Shown in pieces: positions 1-64,000 of a stretch of DNA of 64,000 nt. Each line of letters begins with the position of its first letter. Position 1 is the first letter of the stretch. The position numbers and the translations under genes were made by a program. The DNA is from Acaryochloris sp. CCMEE 5410 (lineage in GTDB: Bacteria; Cyanobacteriota; Cyanobacteriia; Thermosynechococcales; Thermosynechococcaceae): assembly GCF_000238775.2 (NCBI RefSeq), contig NZ_AFEJ02000001.1, positions 2,976,001 to 3,040,000 on the forward strand. Direction: 5' to 3'. The notes under the pieces were generated by a model that was not told the DNA's origin, made no database searches, and saw only the letters and a list, made by a program, of their open reading frames with translations.

Positions 1-98
1 AGTAACTCAGTACGCTCATGGCATTTCATCGCCTCGCGGTAGAGTTCATCTAAACCCAGGACAAAGACTCGGTTAGTGACAATTCGTTGTTCTGGCAT
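1..98 (-). CDS. N-terminus of an unidentified protein, cut by window edge
   Basis: Reading leftwards from an ATG at 96-98, the frame stays open to the window edge and gives 32 residues beginning MPEQRIVTNRVFVLGLDELY. The frame is also open upstream to a GTG at 135-137, which follows a stop at 138-140, so the true start could be either; neither has a convincing ribosome binding site. The gene is divergent from the cyclase gene at 347, and the shared gap probably holds both promoters. I do not recognise the family from this fragment. Confidence 0.4.
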   Translation of the reverse strand, partial: MPEQRIVTNRVFVLGLDELYREAMKCHERTEL

Positions 99-346
99 CA
101 GCTCACGGTAGGGTTGCGGACTGTGCTGACGGAACACTCAACTCTGAGTTTTCAATCAACAAGCAGCGTATTCTCTTATTTTCCCCATCCTGATCAGGTG
201 ATCGGACATCTTTAGTCCTATTAGGCGGGTATAGTTCCTCTAGCAGTATCAACAAGTTTCCAGAGAGCAGGATCTGACGAATCGCTAGATCATGAGTAAA
301 GATAGAAAGAGTCAACTCACACCGCTCCCAACCAAGGAAAACGATA

Positions 347-3300
347 GTGGCCGAACAGATAGACATCCTGGCGAGTTACGTCCCAGATATTGTCGTGCGT
401 CGGTTACTCCAAGATCCGACCCCCATCGCTAAACCCCAAATTGATCGGTTTCCCGCCGCCGTTATTTTTATCGATATCTCGGGATTTACCATCCTTACTG
501 AAACCCTGGTGAAATCTGGACCGGATGGTTTAGAAACCCTGACCGCTATTTTGAACGCCTATTTTGGCCAGATCGTAGATTTGATTTTGAAGTATGGCGG
601 TGACGTCCTCAAATTTGCGGGAGACGCACTTCTAGCAGTTTGGCCCGTCCAGGAAGCTGACGAGACTCTCCAAGCGCAAACTCTCCAAGCCTGCCAATGC
701 GCCCTCGTTATTCAACAGTTTTCCCAGTCCTATACTGCGACGAGTGATGTTTCCCTCGCTCTACGGATTGGCATTGGGGCAGGCGATGTTGCGATCGCAC
801 ATGTGGGCGGTGTCTATAAACGTTGGGAACACGCGATCACAGGTGCCCCCTTAGGGCAAATTCGCTTAACCCAAAGTTTGGCCCAACCCGGACAAGTCAT
901 CCTCTCTGCTGAAGTCATTACCTTAATTCAGTATCAGTGTATTGGCACTACTATCGACAGCGATTGTTGGCATCTGACTGCGTTATCAAAAGTAGACCCA
1001 CCCCCAAAGATCAGTCCTAAAGAACTGCCGATTGATTTAGCAGCAGGTCTCAAAGCCTACATTCCCGGCGCCATTCTAGATCGACTAGAAGCCGGTCAAC
1101 GGGAATGGTTAGCAGAATACCGACTGCTGACCTTACTCTTTATTAATCTGCCCGACTTCAACGCCAAAACGCCCCTAGAGCAAGCTCAGCGCATTATGCA
1201 GGCACTCCAAAGTAGCCTCTATCGGTTTGAGGGCAGCATCAACAAAATTAGTGTCGATGACAAAGGAGCCACCCTGGTCGCTGCCTTAGGCATGCCTCCT
1301 TTTGCCCATGAAGATGACGCCGACCGAGGGGTGCGAGCCGCCCTAGAGATGCAGACCAAATTGAAGGGTTTGGGCTGGCGCTGTAGTATCGGCATCACCA
1401 CGGGCAACGTCTTCTGCGGCATCGTTGGCAGTACCCGTCGTCGGGAATACACCGTGATTGGCGACATCGTCAATTTAGCCGCCCGGTTGATGCAAGCGGC
1501 TCAAGACAATATTCTGTGCGACCCCACCACCTATCGGGCTGCCCGCCGTCGTCTTGCCTTTACCGCTTTACCCCCTTTAAGCCTCAAAGGCATTGAACAG
1601 CCCATCGTCGTTTATCAACCCTTGGGGGCTCTCAAGCAGCAGCAGCATGCCACACGCACCCTGGTGGGTTGTCAACGCGAACGTCAGCACTTGCTAGAGT
1701 TAGCCCAGATTTTGCAGTTTGACCAACAGGGGGGCACCGCTATCCTGGAGGGAGAAGCTGGCATTGGTAAGTCTCAGGTTGTTCTCAACTTCCTAGAATG
1801 GTGCCAAACCCAAGATCTACCGTTTATCGTCGGTGCTGGTGATGCCATTGAGAAATTCACCCCTTATTTTGCGTGGCGGCCCATCTTCACCCAAATTCTC
1901 CAGCTTGAGCAATTGCTGAATGCTGCGGATCGACGCCAACGCATTCTAGATCTGCTAGGTGCTCGGGAAGATCTGATTGCCCTCACACCACTTCTAAATT
2001 TCATTTCTGGTCTCGATTTCCCAGAAACCCCGATCACCCAGCAAATGCAAGGCCAAGTTCGTGCCGACAATACCCGCAATATATTGCTATATTTACTGCA
2101 AACAGGACTGGATCAAGATTCCCACATTATCATTCTCGAAGATGCCCACTGGCTAGATTCGGCTTCGTGGGCTTTGGCTTTGGCCGTTCATCAACAGGCA
2201 TTGCCAATTCTCTGTGTCATTGCCACCCGCCCCTTGGCCGAACCCTGGCCGGAAGACTATACCCAACTCTTAGAGTCGGAGCAAACCAAGTATCTGCGAC
2301 TTCGAGGCCTAACTCACCGCGAAACTCAGCAGTTTGTCAGTCAGCAGCTAGAAGTCGCTCACTTACCTCAGCCTGTCTCAGACTTTGTCTATGCCAAAGC
2401 CGAAGGCCATCCCCTCTTTAGTGAAGAATTGGCCTATAGTCTGCGAGATAATGGCTTTATCCACATCGAGCAGGAACAGTGTCAACTTACAGTTCCCGAT
2501 CAACACCTAGAAGATCTGGATCTACCGAACACCCTGCAAGGATTGATCACCAGCCGAATTGATCGCCTCCTCCCCCCTCAACAGCTGATGCTCAAAGTGG
2601 CCAGCGTCATTGGTCGTAATTTTCGCGGCGACCTACTGGAAGCCATTTATCCCCTAGCTGCCGATAAGGACCACTTGCCCGAACATCTGGACAGTTTGCA
2701 GCGATTAGAGCTCATTGTCCTCGATACGCCCCCTCCCAACTTGGGATATCTCTTTCGCCACATCATGACCCAAGAAGTGGCCTATCATCTGCTGGTGTTT
2801 TCTCAACGGCGGGAATTACATCGTGCGATCGCAACTTGGTATGAACAAAACTACACCCATGATTTAGCCACCGTTTATGCTCTCCTGGCCTACCATTGGC
2901 AGCAAGCCGAAACCACAGACAAGGCTACCTACTACCTAGAGCAAGCCGGGGAGCAAGCCTTCCAAGGGGGCGCCTACCAAGAAGCCGTCGCTTTCTTCTC
3001 CCAAGTCCTGGCATTACATACCCCCAAGGCCCATGTCTCGCGCCTGCAGTTGGCCCGATGGCATCGCCAATTAGGAGAGGCCCATTACGGTCTAGGCCAA
3101 TTGCAAGAGAGTCAACACCAGCTGCTCCAAGCCATCACCATCCTCGGTCATCCGATTCCGCAGAATGAACAGATTCTGGGGATTAAACTGGCTTTCCAGG
3201 GGGTGAAGCAGCTCTGGCACCGCTTACAGCCCCGCCGCCGCATTACCTCTTCTCCCACTCGCCAAGCCCATATTTTGGAGCTAACCCGATCTCAAATTTG

Positions 3301-4399
3301 CCTAGGGGAAGTCTGCTACTACACCAACGCCAAAACTCTCGGCACCTATGCCACCCTCGTCGGTCTCAACCTGGCAGAAACGGTCCCGCCGTCTTCTGAA
3401 CTATCCCGCATCTACGCCAATATGTGCTTTGCCACAGGCGTTTATCAAGTCCATTTTTTAGCCCGCCAGTATGGAGAATTAGCAGAGCAAATCATCCAAA
3501 AAATAAAAGTGCAGTTACCCTGCATTAGCTGGATTTGCCTGGTTGTGGGAGTCTATAAAAGCGGCGTGGGCCAGTGGCTCCCCGCTCGGAACACTATTCA
3601 ACGCTCCATTGACGCCTGTCGCCAACTGCAAGATTGGCATGTCCTCGCCCAAGCTGTAGCAGGCATTGCCCTAATCGATCATTTTCAGGGTCGTTTCCAA
3701 GATGCGATCTCATTGTGGGAAGAAACCCAGGAGTTAGGAGCCCAGCATGACGATATTCAGTCCTATGCCTGGGGACTGATGGGACAGGCAGAAGAATGGG
3801 CCTGTCTCGGAAACTGGGCTACCGCCACCACCTGCGTTGAGGAAGTCCAAGCCATCTTCGCCGAACAACCGGGCCTGATCGCCGACCAAATTCGGTTTTC
3901 AGGTATTGCCAGTCGCGTCTATCTCCACAACCGAGATTTACACCAAGCCCAGCAGGTGATCGAAACAGCCATTCAGCTGCTCCGAGACTCCGATCCCATT
4001 GCCGTCCATACCCACGAAGGCTATGTCGGCATTGCTGAAAGCTGTATGGAGCTATGGATTCATGATTTGCAAGATGCCAAGCAGGTGCGTCAAGCCTGCC
4101 AATCACTCCAGAAATTTGCCCAGTCTTTTCCCATTGCTCAACCGCGAGCCTTGCTTTGGCAAGGGGTATGGTTCTGGCATCAGGGCAAAACCACCCAAGC
4201 CCAAAAGCAATGGCACCAAGCTCTGCAGCTCGCGACAGCCTTGGCCATGCCCTACGAACAAGCCCGCATTCACCAACAATGGGGACAGTGTCTCGACCCT
4301 CAAGATCCGGGACATCGACAGCATCTGGATCAGGCCCAACAGTTGCGAGAGCAGCTGGGCCAATCTCCTGTGAGTGATACGGCTCATGCGATCGCATAG
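347..4399 (+). CDS. Soluble adenylyl cyclase-like protein: two cyclase domains, AAA ATPase, helical repeats
   Basis: A 1350-residue multidomain signalling protein. Residues about 35-205 form a first class III cyclase domain with both metal-binding aspartates in place (FIDISGF and KFAGDALLAVW). Residues about 262-430 form a second one that lacks the first aspartate (LLFINLPDF) but keeps the VIGDIVNLAARL region expected to carry the Asn/Arg transition-state residues. This C1/C2 division resembles mammalian soluble adenylyl cyclase. A P-loop (GEAGIGKS, about 467-474) and a Walker B-like IIILEDAHWLD define an AAA/STAND-type ATPase, followed by TPR-like helices to the end. The start is GTG at 347, preceded by AAGGAAA at 334-340. 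No membrane segment is seen, so it is probably cytosolic; cAMP production is predicted from the family. The stop is 3 bp from the convergent GNAT gene. Confidence 0.85.
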   Translation: MAEQIDILASYVPDIVVRRLLQDPTPIAKPQIDRFPAAVIFIDISGFTILTETLVKSGPDGLETLTAILNAYFGQIVDLILKYGGDVLKFAGDALLAVWPVQEADETLQAQTLQACQCALVIQQFSQSYTATSDVSLALRIGIGAGDVAIAHVGGVYKRWEHAITGAPLGQIRLTQSLAQPGQVILSAEVITLIQYQCIGTTIDSDCWHLTALSKVDPPPKISPKELPIDLAAGLKAYIPGAILDRLEAGQREWLAEYRLLTLLFINLPDFNAKTPLEQAQRIMQALQSSLYRFEGSINKISVDDKGATLVAALGMPPFAHEDDADRGVRAALEMQTKLKGLGWRCSIGITTGNVFCGIVGSTRRREYTVIGDIVNLAARLMQAAQDNILCDPTTYRAARRRLAFTALPPLSLKGIEQPIVVYQPLGALKQQQHATRTLVGCQRERQHLLELAQILQFDQQGGTAILEGEAGIGKSQVVLNFLEWCQTQDLPFIVGAGDAIEKFTPYFAWRPIFTQILQLEQLLNAADRRQRILDLLGAREDLIALTPLLNFISGLDFPETPITQQMQGQVRADNTRNILLYLLQTGLDQDSHIIILEDAHWLDSASWALALAVHQQALPILCVIATRPLAEPWPEDYTQLLESEQTKYLRLRGLTHRETQQFVSQQLEVAHLPQPVSDFVYAKAEGHPLFSEELAYSLRDNGFIHIEQEQCQLTVPDQHLEDLDLPNTLQGLITSRIDRLLPPQQLMLKVASVIGRNFRGDLLEAIYPLAADKDHLPEHLDSLQRLELIVLDTPPPNLGYLFRHIMTQEVAYHLLVFSQRRELHRAIATWYEQNYTHDLATVYALLAYHWQQAETTDKATYYLEQAGEQAFQGGAYQEAVAFFSQVLALHTPKAHVSRLQLARWHRQLGEAHYGLGQLQESQHQLLQAITILGHPIPQNEQILGIKLAFQGVKQLWHRLQPRRRITSSPTRQAHILELTRSQICLGEVCYYTNAKTLGTYATLVGLNLAETVPPSSELSRIYANMCFATGVYQVHFLARQYGELAEQIIQKIKVQLPCISWICLVVGVYKSGVGQWLPARNTIQRSIDACRQLQDWHVLAQAVAGIALIDHFQGRFQDAISLWEETQELGAQHDDIQSYAWGLMGQAEEWACLGNWATATTCVEEVQAIFAEQPGLIADQIRFSGIASRVYLHNRDLHQAQQVIETAIQLLRDSDPIAVHTHEGYVGIAESCMELWIHDLQDAKQVRQACQSLQKFAQSFPIAQPRALLWQGVWFWHQGKTTQAQKQWHQALQLATALAMPYEQARIHQQWGQCLDPQDPGHRQHLDQAQQLREQLGQSPVSDTAHAIA

Positions 4400-4402
4400 C
4401 CC

Positions 4403-4834
4403 CTATTCCTGATCAAATACCATCCGGTAATAGGCTCCCTCTGGGGAGTGGCCTGAGGAGACAATCCGCCATCCTTGGGATACATAGAATGCGATCGCAG
4501 CCGTATTCCGCTGCACACATTTCAAAGATACGGGTCTACCCACCTGGGTCAGACAACGGTGTAATAAAGCACTGCCGATGCCCCTGCGGGTGAAATGCGG
4601 ATCAACAAACAGATGGTAGACAAAATTGTCCGGTTCCCACCAGGAAATGTAGCCCACAGGTCGGTCTCCCACCGCTGCCACCCAAATCACTTTATCCTCA
4701 GTCGCCTGATCAAAGTCTTCTAACTGGTATCCCTGGGGAGACTCCCAGGTAAAGGCAACGGTTCGAGAAGCCAGGTAAATTTCCCGAAGATACCGCAGAT
4801 CACCCAACTGATAGGGACGCGTATCAAAGTTCAT
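4403..4834 (-). CDS. GNAT-family N-acetyltransferase
   Basis: A 143-residue single-domain acetyltransferase. The acetyl-CoA pyrophosphate-binding motif A is visible as TRRGIGSALLHRCL (about residues 84-97), preceded by the strand VYHLFVDP and followed by the typical C-terminal NTAAIAFYVSQGWRIV. Length and order match the GNAT superfamily. The acceptor substrate cannot be read from the sequence. It converges on the cyclase gene with only 3 bp between stops, so transcription from the two genes may interfere. Confidence 0.8.
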   Translation of the reverse strand: MNFDTRPYQLGDLRYLREIYLASRTVAFTWESPQGYQLEDFDQATEDKVIWVAAVGDRPVGYISWWEPDNFVYHLFVDPHFTRRGIGSALLHRCLTQVGRPVSLKCVQRNTAAIAFYVSQGWRIVSSGHSPEGAYYRMVFDQE

Positions 4835-4963
4835 CTAGATGCTGACTGACCATCGACCCTTCACAAACCACATACAGCCTAGATGCGAAAGTCATGATGT
4901 CACCCATGGGCCGCTACGATCTTCACAACATCATAGATCTCCGGCAGTTCCAATCTTTACGAT

Positions 4964-5749
4964 TTAAGCCCAACCTCGTAGTCGGTACATCGAGAATCCA
5001 ATCCATTCCTTGAGTGCTTTGGTGGTGTAGTTTAATGCCTCAACATCTGGCAGTAGCCGCAAAACAAATCCCAAAAAACCAGCATTCTCATTCACTTCCG
5101 TCACCTGATAATCCGTGGGAGCCGCAATCACGGACAGCCCTTGTTTTTCAAAGATCGCCATCGACCGGGGCATATGAAAAGCAGAGGTCACCAGCAATAA
5201 TGGGCCATCAATATCATTTTGCTCCAGCACTCGCTTTACATTGGTGGCATTTTCAAACGTATTCAGGGAATCAGGCTCAAGCAATAGGGCAGATTCCGGC
5301 ACCCCCATAATCTTCAACAACTCCGCCATATCCAACGCTTCTGCCTGGCCGCCTCCTTTCCAATAAATCCGCCCCCCAGCCAAGACCACTTTCGGGGCTT
5401 TGCCCTCTCGATACAGCTTGGCCGCGTACAACACCCGATCGCCCGCTTCAGACACTTCCACCCAGGGTCGGGGAGGATGGGCCGAACGCGTACATCCCCC
5501 CAGCACCACAATTGCTTCTGCAGTGGCATCCTGTTTTAACGGCGGATACTGATGTTCTAAGGAATATAGCAAGCCATCTCCTACCCAACCATTCGCGGAA
5601 AAGAAGAGGACACCTAAGGCCAGTCCAACCGAAGTAGCAGCGACTTTGGGGCGTTTCCAAAAGGTTGCGATCGCAACCAATAACAGCACCGTACTCAACC
5701 CCACTGGATAGATCAGTTGAGGGATCAACTTAGATAGAAATAGAAACAT
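4964..5749 (-). CDS. YdcF/ElyC-like DUF218 membrane protein
   Basis: A 261-residue protein with two hydrophobic segments near the N-terminus (about residues 10-28 and 36-53) followed by a DUF218 domain (about 78-225). The domain shows the family motifs AIVVLGG, the GDRVLYAAKLYREG helix, VVLAGG, SLNTFENA and LLLVTSAFHMPRSMAIFEKQG. Relatives such as E. coli ElyC and SanA affect cell-envelope assembly, but their biochemical activity is not established. The gene stands alone between the GNAT gene and the Pro/Lys-rich protein. Confidence 0.8.
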   Translation of the reverse strand: MFLFLSKLIPQLIYPVGLSTVLLLVAIATFWKRPKVAATSVGLALGVLFFSANGWVGDGLLYSLEHQYPPLKQDATAEAIVVLGGCTRSAHPPRPWVEVSEAGDRVLYAAKLYREGKAPKVVLAGGRIYWKGGGQAEALDMAELLKIMGVPESALLLEPDSLNTFENATNVKRVLEQNDIDGPLLLVTSAFHMPRSMAIFEKQGLSVIAAPTDYQVTEVNENAGFLGFVLRLLPDVEALNYTTKALKEWIGFSMYRLRGWA

Positions 5750-5902
5750 ACACCTCTAACTCAAACCATCATCAGCGTCTCATACCCTTCCAACTCGACG
5801 GATCTCTGAACGTAAACCCAGCATCCTTCAAGTCTTTCCCAGTATTACGCTTTTGAATTAGAAATTGAGAAAGATACCCTCTCAGTTATGCAGACATCGG
5901 CG

Positions 5903-8900
5903 TTATTGAGATATCCCTGACAGACTAGGAGCTGGATTGACCTTGGTCGATGCTGGAGGAGTACTCATCGTCTTACCTGGGAAAAAGCGACGATAATACA
6001 CACCTGGATCAAACACTCTGGGCTCTGACTTCTGTACCTGAGTTTTGGGTGGCGCAGTATCTGCCTTCTTGGTGCTCTGGCTAGCTTGGGAAGAACCCGG
6101 TGATGGTGCAGGAGGAGCCGTTTCTTTAGGACTCAATGTCTTGGGCTGACTAGTCGGTCTTTTAGTAGAAGTTGGTGCCTTAGGACTAGATGGCTTTTGT
6201 ACCTTTTTGGTAGGAGACTTGGCCTTTACAGTCGCAGGCGAAATGGTCTTAGGTTGCGTTGGTTGTGAAGCTGAAGGAACCGTTTTTGGCGCAGTCTGTG
6301 ACCGAGGCTGTTCTTGCTGCCACCGACTTCGTAGGGACGAAAAGATTGAGTCTTGCTGGCCCGACTGAGGTGCAGCGGGCTTGGACTCGACTGGCTGCTT
6401 AGGTTCCTTAGGAGATTGCGACACCTTCTGAGTAGATTGAGCGGTTGTGCTGGGAGAAACGGGTTGCTTCTGTTCGGCTTTCAGAGGTGCAGACGGTGTC
6501 GCAGGAGAAACCTTATTTTGGCTAAGGGACTTCGGCGCAACTGTTGTTTGTTTGGGAGCAGTTTTTGCCGGGGCGGGGTTAATCTTCTCGGCAGGAGACA
6601 TCAGCTGCTTCTGCTGCTGCCATTTATCTCGCAAAGATGAAAACACTGAATCTGTTGACTTCGGTTGAGTGGACTGAGCTGTAGCTGGTTTAGACTCAGC
6701 AGGTTTAGCTTTTACGGGCGCTTTAGCCGCAGATTTCACCGACTTCTGGCTTGAACCTGGAGCAGTAGGTTTCTTCTGTATAGCTGGTGTTGAAGACGGA
6801 CTCGGAGGCTTAGATGTAGTACTGGTCGTACTAGATGGCTTGGGAGAAGCAGGCTTCACGGGTGCTGGCTGAGCCTTCTCTGCAGGAGACATCAGTTGCT
6901 TCTGCTGCTGCCATTTACCTCGCAAAGATGAAAATATAGAGTCTGTTTGCTTCGGTTTAGATGGCTGAGGAGCGACTGGCTTGGGTTCCACGACCTTATC
7001 TTTTAAGGGGGCCTTGGCTGTCGGTTGGACAACTGATGGTTTAGATGTTGTACTTTGGGGCGCGGGTTTCTTAGGCTCGGACTTCACAGGTGAAGACGAC
7101 TTCGTAGGAGAGACCTTATTGGGGCTGGAAGGAGTTGGCACAGCCCCGGTTGTCGGTGCTGTTGTAGGCGCTTTCTGAGGAGCAGACTTCACAGAAGACT
7201 GAGCTTTGTCACTAGGAGACATCATCTGTTTCTGTTGCTGCCATCGATCTCGAAAAGTAGATAAAGCCGAAGGTTGAGACTTCTCCTGAGACTCTACAGA
7301 AGGTTGAGGCTTCTCTTTCTGGGTCAGATTTTCATTCTTTGGACTGGTTGTCGACTTGGCCGTTGATGACTTAGCTGGGGTTGGTGCCTTTTCTGGTGTT
7401 GTGCTGGGCTTGACTGACCTAGGAGGAGTTACAGATTTAGAGGAAGAACTCGATGAACTCGGTTTTTGAACCTCTGATGCAGCATTTTGTTGCAGCTGTT
7501 TTAACCGGTCCCGGAACCCAGAAAACACAGAATTATTCTGATCTCCAGGCTTTTGAGCTGGAGATTTGGGTTGGAGCTGTAGTTTCTCTGAACTGCTAGC
7601 GGGAGGTTTAGAACTCGGTTCAGCTGTCTTGGGCTTTACAGCAGATGATTTTGGCTGCTGGGTAGGTTTGGGCTGGGCAGCAGGCAACTTGGGTGGAGTT
7701 GCAGTTTGAGGCTTAGCAGGTGTTTTTTGAGCTGGAGGAGAGGCCGAATTCTTGTCTATACCAGCTTTCCCTTGAGTCGTTGAGCGAGGCTGCACAGGTT
7801 TAGGGGATGGAGTAGGCCGCTGACTAGACGGCGAATTGAATTTAGGAGTCGGCTTGGGCTCTACTGATGACTTGGGAGCGGCAGGTTTAGGTGTTGACCC
7901 AGATTCTTCTTGTTTAGGCTTGATGGGGCTGGGGGCTGGCTTCGACTCTATCCTTTGGGGAGGCGCCTTTTTTTCAGCAGTTGATGTTGAGGGTTTAGCA
8001 GGTTCCTGAGCAGGTCGAACCTGTTGCCAAAACTTACTAAAGGTCGTTTGCAGAGGCGACTCTTCATCCTTCTGAGGAGCTTTAGGTTGCTCAGGTTGGT
8101 TCGAAGGTGCGACTTCTTTATTTTTGTTAGGTTCCGACACTGGCGTTTTTGCTGCTGGTGCTGGAGACACTTTAGACGCTTCTGGTTTGGGAACTACAGT
8201 TTTAGCAGTTGATGTTTTAGCAGTTGATTTAGAAGCATCATCTACCTTCGACGGTACAGGTTTCTCTAGGGATTTCGGCGCTGTTTTCTCGCTACTAGAA
8301 GGCTTGTCAGCAGGCTTCGGTTGAGACTGCTTTGGAGTAGAGGGTGGTGCAGCTTTCTGAGTCGGCTCTGGTGGTAAAGGCGGCTTCTCAATTTTGGTAG
8401 CAGAGGCCGGTGGCTTCGTCGAAGCAGGTAAAGATGATTTATCAGGAATTGTTTCTTTCGTTTTAGCCGGAGCAGCTTGTTTCCCAGGTGCATTGGTAGA
8501 GGGTGTTGAGGCCCTTCCCTTGTCTGGAGTTTGCTCGGCAGGCTTCTGATCCTTCTGAGCTGGAGCCGTTGATTTCGCTGGTTTATCGGGCTGCTTCCGA
8601 ATCTCTGGTGACTTTGTCTCCGTTGGCTTAGGTGGTGGAGCAACTGATTTCGTCGGAGCAGGCTTCGGTGCAGGTGCGGTCGGTGCTTTCGGCTTTGGCG
8701 TTGCAACAGGCTGCTTCAACACTGGTGCTGGAACAGGTTCAGCTTTGGGTGTCTCTGCTGGCTCAGGGGCTTCAGGAGCAGGGGTGACAACTGGAGCCGG
8801 GCTGGGTTGTGCTGGTTTAACAGGAGGTTGAGGCCGCTTGTAGTTTTTATCAACTATCCCACCTGCATCTAGAGCCGATAAATCACCTCTAATAATCTGA

Positions 8901-9730
8901 GAGAGCGTATCGTTACCATTTTCTTTGAGCTCAACAATTCGAATGGTGTCATTAAAGGCATTGTCTATTTTGCGACCTTGCCGATCTGTTAACTGCATCT
9001 GTACCCAGTTCTTACCCGCTTTTAGACCTTGAACATAAAGCGGTTGCCATTCGTCAATTCGAAATTGAGAACCATTGACAGAGACTTGAGCTTGCCAATT
9101 TTCTGCATTAGGCCCTGCTTCAGATACATTGCTCAAGAAAAAATCAATCAGTACCGTATCTGTTCCAAAGACGCCTTGCGGTTGTCCATAAGTAAGTAAC
9201 GGCTTATCGGCAGATGGATTATTCTCTTCAGTCTTGGTAAACACATGAAACGTTGTTTGGGCAAAAGCACCAGAATTCTTGAAGCTTTCCGACCAAGGAC
9301 GAGTAGCCACGGCCCGAATCGTATGAGTTCCTGGTGCCAAGTCCTTAAAAACGATAGGTTGGGACAGATCATAAACCTCTTGAGCAGGCTGATTATCCAA
9401 GAGCACACTGAGGTGAGGTCCCAGACCTAACTTTGCATCTTTAAATATAGGTAAATCTTTGACATCGAAACGCACCGAAACTGAATCATCTTTAAGTAGC
9501 TGATCATCAGCAGGGCTCAGAATCTTTACCTGAGGCTGATACCGATCCATCTTTAATCGCAACTTTTGAATCGTTTCAGGAGGTGAAACTTCAACAATAT
9601 CGGTGACTTGTGAGAATTGGCGGGACGGTGCTGACAAAGCAGGGGGCGTAATGGATAAGCTGATCCCCGCAACTAAGCATATAAGCGTGAAACTACCCAG
9701 CCACCCGACTATTGTCTGCCGACATCGCAT
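5903..9730 (-). CDS. Exported Pro/Lys/Ser-rich low-complexity protein with repeated WQQQ motif
   Basis: A 1275-residue protein. An N-terminal hydrophobic segment ending in PPALSA looks like a cleavable signal peptide, so the protein is probably periplasmic, wall-associated or secreted. Residues about 50-285 form an ordered region (VKILSPADDQLLKDDSVSV, HLSVLLDNQPAQEVYDL, GTHTIRAVATRPW) resembling an Ig-like beta domain; the family is unnamed to me. From about 300 on it is an extended Pro/Ala/Lys/Ser/Thr linker punctuated by about six copies of a short motif of type FSSLRDKWQQQKQLMSPAEK. It ends with RVFDPGVYYRRFFPGK, a possible anchor or interaction tail. The basic linker could bind acidic polymers or span the wall; that is inference. 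Its promoter faces away from psaA. Confidence 0.75.
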   Translation of the reverse strand: MRCRQTIVGWLGSFTLICLVAGISLSITPPALSAPSRQFSQVTDIVEVSPPETIQKLRLKMDRYQPQVKILSPADDQLLKDDSVSVRFDVKDLPIFKDAKLGLGPHLSVLLDNQPAQEVYDLSQPIVFKDLAPGTHTIRAVATRPWSESFKNSGAFAQTTFHVFTKTEENNPSADKPLLTYGQPQGVFGTDTVLIDFFLSNVSEAGPNAENWQAQVSVNGSQFRIDEWQPLYVQGLKAGKNWVQMQLTDRQGRKIDNAFNDTIRIVELKENGNDTLSQIIRGDLSALDAGGIVDKNYKRPQPPVKPAQPSPAPVVTPAPEAPEPAETPKAEPVPAPVLKQPVATPKPKAPTAPAPKPAPTKSVAPPPKPTETKSPEIRKQPDKPAKSTAPAQKDQKPAEQTPDKGRASTPSTNAPGKQAAPAKTKETIPDKSSLPASTKPPASATKIEKPPLPPEPTQKAAPPSTPKQSQPKPADKPSSSEKTAPKSLEKPVPSKVDDASKSTAKTSTAKTVVPKPEASKVSPAPAAKTPVSEPNKNKEVAPSNQPEQPKAPQKDEESPLQTTFSKFWQQVRPAQEPAKPSTSTAEKKAPPQRIESKPAPSPIKPKQEESGSTPKPAAPKSSVEPKPTPKFNSPSSQRPTPSPKPVQPRSTTQGKAGIDKNSASPPAQKTPAKPQTATPPKLPAAQPKPTQQPKSSAVKPKTAEPSSKPPASSSEKLQLQPKSPAQKPGDQNNSVFSGFRDRLKQLQQNAASEVQKPSSSSSSSKSVTPPRSVKPSTTPEKAPTPAKSSTAKSTTSPKNENLTQKEKPQPSVESQEKSQPSALSTFRDRWQQQKQMMSPSDKAQSSVKSAPQKAPTTAPTTGAVPTPSSPNKVSPTKSSSPVKSEPKKPAPQSTTSKPSVVQPTAKAPLKDKVVEPKPVAPQPSKPKQTDSIFSSLRGKWQQQKQLMSPAEKAQPAPVKPASPKPSSTTSTTSKPPSPSSTPAIQKKPTAPGSSQKSVKSAAKAPVKAKPAESKPATAQSTQPKSTDSVFSSLRDKWQQQKQLMSPAEKINPAPAKTAPKQTTVAPKSLSQNKVSPATPSAPLKAEQKQPVSPSTTAQSTQKVSQSPKEPKQPVESKPAAPQSGQQDSIFSSLRSRWQQEQPRSQTAPKTVPSASQPTQPKTISPATVKAKSPTKKVQKPSSPKAPTSTKRPTSQPKTLSPKETAPPAPSPGSSQASQSTKKADTAPPKTQVQKSEPRVFDPGVYYRRFFPGKTMSTPPASTKVNPAPSLSGISQ

Positions 9731-10466
9731 ACTAAATACCTAAAAATACTTATTTATAGTGATTGTGAAAATCTTTCTCTAGGGGAACTATACCGGAAAA
9801 GCCTCGCACTATTTGATGAAATATGAAGCTTGCCCCCTGTCAACGATTCATGAGAATCCATAAACAAAATCATAAGAATTTCTTATGGTTCATTCTTGGT
9901 AAATTCCAAGGATAGATATCTTTTGGGTCCATGTATCGACTTCTTTCAATGGCGTGCATTGGCCAGCGAAAAAGCTCAGAAAACACCTAAAACATTAGAA
10001 TTCAGAGTTCTGAGAAGGCTGCAGTACGACCCACCAATCAAAGATTTTCCAGCAAATAAGGGTGAATAAGTAAATATTTATTACGCATTTTGAATATTTA
10101 TAACCATATAAGTCTTTTTACTCATCTTTGATCATGCGATCCCTGCCAATTCTAGGCACCTTAATTATTGTTAATTACCGGAAAAAGTACGGTCAGGCTT
10201 CTATAATTCACTATTGAGAACTCCATTCCAGATGGCTTTCTACTGCTGCTTCAGCACTCTGTCATTTAAAGAGATTTGTCTGTTGCTAGCGAAATGTAAA
10301 CCTAAGGTGGCGGTTTTATTAAAAAGCTTTGAAGTCTTTATGCTTTAAGCGATTTTGCTGATTTATATGTATTTTTTGCATAGCATCAGCACCATTCTCT
10401 TAGGAATGACACTGCTATCTGGTGAGGATGCTCATTCCTTGCTTGTCCAAAGAGAGGAGAGTCTCA
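9731..10466. other. Long intergenic region upstream of psaA
   Basis: This 736-bp, AT-rich gap separates the divergent Pro/Lys-rich protein gene from psaA and must contain both promoters. A perfect 8-bp inverted repeat with one central base lies at 9871-9887 (CATAAGAATTTCTTATG). I see no open frame of interest. Long leaders are common upstream of cyanobacterial psaAB, but I cannot identify the light-responsive elements with confidence. Confidence 0.6.
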
Positions 10467-12728
10467 ATGACAACTAGCCCAGGTGGGCCAGAGACGAAAG
10501 GCAGAACAGCTGAAGTTGACATCAATCCCGTCAAAGCTTCCTTGGAAGTTGCGGGTAAACCAGGTCACTTTAACAAGAGTCTGTCGAAGGGACCCCAAAC
10601 CACCACTTGGATTTGGAACCTTCATGCTCTAGCTCATGATTTTGATACACAAACTAACGACCTGGAAGAAATTTCCCGCAAAATCTTTAGTGCCCATTTC
10701 GGACACTTAGCAATTGTTTTTGTGTGGATCAGCGGGATGATCTTCCATGCTGCTCGTTTTTCTAACTACTACGCTTGGTTGGCCGATCCACTCGGCAATA
10801 AGCCCAGTGCTCACGTAGTTTGGCCCATTGTTGGCCAAGATATTTTAAATGCAGATGTAGGTAACGGATTCCACGGAATCCAGATTACCTCTGGCCTTTT
10901 TCATATATTGCGTGGAGCTGGAATGACAGCTCCTATTGAACTTTACTCCACTTCTATTGGTGCCTTAGTAGCAGCTGCAGTAACCATGTATGCCGGTTAC
11001 TTCCACTACCACAAGAAGGCTCCAAAGTTGGAGTGGTTCCAAAACGCTGAAGCAACGATTGGTGGTCATCTCATCAACTTGCTTGGCTTGGGTAACTTAG
11101 CGTGGACCGGTCACTTGATCCACGTTTCTTTGCCTATTAACAAAATGCTGGATTCTGGCATGGCTCCAGAAGATATTCCAATTCCACATGAATATCTTTT
11201 GGATAAAGCCTTTATGGCCGATTTATATCCGAGTTTTGCTCAAGGGCTAGCGCCTTATTTCACACTGAATTGGGGTGTTTACTCTGATTTCCTAACCTTC
11301 AAAGGTGGACTAGATCCACAGACTGGTGGGTTATGGATGACAGATATTGCGCACCACCACTTGGCTCTAGCTGTGATGTACATCATTGCTGGTCACATGT
11401 ACCGGACAAACTGGGGCATTGGCCATCACATGAGAGAAATCATGGATGCCCATAAAGGACCGTTCACTGGTGAAGGTCATAAGGGTCTCTATGATGTCTT
11501 AACCACTTCTTGGCATGCTCAGCTCGCCATTAACCTTGCTTGTTGGGGTTCTTTCAGCATTGTTTGTGCCCATCACATGTATGCAATGCCACCCTATCCA
11601 TATCTGGCAACAGATTATGCAACTCAGCTGAATCTGTTCGTTCACCATATGTGGTTAGGTGGTTTCTACATTGTGGGTGGTGCAGCTCACGCTGCTATCT
11701 TCATGGTTCGAGACTATGATCCCGCCATGAACCAGAACAATGTTCTCGATCGGATGCTTCGTCATAGAGACACCATCATTGCTCATCTGAACTGGGTTTG
11801 TTTGTTCCTAGGATTCCATTCCTTCGACCTATATATCCACAATGATGAAATGCGGTCTTTGGGACGTCCTCAGGACATGTTCTCTGATACTGCGATTCAG
11901 CTTCAGCCTATCTTTGCCCAGTGGGTTCAGAACCTGCAAGCAAACGTAGCTGGAACGATTCGGGCTCCCCTTGCTGAAGGTGCAACTAGCTTAGCTTGGG
12001 GTGGTGATCCATTGTTTGTCGGTGGCAAAGTTGCCATGCAACATGTTTCCTTGGGAACAGCCGACTTCATGATCCACCATATTCACGCATTCCAGATTCA
12101 CGTTACTGTCCTCATCCTGCTTAAAGGTGTTCTTTATGCCCGTAGCTCTCGTCTAATTCCAGACAAAGCTAACTTGGGCTTCAGATTCCCTTGCGATGGA
12201 CCTGGTCGGGGTGGTACTTGCCAATCTTCAGGTTGGGACCATGTGTTCTTAGGTCTGTTCTGGATGTACAACTGTATTTCGATTGTTAACTTCCACTTTT
12301 TCTGGAAAATGCAATCGGATGTCTGGGGTTCCGCCAACGCAAGCGGTGGAATAAATTATCTGACAGCAGGTAATTGGGCACAGTCTTCAATCACCATTAA
12401 CGGTTGGTTGCGAGATTTCTTATGGGCCCAATCCGTGCAGGTGATTAACTCCTATGGTTCTGCCCTATCTGCCTACGGAATTCTATTCCTAGGTGCCCAC
12501 TTTATCTGGGCTTTCAGCCTGATGTTCTTGTTCAGTGGTCGTGGCTATTGGCAAGAGCTGATTGAGTCTATTGTTTGGGCTCACAGCAAACTAAAGATTG
12601 CTCCAGCTATCCAACCTCGCGCCATGAGTATTACTCAAGGTCGTGCAGTTGGGCTTGGCCATTACCTCTTAGGTGGAATTGTGACCTCTTGGTCATTCTA
12701 TCTAGCTCGAATTCTCGCATTAGGATAG
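10467..12728 (+). CDS. psaA: Photosystem I P700 apoprotein A1
   Basis: A 753-residue core subunit of photosystem I that, with PsaB, binds the P700 pair, the A0/A1 acceptors and most core chlorophylls in the thylakoid membrane. The FX iron-sulphur ligands lie in [12 protein letters not shown] (Cys576 and Cys585). The P700 His is at GAHFIWAF (His678), Met686 is kept in the A0 region, and the SGRGYWQE phylloquinone region is intact. The ATG at 10467 was chosen over an upstream in-frame ATG at 10422 because it gives the conserved PsaA length and follows AGAGAGGAGA at 10451-10460. A usual NHH motif near residue 200 reads GGH here. It is co-transcribed with psaB 22 bp downstream. Confidence 0.98.
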
Positions 12729-12750
12729 GCAAGGAGGACTCTGAAAACTT

Positions 12751-14952
12751 ATGGCTACTAAATTTCCAAGTTTTAGCCAAGACCTTGCCCAAGATCCAAC
12801 CACTCGTCGGATCTGGTACGGAATCGCCACAGTTCATGACTTTGAGACTCATGACGGAATGACGGAGGAAAATCTTTATCAAAAGATTTTCGCAACTCAC
12901 TTCGGCCATCTCTCAATTATTTTCCTCTGGACTGCAGGCCTGCTTTTCCACGTCGCCTGGCAAGGCAACTTTGAACAGTGGATCCAAGATCCACTCACCG
13001 TTCGTCCCATCGCCCACGCGATTTGGGACCCTCATCTGGGTGATGCTGCAACTCAGGCATTCACTCAAGCTGGTGCTTCTGGCCCAGTTGATCTTTGTTA
13101 CTCCGGCGTATATCAGTGGTGGTACACCATCGGTATGCGTACCAATGGAGATCTCTATAGTGGCTCCATCTTCTTGATGGTTGTCGCTGCAGTCATGCTG
13201 TTTGCAGGTTGGCTTCACCTACAACCCAAATTTCGACCCAGCCTAGCCTGGTTTAGAGATGCTGAATCCCAAATGAACCACCACTTAGCGGTTCTTTTTG
13301 GTGCTAGCTCTTTGGGTTGGACAGGTCACTTGATTCACGTTGCCATCCCCGAAGCTCGGGGTCAGCATGTGGGTTGGGATAACTTCCTGTCAACCATGCC
13401 TCACCCTGCTGGTTTAGCACCTTTCTTCACGGGTCGTTGGGCAGTTTATGCTCAAAACCCTGATACTGCTGGCCATATCTTTGGTACTAGCGAAGGGGCA
13501 GGAACCGCCATTCTGACCTTCATGGGTGGCTTCCATCCTCAAACTGAAGCCTTGTGGTTAACAGATATTGCTCACCATCATTTGGCAATTGCTGTTCTCT
13601 ACATCGTCGCAGGCCACATGTACCGCACTCAGTTTGGTATTGGCCACAGCATGAAAGAAATCATGGATGCTCATAGAGATCCATGGTACGGAGCTACATT
13701 GCAAGGTCTGTATGACACTTATAACGAGTCTTTACACTTCCAACTCGCCTTCCACTTGGCTGCGTTAGGGGTAATCACTGAGGTTGTTGCTCAGCACATG
13801 TACTCGTTACCGTCTTATGCGTTTATCTCGCAGGACTATGTGACTCAGGCTGCGCTCTATACCCATCACCAGTACATCGGTGGCTTCCTAGCTCTGGGTG
13901 CTTATGCTCACGGCGGCATCTTCTTCGTTCGGGATTATGATCCTGAGCGCAACAAAGGAAATGCGCTTTCCAGATTGCTTGAGCACAAAGAAGCCATTAT
14001 CTCCCACTTGTCTTGGGTGTCAATGTTCTTGGGCTTCCATACCCTAGACTTGTATGTCCATAACGATGTTGTGGTTGCTTTTGGCACACCTGAAAAGCAA
14101 ATTCTACCTGAGCCAATTTTCGCTGAGTGGGTACAAGCAGCTCACGGCAAATTACTCTTAGGTCTCGACAGTTTATTGTCTAATCCTCAAAGTATTGCTT
14201 CTACTGCCTGGCCTAATTACGGTGATGTTTGGCTACCTGGTTGGCTGGATGCAGTCAATGGTGCAAATACTCCATTCTTGAATATTGGCCCCGGAGACTT
14301 CTTAGTCCACCATGGTATTGCTTTCAGTATCCACGTCACGGTCTTGATTTGTGTTAAAGGCTGCTTAGATGCTCGTGGTTCTAAGCTTATGCCCGACAAG
14401 AAAGACTTTGGCTACAGCTTCCCTTGTGATGGTCCTGGTAGAGGCGGTACTTGCGATATTTCCGCTTGGGACTCCTTCTACTTGGCTACATTCTGGATGC
14501 TCAACACCATTGGTTGGGTCACCTTCTACTTCAACTGGAAACAGTTAAGTGTTTGGTCTGGCAACTTAGCTCAGTTCAATAATGACTCAACGTACCTTAT
14601 GGGATGGCTGAGAGATTATCTCTGGGGTTATTCAGCTCAATTGATTAATGGTTATACACCTTTCGGTGTAAATAGCCTGTCAGTTTGGGCCTGGATCTTC
14701 CTCTTAGGTCACCTCTGCTGGGCGACTGGCTTCTTGTTCTTGATCTCCTGGAGAGGTTATTGGCAAGAGCTGATTGAGACTCTCGTTTGGGCTCACCAGC
14801 GTACTCCCCTCGCCAATTTGGTGATGTGGAAAGACAAGCCTGTTGCTCTATCTATCGTTCAAGGTCGCTTAGTTGGCTTAGTTCACTTTGCGGTCGGCTA
14901 CTTTGTTACCTACGGTGCTTTTGTGATTGGTGCGACAGCTCCACTCGGTTAA
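12751..14952 (+). CDS. psaB: Photosystem I P700 apoprotein A2
   Basis: A 733-residue partner of PsaA. FX ligands are Cys559 and Cys568 in [12 protein letters not shown], and the P700 His is His654 in GHLCWATG. At the position of the Met that normally ligates the A0 chlorophyll on this branch (usual [14 protein letters not shown]), this sequence has Leu662 ([14 protein letters not shown]). Such a change fits a photosystem with a non-chlorophyll or differently ligated A0, as reported for Acaryochloris, which uses pheophytin a. An AAGGAGGA ribosome binding site sits at 12731-12738. The gene is followed by a strong terminator at 14987-15019. Confidence 0.98.
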
Positions 14953-14986
14953 AGACCGGCTAGCATATAGCGACGATAAATAGATT

Positions 14987-15019
14987 AATCCCCCCTCAAC
15001 ATAGTGTTGAGGGGGGATT
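14987..15019 (+). terminator. Rho-independent-type terminator after psaB
   Basis: A perfect 14-bp stem (AATCCCCCCTCAAC paired with GTTGAGGGGGGATT) with a 5-base loop ATAGT lies 35 bp after the psaB stop. The following T-run is short (TTT), but the very stable GC stem makes it the likely end of the psaAB transcript. Confidence 0.85.
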
Positions 15020-15162
15020 TCGATTGAAGGGAAAATGCTTATGGATTCATGACAGGCCAGTTGAAGGCTACTGCTTGAATTGTGAATAGCAACTGACGCA
15101 AACTACAATTCTTGATAGACCAGCAAGCTATCAGATCTACCAATCCCATAGCATTAAAAATG

Positions 15163-15453
15163 CTAAGTGGATTGAGTTGAATCTTCTGATACACCAAAAC
15201 TAGCAAGGGCTAGCCCAGCGATTAGAAAGTCGAGAGCTGCTGAACCCAATAACCCAACAATGGATTGCAAGGCTGAATATTTTTCGGTGTAAATATAGAG
15301 GCCGATGTTGGCGACGCCAAATAGGAACCAAGTCAGCCAACTAACCCCTTGGGTTGATCGATCTTTGAAGATGGTGGCCAGCTGAATAATCGTAGCAGCG
15401 GGAATAATAACGGCGGGTAGCCATCCGGCTAATTTAATTAAGGTGGGTGACAT
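15163..15453 (-). CDS. SemiSWEET-type PQ-loop transporter
   Basis: A 96-residue membrane protein with three predicted helices. It has the PQ-loop/SemiSWEET pattern WLPAVIIPAATIIQLATIFK, then QGVSWLTWFLFGVANIGLYIY, then a third helix near the C-terminus. In this family two such three-helix units dimerise to make a sugar or small-solute facilitator; the substrate here is unknown. The start lies 5 bp after the stop of the upstream DM13 lipoprotein gene, so the two are probably one operon. Confidence 0.75.
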   Translation of the reverse strand: MSPTLIKLAGWLPAVIIPAATIIQLATIFKDRSTQGVSWLTWFLFGVANIGLYIYTEKYSALQSIVGLLGSAALDFLIAGLALASFGVSEDSTQST

Positions 15454-15458
15454 AACGG

Positions 15459-15935
15459 TTATCCCTGGCTTTGCGGATCGGTTAATGGGGCATAGCCAAA
15501 CGTAACATTAAACTTCTTACACCAAATCGCAACCGACCGATACTTGGCAAGATCTGCATCTGCAGGGATCTCATACTGTTGCACCCCCTGAATCTCTTTA
15601 AGTTTACTAACCACCTTATAGTCGTCTGGCTCATAAGTTTCTGGCTTTGCATCCTGGTGTAACAAGACAAATAAATCAGGGCCTTGATCGGTTTGAAAGG
15701 CTTGATCTAATTCTAGGAAAGTCTTACCCTCACTGAAGATTAAGGTAGCGCTTCCCTGGGTATTGTAGTTACCTGAGACAAAAGCGCCTTGAGTCAGGAT
15801 ATTGCTGTTTTCGGCTTGGCTCACAGCAGGCTGTGGAGATCCTTGGCCTGTAGGAGTCTCAGAATCTGGGCTACCTGAACATGACATCAGCAGTAAACCG
15901 ACCCAGAATACCTGACCCAAGTATTTCAAGTTCAT
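15459..15935 (-). CDS. DM13-domain lipoprotein
   Basis: A 158-residue exported protein starting at ATG 15935 (MNLKYLGQVFW), with a lipobox-like LLMSCSG placing the lipidated Cys near residue 19. An upstream start at 15995 is possible, but it would bury the signal peptide and lacks the GAAGGGA preceding this ATG. After a Ser/Pro/Gln-rich linker comes a DM13 domain: GAFVSGNYNTQGSATLIF, LDQAFQTDQGPDLFVLL and a Cys in VAIWCKKFNVTFGYAPL. DM13 domains are proposed to take part in redox or electron-transfer reactions at the cell surface; that role is family inference. It precedes the SemiSWEET gene. Confidence 0.75.
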   Translation of the reverse strand: MNLKYLGQVFWVGLLLMSCSGSPDSETPTGQGSPQPAVSQAENSNILTQGAFVSGNYNTQGSATLIFSEGKTFLELDQAFQTDQGPDLFVLLHQDAKPETYEPDDYKVVSKLKEIQGVQQYEIPADADLAKYRSVAIWCKKFNVTFGYAPLTDPQSQG

Positions 15936-16026
15936 CACCGACTTCCCTTCAAAATTGTTTTGTGCCCATAATCCCATAAGGGGTAGAGAAAACACAGACC
16001 TTAAGCCGTAGCTTCAGTAAGACATA

Positions 16027-17499
16027 TTACTCATCAAAGGATTGAGATCCATTGTTTTTGCTCTCTGCAGCCCGAGGGATGGGGACGTCATTTGACTCAT
16101 ACGGCTTGGACACGACAGATAGTTTCGGTTTACTCCGGGTCGGTTGCCGACGACGGGCTGTATTTTCTTCACTGGTATTTTCGGCAATCACCTCATACAG
16201 TAACGCCAATTTATCGGGATCTTTGCCTTTGCGAAGCACTCTTCCTAAGCGCTGTACATATTCTCGGGTGGAGCCGGTTCCTGACAAGACAATGGCAATA
16301 CTCGCTTCTGGCACATCAACGCCTTCATTCAGAACTCGCGAGGCCACTAAGGTGGGATACTCACCAGAGCGAAACCGCTGCAAAATATCATGGCGCTCTT
16401 TGACGGGTGTTTTATGGGTAATAGCTGGGATTAGAAAATCTTGGGAAATGCGATAGACGGTGGCGTTGTCGTCGGTAAAAATTAGGGTCTGTTCAGGGTG
16501 GTGTTGAGCTAAGAGATCGGCAAGGATGCGAAGTTTGCCTTCCGTACCGAATGCGATCGCACGGGCCTGACGATGGGCTAACATGGCTCTTCGTCCTGCT
16601 TTGGAGCGAGCACTTTCACGCACAAACTGCTGCCAACCCTTTAAGCTTCCCAGAAAAATACGGGCAGATTGGAGAAACTGGTTACGGGTTTGAATCAGCT
16701 CGTCATATCGCTCTCGCTCTTGGGCTGAGAGCTTGACCTGGATTTGGACTGTTTTATGTTTAGCTAAGGCGACGCCAGACAGCTCTTCAGCCGTTCGGCG
16801 ATAAACAGTCGGACCAATCAGATTGTCTAACTCTTCATGCTTACCGTCACTTCGCTCTGGCGTTGCGGTTAATCCCAACCGATAGGGAGCAATGGCATAT
16901 TCAGCAATCACCCGATTAAAGCTGCTGGGTAAATGGTGGCATTCGTCGAACACCAGTAGACCATAGCGATTGCCCAGGTTTTCGGCCTGGATAGCGGCAC
17001 TGTCGTAAGTGGAAATCAGGATTGGGGTGCGATCTCGAGACCCACCGCCTAGCAACCCAATCTCCGCATCAGGGAAAGCAGCCACCAAATGGGCATACCA
17101 CTGGTGCATTAAATCCAGCGTTGGGACGGCGATTAACGTACTGCGTTGGGTCGCCTGAATCACCAATTGAGCCAAATAGGTTTTACCGGCGGCAGTCGGC
17201 AAAACCACAACCCCTCGACGGTTCTGCTGCCAAGCCTCTAGCGCCTCTTGCTGATGAAGATAGGGCTCCATTTGCAAACTGGGAGTCAGCTCTAAAGCTT
17301 CATAGGATTTGGCCTGATCCACCAAACGCGGATCAGTGATTTGCGTTGCTGTTAGGAGGGAGCGGTATGCGATCGCAGGCACCCGAAATCGCTCTACCCG
17401 ATCATCCCAGGTGGCATAGTCCAGCCAATCTTTTCCCTTGGGCGGAGGGTGCAAAATCAGCGTGCCGCGATCGTAGGTTAAGGTAGGCTTGCGCGCCAT
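16027..17499 (-). CDS. XPB/Rad25-like superfamily 2 DNA helicase
   Basis: A 490-residue DExH-box ATPase. Counting from MARKPTLTYD, Walker A is LPTAAGKTYLA (about 100-110), the DECH box is about 185-188, and motif III/IV and VI elements follow (LGLTATPERSDGK, LIFTDDNATVY, VASRVLNEGVDVPEA, REYVQRLGRVLRKGKD). The N-terminal segment and ThM-like insertion after TATPERSDGK resemble prokaryotic XPB helicases. A TTG at 17544 would add 15 residues; I prefer ATG 17499 because conservation-like sequence begins there, although no clear ribosome binding site is visible. The likely role is DNA repair or remodelling. Confidence 0.8.
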   Translation of the reverse strand: MARKPTLTYDRGTLILHPPPKGKDWLDYATWDDRVERFRVPAIAYRSLLTATQITDPRLVDQAKSYEALELTPSLQMEPYLHQQEALEAWQQNRRGVVVLPTAAGKTYLAQLVIQATQRSTLIAVPTLDLMHQWYAHLVAAFPDAEIGLLGGGSRDRTPILISTYDSAAIQAENLGNRYGLLVFDECHHLPSSFNRVIAEYAIAPYRLGLTATPERSDGKHEELDNLIGPTVYRRTAEELSGVALAKHKTVQIQVKLSAQERERYDELIQTRNQFLQSARIFLGSLKGWQQFVRESARSKAGRRAMLAHRQARAIAFGTEGKLRILADLLAQHHPEQTLIFTDDNATVYRISQDFLIPAITHKTPVKERHDILQRFRSGEYPTLVASRVLNEGVDVPEASIAIVLSGTGSTREYVQRLGRVLRKGKDPDKLALLYEVIAENTSEENTARRRQPTRSKPKLSVVSKPYESNDVPIPRAAESKNNGSQSFDE

Positions 17500-17656
17500 T
17501 GAAAAAAGCCCAAGTGTGCTGTCGGTTGAGTGCCCTTCTTCCAACTTACCAGGAGAGTATCGGCAACAGCGAGCATCCTTGGTTCGCAGAGGTTACAATC
17601 AGTGAGCAGCGGCACTTAGCAATGAATCCTTTGGTGACCTACTTCTGAGAAACGTT

Positions 17657-18325
17657 ATGACAACTAGCTCACAATCTACTTTCACAGCGGATCAGACCTC
17701 CACTTGGCTCCGAGGTTTAATGACCATTGCTTGGTCTGACGGCAAATTTGATCCTCAGGAACAGTCCCTGATTGAAGAAGTGGTGGCGAATGAGCTAACC
17801 CCTGACCTAGATAACGATTCCTTTAAACCCATCTCCCCAGAAGAGCTGGCCGATGGCTTAGGTGACAATCCCAAAGTAGCCGAAAACTTTTTGCGGACTG
17901 CGGTGATGGTGGCGTTGGCTGATGGGGTCTATTCTAGTTCCGAAGATCAAGTCCTAGAGACCTTTGCCAAGGCGCTGCGAGTACAACTAACTGCCGTTGA
18001 CTCTCTCCGACTCACTCTAGACGGAGAAGCCTTAGATGGTGCACCGAAACCCACTGAAAAACAGCCTCGCGATCCCCTAAAACCCGTTCGCCAGTGGCTG
18101 GATGGATTGGATATTCAAGACCCTGAAGTCGCCCGATTCTTGTGCAAAATGATTCCCTCCCAATGTCCGTTTGAGCGGGATATCACCTTATTTGGCAAAA
18201 AGGTCGTGCATATTCCTCCCATGTGTAAGCTCAACCCCCTCTATGAGCAGCTTGTCGGCCTTCGATTTAAGGCCCTGTCCTATCTTGCCGATGAATGTAA
18301 AGAGGATGTCTCCTCCTACATCTAA
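17657..18325 (+). CDS. TerB-like plus Mo-dependent nitrogenase C-terminal domain protein
   Basis: A 222-residue cytosolic protein. Residues about 12-115 are an all-helical TerB-like region (LRGLMTIAWSDGKFDPQE, repeated as TAVMVALADGVYSSSEDQ). Residues about 140-220 match the small domain named after the Mo-dependent nitrogenase C-terminus (VRQWLDGLDIQDPEVARF, IPSQCPFERDITLFG, HIPPMCKLNPLYEQLVGLRF, LADEC). No nitrogenase genes are present, and the domain occurs widely in cyanobacteria as a stand-alone unit of unknown function. Confidence 0.75.
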   Translation: MTTSSQSTFTADQTSTWLRGLMTIAWSDGKFDPQEQSLIEEVVANELTPDLDNDSFKPISPEELADGLGDNPKVAENFLRTAVMVALADGVYSSSEDQVLETFAKALRVQLTAVDSLRLTLDGEALDGAPKPTEKQPRDPLKPVRQWLDGLDIQDPEVARFLCKMIPSQCPFERDITLFGKKVVHIPPMCKLNPLYEQLVGLRFKALSYLADECKEDVSSYI

Positions 18326-18410
18326 CGGTTGGTAAAACTTGTAAACCTGTTGATCGACTGCATCTGAGAGCGCGTATAGTGAAAAACGCGTACCCCTTAG
18401 GAGATCTGAG

Positions 18411-19520
18411 ATGAAGGTCAAAGCAGCGGTGGCCCAAGCAGCCGGACAGCCCCTCAGCATTGAGACCGTGGATTTAGAAGGCCCTCAAGCTGGGGAAGTC
18501 CTAGTAGAGATAAAGGCGACGGGGGTTTGCCATACCGATGCTTATACCTTGTCGGGTGCGGATCCAGAAGGATTGTTCCCTGCCATCCTGGGGCATGAAG
18601 GCGCAGGTGTGGTCGTTGAGGTGGGGCCTGAGGTTAAATCCCTTAAGCCTGGCGATCATGTGATTCCGCTCTATGTACCCGAGTGCCGAACCTGTGAATA
18701 TTGCTTGAGTGGCAAAACCAACTTATGTCAGGCGATTCGCTCTACCCAGGGCAAAGGGGTGATGCCCAATGGCTCTAGCCGCTTTTCTTTGGGCAATGAT
18801 TCGTTATTTCACTATATGGGTACCTCCACTTTTGCCAACTACACCGTGGTACCTGAAATTTCACTCGCCAAAATTCGCAAAGATGCTCCCTTTGATAAGG
18901 TCTGTTTGATTGGCTGTGGAGTCACTACAGGCATCGGAGCTGTGATCAATACAGCCAAAGTAGAGCCGGGGGCCAATGTGGTCGTCTTTGGCTTAGGGGG
19001 TATTGGTCTCAACGTAATTCAAGCGGCCCGCTTAGTGGGAGCCAATATGATTGTTGGGGTTGATCTCAATCCCGCCAAGCGGCCTCTAGCCGAGAAATTG
19101 GGCATGACTCACTTCGTAAACCCCAAAGAGGTAGAAGGAGATTTAGTCCCCTATTTGGTCGATCTAACCAAAGGCGGTGCTGATTATAGCTTTGAGTGTA
19201 TTGGCAATGTCGAGGTGATGCGCCAAGCCCTAGAATGCTGCCACAAAGGCTGGGGGGAAAGCATCATTATTGGGGTTGCTGGTGCGGGCCAAGAAATTAG
19301 TACCCGCCCCTTCCAGTTAGTCACCGGACGAGTTTGGAAAGGTACAGCATTTGGTGGGGCTAAGGGACGCACGGATGTGCCTAAGATTGTCGATTGGTAT
19401 ATGGATGGCAAGATCGATATCGATTCTTTAGTCACCCACACCATGCCCCTAGAAAAAATCAACGATGCCTTTGACTTAATGCATAAAGGCGAATCTATTC
19501 GGAGCGTCATCAATTTCTAA
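18411..19520 (+). CDS. frmA: S-(hydroxymethyl)glutathione dehydrogenase / class III alcohol dehydrogenase
   Basis: A 369-residue zinc-dependent medium-chain dehydrogenase that oxidises the glutathione adduct of formaldehyde and can also act in S-nitrosoglutathione reduction. Catalytic zinc ligands are visible at Cys40 and His62 ([19 protein letters not shown]) and in [10 protein letters not shown]. The structural zinc cysteines are at 92, 95, 98 and 106 ([16 protein letters not shown]). The NAD-binding glycine motif is [15 protein letters not shown]. Length is normal for the class III enzyme. It appears to be transcribed alone. Confidence 0.93.
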
Positions 19521-19636
19521 GGTGCTGTTGAGCATTGGAATCTTCTGTTTATAAAGCATGACTTGATTAAAGCTGCTGATACATCGCTCTTAGCGGAGGT
19601 AATAGGGGATGAGGCTGCACTTAAGGATGTACCCTC

Positions 19637-19717
19637 AGTGAACAGTAAGGTGGCTGACGGTGCTGTTCACTTAGGATGACGGACATTCCATGCATAATCA
19701 CATTAAATGTGAATGCA
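19637..19717. repeat. Two small inverted repeats between frmA and the ISKra4 element
   Basis: A perfect 9-bp inverted repeat (AGTGAACAG at 19637-19645, CTGTTCACT at 19663-19671) is followed by a 15-base palindrome TCACATTAAATGTGA at 19698-19712, flanked by TGCAT and ATGCA. Neither has a following T-run. They could be a weak frmA transcript end, an old mobile-element end or a protein-binding site. The rest of the 280-bp gap from 19521 holds nothing I recognise. Confidence 0.4.
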
Positions 19718-19802
19718 GCCTCAGCGTCGACAGCGGCAATCGATTAACAAAATTCTTTTCGCTCTTCAGTCACGATACCAGCTTCACGACAGTTGGTTTT
19801 CT

Positions 19803-21318
19803 CTATCAATCTTGAGAGGGCGTAAGCACAGAATCGGGGATGTATGGCTCAAAGAAAAACGGGTCAAGGACAATAGATCCTGTACCCGAATCAAAAACTT
19901 GTCATGAGCCTAACATCGCAATTGCCAACCGTACTAGAGCATCACGAATTTCTAGAACAGGTCGAAGCACTCAAAGAATCACCCAGCCTGAGTCAGATGG
20001 TTTATATCGTTCTGCAAATGGGTTTGTATTTGGCTCGATGGCTTCTGGAGGATGAACTCTCACGGCGAGCAAAACAGTATTTGAATGGCCTAGGTGTAGC
20101 ACCTGCGGAACCCGCTTGCACTCGAAGGGATGGGAATCTCGTCAGATGCAGACACTGGTGGGAAATATTTACTGAAAGCGACGGGTGGGTCGTTGTCCAA
20201 AAGGGTGTCCAGGTAGTCTATCAGCTCCTCTGGACCAATCCATTGGGATTACCTCTTACCAGCACAGCAGTAAAGAACTGGTGCGTCTAGGCTGCTTGTT
20301 AAGTCTATTTATGCCCTATGAACTGGCCAGTTGGATGCTGAGTCAGTGGAGTGGTTTATCCGTCAGTTCATCAAGCTTGTGGAATTGGGTGCAAGTCATG
20401 GGCAACAAAGCTTATCAGGAGCTAGAGGCTCAACTCAAAGCTCAAGCATCAGGTGAACAGGCTCCTAGTGAAGCGATTTCAGAGGTGTTGTCTGCTCTGC
20501 CTTTGGCCATTGCTGCTGACGGTGTGATGGTGCCCTTTCGCCCCACTCCGAAAACCCCCAAGGGAAAAATCCAGTGGCGAGAAGTTAAAGTCGCTATCTT
20601 AGCCCGCCTGGGAACACGGCTCACCCGAGCTAAAAGAGTGTCCCCCAACTACTGCGTCGAAGACTGGTAGCAGTATTGGGCGATATCGACCAGTTCATCC
20701 CCTTACTGCAACTCGAAGCCCGCAAACAAGACTTTGAATCGGCCCCAAGCGTCATCTGGTTGAGTGATGGGGGGCGAGGCTTCTGGCGAGTCTACCGCAC
20801 CTTGTTCTCTCACTGTGCTGTGGCAGTTCTCGATTTTTTCATGCAGCAGGCCATCTTGCACGAGCAACAAAAGTGATGTTTGGGGATGTTCGCTCTGCTC
20901 AAGCCCAAGCCTGGTTTCGGCGCTGGCGACACCAATTGCGACATGGGCAACACCTATTAGTATTGCGGTCCTTGACGATGTTGATTCACTCACAATTGTT
21001 TACGGGCAAATCTTTTACGACGTTGCTCCAGGTACAGGCTTATTTCCAGCGCCATCTGCGACACATCCAATATCGCCACTTTGAACAACTACAGATACCG
21101 CTGGGGTCAGGAATGGTCGAAAGTGCTTGTAAGTGGCTGATTCAACAGCGCTTTAAGGGGGTTGGTATGCGCTGGAGTGAGGATGGTTTCAATCATCTAC
21201 TCATGCTGCGGCTTGCCTGGGTCAATCAACGGTTTGACTCCCTATTCCCAGGGGTAACCATTCCGAAGTCTAAGGCATCCCCGATCCATTAGCTACGCCC
21301 ATCTTGAGATAGAGATAG
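19803..21318 (+). mobile_element. Decayed ISKra4-family insertion sequence
   Basis: The element is bounded by imperfect inverted repeats. The left end TCTCTATC...GGGCGTAAGC...ATCGGGGATG (19803-19842) matches the reverse complement of the right end (about 21276-21318), which shares TCTCTATC, GGGCGTA and GATCGGGGATG. No unambiguous target duplication was found, so the outer limits are approximate. The length of about 1.5 kb suits the family. It encodes one broken transposase. Confidence 0.65.
19904..21292 (+). pseudogene. ISKra4-family transposase, multiply frameshifted
   Basis: The frame can be followed through four segments. It shifts near 20080 (into EWPRCSTCGTRLHSKGWESR), has an in-frame TGA at 20173-20175 where Trp is expected, and shifts again near 20640 (into QLLRRRLVAVLGDID) and near 20840 at a T6 run (expected LDFYHAAGHLARA). 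Each shift equals one missing base, and adding three bases restores a 464-codon frame. Family hallmarks are the WLSDGGRGFW acidic motif, the zinc-finger-like CSTC region and the C-terminal PLGSGMVESACKWLIQQR with GVGMRWSEDG. As read it cannot make an active enzyme. Confidence 0.8.
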
Positions 21319-22110
21319 GAAACTTTTGACAACTTTTACTTCAGATTAGAAGTCTTATGTATAGCCAACCAAGCCCTTGTTTCTCAGGAATTTCTCAAGT
21401 ATAGGCTTACGAAATCTGGGGTAAAAATGGTTGAAGTAGAGTGAAAGACTTGGGTTACGAGGGAAGTGGAGAGATAGAAATTTTGATCTTATTAAATTGA
21501 AAAAAAGTTCCAAGAGTTCGTATATCCGGAATCATTATCTCTTCAAAAATAACTCTTGAGCATGCTACAGGAAAACAATCAGAACAGTTGTCAGATGAAA
21601 GCATATTTCTCTAAATTTATATCAGAAGATAATAAGAATATTTTATTGTCAGATGTTTTATATATTTGCAAATTAAATAATTTGCATAAAATTTACTTCA
21701 AGACAAGATAAATATATGTTTTTTGATTAGATAAACTCCTGAAAGCTTGAGTAAATCCTGTCAAAGCCTGACATTCTTTGACAGCAATAGTTTATGTGCA
21801 AGTGAAAGAATCGTGCTGAATTAAACAGCCATTGCCTCATATCCAATATGTCAATTATCAGGATGGAAGGGTGAGCCAGCATTCAAAGCTGGTCAACCAA
21901 GTATAAAACGAGTCTGTCGAAATAAGCTTATCTCGGCCAAATGGATAGCCTAAAACAAGATAGAAGGTAGGAAGGAGCTTTATTCTTTCATAGGCGGTAA
22001 CTTCCGTGTAAAAGCCTTTCCTTTACTATCTCAACTCAACCTCAGATTAACTCCATTATTTCATTCCATCTCAATTCATATTTTGAACCTATAGCGATAA
22101 TTTACAAGCC
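21319..22110. other. AT-rich intergenic region before the FHA-ABC transporter
   Basis: About 790 bp without a convincing gene. The segment 21480-21780 is particularly AT-rich. The part nearest 22111 should contain the promoter of the ABC transporter gene, but I cannot assign boxes. No RNA gene or repeat was recognised. Confidence 0.5.
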
Positions 22111-25110
22111 ATGCTCAATGCATCCGCTCAACTTAAAGTCATAAAAGAGGGGAATGATATCAATCTTGTATTTAGACTTACAGAGGCCCCATTCAGTATT
22201 GGTAAAGATGCTAAGAATTCACTGGTTCTTTGGGGAGATACTATCCTCCCGTACCATGCCAGAATCATTTGGCACGTCGACCATTATGAAATTTACAAAT
22301 CATCTTCGAGTGTAAAACTATTAATTAACGGTCATTCTTCACTTTCAAATCCTCAAAAATTACAGATTGGAGATGAAATTCAGATTGGCAATAACAGAAT
22401 ACTATTTGATGATGTACCGTCCACTTCTCTGATTGAACCAGAAGCAATTTTACCCGGTACGGTTGTTAACCAGACGACCTGCGATCGCATTCTCCAAGTC
22501 ACCACACCCCAAGGAACCAAAAACTTTCCCCTCAGAAAAGAAACCATCACCGTTGGTCGCCATTCGAACTGCGATATTTTTATTGACTGTCCAGTCATCG
22601 CTCCACTCCATGCCCATTTAAAGTGGGGCAAGGATGAGACCTATACTATTACGACGCTAGACCAGACGAACAAGCTCTTTTTTGCCGGGCAATCCATACA
22701 AGAAAAAGTCTTAAAAAATGGTGATTGCTTTTCGATCAGTAATCAGGTCATCCTTTCCTTTCACCAAGTACTGCCCGAAACGGAAGCTATCGAGAAATTT
22801 GAAACTCTAGAACTGCGAGATCTCAAACAGTTGACCTTTGGACGAGATCCAGAGAATACTCACGTGCTTGATCACCCTGTTGTGTCACGGTTTCACACTC
22901 AAATTATTTCCCAAGACGGCTCCTGGTTTGTGGAAGACCTGCATTCTTCCAATGGCACATTTGTGGATGGCCAACAAATTCGGAGTCAACAACCGCTACA
23001 CCCCGGTAGCACGATCCGCATTGGCCCCTATCAATTTGTCTTTAACTTTGATGAAATCCTGGTTCAGCAGAATGAGTCCGGCAACCTTAGACTGGATGCC
23101 GTTCATCTAACGAAAGTAGCGGGTAAGCACAAAAATAACGTTCTTTTGAACGATATATCCCTATCCATCCTGCCCCAAGAGTTTGTTGCCATTGTGGGGG
23201 TGAGTGGTGCGGGTAAATCGACCCTAATGGACGCCTTAAATGGTCTGCGACCGGCCACCAGTGGCTCAGTGCTCGTCAATGAACAAGACCTCTATAAAAA
23301 CTTCAATCTTTACCGCACAGAATTGGGCTACGTTCCCCAAGATGACATTATTCACCGGGAATTAACGGTCAATCAAGCCTTAGATTATGCGGCCCGTTTG
23401 CGTCTGCCGGCTGATGTGAATCGAGCCGAACGCAAGCAACAAATTCAGTCGGTCATTACAGACTTAGAACTGATCGGGAAAGAAAAGTTACGGGTGCGGT
23501 CCTTAAGCGGTGGCCAGCGCAAAAGAGTGTCAATGGGCGTGGAGTTGCTCACAAAGCCCAGCTTATTCTTTCTGGATGAAGCAACATCAGGACTGGATCC
23601 GGGTACGGAAACATCCATGATGAAACTGCTCCGACGTCTAGCCGATCAAGGCCGCACCATTCTATTAATTACCCATGCCACCAAAAACGTCATGTTCTGC
23701 GACTTAGTGGTTTTTCTGGCGAAAGGGGGGCGTATTGCCTATCTGGGACCACCTGCAGATGCACTATCCTACTTTGGGGTTCAAGACTTTGATGAAATCT
23801 ATGCCAAGGTCGAAAACGAACAAACACCCGAAGCATGGGAACATCACTTCCGCCAGTCAAAGCACTACCAAAAATACATCAGAAAACGACAGGCTGGACT
23901 CCCTGCCATGGCCAAAACACCCAAAACATTGAAGGCCAAACCATCAAAACCTAAGTCCAACCATATTTCAGCTTGGCGACAGTTTTCGATTTTGTTACAG
24001 CGAAATCTGACGATTCTACGGCAAGATCGGGCCAGTTTAATCTTGATGCTGGCCTTATCTCCCCTTTTAGGGCTGCTTGACTTTGTGATGTGGAAACGCA
24101 CCATGTTTGACACCACAGAGGGAGAGCCTGGCCAAGTCTTTACGCTCCTGTTTGTCACGGTGTTGACGGCTGTCATGGTGGGTAGCTTAGCCATGATGCG
24201 GGAAATCGTCAAAGAACGAGAAATATACCGACGCGAGCGGATGATTGGGTTGCAAATTTTGCCCTATGTTTTCTCAAAAGTGTGGCTCAGTATTTTAATT
24301 GCCCTCTATCAAGCGGCCATTTTCCTGCTGACCAAAATGATCGCTGTCAGTATCCCCGTTGATGGGAACAGCTTTGTGCAGATGTTTTTCACGCTGTTCT
24401 TGGCCACGTTGGGGGGCATGATCATGGGTTTATTTGTATCAGCACTGGCTCCAAATCAAAGCGTCGCGCCCTTACTGACGATTTTATTTCTACTCCCTCA
24501 AATCACCTTCTCTGGGGCAATTATGCCCCTAGAAGCGCTAGGAGCACCGGGTCAGGTTTTAAGTCAAATTACACTAACGCGCTGGTCTTACGAAAGCTTG
24601 ATTTCTTTATCAGGTGTTGGTCAAGATATCGCTGATGATCCCTGTTGGCAACTGTCTGAAGCGGAACGCCAAGACTTAAGTGACTCGAACAAAGAGCAGT
24701 GTAAATGTCTTGGTCCAGCCATGTTTGAAAGTTGTACCTTTCCAGCATTACGGCGAGAATATGATCCGGCGGTTGACCAACCGCAACCCGCCAAGCCCGT
24801 TGATCCAGGCTCTCCCCCCAAGTTGACGGCAGAAAACCAACTGACCTATGACGATTTAATTCAGGATTACAACAAGAAAGTTGATACGTACCGCCAGGAC
24901 TTAGATGATTGGCAAGATCAGTTTAGCGACTGGCGGAAGAAACGCGGCACCGCTATTTCTTCTGCAGAGCTACTAGTGGGCCGCTTCCATGAAGAAGTGG
25001 GATCCGCCTTTGCCATTGATGTTGGCAAACATTGGCTCAAGCTAGGCGGAATTATGGTGGGGATGCTGAGCTTTATCCTCGTGATCCTGAAACAGCAAGA
25101 TGTCATCTAA
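22111..25110 (+). CDS. Triple-FHA domain ABC-2 type transporter (ABCG-like half transporter)
   Basis: A 999-residue fusion. Three FHA-like domains occupy about residues 24-95 (FSIGKDAKNSLVL), 145-215 (ITVGRHSNCDIFI) and 240-310. Only the third has the full phosphothreonine-binding pattern FGRD...SRFHTQI...SSNGTFVDGQ. An ABC ATPase follows with Walker A GVSGAGKST (about 361-369), signature LSGGQRKR (about 465) and Walker B LFFLDEATSG. Then come an ABC-2 permease from about 640 with several membrane helices, and a large polar loop containing Pro/Asp/Gln-rich sequence (about 840-950) before a last helix. The layout implies that phosphoprotein binding controls transport. The substrate is unknown. 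Confidence 0.88.
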   Translation: MLNASAQLKVIKEGNDINLVFRLTEAPFSIGKDAKNSLVLWGDTILPYHARIIWHVDHYEIYKSSSSVKLLINGHSSLSNPQKLQIGDEIQIGNNRILFDDVPSTSLIEPEAILPGTVVNQTTCDRILQVTTPQGTKNFPLRKETITVGRHSNCDIFIDCPVIAPLHAHLKWGKDETYTITTLDQTNKLFFAGQSIQEKVLKNGDCFSISNQVILSFHQVLPETEAIEKFETLELRDLKQLTFGRDPENTHVLDHPVVSRFHTQIISQDGSWFVEDLHSSNGTFVDGQQIRSQQPLHPGSTIRIGPYQFVFNFDEILVQQNESGNLRLDAVHLTKVAGKHKNNVLLNDISLSILPQEFVAIVGVSGAGKSTLMDALNGLRPATSGSVLVNEQDLYKNFNLYRTELGYVPQDDIIHRELTVNQALDYAARLRLPADVNRAERKQQIQSVITDLELIGKEKLRVRSLSGGQRKRVSMGVELLTKPSLFFLDEATSGLDPGTETSMMKLLRRLADQGRTILLITHATKNVMFCDLVVFLAKGGRIAYLGPPADALSYFGVQDFDEIYAKVENEQTPEAWEHHFRQSKHYQKYIRKRQAGLPAMAKTPKTLKAKPSKPKSNHISAWRQFSILLQRNLTILRQDRASLILMLALSPLLGLLDFVMWKRTMFDTTEGEPGQVFTLLFVTVLTAVMVGSLAMMREIVKEREIYRRERMIGLQILPYVFSKVWLSILIALYQAAIFLLTKMIAVSIPVDGNSFVQMFFTLFLATLGGMIMGLFVSALAPNQSVAPLLTILFLLPQITFSGAIMPLEALGAPGQVLSQITLTRWSYESLISLSGVGQDIADDPCWQLSEAERQDLSDSNKEQCKCLGPAMFESCTFPALRREYDPAVDQPQPAKPVDPGSPPKLTAENQLTYDDLIQDYNKKVDTYRQDLDDWQDQFSDWRKKRGTAISSAELLVGRFHEEVGSAFAIDVGKHWLKLGGIMVGMLSFILVILKQQDVI

Positions 25111-25165
25111 TCGCTGAAGGAATAGTCATCCTAGCTGCCATTTGGGTGGTGGTATCAAGCGATCA

Positions 25166-26506
25166 CTATTCACCCGTAATGGATAACTCATCCACCCAGA
25201 TTCTGGGACAGATGCCACCGGGGGTAAGCTCTGCCTCAGATTCAACATAGATAATTGATTTGAGCAGATCTCGAAAATCACCGGCAACGGTGGCAGATTC
25301 GATACTGATTTTCTCCCCTTTATTGACGAGCCAACCATCAAAAGGCAAAGAGAAAGACCCCTGCAGCGCTTTCACCCCAGCATGAAGGGCTTGAACATCA
25401 TCAATAAAGATGACATTTTCGGCGGTCTCTAAGCTGTAGGTTTGCTCAGGCGTGCTAGCAGCAAATACATGATAGAAATGAGGGCCTACGGTAACCTTGG
25501 CCCCGAGATTGGCATGACCCGTGGGTTGAGCATCAAGACGCTTAGCCGTTCCTGAACTATGAAGGAAATGAGTGAGGACTCCTTTATCAATAATTGGAAT
25601 GCGTCGTGTAGGGGTTCCTTCATCATCGAAAGTGGTTTTGCCCACATTGTCAGCATGAAGGGCATCATCGGCAACGGAAAGTAGGGGGGATGCAATTTCC
25701 GTTCCTAGAGACTCAACCGTAGATAGGCTGCGATTATCAAGTACGCTTCGGGCATTGAATAGGTTAGAGAAGGCACCTAACAAACTCAGAAACGCTTCGG
25801 CAGATAGGACCACGCGATATTTGCCAGAGGTAACCGGCTGGTAGTTAAGGTGGCTGATAGTTTTCTCTGCCGTCTCTTGCAAGCACCCCTCAATGTCGAG
25901 CTGATCTAGACCTTGGCTAACTCGATATGCGCCAGCACTACGGGGACGTTTACCTTCCTGCTCTGTCACGCTGTAGAGATACACCGAACTCGATGACCGA
26001 GCTTCTTGGCGCATGGCCCCTTCGCTGTTGAGGTAGAACCGCTGGGCATCCCGTTGGGCGAGGCCATTATAAGGAACGCCTGAAATGGCATCATGGGCGT
26101 CCATTAACTTCGCTTCGGTCTGCACCAAGTTATCAATCAGGGTGGCAATCTCCGCCTGGGGCACCAGTTCAGATTGAGTGGTTTCTAATGTAGCAGTGGC
26201 TTCTGGACTAAAGTCCGGCACATGCTCTTTGGCCCCAAAAGCACTGGCTTCCTGAGCCGTTTTAAGGGCGAGTTCTAAGCCCAACTCATCGACTTCGCTG
26301 GTGGTGGTGACGCCGACGGTATTGGCTTCATTCCAGACACGGACCATCACGCTAGAGCGCTTGGAGGCTTTCACCTGTTTGGGTTCACCTTGATCGACTT
26401 GGACGCTGGCTTCATCGACGGTAGACCCACAGACATCAAACTTTTGAATGCCTAAGGCTTGGGCTTTTTCTTTTGCGATCGCAGCGATGGTAGCAACATC
26501 AGACAC
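25166..26506 (-). CDS. pmbA: TldE/PmbA metalloprotease subunit
   Basis: A 446-residue TldE-family protein, the non-catalytic partner in the TldD/TldE heterodimer that degrades unfolded peptides and matures some modified peptides. Family features include VMVRVWNEANTVGVTTTSEVDELGLELAL, the DDEGTPTRRIPIIDKGVL segment and the C-terminal PFDGWLVNKGEKISIESATV. The HExxxH zinc motif of TldD is absent, as expected. It lies 73 bp downstream of tldD on the same strand and is probably co-transcribed. Confidence 0.88.
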   Translation of the reverse strand: MSDVATIAAIAKEKAQALGIQKFDVCGSTVDEASVQVDQGEPKQVKASKRSSVMVRVWNEANTVGVTTTSEVDELGLELALKTAQEASAFGAKEHVPDFSPEATATLETTQSELVPQAEIATLIDNLVQTEAKLMDAHDAISGVPYNGLAQRDAQRFYLNSEGAMRQEARSSSSVYLYSVTEQEGKRPRSAGAYRVSQGLDQLDIEGCLQETAEKTISHLNYQPVTSGKYRVVLSAEAFLSLLGAFSNLFNARSVLDNRSLSTVESLGTEIASPLLSVADDALHADNVGKTTFDDEGTPTRRIPIIDKGVLTHFLHSSGTAKRLDAQPTGHANLGAKVTVGPHFYHVFAASTPEQTYSLETAENVIFIDDVQALHAGVKALQGSFSLPFDGWLVNKGEKISIESATVAGDFRDLLKSIIYVESEAELTPGGICPRIWVDELSITGE

Positions 26507-26579
26507 GCTAACGGGTTCTCCTATTTTTTAGGTGTATTCTCTGGAATTTATAGGTGTAATATCTTGAGGCGGTGCCGAT

Positions 26580-28049
26580 TTAACGACCACCCACGGTAAT
26601 CTCGTCCACCTTGATATGGGGTTGTCCCACTGTGACGTAGATACTGCCACTAATGGATCCACAGAAGCCTGCCGCTAGGCCCAAATCTTGGGACGACATG
26701 GAAATTCGCTTCATAATCTCCTTGGCTTCCCCAATTAACGTTGCACCCTTGAGGGGTTTGGTGATTTTGCCATTCTCAATCAGATAGGCTTCATCCACAC
26801 CAAAGTTAAATTCGCCTGTCGGGCCAACACTGCCGCCCCCCATCTTCTTGCAATAGATGCCCTTTTCTACCGAGTTAAATAAATCATCATTGGTGAAATT
26901 ACCGGGGGCAATATAGGTATTGCGCATCCGACTCGCGGCAGCATGGGTATAGCTTTGGCGACGACCACTCCCTGTTCGAGGGTGCCCGGTGCGGATACAG
27001 CCGGCTCGGTCAGATAGGAAATTCTTAAGGATGCCGTTTTCAATCAAGAGGGTGCGCTGCACGGGCATGCCTTCGTCGTCCATATCAATGGAGCCAAAGG
27101 CATTGGGAGATAATCCTTCATCCCAAGCCGTTAGATTCTCATGGGCAATTTTTTGACCTTTCATGTCTGAGAACGGACTGGTCTGGCGCTCAATCTGAGT
27201 CGTTTCTAATAGATGACCACAGGCTTCATGGAAAATCACGCCGCCAAACTCATTGGCCATAATGATCGGATAATTACCAGATTCCACATAGTCCGCATGA
27301 AGCATTTGTCCGGCGGATTCTGAGACTTCTGCAGAATCGTCGGCATACTGCCAGGAGCGCAGGAAATTAGGATTATTCGTAGCACCGACTCGCTTGTTGA
27401 TGGAGGCGCGATCGCTGCCTTCTGCACAGAGCAAGCTGTAGCCGACGGATTGAGTCAAACGGATATCGCGAGCAAACACCCCATCGCTAGCTGCCACTAA
27501 AACTTCCTGCCAATCGCGGAAGTAGGTAGCGCGACGAGACTGTACATGAGCGGCATCTTTATCCAGTTGGGCATTGGCGGTTAGCAAAATATCGCCCATT
27601 TCTTGCATAGAGCTACAGCTAGCAAGCCAAGATTCTTTGCCATTCACTGAGGCGTAGTCTCGCAGCAGCTCCAGGTTAATTTCAGGGATAAAAGCTTGAG
27701 GTCCCGGTAGATTCAATCCCAGAATCGAGAGGGCTTTTTCTAAGGCTGCTTTCAGCCCCTTAAAGCTCATGTCATTGGTGCTGACATAGCAATCCCCTTT
27801 GCCCAAGAATACGCGTACACCCGCGCCCGCAACCAGTCGGGGAGAGATGCTGGTGATGGCATCTTCTTCGGCGAGGCAACTGATGTAGTTAACCCGCTCT
27901 AGGAAAAATTCGACAAAATCGGCTCCAGCTGCTCGGCCTAATCCCAATAGCGTCGACAAGGGCGAACGCCAAGTATCATCAAAGCGATCGCGCGTTGCAG
28001 AATACTCTAGGGTCGGCAGTTCTTGGGAAAGCAGCGCTATTGGAGACAT
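26580..28049 (-). CDS. tldD: TldD zinc metalloprotease
   Basis: A 489-residue TldD protein, the catalytic subunit of the cytosolic TldD/TldE peptidase. The zinc site is visible as HEACGH in [16 protein letters not shown] (about residues 270-285), with the [18 protein letters not shown] strand, the [20 protein letters not shown] segment and a conserved C-terminal glycine-rich core. Length is typical. The ATG at 28049 starts the first gene of the tldD-pmbA pair. Confidence 0.93.
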
Positions 28050-28490
28050 AAATGGAGTGATCCAAATTGATTGCAGATGAACAAAAAGGAATCAGCAAAT
28101 CTGATAGGAAGGGCTGATGTAGTTAAGTGTAACAAAATCAGCTAATGCCTTCAGACTCCACTCCAATCCTTGGAGATTTATGCTCCTAACTCAAAAATTA
28201 TTCGTTGAATCAGACTGAGTTGGAACAAAGATAAAATCTGTCCATGCCAACAAAAAACACCAAAATTTTGTAAACTCTGCTGATTTACCCCATAACAGTG
28301 CGAGCAGAGGTATTGATTGTTATGGAAGCAAAATTTCTACGATTGTTTCGGCAAGGATATATGTGGTATTGATAGGTCACGACTGATTCAGTCTGCATTA
28401 GCCTTGGATTTCCCCCATAACCCAAAGTATTTGGGAATACACAGTTTTTTTATCTGTACATTTATCTAACTTTATTTCTTTTTTATAGTC
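28050..28490. other. Divergent promoter region between tldD and pilB-like gene
   Basis: A 441-bp gap between divergent genes. It contains an 8-bp inverted repeat (CCATAACA at 28290-28297, TGTTATGG at 28318-28325) with a 20-bp spacer. AT-rich sequence precedes the ATG at 28491. No RNA gene or open frame was recognised. Confidence 0.45.
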
Positions 28491-30518
28491 ATGGAGAATA
28501 ACTCATCCAAGCGGGAACTGCTCGTTAGAAACAATTTTTCTCCTTCAAATGAAAAATTAATTAAGAGTGGCTATGTAGATCAAGCACGCTTGCGAGAAGC
28601 GATTTATGAAAGTCGGCGGAAGGGACGTTCGCTGCTAGCGATCCTGCAGAAGATGACGGGGAAACCTTTACCCCCCCGACTTCTCCGGCAAATCAAGCGT
28701 CAGCAGCTATTCGAGTTAAAAATTCTCTATGGACTGGATTGTCTCGATCCTGAGCTGACCCAGGTTGACTTTGACGAAATTGACCGTTTGATTCGCACGG
28801 TCATTCCTCTCGACTACTGTCGTCGCTACCAGATTTTGCCCCTCGCTCTCAATGCCGACGTCGATCCACCGGTTGTCCGTGTGGGCATGGTCAATCCGGA
28901 CCACCTCAGTGCCATTGATGATGTTGACTATTTGCTGCGCTCCAATGGGATGACCTTCCAGCGGGTTGTTCTAGATTTGGATACTTTCCAAATGCTGATC
29001 GCCAAGTTCTTGGACGCTCAAGCCAAGCGTCAGGCCACCATCCAAGCAAACCTGCCCGTTGAATACGGCCTAGAAGATGATCTCGATCGCCTCGGAGGCA
29101 TTGAAGATCTCTCCACCAATGATGCAGATATCAATCTGGATGAAGCATTACTCGATGAAAATGCAGCGCCAGTCATTTCTCTAGTGAATAAAATATTGGC
29201 AAAAGCATTACAAAACGGCATTTCTGATATTCATATTGAGCCGCAGGAAGACAATTTGCGCGTTCGTTTTCGCAAAGATGGCTTATTGCATAATGCGTTT
29301 CAGCCCCTACCTCGGCGCATTGCCCCTGCCCTCGTCTCCCGTTTCAAAATCATCGCCAACTTAGATATCGCCGAACGGCGTTTACCTCAAGATGGTCGGA
29401 TTCTCCGGCTATTTCAGGGCCGCAAAGTTGACTTTCGTGTCAGTACCTTGCCGAGTCGCTATGGCGAAAAGGTCGTTTTGCGGATCTTAGACAATTCTTC
29501 CATGCAGCTCGGCCTCAACCATCTGATTGATGACCCTGCCAGCCTTGAGATTGTCCGAGAAATGGTGGATCGCCCCTTTGGATTGATTTTGGTGACCGGC
29601 CCTACGGGTTCTGGTAAAACGACGACTCTTTACTCCGCCCTGACGGAGCGCAATACCCCTGAAGTCAATATCAGCACTGTTGAGGATCCCATTGAATATA
29701 CCCTACAGGGGATTACCCAGGTACAGGTCCTGCGGGAAAAAGGCATGGACTTTGCCTCCATTCTGCGGGCCTTTCTGCGACAAGACCCGGATGTCCTACT
29801 CGTGGGTGAGACGCGGGACAAGGAAACGGCTAAAACGGCCATTGAGGCCGCGTTAACGGGACACTTGGTGTTAACGACCCTACATACCAACGACGCAGCC
29901 AGCGCCATTGTGCGTTTGGCGGAGATGGATGTTGAACCGTTTATGGTTTCAGCGTCCTTATTGGGTGTGGTGGCTCAACGACTCGTCCGCCGCCTCTGTC
30001 CAGACTGTCGGATTCCCTATCGTCCGTCCCCAGAAAAGCTGGCTCAGTTTGGGTTAATGGCTTCGGCCAAAACAGAAATCACCTTTTACAAGGCTAATAC
30101 CTCTACGTCTGACGATATTTTGGCAACGGCAAATACAGAGGATGCCTGTCCCACCTGTTCCGGTATCGGCTATTCCGGGCGATGCGGGGTCTATGAAGTT
30201 ATGCAGGTGACCGAAAAGTTAAAGGGACTGATTACCGAAGGTGCGCCAACAGAGCATATCAAGGAAGTGGCTGTCGAAGAAGGGATGCAAACCTTGTTGG
30301 CTTATAGTTTGAAGCTGGTTGAGCAAGGCGCTACATCCTTAGAAGAAGTAGAACGGGTGACCTTCTCCGATAGCGGCTTGAAAACGGAGCTTAAGGCAAA
30401 GCGAAAAACAGCCCTCAACTGTCATGTTTGCAATGCAGGGCTCTTACCGGAATGGTTGGATTGTCCCTACTGCCTAACGCCCAGGTTTGCCGAGCATCAT
30501 CCAGCCAATCAACTCTAA
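28491..30518 (+). CDS. pilB: PilB/GspE-family type IV pilus assembly ATPase
   Basis: A 675-residue secretion ATPase powering pilus extension. An N-terminal MshEN-like domain (about residues 20-180) is followed by the ISDIHIEPQEDNLRVRFR region, Walker A GPTGSGKTTT (about 368-377), an Asp box, Walker B DPDVLLVGETRD and a His box LTTLHTNDAASAIVRL. Zinc-binding pairs CPDC and CPTC occur around residues 503 and 553. A further C-terminal CHVC...CPYC zinc ribbon is an extra compared with enterobacterial GspE. No pilT or pilC follows in the window, which differs from the usual cyanobacterial pilBTC cluster, so the precise paralogue is uncertain. Confidence 0.85.
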   Translation: MENNSSKRELLVRNNFSPSNEKLIKSGYVDQARLREAIYESRRKGRSLLAILQKMTGKPLPPRLLRQIKRQQLFELKILYGLDCLDPELTQVDFDEIDRLIRTVIPLDYCRRYQILPLALNADVDPPVVRVGMVNPDHLSAIDDVDYLLRSNGMTFQRVVLDLDTFQMLIAKFLDAQAKRQATIQANLPVEYGLEDDLDRLGGIEDLSTNDADINLDEALLDENAAPVISLVNKILAKALQNGISDIHIEPQEDNLRVRFRKDGLLHNAFQPLPRRIAPALVSRFKIIANLDIAERRLPQDGRILRLFQGRKVDFRVSTLPSRYGEKVVLRILDNSSMQLGLNHLIDDPASLEIVREMVDRPFGLILVTGPTGSGKTTTLYSALTERNTPEVNISTVEDPIEYTLQGITQVQVLREKGMDFASILRAFLRQDPDVLLVGETRDKETAKTAIEAALTGHLVLTTLHTNDAASAIVRLAEMDVEPFMVSASLLGVVAQRLVRRLCPDCRIPYRPSPEKLAQFGLMASAKTEITFYKANTSTSDDILATANTEDACPTCSGIGYSGRCGVYEVMQVTEKLKGLITEGAPTEHIKEVAVEEGMQTLLAYSLKLVEQGATSLEEVERVTFSDSGLKTELKAKRKTALNCHVCNAGLLPEWLDCPYCLTPRFAEHHPANQL

Positions 30519-30563
30519 AGGGTGTTGTCCCAAAAGAGATCGGGCTATGGCAAGCTGTGAACT

Positions 30564-31724
30564 GTGAGCTTGCCCCGTTTGCTATTCCTAACTGAACGTT
30601 TTCCCCCAGATATGGGCGGCGTATCCCGCAGCGCGGGGCGGATTGTCACATCCCTACACAGCCTGGGCATTGATGTAGATGTGGTGACCTGGAGCCGGTA
30701 TCTGCAGCCGGGGGAGATGAGTACTGAGCAGGGCAGTTCAGGCCGAGTTTATCGGCTGGGGTTATATCGCCATTGGGATGCAACGATGCCCCATACTTTA
30801 AATATTTTAGATGGGCTGCACCAAGCATCTCCCTTTAAGGCCGTTTGGGGGCATTATTTATTTCCTGCCGGTTTTTTAGGGGTGTGGTTTGGCCGACAAC
30901 ATCACATACCAACACTGGTAAGTGCACGGGGAAACGATATCGATCGAGAACTATTTCCCCCTGGAGACTTTGCCCGCTTGCAGTGGACACTCACCCATGC
31001 CTCAACCCTCACGGCAGTCAGTCACGATATGGCCCGTAAAATGCAGATGGTTGGGGACCGCACCCCTATCACTGTTCTTCCCAATACCCTCGATTGTGAG
31101 ATTTTTCATCCTCTCCCACCCAATGACCTGCAAGACCTACGCCACAATTTAGGTATTGCCGATCAAGAAGTCGTGTTGGGATTTTCAGGAGAGCTGCGAG
31201 AAAAGAAAGGTCAGGGATTTTTATTACAAGCCCTCGCTCAGCTCCGAGCCCAGCGTCCAGCCTGTCTGTTGATTATCGGCGAGCTGCGTTCTGCGGCTCA
31301 GTCATTGCTGCAAACGTTTGCGATTGACCATCCTGATCATGCGGCTCGGGTGATTGTCACTGGCCCGTTGTCAGACCCTGAGGTGATCGTTCAGCACTTA
31401 AATCTCTGTGATATCTATCTGCAGCCGTCTTTGTGGGAAGGTATGCCCAATGCACTGCTAGAAGCCATGGCCTGTGAACGTTGCTGTATTGCCAGTGATG
31501 CGGGCGGCATCCCAGAGGTGCTGGAGTCAGGACAAACGGGATGGGTCATACCGAGATCGCAACTGCATCACTTAGGCGATGCCATTCTAGACTGTCTTTC
31601 TCTCTCGGTGGAGGAACGACACCAGATGGGACAACGTGCCCGACAATTTGTCCAAACCCACCATGCCCCTGCCCAAGAGAAAGCGCAGCTCCAAAAATTG
31701 CTAGAGCATTTAATCAATGGATGA
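30564..31724 (+). CDS. GT4-family glycosyltransferase
   Basis: A 386-residue GT-B fold enzyme. The N-terminal acceptor domain starts LLFLTERFPPDMGGVSRSAG, and the donor domain carries GFSGELREKKGQGFLLQAL and the GT4 signature LQPSLWEGMPNALLEAMACERC with the EX7E glutamates. The GTG at 30564 is used as start. It begins 45 bp after the PilB-like gene and ends with a 15-bp tail-to-tail overlap with another GT4 gene on the opposite strand. It probably builds an envelope polysaccharide; sugar and acceptor are unknown. Confidence 0.85.
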   Translation: MSLPRLLFLTERFPPDMGGVSRSAGRIVTSLHSLGIDVDVVTWSRYLQPGEMSTEQGSSGRVYRLGLYRHWDATMPHTLNILDGLHQASPFKAVWGHYLFPAGFLGVWFGRQHHIPTLVSARGNDIDRELFPPGDFARLQWTLTHASTLTAVSHDMARKMQMVGDRTPITVLPNTLDCEIFHPLPPNDLQDLRHNLGIADQEVVLGFSGELREKKGQGFLLQALAQLRAQRPACLLIIGELRSAAQSLLQTFAIDHPDHAARVIVTGPLSDPEVIVQHLNLCDIYLQPSLWEGMPNALLEAMACERCCIASDAGGIPEVLESGQTGWVIPRSQLHHLGDAILDCLSLSVEERHQMGQRARQFVQTHHAPAQEKAQLQKLLEHLING

Positions 31725-32891
31725 CGTTTGCAGAAGGTCTTGATAGCAAGCAATCAGCCGATCCGTGGCCTGTTGCCAGGTGAACTGTTGCGTGATCTGC
31801 AATCGCGCATTCTGAGACAACTGCATACGTAGCTCTGGATCAGCTCTGAGTCGAAGCACCCCATCTTTAATCGCTTTGGCAGAGCCGGGACGAACCGACA
31901 AAAAATGGGTGTCCGGCATCCCTAATTCACGAACCACTGGCAGATCACTAGTAATGACAGGCGTGCCAGATGCCATCCCCTCTAGCACTTTCAAGGGACA
32001 ACAGCCTTGGGTACAGTTGCGATCATTGGGTTTTAATGGGGCGAGAATCACATCTGCGGTATGCATTTGGTGGCAGAGATCGGTCTGGGACAGCGGTTCC
32101 AGAATATTCAGTTGCTTGTCTACACCTAATTTAGTAGCCAGTTTAGTTAGCGATCTCACTTGGTTAGGTTTTGCGGGACCCACAATCGTCAGAGTGGCGG
32201 GGAAGTCCCGACAGTAAAGTCCCAACGCTTCAACGGCTAAATCCACCCCTTGCCAAGCGGATAAGGTTCCAAAGTACAGCAAATGCAAGCTTTCAGGATC
32301 TGGCTGCGGAGCTTGGTGCGGAAAGAAGTCGAGATTAACGCCATTGGCAATCACCTGAATTTTGGTTGGAGAGACACCCCGCTGAATTAAATAGTCGCGA
32401 GTCACCTTGCTAACGGTGAGCACTACATCGGCTTGCTCTAAACATAAATCTTCCTGAGCGATCAGCTTATGCATCAGTTCTCGATCATCTGCCACTCGCG
32501 GATAGCGGTATTTCAGCTCAATGGACGGTAAGCCATTCACCTCCAGAATCAAAGTTTGGCAATACTTTGACTTTTGTTGTGCAATCGGGAATCCTTCATA
32601 CATCGACCGTACATGGATGACATCAAACCATTGGCCTGCCAACCATTGTTCAAGCCGCTGGCGAAATGTAATTACCCGGTCAATTAAGGTCTTACCACTG
32701 GTGGGAAGAGCAGTATGCATCACGCCTGGCCATCGCTCTACGGTCGGAGATATCTCCAGCGTAGGGGCAACACTGACGAACTGGACTGAACCACACCATT
32801 GAGCAAGGGCTTGGGTAAAGGCAGCAATATGAATCGCAGCACCTTTAGGGGCGGGAACCATATCGAAACAAACGTAAGCCAACTTGGGCAT
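31710..32891 (-). CDS. GT4-family glycosyltransferase
   Basis: A 393-residue GT-B glycosyltransferase. The glycine-rich N-terminal loop is FDMVPAPKGAAIHIAAFTQ. The donor-binding half has LLYFGTLSAWQGVDLAVEAL, DVILAPLKPNDRNCTQGCCP and KVLEGMASGTPVITSDLPVVRE. Its last 15 bp overlap the convergent GT4 gene ending at 31724. Specificity cannot be deduced. Confidence 0.83.
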   Translation of the reverse strand: MPKLAYVCFDMVPAPKGAAIHIAAFTQALAQWCGSVQFVSVAPTLEISPTVERWPGVMHTALPTSGKTLIDRVITFRQRLEQWLAGQWFDVIHVRSMYEGFPIAQQKSKYCQTLILEVNGLPSIELKYRYPRVADDRELMHKLIAQEDLCLEQADVVLTVSKVTRDYLIQRGVSPTKIQVIANGVNLDFFPHQAPQPDPESLHLLYFGTLSAWQGVDLAVEALGLYCRDFPATLTIVGPAKPNQVRSLTKLATKLGVDKQLNILEPLSQTDLCHQMHTADVILAPLKPNDRNCTQGCCPLKVLEGMASGTPVITSDLPVVRELGMPDTHFLSVRPGSAKAIKDGVLRLRADPELRMQLSQNARLQITQQFTWQQATDRLIACYQDLLQTSSID

Positions 32892-32973
32892 AACTGAGGA
32901 ATTAGGGATAAATGCAGCTATATCTTATGCTAGGGCTTGATTAGGAGCCATCCAGTCTGGGGGAAGGTGTTAT

Positions 32974-33894
32974 ATGTCTCTCAATCTTGCAAGATTTAGG
33001 CTAAAGCCGAAGTACAAACACATTGGTTTTGCGAGCGAGATCCAGACTGACTTAGCGAAATTGGAGGATCGAGTTCAACAAGCACAAGCTCGACATCGTC
33101 TTTACAACTACATTACCCGTTTTGCTTGGATCGGATTAATTGGCTCGTTTGTGATCGGGGTGTTTGGCTCGGTACTACTGGAGCAGCCATTGTCACCATT
33201 ATTTTGGCTATTTCTTTTCTCTTTGGGGGTGCTGTTGGTTCTAGGGATGTTGAAATTATTCGAACGTCCTTGGTTGATCCCTCAAGAACGGTATGTGCTC
33301 CCTGTGGGATTAATCAAAAAAGTTATCCGTGATATGGAGCTAGAACCTTCGCTCCATTTGTCCCTCAATTGCTCTCCTGTCAACGCAAAGCGTAAACGAA
33401 TTGACACGATACCCGATCCGAAGCGAGACAGGTGGAAAATCGACCGTTATGCAGATCCTTGGTTATTGCTAGAAGGTCAGTTTTTGGATCAAACCGACTT
33501 CACCTTGACGTTGACAGAACTCTACATTGAAAAATATGGCTGGAAACGGAGTCGTAGTGGCAAGACCAAACACAAACGTAAGAGCAAGCCTAAAGGGTTA
33601 TCCCTCACTTTAACGTTACGGTTTCAACGCAAGAAGTATGGTGCGGTTACAGTCTTAAAAGACTCCCTGAAAGAGGCCCTAAAACTCACCCCGACCGCGC
33701 GAGTCAAACGGATAAAAGTCAGCGATCGCACCCTATCTCTCACGGTGAAGGTGCCTCCCTATCCGCCTCCAAAACGTTTTGAGGTTGATCGAAACGTTGA
33801 TGTTAAACAAGTTGAAGAGTTGATCACACAGATGTTTTTGAGTCTGTACCATGTGCTCAATTTGGCCCAAAAGTTATCAAAAGTGACATTATGA
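32974..33894 (+). CDS. Unidentified membrane protein with basic cytosolic domain
   Basis: A 306-residue protein I do not recognise. A short helical N-terminus (KLEDRVQQAQARHRLYNYI) precedes two adjacent membrane helices (about residues 52-70 and 74-92). The remaining 200 residues form a soluble alpha/beta region with a very basic stretch (KRSRSGKTKHKRKSKPKG, about 191-208). The start ATG follows GGGGGAAGG. It lies just beyond the end of the TPR-array gene, transcribed towards it. Confidence 0.55.
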   Translation: MSLNLARFRLKPKYKHIGFASEIQTDLAKLEDRVQQAQARHRLYNYITRFAWIGLIGSFVIGVFGSVLLEQPLSPLFWLFLFSLGVLLVLGMLKLFERPWLIPQERYVLPVGLIKKVIRDMELEPSLHLSLNCSPVNAKRKRIDTIPDPKRDRWKIDRYADPWLLLEGQFLDQTDFTLTLTELYIEKYGWKRSRSGKTKHKRKSKPKGLSLTLTLRFQRKKYGAVTVLKDSLKEALKLTPTARVKRIKVSDRTLSLTVKVPPYPPPKRFEVDRNVDVKQVEELITQMFLSLYHVLNLAQKLSKVTL

Positions 33895-33978
33895 GAAGCT
33901 CTTCTCTGAAAGCCGTTTTGCTGATGAATGTCTGACTTATTGACGGGAAATAAGCTCACAATGTTGAGAATGCCTTGA

Positions 33979-36900
33979 CTATAGCGTTGAGCGAATCTGA
34001 TCGACCGCCTGTTGGAATGGTTTGAAGTCAATTGCTTTGCCAATGGCTTCAGCCTGGGCCAACGATGCTTCTAGACCATCTAAGTCGCCTAGCTGTTGTT
34101 GGGCAGAAACAATAAACATTAACAAGTTACGACCTTGACTATATTGATCACCAATTTGCTGAAAAATGGTTTGAGCAGACTGATAGTAATCCATCGCTTG
34201 TGCTGGACGATCCTGTAAACTTCCTAACCCCAGTAACGTATTGGCTTCCCCCAGCCGAGCACCCACCTCGCGATATATCCTCAAGGCTTGGTCATAGCGA
34301 TCTAAGGCCTCTTGACGTTGATCCAGAAATTGGAGGACATCACCCAGGGCTTTTAACGTATTGGCTTCCCCCAGCCGAGCACCCACCTCGCGATATATCC
34401 TCAAGGCTTGGTCATAGCGATCTAAGGCCTCTTGACTTTGCTTGAGAAATTGGAGGACATCGCCAATCGCTTTTAACGTATTGGCTTCCCCCAGCCGATC
34501 ACCCACCTCGCGATATATCCTCAAGGCTTGGTCATAGCGATCTAAGGCCTCTTGACGTTGATCCAGAAATTGGAGGACATCACCCAGGGCTTTTAACGTA
34601 TTGGCTTCCCCAGCCGAGCACCCACCTCGCGATATATCCTCAAGGCTTGGTCATAGCGATCTAAGGCCTCTTGACGTTGATCCAGAAATTGGAGGACATC
34701 ACCCAGGGCTTTTAACGTATTGGCTTCCCCCAGCCGAGCACCCACCTCGCGATATATCCTCAAGGCTTGGTCATAGCGATCTAAGGCCTCTTGACGTTGA
34801 TCCAGAAATTGGAGGACATCACCCAGGGCTTTTAACGTATTGGCTTCCCCCAGCCGAGCACCCACCTCGCGATATATCCTCAAGGCTTGGTCATAGCGAT
34901 CTAAGGCCTCTTGACTTTGCTGAGAAATTGGAGGACATCGCCAATCGCTTTTAACGTATTGGCTTCCCCCAGCCGATCACCCACCTCGCGATATATCCTC
35001 AAGGCTTGGTCATAGCGATCTAAGGCCTCTTGACGTTGATCCAGAAATTGGAGGACATCACCCAGGGCTTTTAACGTATTGGCTTCCCCCAGCCGAGCAC
35101 CCACCTCGCGATATATCCTCAAGGCTTGGTCATAGCGATCTAAGGCCTCTTGACGTTGATCCAGAAATTGGAGGACATCACCCAGGGCTTTTAACGTATT
35201 GGCTTCCCCCAGCCGAGCACCCACCTCGCGATATATCCTCAAGGCTTGGTCATAGCGATCTAAGGCCTCTTGACGTTGATCCAGAAATTGGAGGACATCA
35301 CCCAGGGCTTTTAACGTATTGGCTTCCCCAGCCGAGCACCCACCTCGCGATATATCCTCAAGGCTTGGTCATAGCGATCTAAGGCCTCTTGACTTTGCTT
35401 GAGAAATTGGAGGACATCGCCAATCGCTTTTAACGTATTGGCTTCCCCCAGCCGATCACCCACCTCGCGATATATCCTCAAGGCTTGGTCATAGCGATCT
35501 AAGGCCTCTTGACTTTGCTTGAGAAATTGGAGGACATCGCCAATCGCTTTTAACGTATTGGCTTCCCCCAGCCGATCACCCACCTCGCGATATATCCTCA
35601 AGGCTTGGTCATAGCGATCTAAGGCCTCTTGACTTTGCTTGAGAAATTGGAGGACATCGCCAATCGCTTTTAACGTATTGGCTTCCCCCAGCCGAGCACC
35701 CACCTCGCGATATATCCTCAAGGCTTGGTCATAGCGATCTAAGGCCTCTTGACTTTGCTTGAGAAATTGGAGGACATCGCCAATCGCTTTTAACGTATTG
35801 GCTTCCCCCAGCCGATCACCCACCTCGCGATATATCCTCAAGGCTTGGTCATAGCGATCTAAGGCCTCTTGACGTTGATCCAGAAATTGGAGGACATCAC
35901 CCAGGGCTTTAACGTATTGGCTTCCCCCAGCCGAGCACCCACCTCGCGATATATCCTCAAGGCTTGGTCATAGCGATCTAAGGCCTCTTGACTTTGCTTG
36001 AGAAATTGGAGGACATCGCCAATCGCTTTTAACGTATTGGCTTCCCCCAGCCGATCACCCACCTCGCGATATATCCTCAAGGCTTGGTCATAGCGATCTA
36101 AGGCCTCTTGACGTTGATCCAGAAATTGGAGGACATCACCCAGGGCTTTTAACGTATTGGCTTCCCCCAGCCGAGCACCCACCTCGCGATACAGACGCAA
36201 CGCTTCGTCATAGCGCTCTAAAGCCGCTTGGCGTTGGTCAAGAAATTGGAGGACATCACCCAGGGCTTTTAACGTATTGGCTTCCCCCAGCCGAGCACCC
36301 ACCTCGCGATACAGACGCAACGCTTCGTCATAGCGCTCTAAAGCCGCTTGGCGTTGGTCAAGAAATTGGAGGACATCACCCAGGGCTTTTAACGTATTGG
36401 CTTCCCCCAGCCGATCACCCACCTCGCGATACAGACGCAACGCTTCGTCATAGCAAACATTTGCCTCGTGAGCATTGTCTTTGAGTTCAAAATAGAGATT
36501 CCCTAGCTGTTCTAAACTGGTCGCCAATTCTGCAGGCAAATCCAGATTGTCCAATAATTGCACAGCTCGTTTATAGACCTGGATAGCAAACTCACGATTT
36601 TGTCTGCTTTGACTTCGCTTCGTATAAACTTGCCCCAATTGAGTATACAGATCTGCTAATTGGGCTGGATCTTTATCGGCCTGCTGCTCCAGCGCTTCAA
36701 TCAGACCCATCAACGCTTCGATAGAAGGATCTAACCCCCTAGTTGCCGCTTTTTCCGTCGTCTTGGAAGCTGTAAATGGTAAGAGAGCCACATCACTGGG
36801 GTCAACGCCAAACCAAAAAACGCCACTGCGCCAGCTCCAGAAATCTGGCGATTGCTCTGCTAATAAACGCACCACCTTGCGATTGACCCAGAGCACAACC

Positions 36901-37307
36901 GGAAACCGAAATTGCCGCAAAGCTTCTCGGGTCCATTGTAAGTACCCTAAAAATCGAGCTTGCTGAGACTCTGGCATCGCCAACATTGACGGCAGTAAAT
37001 CCCCAATCCCCAGCACCGTGACCACCGCAGGCTGATGCTCCTGTAAAACAGGCTGTTGAGCGACCAACTGCTCTAATCCTGTCCGCAAACTGGGGTCTTG
37101 ACGGTTAATAAACAACCGATAGGCATGGACTCCCTGCTCCCGCAGCGATTGCTCGTAGTCCTCAATAACGGCAGTTTGCAAGTTACGGTTTTCTGTCACG
37201 GCAATCAGTAATCCCAATTGCCCCTGATTCGCCTCTAGGGCAACTAGCAGCCGCAGGTATTGGCGCTGTTCTTCCGCAGAGCGCTCAATGGTGGGCATCC
37301 TCAGCAC
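33979..37307 (-). CDS. TPR-array protein of an NLR-like pair; frame broken by four one-base deletions
   Basis: The frame starts at GTG 37307 (or ATG 37298) inside the 3' end of the ATPase gene. Residues about 1-170 are an alpha/beta domain without a Walker A (LLIAVTENRN, AVVTVLGIGDLL, FPVVLWVNRKVV, SPDFWSWRSGVFWF), resembling the inactive P-loop-like domain of cyanobacterial TPR sensors. A short TPR region is followed by 19 nearly identical 40-residue TPR units and a C-terminal cap (about 34230 down to 33979). The frame breaks near 35909 (TTTT to TTT), 35330 (CCCCC to CCCC), 34920 (missing T) and 34608 (CCCCC to CCCC). Adding four bases to the 3329-bp span gives exactly 1111 codons, so the protein would be 1110 residues. 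Without repair only the first 482 residues are made. Function is unknown; ligand sensing with the upstream ATPase is inferred. Confidence 0.75.
34230..36456 (-). repeat. Nineteen tandem 120-bp TPR-coding repeats
   Basis: The string CACCTCGCGATA recurs 19 times, from 34264 to 36420. The distance is 2156 bp, i.e. 18 periods of 120 bp minus the four deleted bases. Sixteen copies continue TATCCTCAAGGCTTGGTC and the three nearest the N-terminal end continue CAGACGCAACGCTTCGTC. Two interchangeable linker types alternate irregularly (coding LGDVLQFLDQRQ or IGDVLQFLKQSQ), giving a mosaic expected from slippage or gene conversion. Confidence 0.95.
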
Positions 37308-38631
37308 TCCCAGAGTCCATCGTCGGCAGCAATTGCTCTAGCTGGAGATGTTTTTTGACAATCGGATGCACATCGTACCAGACCTGATTGTTGCGATATT
37401 CCAAGATATATAACCCGTGCAACAGTAGGGCAAAATCTTCATCATCCACTTCTTCTGGCTTAGCATCTTCATAGGTTGTGACTAAAATCTCAGACCGCCG
37501 CTTGCCCAAAGACAGAGAAAATTCATTCCGAAGTTCCCGCACAGCCAGTTCCAGCACCTGATCATCAATCTTCATCTCAGTTCGTTCTGGCTCCAGCCGC
37601 AGTAGCAGCGAACATTGACTGCAACATTCCCGAGCAATCCGCACCATTTCCCGCAATACTCCTCCACTCAGCAACACAATCTGCCGAGCGGTTTGTGGCG
37701 ACATGACTTCCGCCCAGTGCTCACCAAAGCGACGTTCTAATACTTTGAGGAAAATATCCACCTTGCGCTGATCCGGCTGCTGCTGGCGGTGACGATCGGC
37801 CTTAGTAAAAAATTTAGCAACTCCCATTTGCAAAATCGGACGACCACAAGCCGACTGCAAAATCGTGCGGAGTTCAATATCTCTGACCACGGCTATCGGA
37901 ATAGTAAACACCATCCGCATTTGGGGCTGAAAAAGCGCCAGGATATTGTTCTTGTAAATTTCTTCTACTAATTTCCAATCCAATTTATCCAAATCATCAA
38001 TAATCACTAACAGGGGACGGATTGTATGATGCTGGATCAGAGCAGCGATTTCTTCTATTTTGGCTACGAGTTCAGAAATACGCCGTTCATAAGTACGTTT
38101 GATTTCTTCCCTAAAGGTGGATTCTGTTTGTAGCTTAGCGGTCAAGATCTTCAGAACATCGCCACCAATCCCAATCTGGGATTTGAGATCCTTGGTTTCC
38201 GTCGTTGAGTGAGTAGTAATAAACCAATTTAAAATTTCTTCTTGAGTGGTCGTAGGAATATCCACCTCGGAGTCCCTCGCCTTACTCAAAAGCTGTAAAG
38301 CAATAGCATAGAGAATATTGACATGGTCCACCGCCGACATCTCTACCATGTCCGAGATGGAAAAGCGGACGACAAAATAGCGGGGTTCTCGCTCTGGATC
38401 ACTCATCAAGCGGCCAAACTGGGCGAGTAGCGTTGACTTCCCACACCCCCGATGTCCTGCAAAGATAATCTTGCCATCCTCGGGTGCATCGTCCACAGCC
38501 TGCTCTAGCCGCACCAATGCATCCCGACCGTAATCGACGCGAAACGCCTCGACTTCCTCGTCAGACAACAAGGGAAATAAATCTAAATCCCGATAAGCCT
38601 GCCGAAAGGTTGCGAGAAGGGGGTGACTCAT
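37285..38631 (-). CDS. STAND/AAA-like P-loop ATPase, partner of the TPR-array protein
   Basis: A 448-residue ATPase. Walker A is GHRGCGKST (residues 59-67) and Walker B is LLVIIDDLDKLD (207-218). A long helical insertion between them (about 165-200) looks coiled-coil. The C-terminal region (about 380-448), with LLLHGLYILEYRNNQVWYDV, looks like a winged helix, as in STAND and ORC-type ATPases. Its stop lies 23 bp inside the following TPR gene, so the two are translationally coupled. The pair has the parts of an NLR-like sensor split over two genes: NTPase switch, winged helix and repeat sensor. No effector domain (nuclease, TIR, protease) is recognisable in either protein. Confidence 0.8.
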   Translation of the reverse strand: MSHPLLATFRQAYRDLDLFPLLSDEEVEAFRVDYGRDALVRLEQAVDDAPEDGKIIFAGHRGCGKSTLLAQFGRLMSDPEREPRYFVVRFSISDMVEMSAVDHVNILYAIALQLLSKARDSEVDIPTTTQEEILNWFITTHSTTETKDLKSQIGIGGDVLKILTAKLQTESTFREEIKRTYERRISELVAKIEEIAALIQHHTIRPLLVIIDDLDKLDWKLVEEIYKNNILALFQPQMRMVFTIPIAVVRDIELRTILQSACGRPILQMGVAKFFTKADRHRQQQPDQRKVDIFLKVLERRFGEHWAEVMSPQTARQIVLLSGGVLREMVRIARECCSQCSLLLRLEPERTEMKIDDQVLELAVRELRNEFSLSLGKRRSEILVTTYEDAKPEEVDDEDFALLLHGLYILEYRNNQVWYDVHPIVKKHLQLEQLLPTMDSGSAEDAHH

Positions 38632-38817
38632 AGGTAATGGATCGTGCTGGCCTTCATCATACCCAACCTCAGCAATTCAAATGCAAAAAATGCTAACCAA
38701 TACACGGTTCACGCCGTTCAATGCCCATTCCCTGACATTCTGATATGAATTCATTTCTCCAGTGGCGAAATCATAATCATGGTTTATCTTAGGTGAGGCC
38801 GCCTATTCAACCTCCTG

Positions 38818-39591
38818 GTGCCAACGGTGCAAATTCAACTCGTTTGGACTGATCCAACTTCTGGTAAAACCTATCAGCCCCATTTGCAGCCTCCGGTTGC
38901 TTTGGGACAAAGCTTTAATCTGATGCCTGCCACCCATCAAGGGCAAGCAGTGAGTCGAATTGTGCTCCATGATGACGCAGTACAGGCATTTCATGCTTTG
39001 TTGGAAGTGCGACAGAGTAGCGTTTGGTTATGCAGCCAGGCAGACAGCCAAATTAACGGGGTCACTGTTACTGAGGGAGTTTTAACCCATGGTGACCGAA
39101 TTCAGATCGGTCCCTTTGAACTCACATTCACGCTTGTCCCAAAGCCAACCACCACCGAGGAACCCCTCCAAGATCAAGCATCGGCCATCAGTGGAGACTC
39201 TCGTTCTACCTCACTTTTGGGTATGGCCCAGATCCCTACAGAGCGCCCCGCACAAACAGCACAGGCGAATCGTTCTTCTGGGGAATGGGTTTGCGATCGC
39301 AAAGTCGGTTTCTTGTTCAAACGAACGTGCGATCGCACCACAGCATTGGGATGTCCTTACTGTCGTGATGGTCAAAGCAAACTCGACCAAGACCCTTACT
39401 GGTTAGACTATGATCTCTATCCTGGTTATGGCATCTATCGCCCCGGCAGTTGGGGCTATGAATACTATCGCGATCGCGCTTACTACTGCTACAACCGCGA
39501 GTCCCGAAACGTTGACTTTACAGAAGCGGATGCCGCCAGCTTTGAAGAGGAATTGGATACAGATTACGAGATGAATTTTGGGGCCAGTTAA
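38818..39591 (+). CDS. FHA-domain protein with C-terminal Tyr/Asp-rich Cys region
   Basis: A 257-residue protein starting at GTG 38818. An FHA-like domain spans about residues 25-100 (LGQSFNLMPATHQGQAVSRI, GVTVTEGVLTHGDRIQIGPF). A linker leads to a Cys-containing segment (WVCDRKVGFLFKRTCDR, LGCPYCRDGQ; about 160-192), possibly a zinc site, and then a Tyr/Asp-rich tail (YWLDYDLYPGYGIYRPGSW). The stop overlaps the next gene's start as TAATG at 39589-39593, so the two are coupled. Phosphothreonine recognition is family inference. Confidence 0.7.
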   Translation: MPTVQIQLVWTDPTSGKTYQPHLQPPVALGQSFNLMPATHQGQAVSRIVLHDDAVQAFHALLEVRQSSVWLCSQADSQINGVTVTEGVLTHGDRIQIGPFELTFTLVPKPTTTEEPLQDQASAISGDSRSTSLLGMAQIPTERPAQTAQANRSSGEWVCDRKVGFLFKRTCDRTTALGCPYCRDGQSKLDQDPYWLDYDLYPGYGIYRPGSWGYEYYRDRAYYCYNRESRNVDFTEADAASFEEELDTDYEMNFGAS

Positions 39592-40592
39592 TGGCCACTT
39601 GGCTGATTTATGCCTTAGGCGGAGGCTGGGGACATCTCAATCGGGCCATTGCCTTAGGCCGACAAGCCGCCCCTCAGCATCACGTTCGCATCCTCACTAA
39701 TTCTCCCTATGCCCCTTGGGTTGAGACTCAACTGCATCGAATAGATCTCAGTGCATCTGGTTTACAGAATCTATCACTCCAGATTTTACCCGTTGCTTCT
39801 GCTGCAGAAACGCGACATCAGGTACAAGCTATCGTCCAAAACCAAAACTATGATTGCCTGATCGTCGATACTTTTCCCCGTGGCCTTGGCGGCGAGCTAG
39901 TGGATTGCTTTCCTCAAATGTCTACTGTTCCCAAAGTTCTTATTCATCGAGATATCGATCCAGCTTATGTGAAAGCCAAGCAGGTGGGGCGATTTGCTGA
40001 GCACTACTACAAGACAATTCTCGTTCCAGGTGAAGGGGATACTCTACCCTTTGCAAATTTTCCCCAGGCTGTGCAAACCCTACCCTGGCTGATGTTCAAT
40101 TCGCAGGAGCTGCCTTCGGTCATCCCAAAAGGTCAGCCCACGATCTTGGTAGTCGCCGCAGGTCATCTGCCAGAAATGGCCTTTTGGGGCCAGTTCATGA
40201 TGGCGTTATCCACCACATTTCCCAACGTTAACTGCCGCTGCCTGGCCTATACTTGCCCTCCCCAGTGCCCACCCAACCTGTGGATTCAAGTATGGCCAGG
40301 GATGCTGATATTGAACCAGGCTGATGTCGTCATCGGTGGGGCAGGCTACAATACCGTGTTTGAATGTCAGGCATTGGGCAAACCATTGATTGCCTTTGCC
40401 TGGCCCCGGCAATATGATCGACAACAGTACCGCGGCCAGCGGTGGGCCAAACTCGTGAAAACGTCTCAGGAAGCTATAGATGCGGTACAAGCGCTCTTGC
40501 AATCTCCCCGGAATCCTAACCCGATCCAGCCTTATAGGAATGGAATTGGGGATGCGATCGCAATCATAGACAAGACATACTCAGCCCCATAG
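39591..40592 (+). CDS. MurG-like GT-B glycosyltransferase family protein
   Basis: A 333-residue protein. The N-terminal glycine-rich loop ALGGGWGHLNRAIALG is typical of MurG/GT28-like enzymes, and the C-terminal half has ADVVIGGAGYNTVFECQALGKPLIAFAW, the donor-sugar binding region. It is coupled by a 1-bp stop/start overlap to the FHA protein, which suggests phosphorylation-responsive control of a glycan step; that link is inference. Substrates are unknown. Confidence 0.7.
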   Translation: MATWLIYALGGGWGHLNRAIALGRQAAPQHHVRILTNSPYAPWVETQLHRIDLSASGLQNLSLQILPVASAAETRHQVQAIVQNQNYDCLIVDTFPRGLGGELVDCFPQMSTVPKVLIHRDIDPAYVKAKQVGRFAEHYYKTILVPGEGDTLPFANFPQAVQTLPWLMFNSQELPSVIPKGQPTILVVAAGHLPEMAFWGQFMMALSTTFPNVNCRCLAYTCPPQCPPNLWIQVWPGMLILNQADVVIGGAGYNTVFECQALGKPLIAFAWPRQYDRQQYRGQRWAKLVKTSQEAIDAVQALLQSPRNPNPIQPYRNGIGDAIAIIDKTYSAP

Positions 40593-40851
40593 AGCCACAG
40601 GCAGCTCAATCCAAAGTTTCAGCCTCAACGTTTTGTGAGCAAGGCCCTATTGCTTCCAACCAAATATTGTTGATCTTGCGCTTCCGCAACAGCGAATCCT
40701 GAGCACTGAATTCCAGTCTATCTTCCAAGATCTTGATAGCGCGTCACAGCATAACCAGAGGGGTTAATTAAGATCTTTTGAGGTTTTAACCGTTGACGAA
40801 TGATGGGTAAAGCGCAGGGCTACAGTACTAGTAAGCCATTCCTAAAGACCC

Positions 40852-41517
40852 ATGTATTTGCCATCTCCATCGCAACACAAATATCGCCAGCTTTTAGGGG
40901 TGCTAATTGCCAATTATTTAGTCACGCCCTTTTTACAGGGTGGACTAGGCAGTCTCATCTCGGCCTTGCTACTGCTGTACGTGATGGTTGTGATTGTTAA
41001 AAGCTTTTCGCTCCCCCCGAAACTGTTTTGGGCATATGTCTTTATTGCGGTCTTAGCGTTCTCTCTGCAATTAGGCCCCAGAGTGGGATGGACTTCAACT
41101 GCAACCTTACCGTTTTCTCTGCTTGCTCAATCCATTTATGTCCTCTATTTGGGGGTAGCCGCGTTGTTAATTATGCGGGAAATTATTACAGTCACCACCA
41201 TCACTATGGATACGATTAGGGGAGGCATTTGCGCCTACTTTCTGCTTGCTTTTATCTGGGCATTATTCTATGGCATGGTTGCAACCCTCAATCCCCATGC
41301 TTTTTCGGCAACTTTAATCCAGCCCGGTTCCTATTTACAACCCATTCACTTTAGCGTTACGACATTAACAACCCTCGGGTTTGGCGATATTGTCCCCGTG
41401 AGTACGTTAGCCATTGTGCTCACGGATACAGAAGCTATCATTGGTCAGCTCTACCCTACAGTATTCATCGCCATTCTGGTGGGTGGGTACTTGTCTCAGA
41501 AAGTAGATCAACCCTGA
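40852..41517 (+). CDS. Two-pore-domain-type potassium channel-like protein
   Basis: A 221-residue membrane protein with about five or six hydrophobic segments. The last two flank a pore loop with the K+ selectivity filter TLTTLGFGD (residues 171-179), as in the Ion_trans_2 family. No cytosolic RCK/TrkA-N domain is attached. The 259-bp gap before it contains nothing else I recognise. Confidence 0.8.
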   Translation: MYLPSPSQHKYRQLLGVLIANYLVTPFLQGGLGSLISALLLLYVMVVIVKSFSLPPKLFWAYVFIAVLAFSLQLGPRVGWTSTATLPFSLLAQSIYVLYLGVAALLIMREIITVTTITMDTIRGGICAYFLLAFIWALFYGMVATLNPHAFSATLIQPGSYLQPIHFSVTTLTTLGFGDIVPVSTLAIVLTDTEAIIGQLYPTVFIAILVGGYLSQKVDQP

Positions 41518-41670
41518 CGTCTCCCTTACTGATTGAATCATCTTTATTGCGATATCTGTATACGGTTTGTAATGCTATAGAAATCCCGTAAAGTAATAGC
41601 TATAAGCTTTATCACATCAGCCTTATGGGTTCAACCAGCGGAATAATCCTATCAACATGGAACGAAACAC

Positions 41671-43155
41671 ATGAAGACGGATGAACGTACGCCCAAGGAT
41701 ATAGGAGATCTGGCTAATACTGACACTCCTTCTCAATTGGAACTAGATATTCAAGTTCCTGGAGATAAGCAGCCCCCCCACTCCAGACCTTCAGTATTTA
41801 GTAAAAAGTCTCCCTGGCCCATTGCCATTCTCGTCATGTTGGTGATTGCAGGGCTGTTCGGATGGCGGCTCTACAACAACAGTCAGTCTCCGACCGTATC
41901 GGAACCTGAAACTGCGTCTACAGCCAAATTACCCGTGCGGGCAGTGCGGGCTCAACTTGCACCGATTCGCCGTTGGGTCACCAGTCCGGATGGCGATGTG
42001 AGAGCAGAACGATACAAACAACTGATTTTTGAATCCAGTGGGGAAGTCACCCAGCTCGCCAAAATCAATGGCCGCTTCCTGCGAGAAGGCGATCGCGTGG
42101 GTAAAGGTCAATTGCTGGCAACCCTTGATGATCGCAAATATCAATCCGATATTCGAGCCGCTGCCGCCGATCGCGAAGTTGCCAAGCGTACAGAAGAGCA
42201 GGCGGTGGCCAGCTTACGTCAGACAGAAGCCAATCTCAGGCAAGCCAAAGCTGACCTAGAACTCGCAAAAACAGAAGCCAAACGACGACAAACCCTATAC
42301 AAACAAGGGGTGATTCCCGCAACGGAACGGGATACCTACAATAACCGCGTTATTCAGGCCCAAGTTGGGGTCAAGGTAGCCCAAGAGAATGTCAAAACGG
42401 CTCAAGATCAAATTGCCGTATCCAAGGCAGGAGTGGTCTCCAACCAAGCGCGATTATTAAACACGGTGATTGCCAGGGAAGATACGCAGCTCGTGTCTCC
42501 CATCAATGGCATTGTCGCCTATATGAATATTCGGGAAGGAGAATATTGGAGTCCTTCCAGAGTGCAATCCGCCACCAGTTATCAATCGGCCATCGAATCC
42601 GTGCCCATTGTGGTGGTTGACCCCAATAGTTTCGAGGTTGCCTTTGAACTTCCTGCCTCAGAAGGGAGTTTGCTGCGCCCCAATCAACCCGCCTATATTG
42701 CCTTAGATGACGATATTAGCCAAGCCTTCGTCCAAGGGCTCAATCAAAGCAATCTCGTCAGCGTGGCTAAAGCCCGAGGCAAGGTGTTTTCCGTCACTCC
42801 AGCGGTCACCCCTGGGGGTAGAGCCGTCCAAGTGCGGGTTCGGATCACAGAAGGGCGAGAGAACTTACGCCTGGGTGCCCGTGTACAAACCTGGATTGCC
42901 GCTCAATCCAGAAGCCAAGCCATTACGTTGCCCTTTGGGTCCGTTATCACCCGCGATCGTAAATCCTATGTATTTGTTGTCGACGAGGAAACAGGCCGAG
43001 TGGAGCAGCGTCCTGTGGTTTTAGATATTGAAGGGTTAGATCGGATCTCGATTGCTCAGGGACTACAGCCCGGTGAATTGGTGGTCACCGAAGGCAGTAA
43101 TCGACTGGTCAATGATTCTCCCGTCGATGTTGTCGATATTGAAGATCCGGCCTAA
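41671..43155 (+). CDS. RND efflux periplasmic adaptor (membrane fusion protein)
   Basis: A 494-residue HlyD/AcrA-type adaptor. A cytosolic N-terminus precedes one membrane anchor (about residues 50-66). Then come a barrel-sandwich half (VRAERYKQLIFESSGEVTQL), a coiled-coil hairpin (about 155-265, rich in Ala/Gln/Lys/Glu), the second lipoyl half (DTQLVSPINGIVAYMNI) and a beta-barrel with membrane-proximal domain. It is 44 bp upstream of the RND pump gene and in the same operon. No TolC-like outer membrane factor is adjacent. Confidence 0.88.
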   Translation: MKTDERTPKDIGDLANTDTPSQLELDIQVPGDKQPPHSRPSVFSKKSPWPIAILVMLVIAGLFGWRLYNNSQSPTVSEPETASTAKLPVRAVRAQLAPIRRWVTSPDGDVRAERYKQLIFESSGEVTQLAKINGRFLREGDRVGKGQLLATLDDRKYQSDIRAAAADREVAKRTEEQAVASLRQTEANLRQAKADLELAKTEAKRRQTLYKQGVIPATERDTYNNRVIQAQVGVKVAQENVKTAQDQIAVSKAGVVSNQARLLNTVIAREDTQLVSPINGIVAYMNIREGEYWSPSRVQSATSYQSAIESVPIVVVDPNSFEVAFELPASEGSLLRPNQPAYIALDDDISQAFVQGLNQSNLVSVAKARGKVFSVTPAVTPGGRAVQVRVRITEGRENLRLGARVQTWIAAQSRSQAITLPFGSVITRDRKSYVFVVDEETGRVEQRPVVLDIEGLDRISIAQGLQPGELVVTEGSNRLVNDSPVDVVDIEDPA

Positions 43156-43199
43156 GTCAGCAGATTGCATTACCGCCCTACACCGCAAGGATAGAACCC

Positions 43200-46100
43200 A
43201 TGCAAACAGAGGATCGGCCAACCACCCTGGACGTTCGGGATGACCCCATGCATGGAGCCTCCGAGTTAGAGAACGCTTCTCCACTGGCTCAGTTTTTCTT
43301 TACCCGTCAGGTATTTGGGATTCTGCTGTGTTTTTTGCTGGTAATGGGTGGCTTGATGGGGTATGTCTCCATGGTCAAAGAATCCGACCCCGACATCAAA
43401 ATTGCCCGAGCCAATATCACCACTGCTTGGCCCGGCACCGATGCCGAGACCATTGAAAACCGAGTCACGGACAAACTAGAAAAGGAAATTAAGTCCCTAC
43501 AAGGCTTGAAGGATGTTAAAAGTGCCACCTTCAATTCCTATTCCATTATCGATGTTGAGTTTCGAGCGGAAGCCCCGGTGGCCTCATCGATTCAAGAGCT
43601 GCGGGGCAAAGTCGATGATGCAGCGCCAGAACTTCCCGCTGAGTCCGAAGGGCGCGAACAGTCTGATTTTGTCCAAGTGTCTCAACAAGATGCGCCGGTT
43701 TTAACGATTGGTCTATTTGGCCCTAACCTAGATGCTGCCACCTTAAGTCAAACCGCAGAAGATCTCAAAGACATCTTAGAGTCGGTCAAAAACCTGCGAG
43801 AAGTCAATCTATCGGGTAATCGGGATGAGGTTATTCATGTCCAGCTGATTCCCAGCCGTCTGACCAGCTTAGGTATTTCCTCTACACAGGTGCGAAACGC
43901 CATTCAAGGGGGCAATCAAGATGCGTCTTGGGATCGGGTTCGAGATGATGCCATTGGGGCTCAGGTTCGAATGTTCGGACGATTTCGCAGCATTCAGGAT
44001 CTAAAATCTCTGCCCGTGGCTCGACTAACGGACAACCGAATTGTCCGCTTAGAAGAAGTGGCGGATGTGCGGCGAGATTTAGAACGGGAGACCAATCGAG
44101 CCTTTCTCAGTTGGGAAAATCAGCCGTTCCAATCCACCATTACCTTAGACATCGTTAAGGTTGCCGGTAGTGACACCATTCAAGTGATTACTGATGCCCT
44201 ACAAACCCTAGACGAAGCCAGCCAAAACCCCAAGGTTTGGCCAGCCGGGATGGAATATCGGATTCTCAACAACGATGCGATCACCATTAATGATGAACTC
44301 GCCAATTTGCTCAGTAATGTCGGTCAAGCCTCCTTTTTTGTTTTTATTATTCTTCTGGTGGCCCTAACCTGGCGAGAAGCGTTGATTGCCGGATTAGCCA
44401 TTCCCCTCACCTTTATTGGTGCCATCTTCTTCCTCTGGTTAGGGGGACAAACCCTCAACTCCATGGTGTTAATTGGCATGATCCTGGCCCTCGGGTTGCT
44501 GGTGGATGTGTTTATTCTCATGTTGGAAGGCATGCACGACGGCATTTTTGTCGAGGGGTTGGGATTTGGGGAATCGGCGTTGCGGACCGTTAAAGCCTAT
44601 GCTGGACCCGCCTTTGCAGGCCAGCTCACCACCATCTTGGCCCTCGCCCCCTTGATGGCGATTTCCGGCACCATGGGCAAATTTATTCGCCTGATTCCCA
44701 TTAGCGCCATTACCTGTTTGGTGATCAGCTATTTCCTGTCCCTACTGGTGGTGATTCCCCTATCCAAGTTTTTGCTAGGGAATGTCAAAGGTGGATCGAA
44801 CAAAACCTTGGTGGATCGGATGACTGAAGTGGCCTCAGCCCGCTTCGCAGACTGGAGTCTGGCCATGACCGTTCCTAATAAAGCCGTGGCTCGGCTCTGG
44901 TCCTTGGGGGCGGTCGGGCTCTTTGTGTTTGCCTGTGTCTTGTTTACCTCCTTGCCATCCAATCTATTCCCCCAAAATGACGGCACTAAGCTCAGTCTGA
45001 ATGTAGAACTAGCCCCCAGTACAACTCTCGAAAGCTCCCAAACCGTCGCCGATCAAATGGGAGACTTGCTGCTGGCCTATCGCGATCCAGAGGGTCAGCC
45101 CGTCTTCAAAAGTGTGGTCAAGCTAGTGGGCAAACGCAGCAGTTTAGTCTCTTCCGGGGAATTGAAGCCCGGCAATGCCGACTATTTTGTGGGCTTCTCC
45201 GTCATCTTTGTCGAGTCCAACCAACGGCAACGTCAGTCTTTTGAATATGCGCGGGAGTTGCGATCTCAACTCCAAACCCAAATCCTCCGCAACTATCCTG
45301 GCTCCACCCTAGCCGTCCAATATGAGCGAGCCGGCGGGGGCGAAGACCCGATTCAAGTGGCCATTAGTGGCGAAGACATGCAGGTACTGAGAGAAATTTC
45401 AGTGCAAGTGCAGCAGGTCTTGCGGGAGATTCCAGGAACGATGGATGTGCGAGATGACCTGGGCAACTTGCGAGAAGACTACAAACTGATTCCGAAGCGA
45501 GAAGCCCTGGACTTCTATGGTCTGAGCCAAAGCGAGCTGGCCTCTCAAGGCCGCTATTTAATGATTGATAACGATATTGGTGACTTTCCGGTTGGCAGTG
45601 GGGAAGAAGATCTAGAGATCCATATGAGTACGCTTTGGCCCTCCCGCCAGGGAGAAGTCGGTGGCCCTTCCCGCCAAGACGAATTTCAGACCATTCGGTT
45701 TGTCACCGCTGACGGCAAAACCATTCCGGCTGAAGCAGTGTTAGAACCCGCCCCTGGAGCCGTGCCTTTATCCATTACCCATCGCAAGAGCCAACGCACA
45801 GTCACGGTTTTAGCCAAAAACATTCCGGGCATTGGGGTCTACGATGCCGATATTTTGGCCAAGCTAACGCCGAAACTCCAGGAAATGCAAAAAACCTGGC
45901 CCCAAGGCTATCAATATAGTTTCGGCGGCGATGCCGAGACTAGCGGTGAAACCTTTGGATCCGCAGGTCAGATGTTGGTGGTCGCCATCTTCTTGGTCTT
46001 TGCTGTGTTAGTGCTGCAATTTGGCTCTTATTCTCAGCCCTTGATTATTATTCTCACGATTCCGTTTGCCTTAACCGGAACCTTTATTGGCTTTTATTTC

Positions 46101-46448
46101 CTTAATTTACCCTTCTCGTTTCCAGCCGCCATTGGCGTCATTTCCTTAACGGGGATTGTGGTCAATGATGCCATTGTGATGGTAGAGACCATGAATGAAC
46201 GACGTAAACAGGGGTTAGAGGTCCGCCAAGCTGCAGCCTTAGGAGCGAGCGATCGCCTTCGTCCCATTTTGACTACCTCTATTACCACAGTAATTGGGCT
46301 ACTCCCTTTGGCCTTTAGTGAAGCAGAATGGTTCCCCCTCTGTATGGCCATCATCTTTGGTCTGATCGCCGCCACGTTGATTGCCCTATTAGTGGTGCCA
46401 GGACTCTACTTACAGCTCACCCCCAATAAGGTGCGAGTAGAACATTAA
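43200..46448 (+). CDS. RND-family inner-membrane efflux pump
   Basis: A 1082-residue AcrB-like proton-driven exporter with 12 predicted membrane helices and two large periplasmic loops. Family segments include AWPGTDAETIENRVTDKLE and the TM4 region LALGLLVDVFILMLEGMHDG. AcrB has an Asp-Asp pair in TM4 (LVDD) for proton relay; here only the first Asp is present. TM10 shows GIVVNDAIVMVETMNERRKQG. The ribosome binding site is AAGGATAG before ATG 43200. The substrate is unknown; the single Asp places it outside the classical HAE1 drug pumps. Confidence 0.87.
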   Translation: MQTEDRPTTLDVRDDPMHGASELENASPLAQFFFTRQVFGILLCFLLVMGGLMGYVSMVKESDPDIKIARANITTAWPGTDAETIENRVTDKLEKEIKSLQGLKDVKSATFNSYSIIDVEFRAEAPVASSIQELRGKVDDAAPELPAESEGREQSDFVQVSQQDAPVLTIGLFGPNLDAATLSQTAEDLKDILESVKNLREVNLSGNRDEVIHVQLIPSRLTSLGISSTQVRNAIQGGNQDASWDRVRDDAIGAQVRMFGRFRSIQDLKSLPVARLTDNRIVRLEEVADVRRDLERETNRAFLSWENQPFQSTITLDIVKVAGSDTIQVITDALQTLDEASQNPKVWPAGMEYRILNNDAITINDELANLLSNVGQASFFVFIILLVALTWREALIAGLAIPLTFIGAIFFLWLGGQTLNSMVLIGMILALGLLVDVFILMLEGMHDGIFVEGLGFGESALRTVKAYAGPAFAGQLTTILALAPLMAISGTMGKFIRLIPISAITCLVISYFLSLLVVIPLSKFLLGNVKGGSNKTLVDRMTEVASARFADWSLAMTVPNKAVARLWSLGAVGLFVFACVLFTSLPSNLFPQNDGTKLSLNVELAPSTTLESSQTVADQMGDLLLAYRDPEGQPVFKSVVKLVGKRSSLVSSGELKPGNADYFVGFSVIFVESNQRQRQSFEYARELRSQLQTQILRNYPGSTLAVQYERAGGGEDPIQVAISGEDMQVLREISVQVQQVLREIPGTMDVRDDLGNLREDYKLIPKREALDFYGLSQSELASQGRYLMIDNDIGDFPVGSGEEDLEIHMSTLWPSRQGEVGGPSRQDEFQTIRFVTADGKTIPAEAVLEPAPGAVPLSITHRKSQRTVTVLAKNIPGIGVYDADILAKLTPKLQEMQKTWPQGYQYSFGGDAETSGETFGSAGQMLVVAIFLVFAVLVLQFGSYSQPLIIILTIPFALTGTFIGFYFLNLPFSFPAAIGVISLTGIVVNDAIVMVETMNERRKQGLEVRQAAALGASDRLRPILTTSITTVIGLLPLAFSEAEWFPLCMAIIFGLIAATLIALLVVPGLYLQLTPNKVRVEH

Positions 46449-46479
46449 GGATTCAATCGTAGTCAAGACAGCACATCAC

Positions 46480-47829
46480 CTAGCCCAGTCCTAAAGCAGG
46501 TAAGAAAATTCGGGGATCAAATAGCACTTTTGGAGGCTTCACCATGTGCATCACTTCCCAAAACGTTTGACTGACGTAAGAACGACTTAAAGAAGCCCGA
46601 ACGACTAAATCAAGGTATTGATGCATCAGGCGAGTTTGCCAATTGGTTGTGGATCCTACCGTAGTACACCATCGCAAGTCCTCACTCGTGGCCAGCAGCC
46701 ATGGTACTGCTAACATTTTGGCCAACTGTTTATGAAATTTTGAGGGAAAACCTTGCAACGAGGTTTTTTGCTTTTGAACCATTAGACTCAAACATTGGTC
46801 CAACGTTTGAGCACCCAATGCTGCTACCGTCATCCCCTGAGCATAAACTGGATTAAAAGCACACACCGCATCTCCTATCGCGACTAGATGGCCTGGGAAA
46901 CGCTGCAAGTCTTCATAATGTTGCCAGCAGTTGTCAGTCCGTCGGTAGCTATAAATGGGGCTTAAGGGTTGAGCTTGTTGGATGGCATTATAGATTTCAT
47001 GACTCCGAAGACTTTGGGCAAAGTGGAGGAAGTCTGTTTCATCGATGGGGGGATAGTCATGGCCCACGCCCGCAAGGGTCACAACCCACCGATTTTCTTC
47101 AACGGGATACAGCACAGCACTTCGACGATGATCGGGGGGTTTCGTGTGAATGAGCATCACCTTCCAAGGGGCTTCCCAACCCTCAGGGATCTGATACCAA
47201 CGACTGCTATACCCTAAAAAGGAGTTGATCATCGTTTGAGTCGGTGCAGCATATCCTAACTGAGTTAACCATTTCGGTAAGGCAGAATTCCGTCCACTCG
47301 CATCGACCACTAGGTCTGCCTTCAGGGTGTCGAGTCCCTGCTCAGTTTGAATTTGAACACCCGTAACTATGGTGTTTTGGGCATTCATCACCAGACCAAT
47401 CGCTTGAGTCGAGGTTAGAAATTTTAGATGGTCATATTGCTCTAGTCGTCGATGAATCAGCCACTCAAGTAATATACGGCTACAAGGATGAGTATTCAGA
47501 TCAGAAGACGTCTGATAAGACCAACCCCAGATGCTAAACCACCGTAAATCATAAGTCCAGTTGACCTGAGGAGCTCCTGCGGCTTCTAGTTCTGCTTCCA
47601 AGCCTGGAAACAGTTGTTCTAAAATGCGTTGACCTTGAGTAAGCAGAATATGAACATGATGGGATTGGGGTACGCCTGATCGAGGTCTGGGCTGATCAGG
47701 GATACGATCGCGTTCCAATACCGTGACTCGGCCAAAGTGGTTCAGCAACACCCGAGCAGCCAACAGCCCGGCCATACTGCCACCAATCACCACAGCATGT
47801 TGTTCTGAGAGGGATGTGGAAGCAACCAT
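46480..47829 (-). CDS. FAD-dependent oxidoreductase / monooxygenase-like protein
   Basis: A 449-residue flavoprotein. The Rossmann dinucleotide motif AVVIGGSMAGLLAARVL is at residues about 12-28, the second FAD motif is LVVDASGRNSALPKW, and the third is FPGHLVAIGDAVCAFNPVYAQGM. The layout matches PHBH-fold monooxygenases and halogenase-like enzymes; the tryptophan motif of FAD halogenases is not evident. It is convergent with the RND gene, 31 bp apart. The substrate is unknown. Confidence 0.75.
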   Translation of the reverse strand: MVASTSLSEQHAVVIGGSMAGLLAARVLLNHFGRVTVLERDRIPDQPRPRSGVPQSHHVHILLTQGQRILEQLFPGLEAELEAAGAPQVNWTYDLRWFSIWGWSYQTSSDLNTHPCSRILLEWLIHRRLEQYDHLKFLTSTQAIGLVMNAQNTIVTGVQIQTEQGLDTLKADLVVDASGRNSALPKWLTQLGYAAPTQTMINSFLGYSSRWYQIPEGWEAPWKVMLIHTKPPDHRRSAVLYPVEENRWVVTLAGVGHDYPPIDETDFLHFAQSLRSHEIYNAIQQAQPLSPIYSYRRTDNCWQHYEDLQRFPGHLVAIGDAVCAFNPVYAQGMTVAALGAQTLDQCLSLMVQKQKTSLQGFPSKFHKQLAKMLAVPWLLATSEDLRWCTTVGSTTNWQTRLMHQYLDLVVRASLSRSYVSQTFWEVMHMVKPPKVLFDPRIFLPALGLG

Positions 47830-47932
47830 GAATCGTGTTTAATCCACTGCTACAAACCCTGAATGGAATCAGCATAGCACTGGAATTTCTTGGCGTAGGC
47901 TAGATATTAGCCCCCTGAGATTTTAACCCTTC

Positions 47933-48562
47933 ATGGACAAGCAACGTTGGCAAACCTTAATGCATAACTTGGCAGGTCAGCCCTCTCTGGACACCTATCA
48001 GCAGTTAGTTTGCGCCTATAGTGAGCCCCACCGTTACTATCACACAGCCACTCATATAGATGCTTGCTTAGTTCATTTGGATCGGGTGAAAGCATTAGCC
48101 CAAGCCCCTGCCATCTTAGAAATGGCCCTCTGGTTTCACGATGCCGTTTATCAAACCCAGTCCAACCACAACGAGCAAGATAGCGCCGACTGGGCCGTCC
48201 ATTTTTTACAGAACGCAGGGGCCGCAGTGAACGTAAGCCATCAAGTTCATCATTTGATTATGGCCACTGCAACTCATACAACCCATGACCATCCAGATAC
48301 TGCATGGATGGTCGATATTGATTTGGCGATCCTCGGCCAAAATACCCAGACGTTTGCCGATTTTGAAACTCAGATTCGCAAAGAATATGCCTGGGTGCCA
48401 ATTGCCGAATACTGTCAGCGACGGAGTCAGATATTCGAAACTTTTGTGCAACGCCCCCATCTTTATCAAACCGCTTATTTTCAAGAACGGTATGAGGCCA
48501 TGGCCCGTTCCAATCTTCAAACCGCTATCCGGCGTCTACAAGCTGGGGCACTGGTCTGTTAG
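47933..48562 (+). CDS. HD-domain metal-dependent hydrolase with IS-altered C-terminus
   Basis: A 209-residue protein with an HD-like metal site: YSEPHRYYHTATHIDACL supplies His ligands, followed by ALWFHDAVYQT. The family is annotated as predicted metal-dependent HD phosphohydrolase. The last codons (GALVC and stop) come from the left end of the IS1-type element beginning at 48547. Splicing out the element with one copy of the 8-bp duplication restores an ending QAGILPNNGDNK with stop at 49649-49651, a 214-residue ancestor. The core is untouched, so the protein may still work. Confidence 0.78.
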   Translation: MDKQRWQTLMHNLAGQPSLDTYQQLVCAYSEPHRYYHTATHIDACLVHLDRVKALAQAPAILEMALWFHDAVYQTQSNHNEQDSADWAVHFLQNAGAAVNVSHQVHHLIMATATHTTHDHPDTAWMVDIDLAILGQNTQTFADFETQIRKEYAWVPIAEYCQRRSQIFETFVQRPHLYQTAYFQERYEAMARSNLQTAIRRLQAGALVC

Positions 48563-49612
48563 CAGGATCTAGCTATAATGCTTCCGACGCAACCTAATGT
48601 AGATCAATGGAATGCCCATATTGTCTAAGCGAGAAGATCCTAAAGCGCGGCTTTGATAGCCTGCAAGATGGGACATTAGTCCAGCGATATCAGTGTAAGG
48701 ATTGCAATCGGCGTTTCAACGAACGCACGGGTACCCCAATGGCTCGCTTACGCACCGCTAGTTCAGTAGTGAGCTATGCCATCAAAGCTCGCACCGAAGG
48801 GATGGGTATTCGTGCTGCAGGTCGAACTTTCGGTAAATCTCATACCACCATTATGCGTTGGGAAAAACGCCTAGCAGACCAAGCACAGAACTGGTCACCT
48901 CCCGCACCAGCAGCCTCTGATGTGACGGTAGAAGGGATGAAGTTTACACGCGTGTAGGCAAAATCTTCCCCCCAGCCAATCCCAGGGCTGGACCATCCAT
49001 TTCCTTGAACGCGAAAGCCGCTATTGGTTGACAGCACAAGCTGGCCTCAAGGATGCACAACTTTTTGCAAATGGCGTTTACTCAGCTTGGGAGTGGGTCA
49101 AAGCCTGTGATGGGATTCGATGGTTTACCGATGGTGAGAGGCGTTATGGACAAGAACTTTGGAAGCTCGCCAATGTCTATCTCAATGGTGAGGAGTGTCA
49201 TCCTGACTATGGGCATCGCAAGGTTTGGCGAGAGGGGTTAGAAGTCGCGATGAAAGTTAAAGGGTCTCAGGGGAATCGGCGAGTAGAGTGGGTGAAAGCA
49301 GAGCATCCCTTTACCGCTATCAGTCTAGGGTCTGAGGTCCATGCCAATCATAATGAGGCTCACAATGCTGCCTTGAGGAGACGATGTAGTGCTTATCGAA
49401 GACGGCAGAATCTCTACGCTAAGAAGCGGTCGGGGTTACAGCGAGTGCTAGATGTACAACGCCTGATTCATAACTGGGTTAGACCCCATTGGGGGCTCAG
49501 TAAGCAGACCACACCAGCAATGGAGATGGGATTTTGTTCTCGTCCGTTGAGCACACTAGAACTCCTCACCAATAAAGGGTTTAGGTATGTGCCCTGTTAG
49601 TAGACCAGTGCC
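48547..49612 (+). mobile_element. IS1-family-type insertion sequence with 8-bp target duplication
   Basis: A 1066-bp element. Its ends are imperfect inverted repeats: GGCACTGGTCTGTTAGCAGG on the left and, read inwards from the right, GGCACTGGTCTACTAACAGG (17 of 20 identical). The target site CAAGCTGG is present at 48539-48546 and 49613-49620, an 8-bp duplication within the range known for IS1. The perfect duplication indicates a recent insertion. Confidence 0.88.
48607..49600 (+). pseudogene. IS1-type transposase with two one-base deletions
   Basis: The N-terminal part has a zinc ribbon (CPYC...YQCKDCNRRF) and helix-turn-helix (GMGIRAAGRTFGKSHTTIMR). The frame breaks near 48937, where GGGGATGAAG is expected (EGDEVYTRVGK) but one G is missing, and again near 48968, where one A is missing before CTTCCCCCCAGC. 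The rest reads WTIHFLERESRYW through to the stop at 49600. Adding two bases makes exactly 332 codons (331 residues). Both deletions lie in homopolymers, so sequencing error is possible; the fresh target duplication argues for a recently active copy. Confidence 0.82.
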
Positions 49613-49672
49613 CAAGCTGGCATTCTGCCCAACAATGGGGATAATAAATAAATTCAAGCAGAGGACGTCTGT

Positions 49673-50248
49673 GTGACCATTCACCTACATTGCGATAGTT
49701 CAGACGCTTGGCTGCAAACGGTTCTGGCAGACTTTGATACCTTCCTGCTCGATCATGCCGCCAATGAGAAAAAAGCCTCTGGGGTCGCCCTCAATCTTGC
49801 TGCCCACTATCCCGACAAGCCAGACTTAGTGGCGGCCATGATTGACTTAGCCATTGAGGAGTTGAGCCATTATCGCGATGTCTTCAAATTAATCCGAGAG
49901 CGCCACTTAACTATTCCTCCCGATGCCAAAGACCCCTACGTTAATCAACTACGAGGTCTGATTCGTAAAGGCTCCGAAAACTACTTTCTCGATCGCCTCC
50001 TAGTCGCCGGAATTATTGAGGCTCGGGGCCTAGAACGCTTCACTAAAATTTCTCTAGCTTTGCCGAGTGGACCGTTACAAGGCTTTTACCAAGCCATTGC
50101 CCATTCAGAAGCCAGACATGCAAACTTATTTTTCAAACTCGCAGAACAATATTGTCCAAATGCAGCCCTACAGGCTCGTCTAGATGAACTCTTAGCGACT
50201 GAAATGAAGATTTTGAATCAATTACCCCATCGGGCCATGCTGCATTAG
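49673..50248 (+). CDS. miaE: tRNA-(ms2io6A37) hydroxylase
   Basis: A 191-residue non-haem diiron enzyme that hydroxylates the isopentenyl group of modified adenosine 37 in tRNA. The four-helix-bundle ligands are visible: Glu in HAANEKKASG, Glu/His in AIEELSHYRDVF, Glu in IIEARGLERF and Glu/His in AHSEARHANLFFKL. The start is GTG 49673. Upstream is the right flank of the IS1-type element, so its promoter may have been separated from the HD gene by the insertion. Confidence 0.9.
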   Translation: MTIHLHCDSSDAWLQTVLADFDTFLLDHAANEKKASGVALNLAAHYPDKPDLVAAMIDLAIEELSHYRDVFKLIRERHLTIPPDAKDPYVNQLRGLIRKGSENYFLDRLLVAGIIEARGLERFTKISLALPSGPLQGFYQAIAHSEARHANLFFKLAEQYCPNAALQARLDELLATEMKILNQLPHRAMLH

Positions 50249-51065
50249 AGGTTGACGCGCATCCACCCAATCACTTCGCCATCTGGATTGAGATGCCTGA
50301 TTTATCGACTCTTGACTAGATAATGCCACTACCCCGCTAGATCGTCTCCACAGGTATTTTTTTGAACCATTCGTCCCACGGCTCTTTGACGAATCACTAG
50401 TGCACTGGCCACATCTCTCGGCATTGAAGCCTCACGGTTAGGGAAATCATGACAACGTCTACCAGTTGCTTTTTGACTGCATGCTTACAAGCTGGACATT
50501 CCTGGCTAGTGCAGCGTCAAGCTAAAAAATTAGGGTGGACGATTTTCAGGATGCTTTCTTTATAAGGCTTACCAGAGGTGCTTACCCTAAAATTAAGTCT
50601 TGACGATGCACTAGTAGGGGTTTAGGATACATCGGAGTAGACAGCAGTGCTAAAGCTGTAATGCTCTTATAGTATGGGCTTCAGACTATAAATCGCGCAC
50701 TTTTAAAGCCGCCAAAATCGATGTAATCTTTTCTCGGTATAGGTTTCAAAGAAATAACTTTTTCATTATTGATCTTTTCAGCAGCTAAAAGCCTTTGTGA
50801 CAGGTGCTTATAAGCTTTTAGCATGCATCTAAACTGCGTTTAGGGAGATGGCAACGAGCACTCGCACTTGCTGGTGAAAGTGATACATCATTTGCTGCCG
50901 CCGTAACACCGCCAAGCTCTGCAATTCTCAGAAACAAGCGGAGCCACAGAATCTCCATTATAAAAAATATCCAAATTATGATTTCGCAAAAAGCCTATTT
51001 ATCATTCTTTTACGAACAATTATGATGCGGACAAGGTTTCTCACGGATTGAAAGGAGGCATCGCA
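50249..51065. other. Gene-free stretch with MITE-like element
   Basis: About 800 bp between miaE and the dehydrogenase remnant. It contains the MITE-like element at 50507-50614 and a stray CTAGTGCACTGG at 50397 resembling that element's end. I see no gene, RNA or promoter I can defend in the rest. Confidence 0.5.
50507..50614. mobile_element. MITE-like element with TA target duplication
   Basis: A 108-bp element. The left end CTAGTGCAGCGTCAAG and the right end read inwards CTAGTGCATCGTCAAG differ at one base in 16, and TTAGGGT follows in both arms. The TA inside each CTAG is the likely target duplication of a Tc1/IS630-type transposase. No coding capacity. Confidence 0.7.
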
Positions 51066-51171
51066 ATGAAAACGATTGGTTATTCGGATGCAGGGCTAAT
51101 TTCAGCGAAAAATTCTCTTGTCGAATTTAGGGTAGATGCGCCTTAGCTCGGTCCCACTGATCGATTTGTGT
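51066..51171 (+). pseudogene. Remnant of a zinc-type alcohol dehydrogenase/quinone reductase
   Basis: After a good ribosome binding site (AAAGGAGG), an ATG opens MKTIGYSDAGLISAKNSLVE and continues FRVDAP, a TAG stop, then LGPTDRFV and TAA. The usual family N-terminus reads similarly with PELGP where the TAG now stands. Everything downstream of about residue 35 is lost. It sits directly before an intact member of the same superfamily, so it may mark replacement or recombination. Confidence 0.65.
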
Positions 51172-51216
51172 AAAAAAGCACTATGGACGAAATCATAACC
51201 AATTGGAGACTTAAAC

Positions 51217-52203
51217 ATGAAAGCAATGCTCATAAAATCGTACGGCGAAGATGCGACGTTTGAACCTGCAGAAATCGAAAAACCTCAAGTCAAAGCGGGA
51301 CATGTCCTCGTGAAGATCGCGGCGTCAAGCGTGAACACGGTCGATATGATGATCCGTACGATGGGAAAGGAGCTGCCACTTTCGCCCGATACGCCCGCGA
51401 TTCTGGGCATGGACTTCGCTGGGACGGTCGAGGCTGTTGGCGAGAATGTATCAACCTATTCTATTGGCGACGAAGTATACGGCTGTGCGGGTGGGCTGGC
51501 AGACTTACCAGGCACGCTGGCTGACTATATGGTGGCGGATGCCAACCTGATTGCCCATAAACCCAAAAACTTGTCGATGCGTGAAGCGGCTGCTTTGCCG
51601 CTGGTTGCCATTACTGCTTACGAAGGGCTAACCCGTGCGGGCATCAAGCAAGGTCAAAAAGTTCTCGTGCATGGAGGTTCTGGTGGCGTCGGCCATGTTG
51701 CTCTGCAACTAGCGAAACACTTTGGTGCCGACGTCTATTCCACAGGAGGTGGTGACAAACAGTTGGCCCTAATCGAACAACTGGGTGCAACCGGCATCAA
51801 CTACAAGACGGAATCGGTTGAACAGTACGTTGCCAAACACACGAATGGGAACGGTTTTGATTTGGTATTCGATTCTGTTGGGGGCGCCAACATGCTTAAT
51901 TCATTTGAAGCAGCAGCACTGAATGGTCAAGTGGCATCAACCGTTTCGCTGTGTGAGCTGGATTTGACGTTGGCTCACTTCAAAGGGTTATCACTGCATG
52001 TTGTGTTCATGCTCATTCCGATGCTGCACAACTACAAACGAGAACAACACGGGGAAATCCTTCGGAGCATAGCTCAGATTGTCGAGTCAGGCGGGTTAAA
52101 GCCCGTACTTGATGAGAAACGATATGCGCTCGAACAAGCAGGACAGGCCCATGCTCGTTTGGAAAGCCGACAAGCAATGGGCAAAGTTGTCATTGAAAAC
52201 TAA
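51217..52203 (+). CDS. Medium-chain dehydrogenase/reductase, quinone oxidoreductase-like
   Basis: A 328-residue NADPH-dependent MDR enzyme. It has the N-terminal substrate domain (SPDTPAILGMDFAGTVEAVG), the nucleotide motif GQKVLVHGGSGGVGHVALQLAKHFGADV and the catalytic-domain ending GQAHARLESRQAMGKVV. No zinc-binding cysteine cluster is seen, which fits the zeta-crystallin/quinone reductase branch. It is the first gene of a run of four same-strand genes (to 54665). A role in detoxifying reactive carbonyls or quinones is family inference. Confidence 0.82.
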   Translation: MKAMLIKSYGEDATFEPAEIEKPQVKAGHVLVKIAASSVNTVDMMIRTMGKELPLSPDTPAILGMDFAGTVEAVGENVSTYSIGDEVYGCAGGLADLPGTLADYMVADANLIAHKPKNLSMREAAALPLVAITAYEGLTRAGIKQGQKVLVHGGSGGVGHVALQLAKHFGADVYSTGGGDKQLALIEQLGATGINYKTESVEQYVAKHTNGNGFDLVFDSVGGANMLNSFEAAALNGQVASTVSLCELDLTLAHFKGLSLHVVFMLIPMLHNYKREQHGEILRSIAQIVESGGLKPVLDEKRYALEQAGQAHARLESRQAMGKVVIEN

Positions 52204-52265
52204 CGGGGGAAACTACTGACACAACTGAATTCTCGCCAATTTATTGAAAAAACAGGAGATACAGA

Positions 52266-53111
52266 ATGAACTACGACAATTTCACTACTCTCAACGTTAA
52301 AACTGAAAATGCGATCGCTTGGGTCACCTTCGACTATCCCCCGGTGAATGTTCAAGGTCTGCCCATGCTGGCCGATCTAAATAGCCTTGCGATATTGCTG
52401 GAACGAGATCGCGAAGTCAAAGTCGTTGTTTTTCAGTCAGCCCATCCAGAAATCTGGGTTTGCCACTACGACACAAACCTATTAAAAGATATGTCGACGG
52501 AAGCCGTCTCCCGCGAAGAAGCTAAGTTGCTGGATCTACAATCTGTTTGTGAACGCATCAGCAAGTTACCCCAAGCCACCATTGCCAAACTCGAAGGCTT
52601 CGCACGCGGTGGCGGTCATGAATTTGCACTCGCTTGTGATATGCGTTTCGCAGCACGGGGGAAATTTAAGTTTATGCAGATGGAAGTCGGCATGGGTATC
52701 TTGCCCTGCGGTGGTGGTGCATCCCGTATGGCGCGTCAGGTCGGTCTGGGTCGGGCATTGGAAATTATCCTCAGTGCCCGTGACTTTGATGCGGACGAAG
52801 CCGAAGCCTACGGCACAATCAACAAAGCACTCGAACCAGATGAAATAGGCCCCTATGTTGACCAGCTAGCCAAGCGTATTGCTAAATTCCCAGCAGAGTC
52901 CATCAATGCCTGTAAGCAGGCGGTTTATGAGTCCATTGACAAGCCAATTGATGAAGCCCTCAAGGCAGAAGCTTACTGGCTCTATCAAGCAACCAGCAAG
53001 ACCCCTGCCATTAAGCGTTTTACCATTGCTGATGAGAAAGGCATGGAGCATGACATGGAAAACCAGCGCAACTGGAATGATTTGGTTATGCAAGTTCAGG
53101 AAATAAACTAG
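52266..53111 (+). CDS. Enoyl-CoA hydratase/isomerase family protein
   Basis: A 281-residue crotonase-fold protein. The oxyanion-hole loop is AKLEGFARGGGHEFALACDM, and the active-site region QMEVGMGILPCGGGASRMAR keeps the Glu of hydratases. The stop overlaps the next start as TAGTG at 53109-53113. The acyl-CoA substrate is unknown; no thiolase or ligase is nearby. Confidence 0.82.
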   Translation: MNYDNFTTLNVKTENAIAWVTFDYPPVNVQGLPMLADLNSLAILLERDREVKVVVFQSAHPEIWVCHYDTNLLKDMSTEAVSREEAKLLDLQSVCERISKLPQATIAKLEGFARGGGHEFALACDMRFAARGKFKFMQMEVGMGILPCGGGASRMARQVGLGRALEIILSARDFDADEAEAYGTINKALEPDEIGPYVDQLAKRIAKFPAESINACKQAVYESIDKPIDEALKAEAYWLYQATSKTPAIKRFTIADEKGMEHDMENQRNWNDLVMQVQEIN

Positions 53112-53515
53112 TGAGCACTGAGCAAAATAAACAAATTGTCGACAAGTTTTTTGAGAAATTTTCTGCGGCAGATGTTGCAGGTGCCCTGGAATTGCTTGAT
53201 GATGCGGCCATTTGGCGAGCGATGGGGCGTGAAGGCGGCTTGCCCATGTCTGGTGAAATGGACAAGCCAATGATCGGTGAGTTGATTGAAAATGTTAAGT
53301 CAGCCTTTCCGGACGGAATGCGGTTAACGCCAACCGGTTGGACTGCCGAAGGCGATCGCGTCGCGCTCGAAATGGAGTCTTATGCCGTGAAGAGTAATGG
53401 AATTGTTTATAACAATTTCCATCACTTTCTAGTGGCTCTCTCCAACGGCAAAATTACTTCTCTTCGAGAGTATCTAGATACTCTTCATGTGAAGCAAGTA
53501 TTTATTGACAACTAA
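53111..53515 (+). CDS. SnoaL/NTF2-like small protein
   Basis: A 134-residue protein with GTG start overlapping the previous stop. It has the NTF2/ketosteroid-isomerase-like pattern: IVDKFFEKFSAADVAGALELLDDAAIW at the N-terminus, then a beta-sheet ending NNFHHFLVALSNGKITSLREYLDT. Such proteins are isomerases, hydratases or ligand-binding units; the activity here is not known. Coupling to the enoyl-CoA hydratase gene suggests a shared pathway. Confidence 0.75.
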   Translation: MSTEQNKQIVDKFFEKFSAADVAGALELLDDAAIWRAMGREGGLPMSGEMDKPMIGELIENVKSAFPDGMRLTPTGWTAEGDRVALEMESYAVKSNGIVYNNFHHFLVALSNGKITSLREYLDTLHVKQVFIDN

Positions 53516-53531
53516 CCGTATTAGGGTAATC

Positions 53532-53654
53532 ATAAACCGCTCTAATCTTGAAAGCCATGTTTTTTCTCGAAGAGCCACTTGACTGTAGTCATCGAACAGA
53601 GAGGCTTTCAGACAGTTTTCTAAAACTACAGGTTTCTATCTGAGAGCGGTTTAT
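53532..53654. repeat. 123-bp inverted-repeat element
   Basis: Perfect 12-bp terminal inverted repeats ATAAACCGCTCT (53532-53543) and AGAGCGGTTTAT (53643-53654) enclose a non-coding segment with a second inner pair, GAAAGCC and GGCTTTC. It fills almost the entire gap between the SnoaL-like and luciferase-like genes. No clear target duplication was found, so it could be a MITE or a structured transcript element. Confidence 0.55.
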
Positions 53655-53690
53655 CCCTGATCACCAAAGCACTTGTGAAGGGAGTCTACC

Positions 53691-54665
53691 ATGCTCAAAT
53701 CTATCGAAAAAAACCAGTTCAAACCGATTAATCGGGGATACAATTCCGTATTTCATTCTAATCGATTAAGCCTTGGCCTGGTAGTGCCTATCGAGACTTA
53801 TGGAATGGGGGCTGTGCCAACAATGAAAGATCATATTGAACGGGTGCAGCTGGTGGAAAAACTTGGGTTCTCTGCGGTCTGGTTACGGGACGTTCCTTTT
53901 AACGTACCCTCATTTGGAGATGCTGGTCAGACTTACGATCCGTTTGTTTATTTAGGCTTACTAGCTGGTCAGACTGAAAAAATTGCCCTGGGGGTTGCTA
54001 GCGTTATCTTACCGTTGAGACATCCCGCTCATGTTGCTAAAGCTGCTGCCACTGCCGATGTGCTATCTGGAGGGAGGGTGATTCTTGGGGTGGCTTCAGG
54101 CGATCGCCCTGAGGAATATCCCGCTCTTAATTTATCCTATAGCGATCGCGGTAAACGGTTTCGCGAGAGTTTTGAGTATATCCAGCGCATGAGCGAGAAT
54201 ACACCAGTTTTCGAGAATAGTTATGGCAAGCCTTACGGTGGCATGGATATGTTACCCAAACCAGCATCTGGGAAACTACCACTGTTAATTACAGGAGGCA
54301 GCCAACAAGAGACTAACTGGATCGCCCAAAATGGAGACGGTTGGATGCTCTTTCCCCGCAATACGGCAATGCAAGCCCAAATAATTGCTGATTGGCGATC
54401 GCAAATCACCGCAGCAGGGAGACTCAATCAACCTGTGATGGAACCGCTGTATGTAGATCTGGTAGAAGATCCCGATACTCCTCCTTTACCAATTCATCTA
54501 GGGCTAAGGTTGGGAGTTAAACACCTGAAAAGTTATCTCAAGTCCCGCCAGGCAATCGGCATTAATCACGTCGCCCTCAACCTGCGCTTTAACAAGGCCG
54601 ATGTGACCACAACTCTAAAAAAACTGGCAGATGATATATTGCCAGACTTTAGTAATTGGAAATAA
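53691..54665 (+). CDS. LLM-class flavin-dependent oxidoreductase
   Basis: A 324-residue bacterial-luciferase-like TIM-barrel protein. Recognisable parts are LGLVVPIETYGMGAVPTMKD, the GFSAVWLRDVPF strand, TEKIALGVASVILPLRHPAHVAKAAA, GGRVILGVASGDRPEEYPAL and LITGGSQQETNWIAQNGDGW. The enzyme likely uses reduced flavin and oxygen on an unknown substrate. A second, decayed copy of its C-terminus lies at 58322-58432. Confidence 0.83.
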   Translation: MLKSIEKNQFKPINRGYNSVFHSNRLSLGLVVPIETYGMGAVPTMKDHIERVQLVEKLGFSAVWLRDVPFNVPSFGDAGQTYDPFVYLGLLAGQTEKIALGVASVILPLRHPAHVAKAAATADVLSGGRVILGVASGDRPEEYPALNLSYSDRGKRFRESFEYIQRMSENTPVFENSYGKPYGGMDMLPKPASGKLPLLITGGSQQETNWIAQNGDGWMLFPRNTAMQAQIIADWRSQITAAGRLNQPVMEPLYVDLVEDPDTPPLPIHLGLRLGVKHLKSYLKSRQAIGINHVALNLRFNKADVTTTLKKLADDILPDFSNWK

Positions 54666-54683
54666 TTGACGCGGCTAAAACCA

Positions 54684-54715
54684 TGTCAAAAACAATTTTG
54701 ATTACAGGGACTTAT
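54684..54715 (+). pseudogene. First codons of a lost short-chain dehydrogenase, cut by IS630
   Basis: ATG 54684 begins MSKTILITGT, the typical N-terminus of SDR enzymes just before the glycine-rich cofactor loop. The IS630 element enters at 54718. Removing it puts a TAG two codons later and no further SDR sequence follows, so the gene had already lost its body before the insertion. Confidence 0.5.
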
Positions 54716-54717
54716 AC

Positions 54718-55857
54718 CAAATCCGACTCATTAACTCCCGAAATATCTTATCTGTCAAGCTGGCCACCAATGGTAGTGAGTGAGAGCTTTAATGTCTGAT
54801 TGCATGGTCATTAAAGTTCGACAGCGCTGCTCGAGCACATCTTCCAACTCATCCAGGGTCTCAAAGCATCGATTGGCCAGTGGTTCGTCCGCTAGCCGCC
54901 ACAACCGTTCAGCGGGCTGTAGCTCTGGAGAATAGGGGGGTAAAACCTTCAGATGAATGCCAGGTGGCACCACCCGATTCTTACAGGTATGCCATCCGGC
55001 TCCATCGAGAACGAGAAGAATCTGTTTGTGCTTTCCCGCTCCAACTTGCTGAGCAAAGCTTTGTAGGGCTTGATTAAACCATTCTCCATTGACCCGAGGC
55101 AGAATGAACCATTCGGTATTGCCAGTTGCGGGATGAACGAATCCGTATAGATAGGTCCATTCATAGCGATGGTCCACCTCAGCAATTGGACGCTGACCCA
55201 CAGGCGCCCAAATCTTTCGAATAATGGGTTTAAGGCCTAAACGATGTTCATCAAAAGACCAAACTTCGACCTGAGCATTAGGGTAGCGTCGCTCCAATTC
55301 TGCTTTGTACTCAGGCAGTTTTTTAAAAGCGGCTTGGGCCTCTGGTTCACCTTTACGGTGGTGAGGACGTGGGCATTGCAGGGACTGCTCCAATCGCTTG
55401 AGATAGTCCCAACCTCGTTGGGGCCAAACCTTATCGACTCCTGTCATCTGAGCAATGACCTGGGCTACTTTAGGTCCGTTCCATAGACCACCGTCGGCGG
55501 GTGGGGTTTGTAGACGAGTCAACAATTGTGCACATTGGTCTTGAGTCAGAAGACTGCGAGATTGATGAGGTCGCTTATCTTTGCGTCGGTTGCGTAACCC
55601 ATGGGCGCCATTGTGGTTATACTCCCTGACGATTTCTCGAGCGTAATCGTAGTTGAGACCGACCACTTGGGCTGCTTGAGTTAGCGTTGTTTGCTCACTG
55701 ACGAGCCATAGTAGATGCCAGCGGCGCGATTCTACTGGGTCTTGGCTGGCTCGATAATGAGACTTCAGCTCCTCGGGCGAAAAATGAGGTTCGAGATATA
55801 GTTTTCTTGGCATTCTCTAATTATGTATTATATCGGAGTTATATAAATCGGATTTGG
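54718..55857 (-). mobile_element. IS630-family insertion sequence
   Basis: A 1140-bp element flanked by TA at 54716-54717 and 55858-55859, the classic IS630/Tc1 target duplication. The inverted ends both begin CCAAATCCGA, followed by a shared AACTCC a few bases in. The single transposase frame is intact, so the copy may be active. Confidence 0.85.
54755..55813 (-). CDS. IS630-family transposase
   Basis: An intact 352-residue DDE transposase in a single frame. The N-terminal helix-turn-helix region includes TLTQAAQVVGLNYDYAREIV. The catalytic core shows VWSFDEHRLGLKP (first Asp), LLVLDGAGWHTCKN (second Asp) and LPPYSPELQPAERLWRLAD (final Glu). No frameshift is needed, unlike many two-frame IS630 copies. 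Confidence 0.92.
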   Translation of the reverse strand: MPRKLYLEPHFSPEELKSHYRASQDPVESRRWHLLWLVSEQTTLTQAAQVVGLNYDYAREIVREYNHNGAHGLRNRRKDKRPHQSRSLLTQDQCAQLLTRLQTPPADGGLWNGPKVAQVIAQMTGVDKVWPQRGWDYLKRLEQSLQCPRPHHRKGEPEAQAAFKKLPEYKAELERRYPNAQVEVWSFDEHRLGLKPIIRKIWAPVGQRPIAEVDHRYEWTYLYGFVHPATGNTEWFILPRVNGEWFNQALQSFAQQVGAGKHKQILLVLDGAGWHTCKNRVVPPGIHLKVLPPYSPELQPAERLWRLADEPLANRCFETLDELEDVLEQRCRTLMTMQSDIKALTHYHWWPA

Positions 55858-55907
55858 TATTAGGTATTCTACCTGTTTAAATATTTGCGCCATAACTGTT
55901 AAACTTT

Positions 55908-56528
55908 ATGCCTTTACCCAAGAAAAACTATTTCTCTTCTCTTGTAGCTCGGGATCCCCATGAACCTTATCGCGCTGCTACTCAACTAGAACTACTTTTT
56001 GATTTAGTAGTAGTAATTGCGATCGCAACTTCAGCCCATGGATTGACTCATGAGTTAAGTGAAGGTCATTTTGTGATGGGGATTATCAAATTTCTCCTAG
56101 CCTTTTTTATTTTGTGGTGGCCTTGGAATTTATTTACCTGGTTTGCCAGTGGCTTTGATAACGATGATGCTGCTTATCGTATCAATGTGATGGTGATGAT
56201 GATTGGCATTATGTTGGTGGCAGCCAGTATTCCTACTATTTTTCAAGGTGGAGAAATCGTCTATGGATTTATTGGCTATCTGATTTTGCGAAGTGCCGCT
56301 GCTGTTTTATGGCTAAGAATTAAAGACAAGAGTCCTCAACTAAAAGTTACGGTGCAAAGGAATGTCATAGGACAAATAATAATTCAGAGTTTTTGGGCAT
56401 ACATCGTCTTTATGACAGAGCCTTGGAGCATGATATTTTTTATTTTAGTAGCAATTGCTATTGCTGCAGAACTCTTTCTGGGAGCGTGTCACTTCTTTGA
56501 GAGGAAAATGATAATTGATCTTAGATGA
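55908..56528 (+). pseudogene. ltrA: ltrA-like membrane protein gene, 5' part
   Basis: This is the N-terminal half of a low-temperature-requirement-A-like membrane protein: RDPHEPYRAATQLELLFDLVVVIAIATSAHGLTHEL, then several membrane helices. Host sequence ends at 56479. The remaining codons to the stop at 56526-56528 come from the inserted ISKra4-type element. Joining 55908-56479 to 57651-58272 gives 398 codons in frame through AELFLPWYAGQAKNTPWH, so the gene was intact before the insertion. LtrA function is poorly understood. Confidence 0.85.
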
Positions 56529-57641
56529 TCCCTCTTATTGACTATGACACCAGAAGAAGAACAAGAATTCAATGCTTGCGTCACACGCATTTCAGAACTG
56601 CTGTATCAAGACTCCCAATCCCAGTCTCTGCCCATGAAGACTTTGGCAGAGATTGAATGCACCGTTCGGACTCAACTGCAAACTCATGTGTCGCCTCAAA
56701 TGGGTCTTTTTTATCGACCAAGTTAGCCCGCCAGATGTCGGAGAATATCGACGGACCTTAAAAAGCATTCTGGGCAAACTCAACCTCACTCGGACCCAAG
56801 CAACAGCCCTCAAGGTCAAGCCCAACAGTCAGTTAAGCCCCTACTTAGAGATGTGCGCCCTGCGTATTAGTGCCAATGTTTCCTATGCCCATGCATCAGA
56901 GGATCTAGCAGTTTAACGGGTATCACAGTCAGCTCCAAAACGCAGCAGCGTCTCGTTCATCGTCAAACCTTCAGTCCACCCTCTTTGACGCAAGGAGTCA
57001 CTCAGCTCAGCTTAGATGGGGGCAATATTCGGTTGATTACTCCAAAAGGGGAACCCTGCCACTGGCGTGGTTATAAAGCAGTTCGCATCAATGGCGATAG
57101 GGTTGGCTTGGCCTACTATCAAGACCATACTTCCCTCTGCCTGGCGGTGAACCGCTTCAGATTTGCTGCAAGGGTTTACTGTCTTGGGGATGGTCATGTT
57201 GGGATTTGGAAGCTTTACCGACAGATGAGACTGCCAACTCAACAGGAGCAGATCCTAGACTGGTTCCACTTGATGGAGAATTTACATAAAGTCGGTGGGT
57301 CACTCAAACGGCTGCAGCAAGCTGAAACCTTTTTGTGGAGAGGGAAGATTGATGAGGCCATCGATTTGTTCTGTGGTTTGAGCAAACCTCAGGCTAAACG
57401 GTTCTGTCAGTATTTGCGAGACCACCGAGAGCGGATTCCCAACTATGGTTACTATCAAGCTGAGGGAATACCCATTGGCTCTGGTGCCGTTGAGTCGCTT
57501 GTTAAGCAAATTGACCGAAGGACAAAGATTTCAGGTGCGCAATGGCAAGAAAAACATATCCCCAAAGTCCTAGCTCATCGCTGTGCCTATCTCAATCGAC
57601 AACTTGACTCTATTTTTCTCCTGAAAAAGTGACACGCTCCC
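56480..57641 (+). mobile_element. ISKra4-family insertion sequence inside ltrA
   Basis: A 1162-bp element with terminal inverted repeats beginning GGGAGCGTGTCACTT at both ends. It is flanked by a perfect 9-bp duplication ACTCTTTCT at 56471-56479 and 57642-57650. The insertion is recent by this criterion. It differs in sequence and ends from the decayed ISKra4-type element at 19.8-21.3 kb. Confidence 0.9.
56538..57632 (+). pseudogene. ISKra4-family transposase with two frame breaks
   Basis: Three segments of one transposase. The first break is at a T6 run near 56710 (expected QMGLFIDQVSPPDVGEYRR), needing one base fewer or two more. The second is near 56912, where GCAGTTTAACG lacks a T (expected EDLAVLTGITVSSKTQQR). 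The segment from 56985 carries LSLDGGNIRL, a core LGDGHVGIW and the C-terminal GIPIGSGAVESLVKQIDRR with ISGAQW. The net span of 1095 bp equals 365 codons after one deletion and one insertion. Programmed slippage at the T6 run is a possibility for the first break. Confidence 0.78.
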
Positions 57642-57650
57642 ACTCTTTCT

Positions 57651-58272
57651 TCCATGGTATGCAGGACAAGCAAAAAATACTCCCTGGCATCGTCACCATG
57701 TTATTGAACGTTTTGGTTTACTGAATATTATTGTTTTAGGAGAGATTTTACTGAGTAGCGTTCATGCTATTGAAACATCCACTAGTAGTAGCTTTAATTT
57801 TTCTCTGATGATTCTAGCAATCAGCAGTGCAGCGATCTCTTTCACTATGTGGTGGCTTTATTTTTGTGAAGAAGAGCATTTAGAAAGTATAGAAAATAAA
57901 CGTACTTTTGTTTGGGCATATGGTCATTTCATCGTTTTTGCCTCTGGAGCAGCCACTGGGGCGGGCTTAAGCTTAATGGCAGAACTTATGAGCGCGACAC
58001 ATCATGAAGGAAAACATCTTTCACCAGAAACTGCAGCTTGGGCAGTTACAATTCCTCTAGCTTTATACGTAATCGGTTTATGGTTAGTACGAGATCGCTA
58101 TCAATTAAATAATTTTAATGGCTCCTGCTTACTCTTTTTTGCTTTATTGATTTGCTTAAGTGCATTGTTACCCTATCAGCCAATTTTTTCATTAGTCTTA
58201 TTAATTGCTTGTCTATTCTTTAGGTTAAACGTTGCTAATAATTCTGAAGCGAAACTAAAAATCCAAGAATAA
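57651..58272 (+). pseudogene. ltrA: ltrA-like membrane protein gene, 3' part
   Basis: This is the C-terminal half of the ltrA-like gene cut by the ISKra4-type element. It opens with PWYAGQAKNTPWHRHHVIER and continues with the helices FGLLNIIVLGEILLSS, SLMILAISSAAISFTMWWLYF and others to the stop at 58270-58272. The next available ATG in this frame (57808) lies inside the domain, so an independent product is unlikely to be functional. Confidence 0.82.
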
Positions 58273-58321
58273 CCCTAAACCATAGAAAGTGAAAAAAAGT
58301 TGGTGTAACTTTCAGGATTAA

Positions 58322-58432
58322 GTGGGGTTAGTCGAAAATTATGTTGTACTGAATATGCGCTTTAATAAAGCTGATAGTGAGACAACGTTAAAACGTCTGG
58401 AGAATAACATACTGTTAACCCTCACTAAATAA
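58322..58432 (+). pseudogene. C-terminal remnant of a second luciferase-like oxidoreductase
   Basis: The frame from 58322 reads VGLVENYVVLNMRFNKADSE and ends LLTLTK with TAA at 58430-58432. It aligns with the end of the intact oxidoreductase at 53691-54665 (INHVALNLRFNKADVTTTL). Only the last 36 codons remain. Its position after ltrA suggests that an ancestral duplication once flanked this gene. Confidence 0.7.
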
Positions 58433-58454
58433 AAGATACAAGGCTATCTGAACA

Positions 58455-58576
58455 AAGAGCATGTCACCTTTGCAAGCTAGTATTTATACTCATCTCAGAA
58501 ATCTTTGCTGGCCTTGCTTTCAGACACCAAATTTTTAATTCTCAACTTTGTACATCTGCAAAGGTGACATGCTCCC
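58455..58576. mobile_element. MITE-like element related to the ISKra4-type ends
   Basis: A 122-bp non-coding element. GAGCATGTCACCTTTGCA on the left and TGCAAAGGTGACATGCTC on the right form a perfect 18-bp inverted repeat. It is flanked by a direct repeat CTATCTGAACA (58444-58454 and 58576-58586; 10-11 bp). Its ends resemble the GGGAGCGTGTCACTT ends of the neighbouring ISKra4-type element, which could supply the transposase in trans. Confidence 0.8.
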
Positions 58577-58590
58577 TATCTGAACATCAA

Positions 58591-59229
58591 TCATCCTCCC
58601 GTTCTAGTTCCATATGCTGCGAGAAATACATCCACGGCTTCACGACATTGGGTCTTAAGTGCAGATTTTTCAGGTGGTTTCTTGCCGATCTGAGTTTGTA
58701 GCAAATCCACCCCCAGCATTAAACCAATGAGTTGTTCTGCGGCGCGACGTGGATTCTCAACCTCAAGCAGCTCCGCTTTCGCCTGACTCGCAACGTACTC
58801 GGTTAAATGCTGGATGGCGCGAGCGGGTCCAGCCTGATAAAACGCCTCGCCCACTTCCGGATGTGCAATCGCTTCAGCCGTAGCCAGGCGGTTCCAATAA
58901 GTCTGGTCTGGAGATAGAACGAACGACAGAAATACATCTCCGAAGCGGATCAGATCGTCTTCAGGGTCATTGGTTGGAATCAGCAGTTTTTTGAAAACAA
59001 CACTTCCCTGTTCAGCATGTTGATTGATCACAGCCTCGAACAGCCCCGCTTTTGATTTGAAATGGCTGTAGACCGTCGGTTTCGTGGTTTGTGCTTCTGT
59101 GGCGACCTTTTCCAAGCTCGTTTGTGAGTATCCCATCGCGAGAAAAAGTTCAGTTGCAACGTCGAGAATCCGCTGCCTTGTAGAGCGGGCTTTCTGAGTA
59201 CGGAGTGGAAATTTTGTAGTGTCATTCAT
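58591..59229 (-). CDS. TetR/AcrR-family transcriptional repressor
   Basis: A 212-residue regulator. The N-terminal helix-turn-helix is typical (RQRILDVATELFLAMGYSQ, then LEKVATEAQTTKPTVYSHF), and the C-terminal ligand-binding region is helical. It is divergent from the carotenoid oxygenase gene, and the intervening 75 bp contain a perfect inverted repeat (59250-59284). The probable mode is repression of both genes until a small ligand binds. Confidence 0.9.
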   Translation of the reverse strand: MNDTTKFPLRTQKARSTRQRILDVATELFLAMGYSQTSLEKVATEAQTTKPTVYSHFKSKAGLFEAVINQHAEQGSVVFKKLLIPTNDPEDDLIRFGDVFLSFVLSPDQTYWNRLATAEAIAHPEVGEAFYQAGPARAIQHLTEYVASQAKAELLEVENPRRAAEQLIGLMLGVDLLQTQIGKKPPEKSALKTQCREAVDVFLAAYGTRTGG

Positions 59230-59249
59230 ACCAAAATTTTACATGTTGC

Positions 59250-59284
59250 ACTTGACTTTACTAAACGGCATAGTAAAGTCAAGT
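59250..59284. promoter_or_regulatory. Probable TetR operator, 14-bp inverted repeat
   Basis: ACTTGACTTTACTA (59250-59263) and TAGTAAAGTCAAGT (59271-59284) are perfect reverse complements around a 7-base spacer AACGGCA. The site lies 21 bp from both the TetR start (59229) and the chosen oxygenase start (59305). The TTGACTTT could double as a -35-like element. Confidence 0.8.
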
Positions 59285-59304
59285 TGAGACGAAGACTTTA
59301 TCAC

Positions 59305-60711
59305 ATGGAGTCCAACTACCCACTGGGTTATTCAATCTCTTACCTGGAGAATCCTATGCTGACTGGTATGAATCGTAGCCTGACTAAAGAACACGACTGG
59401 ACCCCACTTCGCGTTGAGGGGGACCTTCCTAGAGACCTTAGCGGCACGCTGTATCGCTGTGGGCCATTGTCTCGTGAGTCCCAAGGGGCTTTTATTCCCG
59501 ACATTATTCAGGGCAATGGAGGCCTCGCAGGGGTGAGGTTTGCCAACGGCACCGTCTCTGGCGCGGCTAAGATCCTGCAAACTCGCGAGATGCTTGAAGA
59601 AGAAACTGCGGGAAAAGCGCTGTATAGTCCTGCAGCTTCAAAAGTTGCCAATTTCATGAGTGGCCTGCAGGGCAAGCTTAAGAATGTCGCTAACACACAC
59701 GTTATTCCACAGAATGGAGAATTGTGGGCTCTCTACGAATTGAGTCGCCCAGTCAGAGTTGATCCGGACACTCTAGATGTCCGTGAAGAGACCACACTCA
59801 ATGGCGTGATTGCGAACACGTTCTCTGCTCATCCTCATCGGGTGGAGGTTCGGAAGGCGCTCTACAATTTTGGGGTGGTTAATGGGCGAGAACCACGAGT
59901 TGACCTATTCGAGCTGCCCGACCGGGGTTTACCTCGCAAGCTTGGCGAGGTTCCACTGAGTTACAGCACCTTTGTGCATGACTTTATGGCTACGCCGAAC
60001 TATCTAGTTCTATTCATCTCTCCCATTCGTCTAGACGGTTTGCGGTTACGCCTCGGTCTTGGAGACTTCAAAGATCTCGCTCATTGGGAGCCTGAAAGAG
60101 GTAGTGAGGTCATCGTCATTCCGATCGATACACCAGAGAAGGTGACGCGCTTTAAGGTCTCTCCCTTCCATGTATTCCACTTTGCCAACGGGTTCGAGAG
60201 CGATCAGATGATCTATATTGATTTCTGTTACTACGACAATTTCTGGATGGAGTTCGAGGCGGCTGTAGGCGCAGAAACTGCATCTCCAGGAGGCCCACTG
60301 ACGCGGGCTAGGATTGATGTGGCACGCGAAACCTTCGACCTAGAGCACCTTACCGATCTCAAATCCGAGTTTCCGATTGTTCATCCCAGAATTGGAGGAG
60401 ATGAACATAACGTGGTGTTTTCCGTCACCCAAACTCCTGACAACGGTGCTTTACGCCATAGCATTGTCCGTTACGAGGCAAGTGGAGAAACATCCACGTT
60501 GATGGAGCTTGGCCATATAGCATCGGAAGCGGTATTCGCACCTCGCTCAGACCACGAAACCGAGGGATGGCTACTCCCCCTTGTCTATGACCCCAAGGCT
60601 GATCAAAGCTACATCAGTGTCATCGAGACTAAATCGATGACGGAACAGGCTCGGTGTTGGTTCGACCACCATATTCCCCTCACCTTCCACGGCAGTTGGG
60701 TGGCGGCATAA
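59305..60711 (+). CDS. Carotenoid cleavage oxygenase (RPE65 family)
   Basis: A 468-residue non-haem iron dioxygenase that cleaves carotenoid or related polyene double bonds. The four iron-binding histidines can be placed in FSAHPHRVE, TFVHDFMATPNYLVLF, FHVFHFANGFE and, at the C-terminus, TFHGSWVAA. The family opening ENPMLTG...GDLPRDLSGTLYRCGPL is present. ATG 59305 is preferred to the upstream TTG 59284, which lies in the operator; ATG 59356, with GGAG before it, is an alternative but would trim the conserved start. The substrate is unknown; control by the divergent TetR is likely. Confidence 0.85.
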   Translation: MESNYPLGYSISYLENPMLTGMNRSLTKEHDWTPLRVEGDLPRDLSGTLYRCGPLSRESQGAFIPDIIQGNGGLAGVRFANGTVSGAAKILQTREMLEEETAGKALYSPAASKVANFMSGLQGKLKNVANTHVIPQNGELWALYELSRPVRVDPDTLDVREETTLNGVIANTFSAHPHRVEVRKALYNFGVVNGREPRVDLFELPDRGLPRKLGEVPLSYSTFVHDFMATPNYLVLFISPIRLDGLRLRLGLGDFKDLAHWEPERGSEVIVIPIDTPEKVTRFKVSPFHVFHFANGFESDQMIYIDFCYYDNFWMEFEAAVGAETASPGGPLTRARIDVARETFDLEHLTDLKSEFPIVHPRIGGDEHNVVFSVTQTPDNGALRHSIVRYEASGETSTLMELGHIASEAVFAPRSDHETEGWLLPLVYDPKADQSYISVIETKSMTEQARCWFDHHIPLTFHGSWVAA

Positions 60712-60957
60712 AGATGGTGGGGGCACTGACAAGCGAGAGACTTAGACCTTCTGAATGTATTCATCTTGAAGCCCTAATAGATAAGGAGCTTGTACTAACA
60801 GACTCAGATCCTGTTTAGAGAACAGTTGTACACGCCAAAATTAAATGTCAGTTCTCCCAGAATACTTTTAGGACTTCCCAGCATTAGGTGTCGTTCCCTA
60901 CATGCCTCAAGCACCAAATCTACAAATATTATTGATGACATGCTTGGAGAAATCAAA

Positions 60958-61845
60958 ATGCTCAACATCAAGAACATCAAAATATTTCTCATCCTTGCGC
61001 TTGCCTTCGTTGTCACCATCCTGGGTAACACGATGGTTGCATCCCAAAGCATTGATCCAAACCCCAAGGCTGCATCTGCCACCGAGATCATCTTGAAGTC
61101 TGACGTTCCGTGGGGGCCGCTCAACCCCGCCCGTGGCGACCAAAGCCCGAAGGCGGGTCAGCTTTGGGGCGACCGCACTGGCTCAGGGCCGTCCGGATTT
61201 CTTGTTGAGTTTGTGGACGGCTTCTCGTCGCCCCCTCATATTCACAATGTCACCTATAAGGGCATGGTTATTCAGGGCCTCCTTCACAATGATGATCCGG
61301 ATGCGAATAAAATGTGGTTGCCAGCAGGCTCTTTCTGGACACAACCCGCCGGAGAAGTGCACGTTACCGCTGCCGACGATAGTAATAACCTGGCATATAT
61401 AGAGATTGAGGAAGGCCCCTATCTTGTCCGCCCACCGGAAGCGGCGTTTGATAATGGTGAACGGCCTGTTAACGTCGATAAATCGAATCTGGTTTGGCTA
61501 AATGCATCGAATATTACCTGGGTCGATCAGCCTGCAATGCCAGCTTCGATTAATGGAGCCAAGGTCGCCTTTCTCTGGGGTAATCCCCAGGATGACCAGT
61601 TAAACGGCACTCTGGTCAAGCTACCCTCTGGATTTACGGGAGAAATACAGAGCCACAGCTCAACCTTCCGTGCGGTTGTGATTCAGGGTCAACCCAACCT
61701 CTACTCGGGTCAGACCAACACCCTGGAGCCAGGCAGCTATTTTGGCTCGCAAGGCAAGACGATGCATAAAGTCTCGTGTGAAACCAAAGAGGAGTGCGTC
61801 ATCTACGTGCGCGCTCAAGGCAAATATAACGTCGTTTCGTCATAG
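60958..61845 (+). CDS. Exported cupin-like DUF4437-type protein
   Basis: A 295-residue protein. ATG 60958 follows TTGGAGAAATCAAA and opens a signal peptide ([25 protein letters not shown]). Two similar cupin-like halves follow: [15 protein letters not shown]...[23 protein letters not shown], then [13 protein letters not shown]...[19 protein letters not shown]. The HIHN of the first half could bind metal, but the second half retains only one His. It is probably periplasmic; its function is unknown. An upstream in-frame start at 60826 lacks a signal peptide and a ribosome binding site. Confidence 0.72.
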
Positions 61846-61997
61846 CCCAAGCAGTAACACGACCTGACCTTTACTCGAAATAGGTTGAGCGCTGCGCAGT
61901 TCTTTCGGTAGGTGGCAGCCAATCCTGCTTGTGATGGCGAAAGCAGAAACGGTATCGTGCGGTGGTCTACGATCCTTCTCTGCGCTCCTGCCCCCTC

Positions 61998-63368
61998 ATG
62001 ATCTCTCAGGCCATCAGCCGCTATTTAGACCACTATGCCGAACCTATTGCTCGTATGATTCAAGCCGAGTGGCTCTCAACCCTTGACCAGATCTATCAAT
62101 CTGTTCTTGTCCTTCCCCTTTTTGATGAAGCCCTCAACTGCCTAGAGAGCATCTTGCCCAACAGCACTCACCATACTCTGGTGATTGCTGTGGTCAATGC
62201 TTCAGAGGATGCAAATAGAGCGGCAATCCAGCGAACCCAGACGTTTCTCACCCAATTTCAACCTCACCCCCAGCTCCCCTTTACGGTGGTGGACCAACCC
62301 TCGGGGAATACCTTGCTGCTCGTCGATTGCTGCACCTCTCCTCGACAACTGCCTCCTAAACAGGGGGTGGGGCTAGCCCGCAAAATTGGCGGTGATATTG
62401 CCCTGGCCTGTATTGCCGCCCAGACCATCCAAACCCCTTGGATTTACTGTAGCGATGGTGATGTGCAGTTACCGGAAGATTACTTTGCCACCCCCAACTT
62501 TGGCCCAGACGTGGCGGTCGCCATTTATCCTTTCCGCCACCATCCCCACCATCCCGATATTCTGGAATATGAAATTTCTCTGCGATATTACGTTTTAGGA
62601 TTAGCTCAAGCCGGTTCGCACTATGCTTTTCAAACCATTGGTAGTTTGTTAAAAATCAATGCGGAGCACTATGCCAAAGTCCGAGGTTTCCCCAAACGGC
62701 AAGCGGCGGAAGACTTCTACATGCTCAATAAACTGGCCAAAACAGGACAGGTAATCCGCTTAAAACAACCAACGGTCGTCCTGTCTTCCCGGTTATCCCA
62801 TCGGGTTCCTTTTGGCACAGGAGCGGCAATGGTTAAATTGTCCCAAGATCCAGGTCTTCACCTTTATCACCCTCAAATTTTTGGAGAACTACAGCGTTGG
62901 CTGGCCTTAGACCAATGCTTATGGCAAGGGCTGCGCCCCCATGCATTCCCTGACGTCATGATGAGTTTCCAAGCTTGGTGGCAGCAACAACATCTAGCGC
63001 CTTCGCTCTTAGAAACCTTGCTGCATCTCAAAGTGGATCAAGCCCTCCAACAAGCTTTCCAGCAATGTCAGGATTTTCCGCATTTTCAGTTTTACCTAAG
63101 GGTTTGGTTTGATGCCTTTCGAACGCTCAAATTTGTGCATTATCAAAGAGATAACTATTGGCCTTCTCTACCGATTCCAGAAGCGATCACTTTGTTCAAG
63201 GGTTCCAACCTATGCAACTTCTCTCAGAGGCCACCACACTCATTGCCCGTAAGCCACCAGGAGCTACAGCCGTCTTCTCTAAAAATTCTCGATATTATGC
63301 AAGAATTATGCACGCTAGAATTACAATTGCCAACTTATGTAGGTCCGACTCAAAGTCTCACCCCATAA
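61998..63368 (+). CDS. GT2-like glycosyltransferase family protein
   Basis: A 456-residue protein. A GT-A fold is suggested by VLVLPLFDEALNCLESILP, the HTLVIAVVNASEDANRAAI segment and the DGDVQLPEDYF acidic motif, with AAEDFYMLNKLAK resembling the catalytic ED region. The C-terminal 150 residues are Gln/His-rich helices without a recognised fold. I use ATG 61998; a GTG at 61962 would add 12 residues. No ribosome binding site decides this. Substrates are unknown. Confidence 0.6.
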   Translation: MISQAISRYLDHYAEPIARMIQAEWLSTLDQIYQSVLVLPLFDEALNCLESILPNSTHHTLVIAVVNASEDANRAAIQRTQTFLTQFQPHPQLPFTVVDQPSGNTLLLVDCCTSPRQLPPKQGVGLARKIGGDIALACIAAQTIQTPWIYCSDGDVQLPEDYFATPNFGPDVAVAIYPFRHHPHHPDILEYEISLRYYVLGLAQAGSHYAFQTIGSLLKINAEHYAKVRGFPKRQAAEDFYMLNKLAKTGQVIRLKQPTVVLSSRLSHRVPFGTGAAMVKLSQDPGLHLYHPQIFGELQRWLALDQCLWQGLRPHAFPDVMMSFQAWWQQQHLAPSLLETLLHLKVDQALQQAFQQCQDFPHFQFYLRVWFDAFRTLKFVHYQRDNYWPSLPIPEAITLFKGSNLCNFSQRPPHSLPVSHQELQPSSLKILDIMQELCTLELQLPTYVGPTQSLTP

Positions 63369-63660
63369 GCAGGCAAATCTCACTGATACCAACACCTATC
63401 TAATCAATAGCTGTTGCTGAAATTGATTCAAAACCTACCGATTCTTCATCAGTCAGTGTGATATAAATTCAAACCAAGTTGTCTCTCAGACACACACAAG
63501 TCTGCGAAATGCTAGCAACAAAATACAGACACTCACCCATCATATCTATGCCTAGTGAGTTGCTTAGTACCACTCAAATGATCCTGTCAAAGGAATTAAC
63601 CGCGTAAACCAATATGTGCAAGTGATTAGGTCTGTTAAATACTAAAGGGGGATTTCAATA

Positions 63661-64000
63661 ATGAAAGATCAGGAATATACACTTAGCATTCTCAAGATGG
63701 TCATCAATAATGATTTAGAGAATCATCATGTAGAAACTAGCCAAGATTTAGAACATCTGGAATCCAAGCGAGATCAGTTAGTTTGGGAGATCGCGACTAA
63801 AATCTATACCTACAGCGGCCATAAAGTTGAGCTATCCATGGTTCGTGATTTGGTTACGATTCATCTGAAACGGAAAAGACGCCAGTTTTCTACCGCTAAA
63901 CTTCTAGAAAGACAAGAACGGCAACCTCAACCTAAACCCCCCATCCGTTCTAATGTAGACTCTGTGAGATGGATATTCCTGAAGACTTGCTCCATCATTT
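63661..64000 (+). CDS. Unidentified protein, N-terminal part, cut by window edge
   Basis: ATG 63661, preceded by AAAGGGGGA, opens a frame that runs 113 codons to the edge without a stop. The product starts MKDQEYTLSILKMVINNDLE, is mostly helical and charged, and has a basic stretch HLKRKRRQF around residue 76. I do not recognise it. The 290 bp before it contain nothing else I can identify. Confidence 0.6.
   Translation, partial: MKDQEYTLSILKMVINNDLENHHVETSQDLEHLESKRDQLVWEIATKIYTYSGHKVELSMVRDLVTIHLKRKRRQFSTAKLLERQERQPQPKPPIRSNVDSVRWIFLKTCSII

Follow-up and report, generated by a model that had tools for sequence, protein, structure and literature searches.

Type I MITEs with a known or proposed full-length insertion sequence (IS) partner that has matching ends have already been described. 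For example, Nezha of Anabaena and Nostoc is reportedly a type I MITE, a short element bounded by inverted repeats (IR), which a full-length IS with matching ends moves or is proposed to move. In Microcystis, a 187-nt MITE is associated with ISL3, as stated in the part of PMC11448079 that concerns it. Among the full-length elements, p-MULT 4 transposases are characterized in the relevant sections of Guerillot et al. 2014 (PMC3942029) by target duplications of 8 or 9 bp and IRs of 18–39 bp, and in the ISMich2 group of p-MULT 4 a -1 frameshift connects the two ORFs that encode the transposase. The word MITE is absent from the main text of PMC3942029. Literature containing both 'ISKra4' and 'MITE' includes no title on such an element, and a search of the texts of papers for six end strings as letters returned no cyanobacterial paper by title. 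ISAcma18 of Acaryochloris marina is named in a passage of PMC3129680; the ISAcma elements of ISfinder come from the same genus as the IS-A and IS-B elements described below, and one of these two may already be registered among them.

The new element reported here is an ISKra4-type MITE of 122 bp in the window, by which we mean the whole 64,000-nt stretch of Acaryochloris sp. CCMEE 5410 DNA that was analysed (contig C1 of the 8.09-Mb genome G000). It resembles Nezha, in a comparison made by description and not by sequence, in being short, IR-ended and accompanied by a matching full-length IS. The same likeness links it to the 187-nt MITE of Microcystis, which also has a full-length IS with matching ends as its known or proposed mover; however, the ends of that element are of the ISL3 type (PMC11448079), whereas those of the Acaryochloris MITE are of the ISKra4 type. 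We are highly confident in reading this feature as an ISKra4-family type I MITE that is non-autonomous, lacks a transposase gene and is very probably served in trans by IS-A. Direct support comes from its copies, matched ends, target duplications, one empty site and a two-frame transposase with a slippery heptamer. The mechanism is ordinary and well supported, and what remains of interest is a subterminal dyad, termed HP1, together with the size that the element has kept.

The perfect 18-bp inverted repeats reported by the first-pass annotation are present at positions 58457–58474 and 58557–58574 of the window. The annotation also gave a target duplication of 10–11 bp, the longer reading being the direct repeat CTATCTGAACA at 58444–58454 and 58576–58586. 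Comparison with the 14 other copies in the genome places the borders at 58455–58576 (plus strand, HP1 end at left), with a 20-bp family end, GGGAGCATGTCACCTTTGCA. With these borders the duplication becomes the 10-bp TATCTGAACA at 58445–58454 and 58577–58586; in the right-hand repeat, the C that opens the 11-bp reading already counts as the final base of the element. The left terminal inverted repeat (58455–58474, plus strand) has the tip AA, where most other copies have GG, and the right one (58557–58576, minus strand) agrees with the family form at 20 of 20 bases. HP1 occupies 58478–58491 and reads TAGTATTTATACTC, with the inner 12 bp AGTATTTATACT; its family form, according to copy comparison and dyad counts, is RAGTA-N4-TACTY. 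An LtrA-family gene and a TetR-family gene face each other with their 3' ends, and the MITE sits in the gap between them. The TetR-family regulator and a carotenoid-oxygenase-like (RPE65) gene, which are divergent, adjoin the MITE (58591–60711), and a further transposase-like ORF, IS630-like by eye, lies on the minus strand at 54755–55813.

Altogether, the Acaryochloris genome holds 15 such elements of 121–123 bp. Thirteen of them are 94–100% identical to the window copy, and two are diverged (77% and 74%); both 18-bp ends equal GAGCATGTCACYTTTGCA exactly in 13 of the 15. Exact target duplications likewise flank 13 copies (9 bp in eight, 8 bp in four and 10 bp in one), the duplication of the L007 copy has one mismatch in 9, and the L014 copy has none. 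Set against the consensus of the 13 close copies, the window copy has seven substitutions and every other copy at most two differences; as judged from these counts, the window copy is probably the oldest of this close set. We sought empty sites of three insertions (window, L008 and L006) in six other Acaryochloris genomes. For L008, genome G001 has a clean empty site, in which GAGGCCAAA is found once. At the window site the same genome lacks the MITE, but the left flank is replaced by other sequence, which on our reading of its translation holds a transposase remnant. For L006, only matches of the right flank were obtained in the six genomes. The first-pass annotation proposed a search for further copies and their flanking duplications, and was to be given up if the element proved single-copy in all genomes and without empty sites; instead, there are 15 copies, most with exact duplications, and a clean empty site.

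The full-length partner with matching ends is IS-A, an ISKra4-family element with 14 full copies of 1141–1147 bp in the assembly, all outside the window, whose ends are identical to the 20-bp MITE end at 20 of 20 positions. A zero-mismatch scan of the genome with the 18-base inner end returned 55 matches, of which 26 belong to 13 MITEs, 28 to the 14 IS-A copies and one to a truncated IS-A; with up to two mismatches allowed, the reversed-pattern control gave 1 match versus 69. Target duplications of IS-A are exact in 14 of 14 copies and 8–9 bp long. Compared with their majority sequence, the copies (L016–L029) show single-base indels and no substitutions, suggesting that IS-A has been active recently; the indels have the appearance of sequencing or assembly errors, which disrupt reading frames in this genome. 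ORFA and ORFB of the L017 copy overlap, and an in-frame U UUU UUA heptamer lies where a -1 shift joins them. ORFB scores 274.1 bits with the ISKra4 transposase model NF033572 (NCBIfam, cut-off 205). The first-pass description of the MITE ends as ISKra4-type holds. The 20-bp IRs and 8–9 bp duplications of IS-A lie within the p-MULT 4 ranges, a likeness shared by IS-C, a related IS from another Acaryochloris genome that is described below. In both, the layout of two ORFs with a predicted -1 frameshift resembles that of the ISMich2 group as outlined in PMC3942029, to which we provisionally assign them on this layout.

Under the proposed mechanism, full-length IS-A transposase would be produced by -1 frameshifting at U UUU UUA, would bind the MITE ends in trans and would insert the MITE with a mostly 9-bp target duplication. 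It should be noted that the action of this transposase on the MITE is deduced from sequence comparison. The interior of the MITE has no match in IS-A beyond the ends, the terminal 20–23 bp being all that the two have in common, and IS-A is thus not established as its source; because the shared part is so limited, the MITE may rather have arisen by internal deletion from an IS-A relative carrying HP1, like IS-C. The MITE comes with a partner IS, an internal contrast (IS-B, of the same family, for which no MITE was found at zero mismatches), copies of varied divergence and an empty site, a combination that makes trans-mobilisation directly testable.

Beyond this genome, plasmids from Acaryochloris 'Moss Beach' and from A. 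marina MBIC10699 carry close MITE copies (91.8–92.6% identity), and a copy of the f31 type is found on a Microcystis aeruginosa plasmid (91.7% identity). Such copies in the plasmid records compared (three from Acaryochloris and one from Microcystis) suggest transfer between lineages. In a DNA search with one MITE (E ≤ 1e-4), where two candidates were scored per genome, 14 of the 388 genomes sampled from the class proved to contain relatives. A covariance model built from 18 elements, run under tighter filtering and scoring nine candidates in each genome, gave matches in 39 of the 388 genomes from 12 families (E ≤ 0.001); copy numbers are lower bounds, since a limited number of candidates was scored in each genome. 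A representative of 118–124 bp is present in 24 of the 388 genomes from 9 families (one or more elements read per genome, that of G133 being weak). The other 15 of the 39 genomes comprise seven from f16 and two from f11, which match in the ends only, three from f24 with elements of 174–185 bp, and G019, G101 and G197 with 134, 111 and 60 bp, respectively. Exact duplications of at least 8 bp flank 14 of the 24 representatives and not the other 10, with a tolerance of up to 3 bp in the placement of the borders. We do not count the matches in f16 (136–160 bp) and f11 (90 bp) as members of the family, as by eye they share the ends and neither the interior nor HP1. The f16 elements (L158, L159, L161–L163, L165–L171 and L173) are themselves MITE-like, with nearly the same ISKra4-type ends; their interior, however, is unrelated and abounds in inverted repeats of the CCCTCTCC type, and they are possibly another MITE family using the same transposases. 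No match was found in phages or, with the exact pattern, in viral contigs. A Terrisporobacter contig (L062) matches the pattern of end plus dyad, for which we estimate that about 0.5 such matches are expected by chance.

The relatives differ in their termini. Elements of f31 and f9 have CTCA/TGAG-type ends (CCCA/TGGG in G344), whereas the others mostly have GTCA/TGAC. In alignment A2 (42 sequences, largely gathered by the model), columns 10 and 123 form G-C in 20 of 41 distinct rows, C-G in 11, G-U in two and no pair in eight; the two ends have changed in step, as a single transposase reading both would lead one to expect. In the set gathered by end plus HP1, where the interior was not used, the interior similarity between Acaryochloris and f31 elements was reached in none of 500 permutations. 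For Acaryochloris versus f7/f25 it was reached in 15 of 500 and for f7/f25 versus f31 in 32 of 500, both being weak. The larger model-gathered set, which is partly selected for likeness, has interior scores above the shuffle means in six of six group pairs (z 1.9 to 9.3). Matched end changes with similar interiors would allow a parasite to be followed as it tracks its transposase.

Among the alternative explanations, a chance inverted repeat is refuted by the 15 elements with common borders and duplications in the one genome, 13 of them with both 18-bp ends exact. Another concerns the neighbouring IS-B, an ISKra4-family element at 56480–57641 (plus strand) with ends GGGAGCGTGTCACTT, which splits the LtrA-family gene (55908–58272) and is flanked by the 9-bp duplication ACTCTTTCT at 56471–56479 and 57642–57650. 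The first-pass annotation related the MITE to this element 800 bp away, and a derivation from IS-B with movement by it would fit their common family and similar ends, the better IS-B end having two mismatches to the 18-base pattern. The ISKra4-type character of the ends was borne out, but when they were compared with those of the strain's ISKra4-family elements, the best match proved to be IS-A, identical at 20 of 20 positions, and the 13 close MITEs all retain IS-A-type ends. The window copy of IS-B is 57% identical to IS-A ORFB over residues 81–313. The 21 zero-mismatch IS-B ends in the genome form 10 pairs about 1.16 kb apart and one solo end, and the duplications are exact and 8–9 bp long in nine of nine examined; despite these 10 full copies, no IS-B-ended miniature form was detected at zero mismatches. 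On the end comparison and the absence of such miniatures we reject IS-B as the partner, an origin from it being very improbable.

A second alternative is that a host function, as a structured RNA or regulatory hairpin, maintains the 122-bp repeat, with mobility being secondary. It draws on the similar element size over 9 families, on the Acaryochloris and f31 interiors, more alike than in all 500 permutations, and on the strong folds of individual copies (z -8.9 for L003, for example), although most of the fold energy is contributed by the 20-bp inverted repeats. On the 18-sequence alignment, the terminal stem is all that RNAalifold predicts; on subgroups, helices in the interior are added, among them HP1 and a central hairpin in one group of 19 sequences, but the three subgroup structures differ from one another. 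Relative to the named structure, A2 has 38 cells changed on both sides as compared with 27.1 (sd 4.3) in shuffles, 3 of 500 of which reach 38; however, these two-sided changes fall mostly in the terminal repeats, HP1 varies chiefly on one side, and 57% of cells are paired in the central helix. Six loci gave no Rfam match at E ≤ 1, and five of the 13 insertions examined fall within a stop-to-stop frame of at least 500 nt or at its edge. A functional RNA is therefore not favoured, given the lack of an Rfam match, the terminal-stem-only fold and the inconsistent subgroup structures, and we give a host function very little credence next to the mobile MITE served by IS-A.

The HP1 dyad, RAGTA-N4-TACTY, lies about 23 bp from one tip in most of the 118–124 bp elements. 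Five Watson-Crick pairs are formed at the motif of the left end in 12 of the 24 representatives, and by eye HP1 is recognisable in 22, the exceptions being those of G002 and G133. At the opposite end, five pairs occur anywhere in one of 24, a contrast favoured by the definition of "left" as the HP1 side; in the same search space, 724 of 20,000 random 80-mers have five such pairs. In A2, the five pairs are standard in 88% of cells and the variation is mostly one-sided, which speaks more for a conserved palindromic sequence than for RNA covariation. A search with end plus HP1 gave matches in 14 of the 388 genomes, the reversed-pattern control being 0 for all entries listed. Autonomous ISs are among the matches: L180 (1186 bp) and L184 (1188 bp), with the duplications ATTGTCGTA and CCTGCAGGT, respectively. 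The long ORF of L180 passes the ISKra4 model with 243 bits (cut-off 205), whereas a 112-aa piece of L184 scores 99.7 bits, below the cut-off. The dyad is found at the same position also in the other end of L180, an end outside the search pattern; the other end of L184 has the motif with two G-U type pairs, the best dyad reported there by the script being a different one.

IS-C (L226, 1217 bp, 8-bp duplication GTATACCC) from Acaryochloris genome G005 was found by protein search alone, with 68% identity to IS-A ORFB and one stop in the match. It has the same two-ORF, U UUU UUA layout as IS-A, its first 19 bases equal the MITE end, and each of its ends has a perfect dyad at position 23. The two dyads, GAGTA-AAAA-TACTC and AAGTA-ATTG-TACTT, differ in both members of the outer pair. 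A dyad scan of the ends of IS-A, IS-B, L224, L228 and L231 detected no HP1 motif. The restriction of HP1 to one set of ISKra4-family ISs suggests that the MITE probably descends from that set, though IS-A now shares its ends. In L180 and L184, HP1 at one end falls inside the transposase frame; the reading of HP1 as a mere trace of C-terminal transposase codons is nevertheless rejected, as L226 and L180 have HP1 at the transposase-5' end too and the MITEs retain it without a transposase.

We tentatively propose, as a possibility that we would not yet favour, that the dyad is a second cis-acting site, for a transposase or a host factor, at one or both ends of the MITEs and of several autonomous ISKra4-family ISs. 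The 122-bp MITE would then be an old cyanobacterial lineage keeping this site and its size while both terminal repeats shifted in parallel (GTCA/TGAC to CTCA/TGAG, also CCCA/TGGG) as it followed different transposases from one family to another. We met no description of such a site in the portions of the literature covered. If the dyad is a second recognition site, it would add to the picture of how bacterial Mutator-like transposases recognise their ends. Finally, larger miniature forms of 174–185 bp (L126, L131 and L133, from the f24 genomes) have HP1-like dyads at both ends and target duplications of 8–9 bp.
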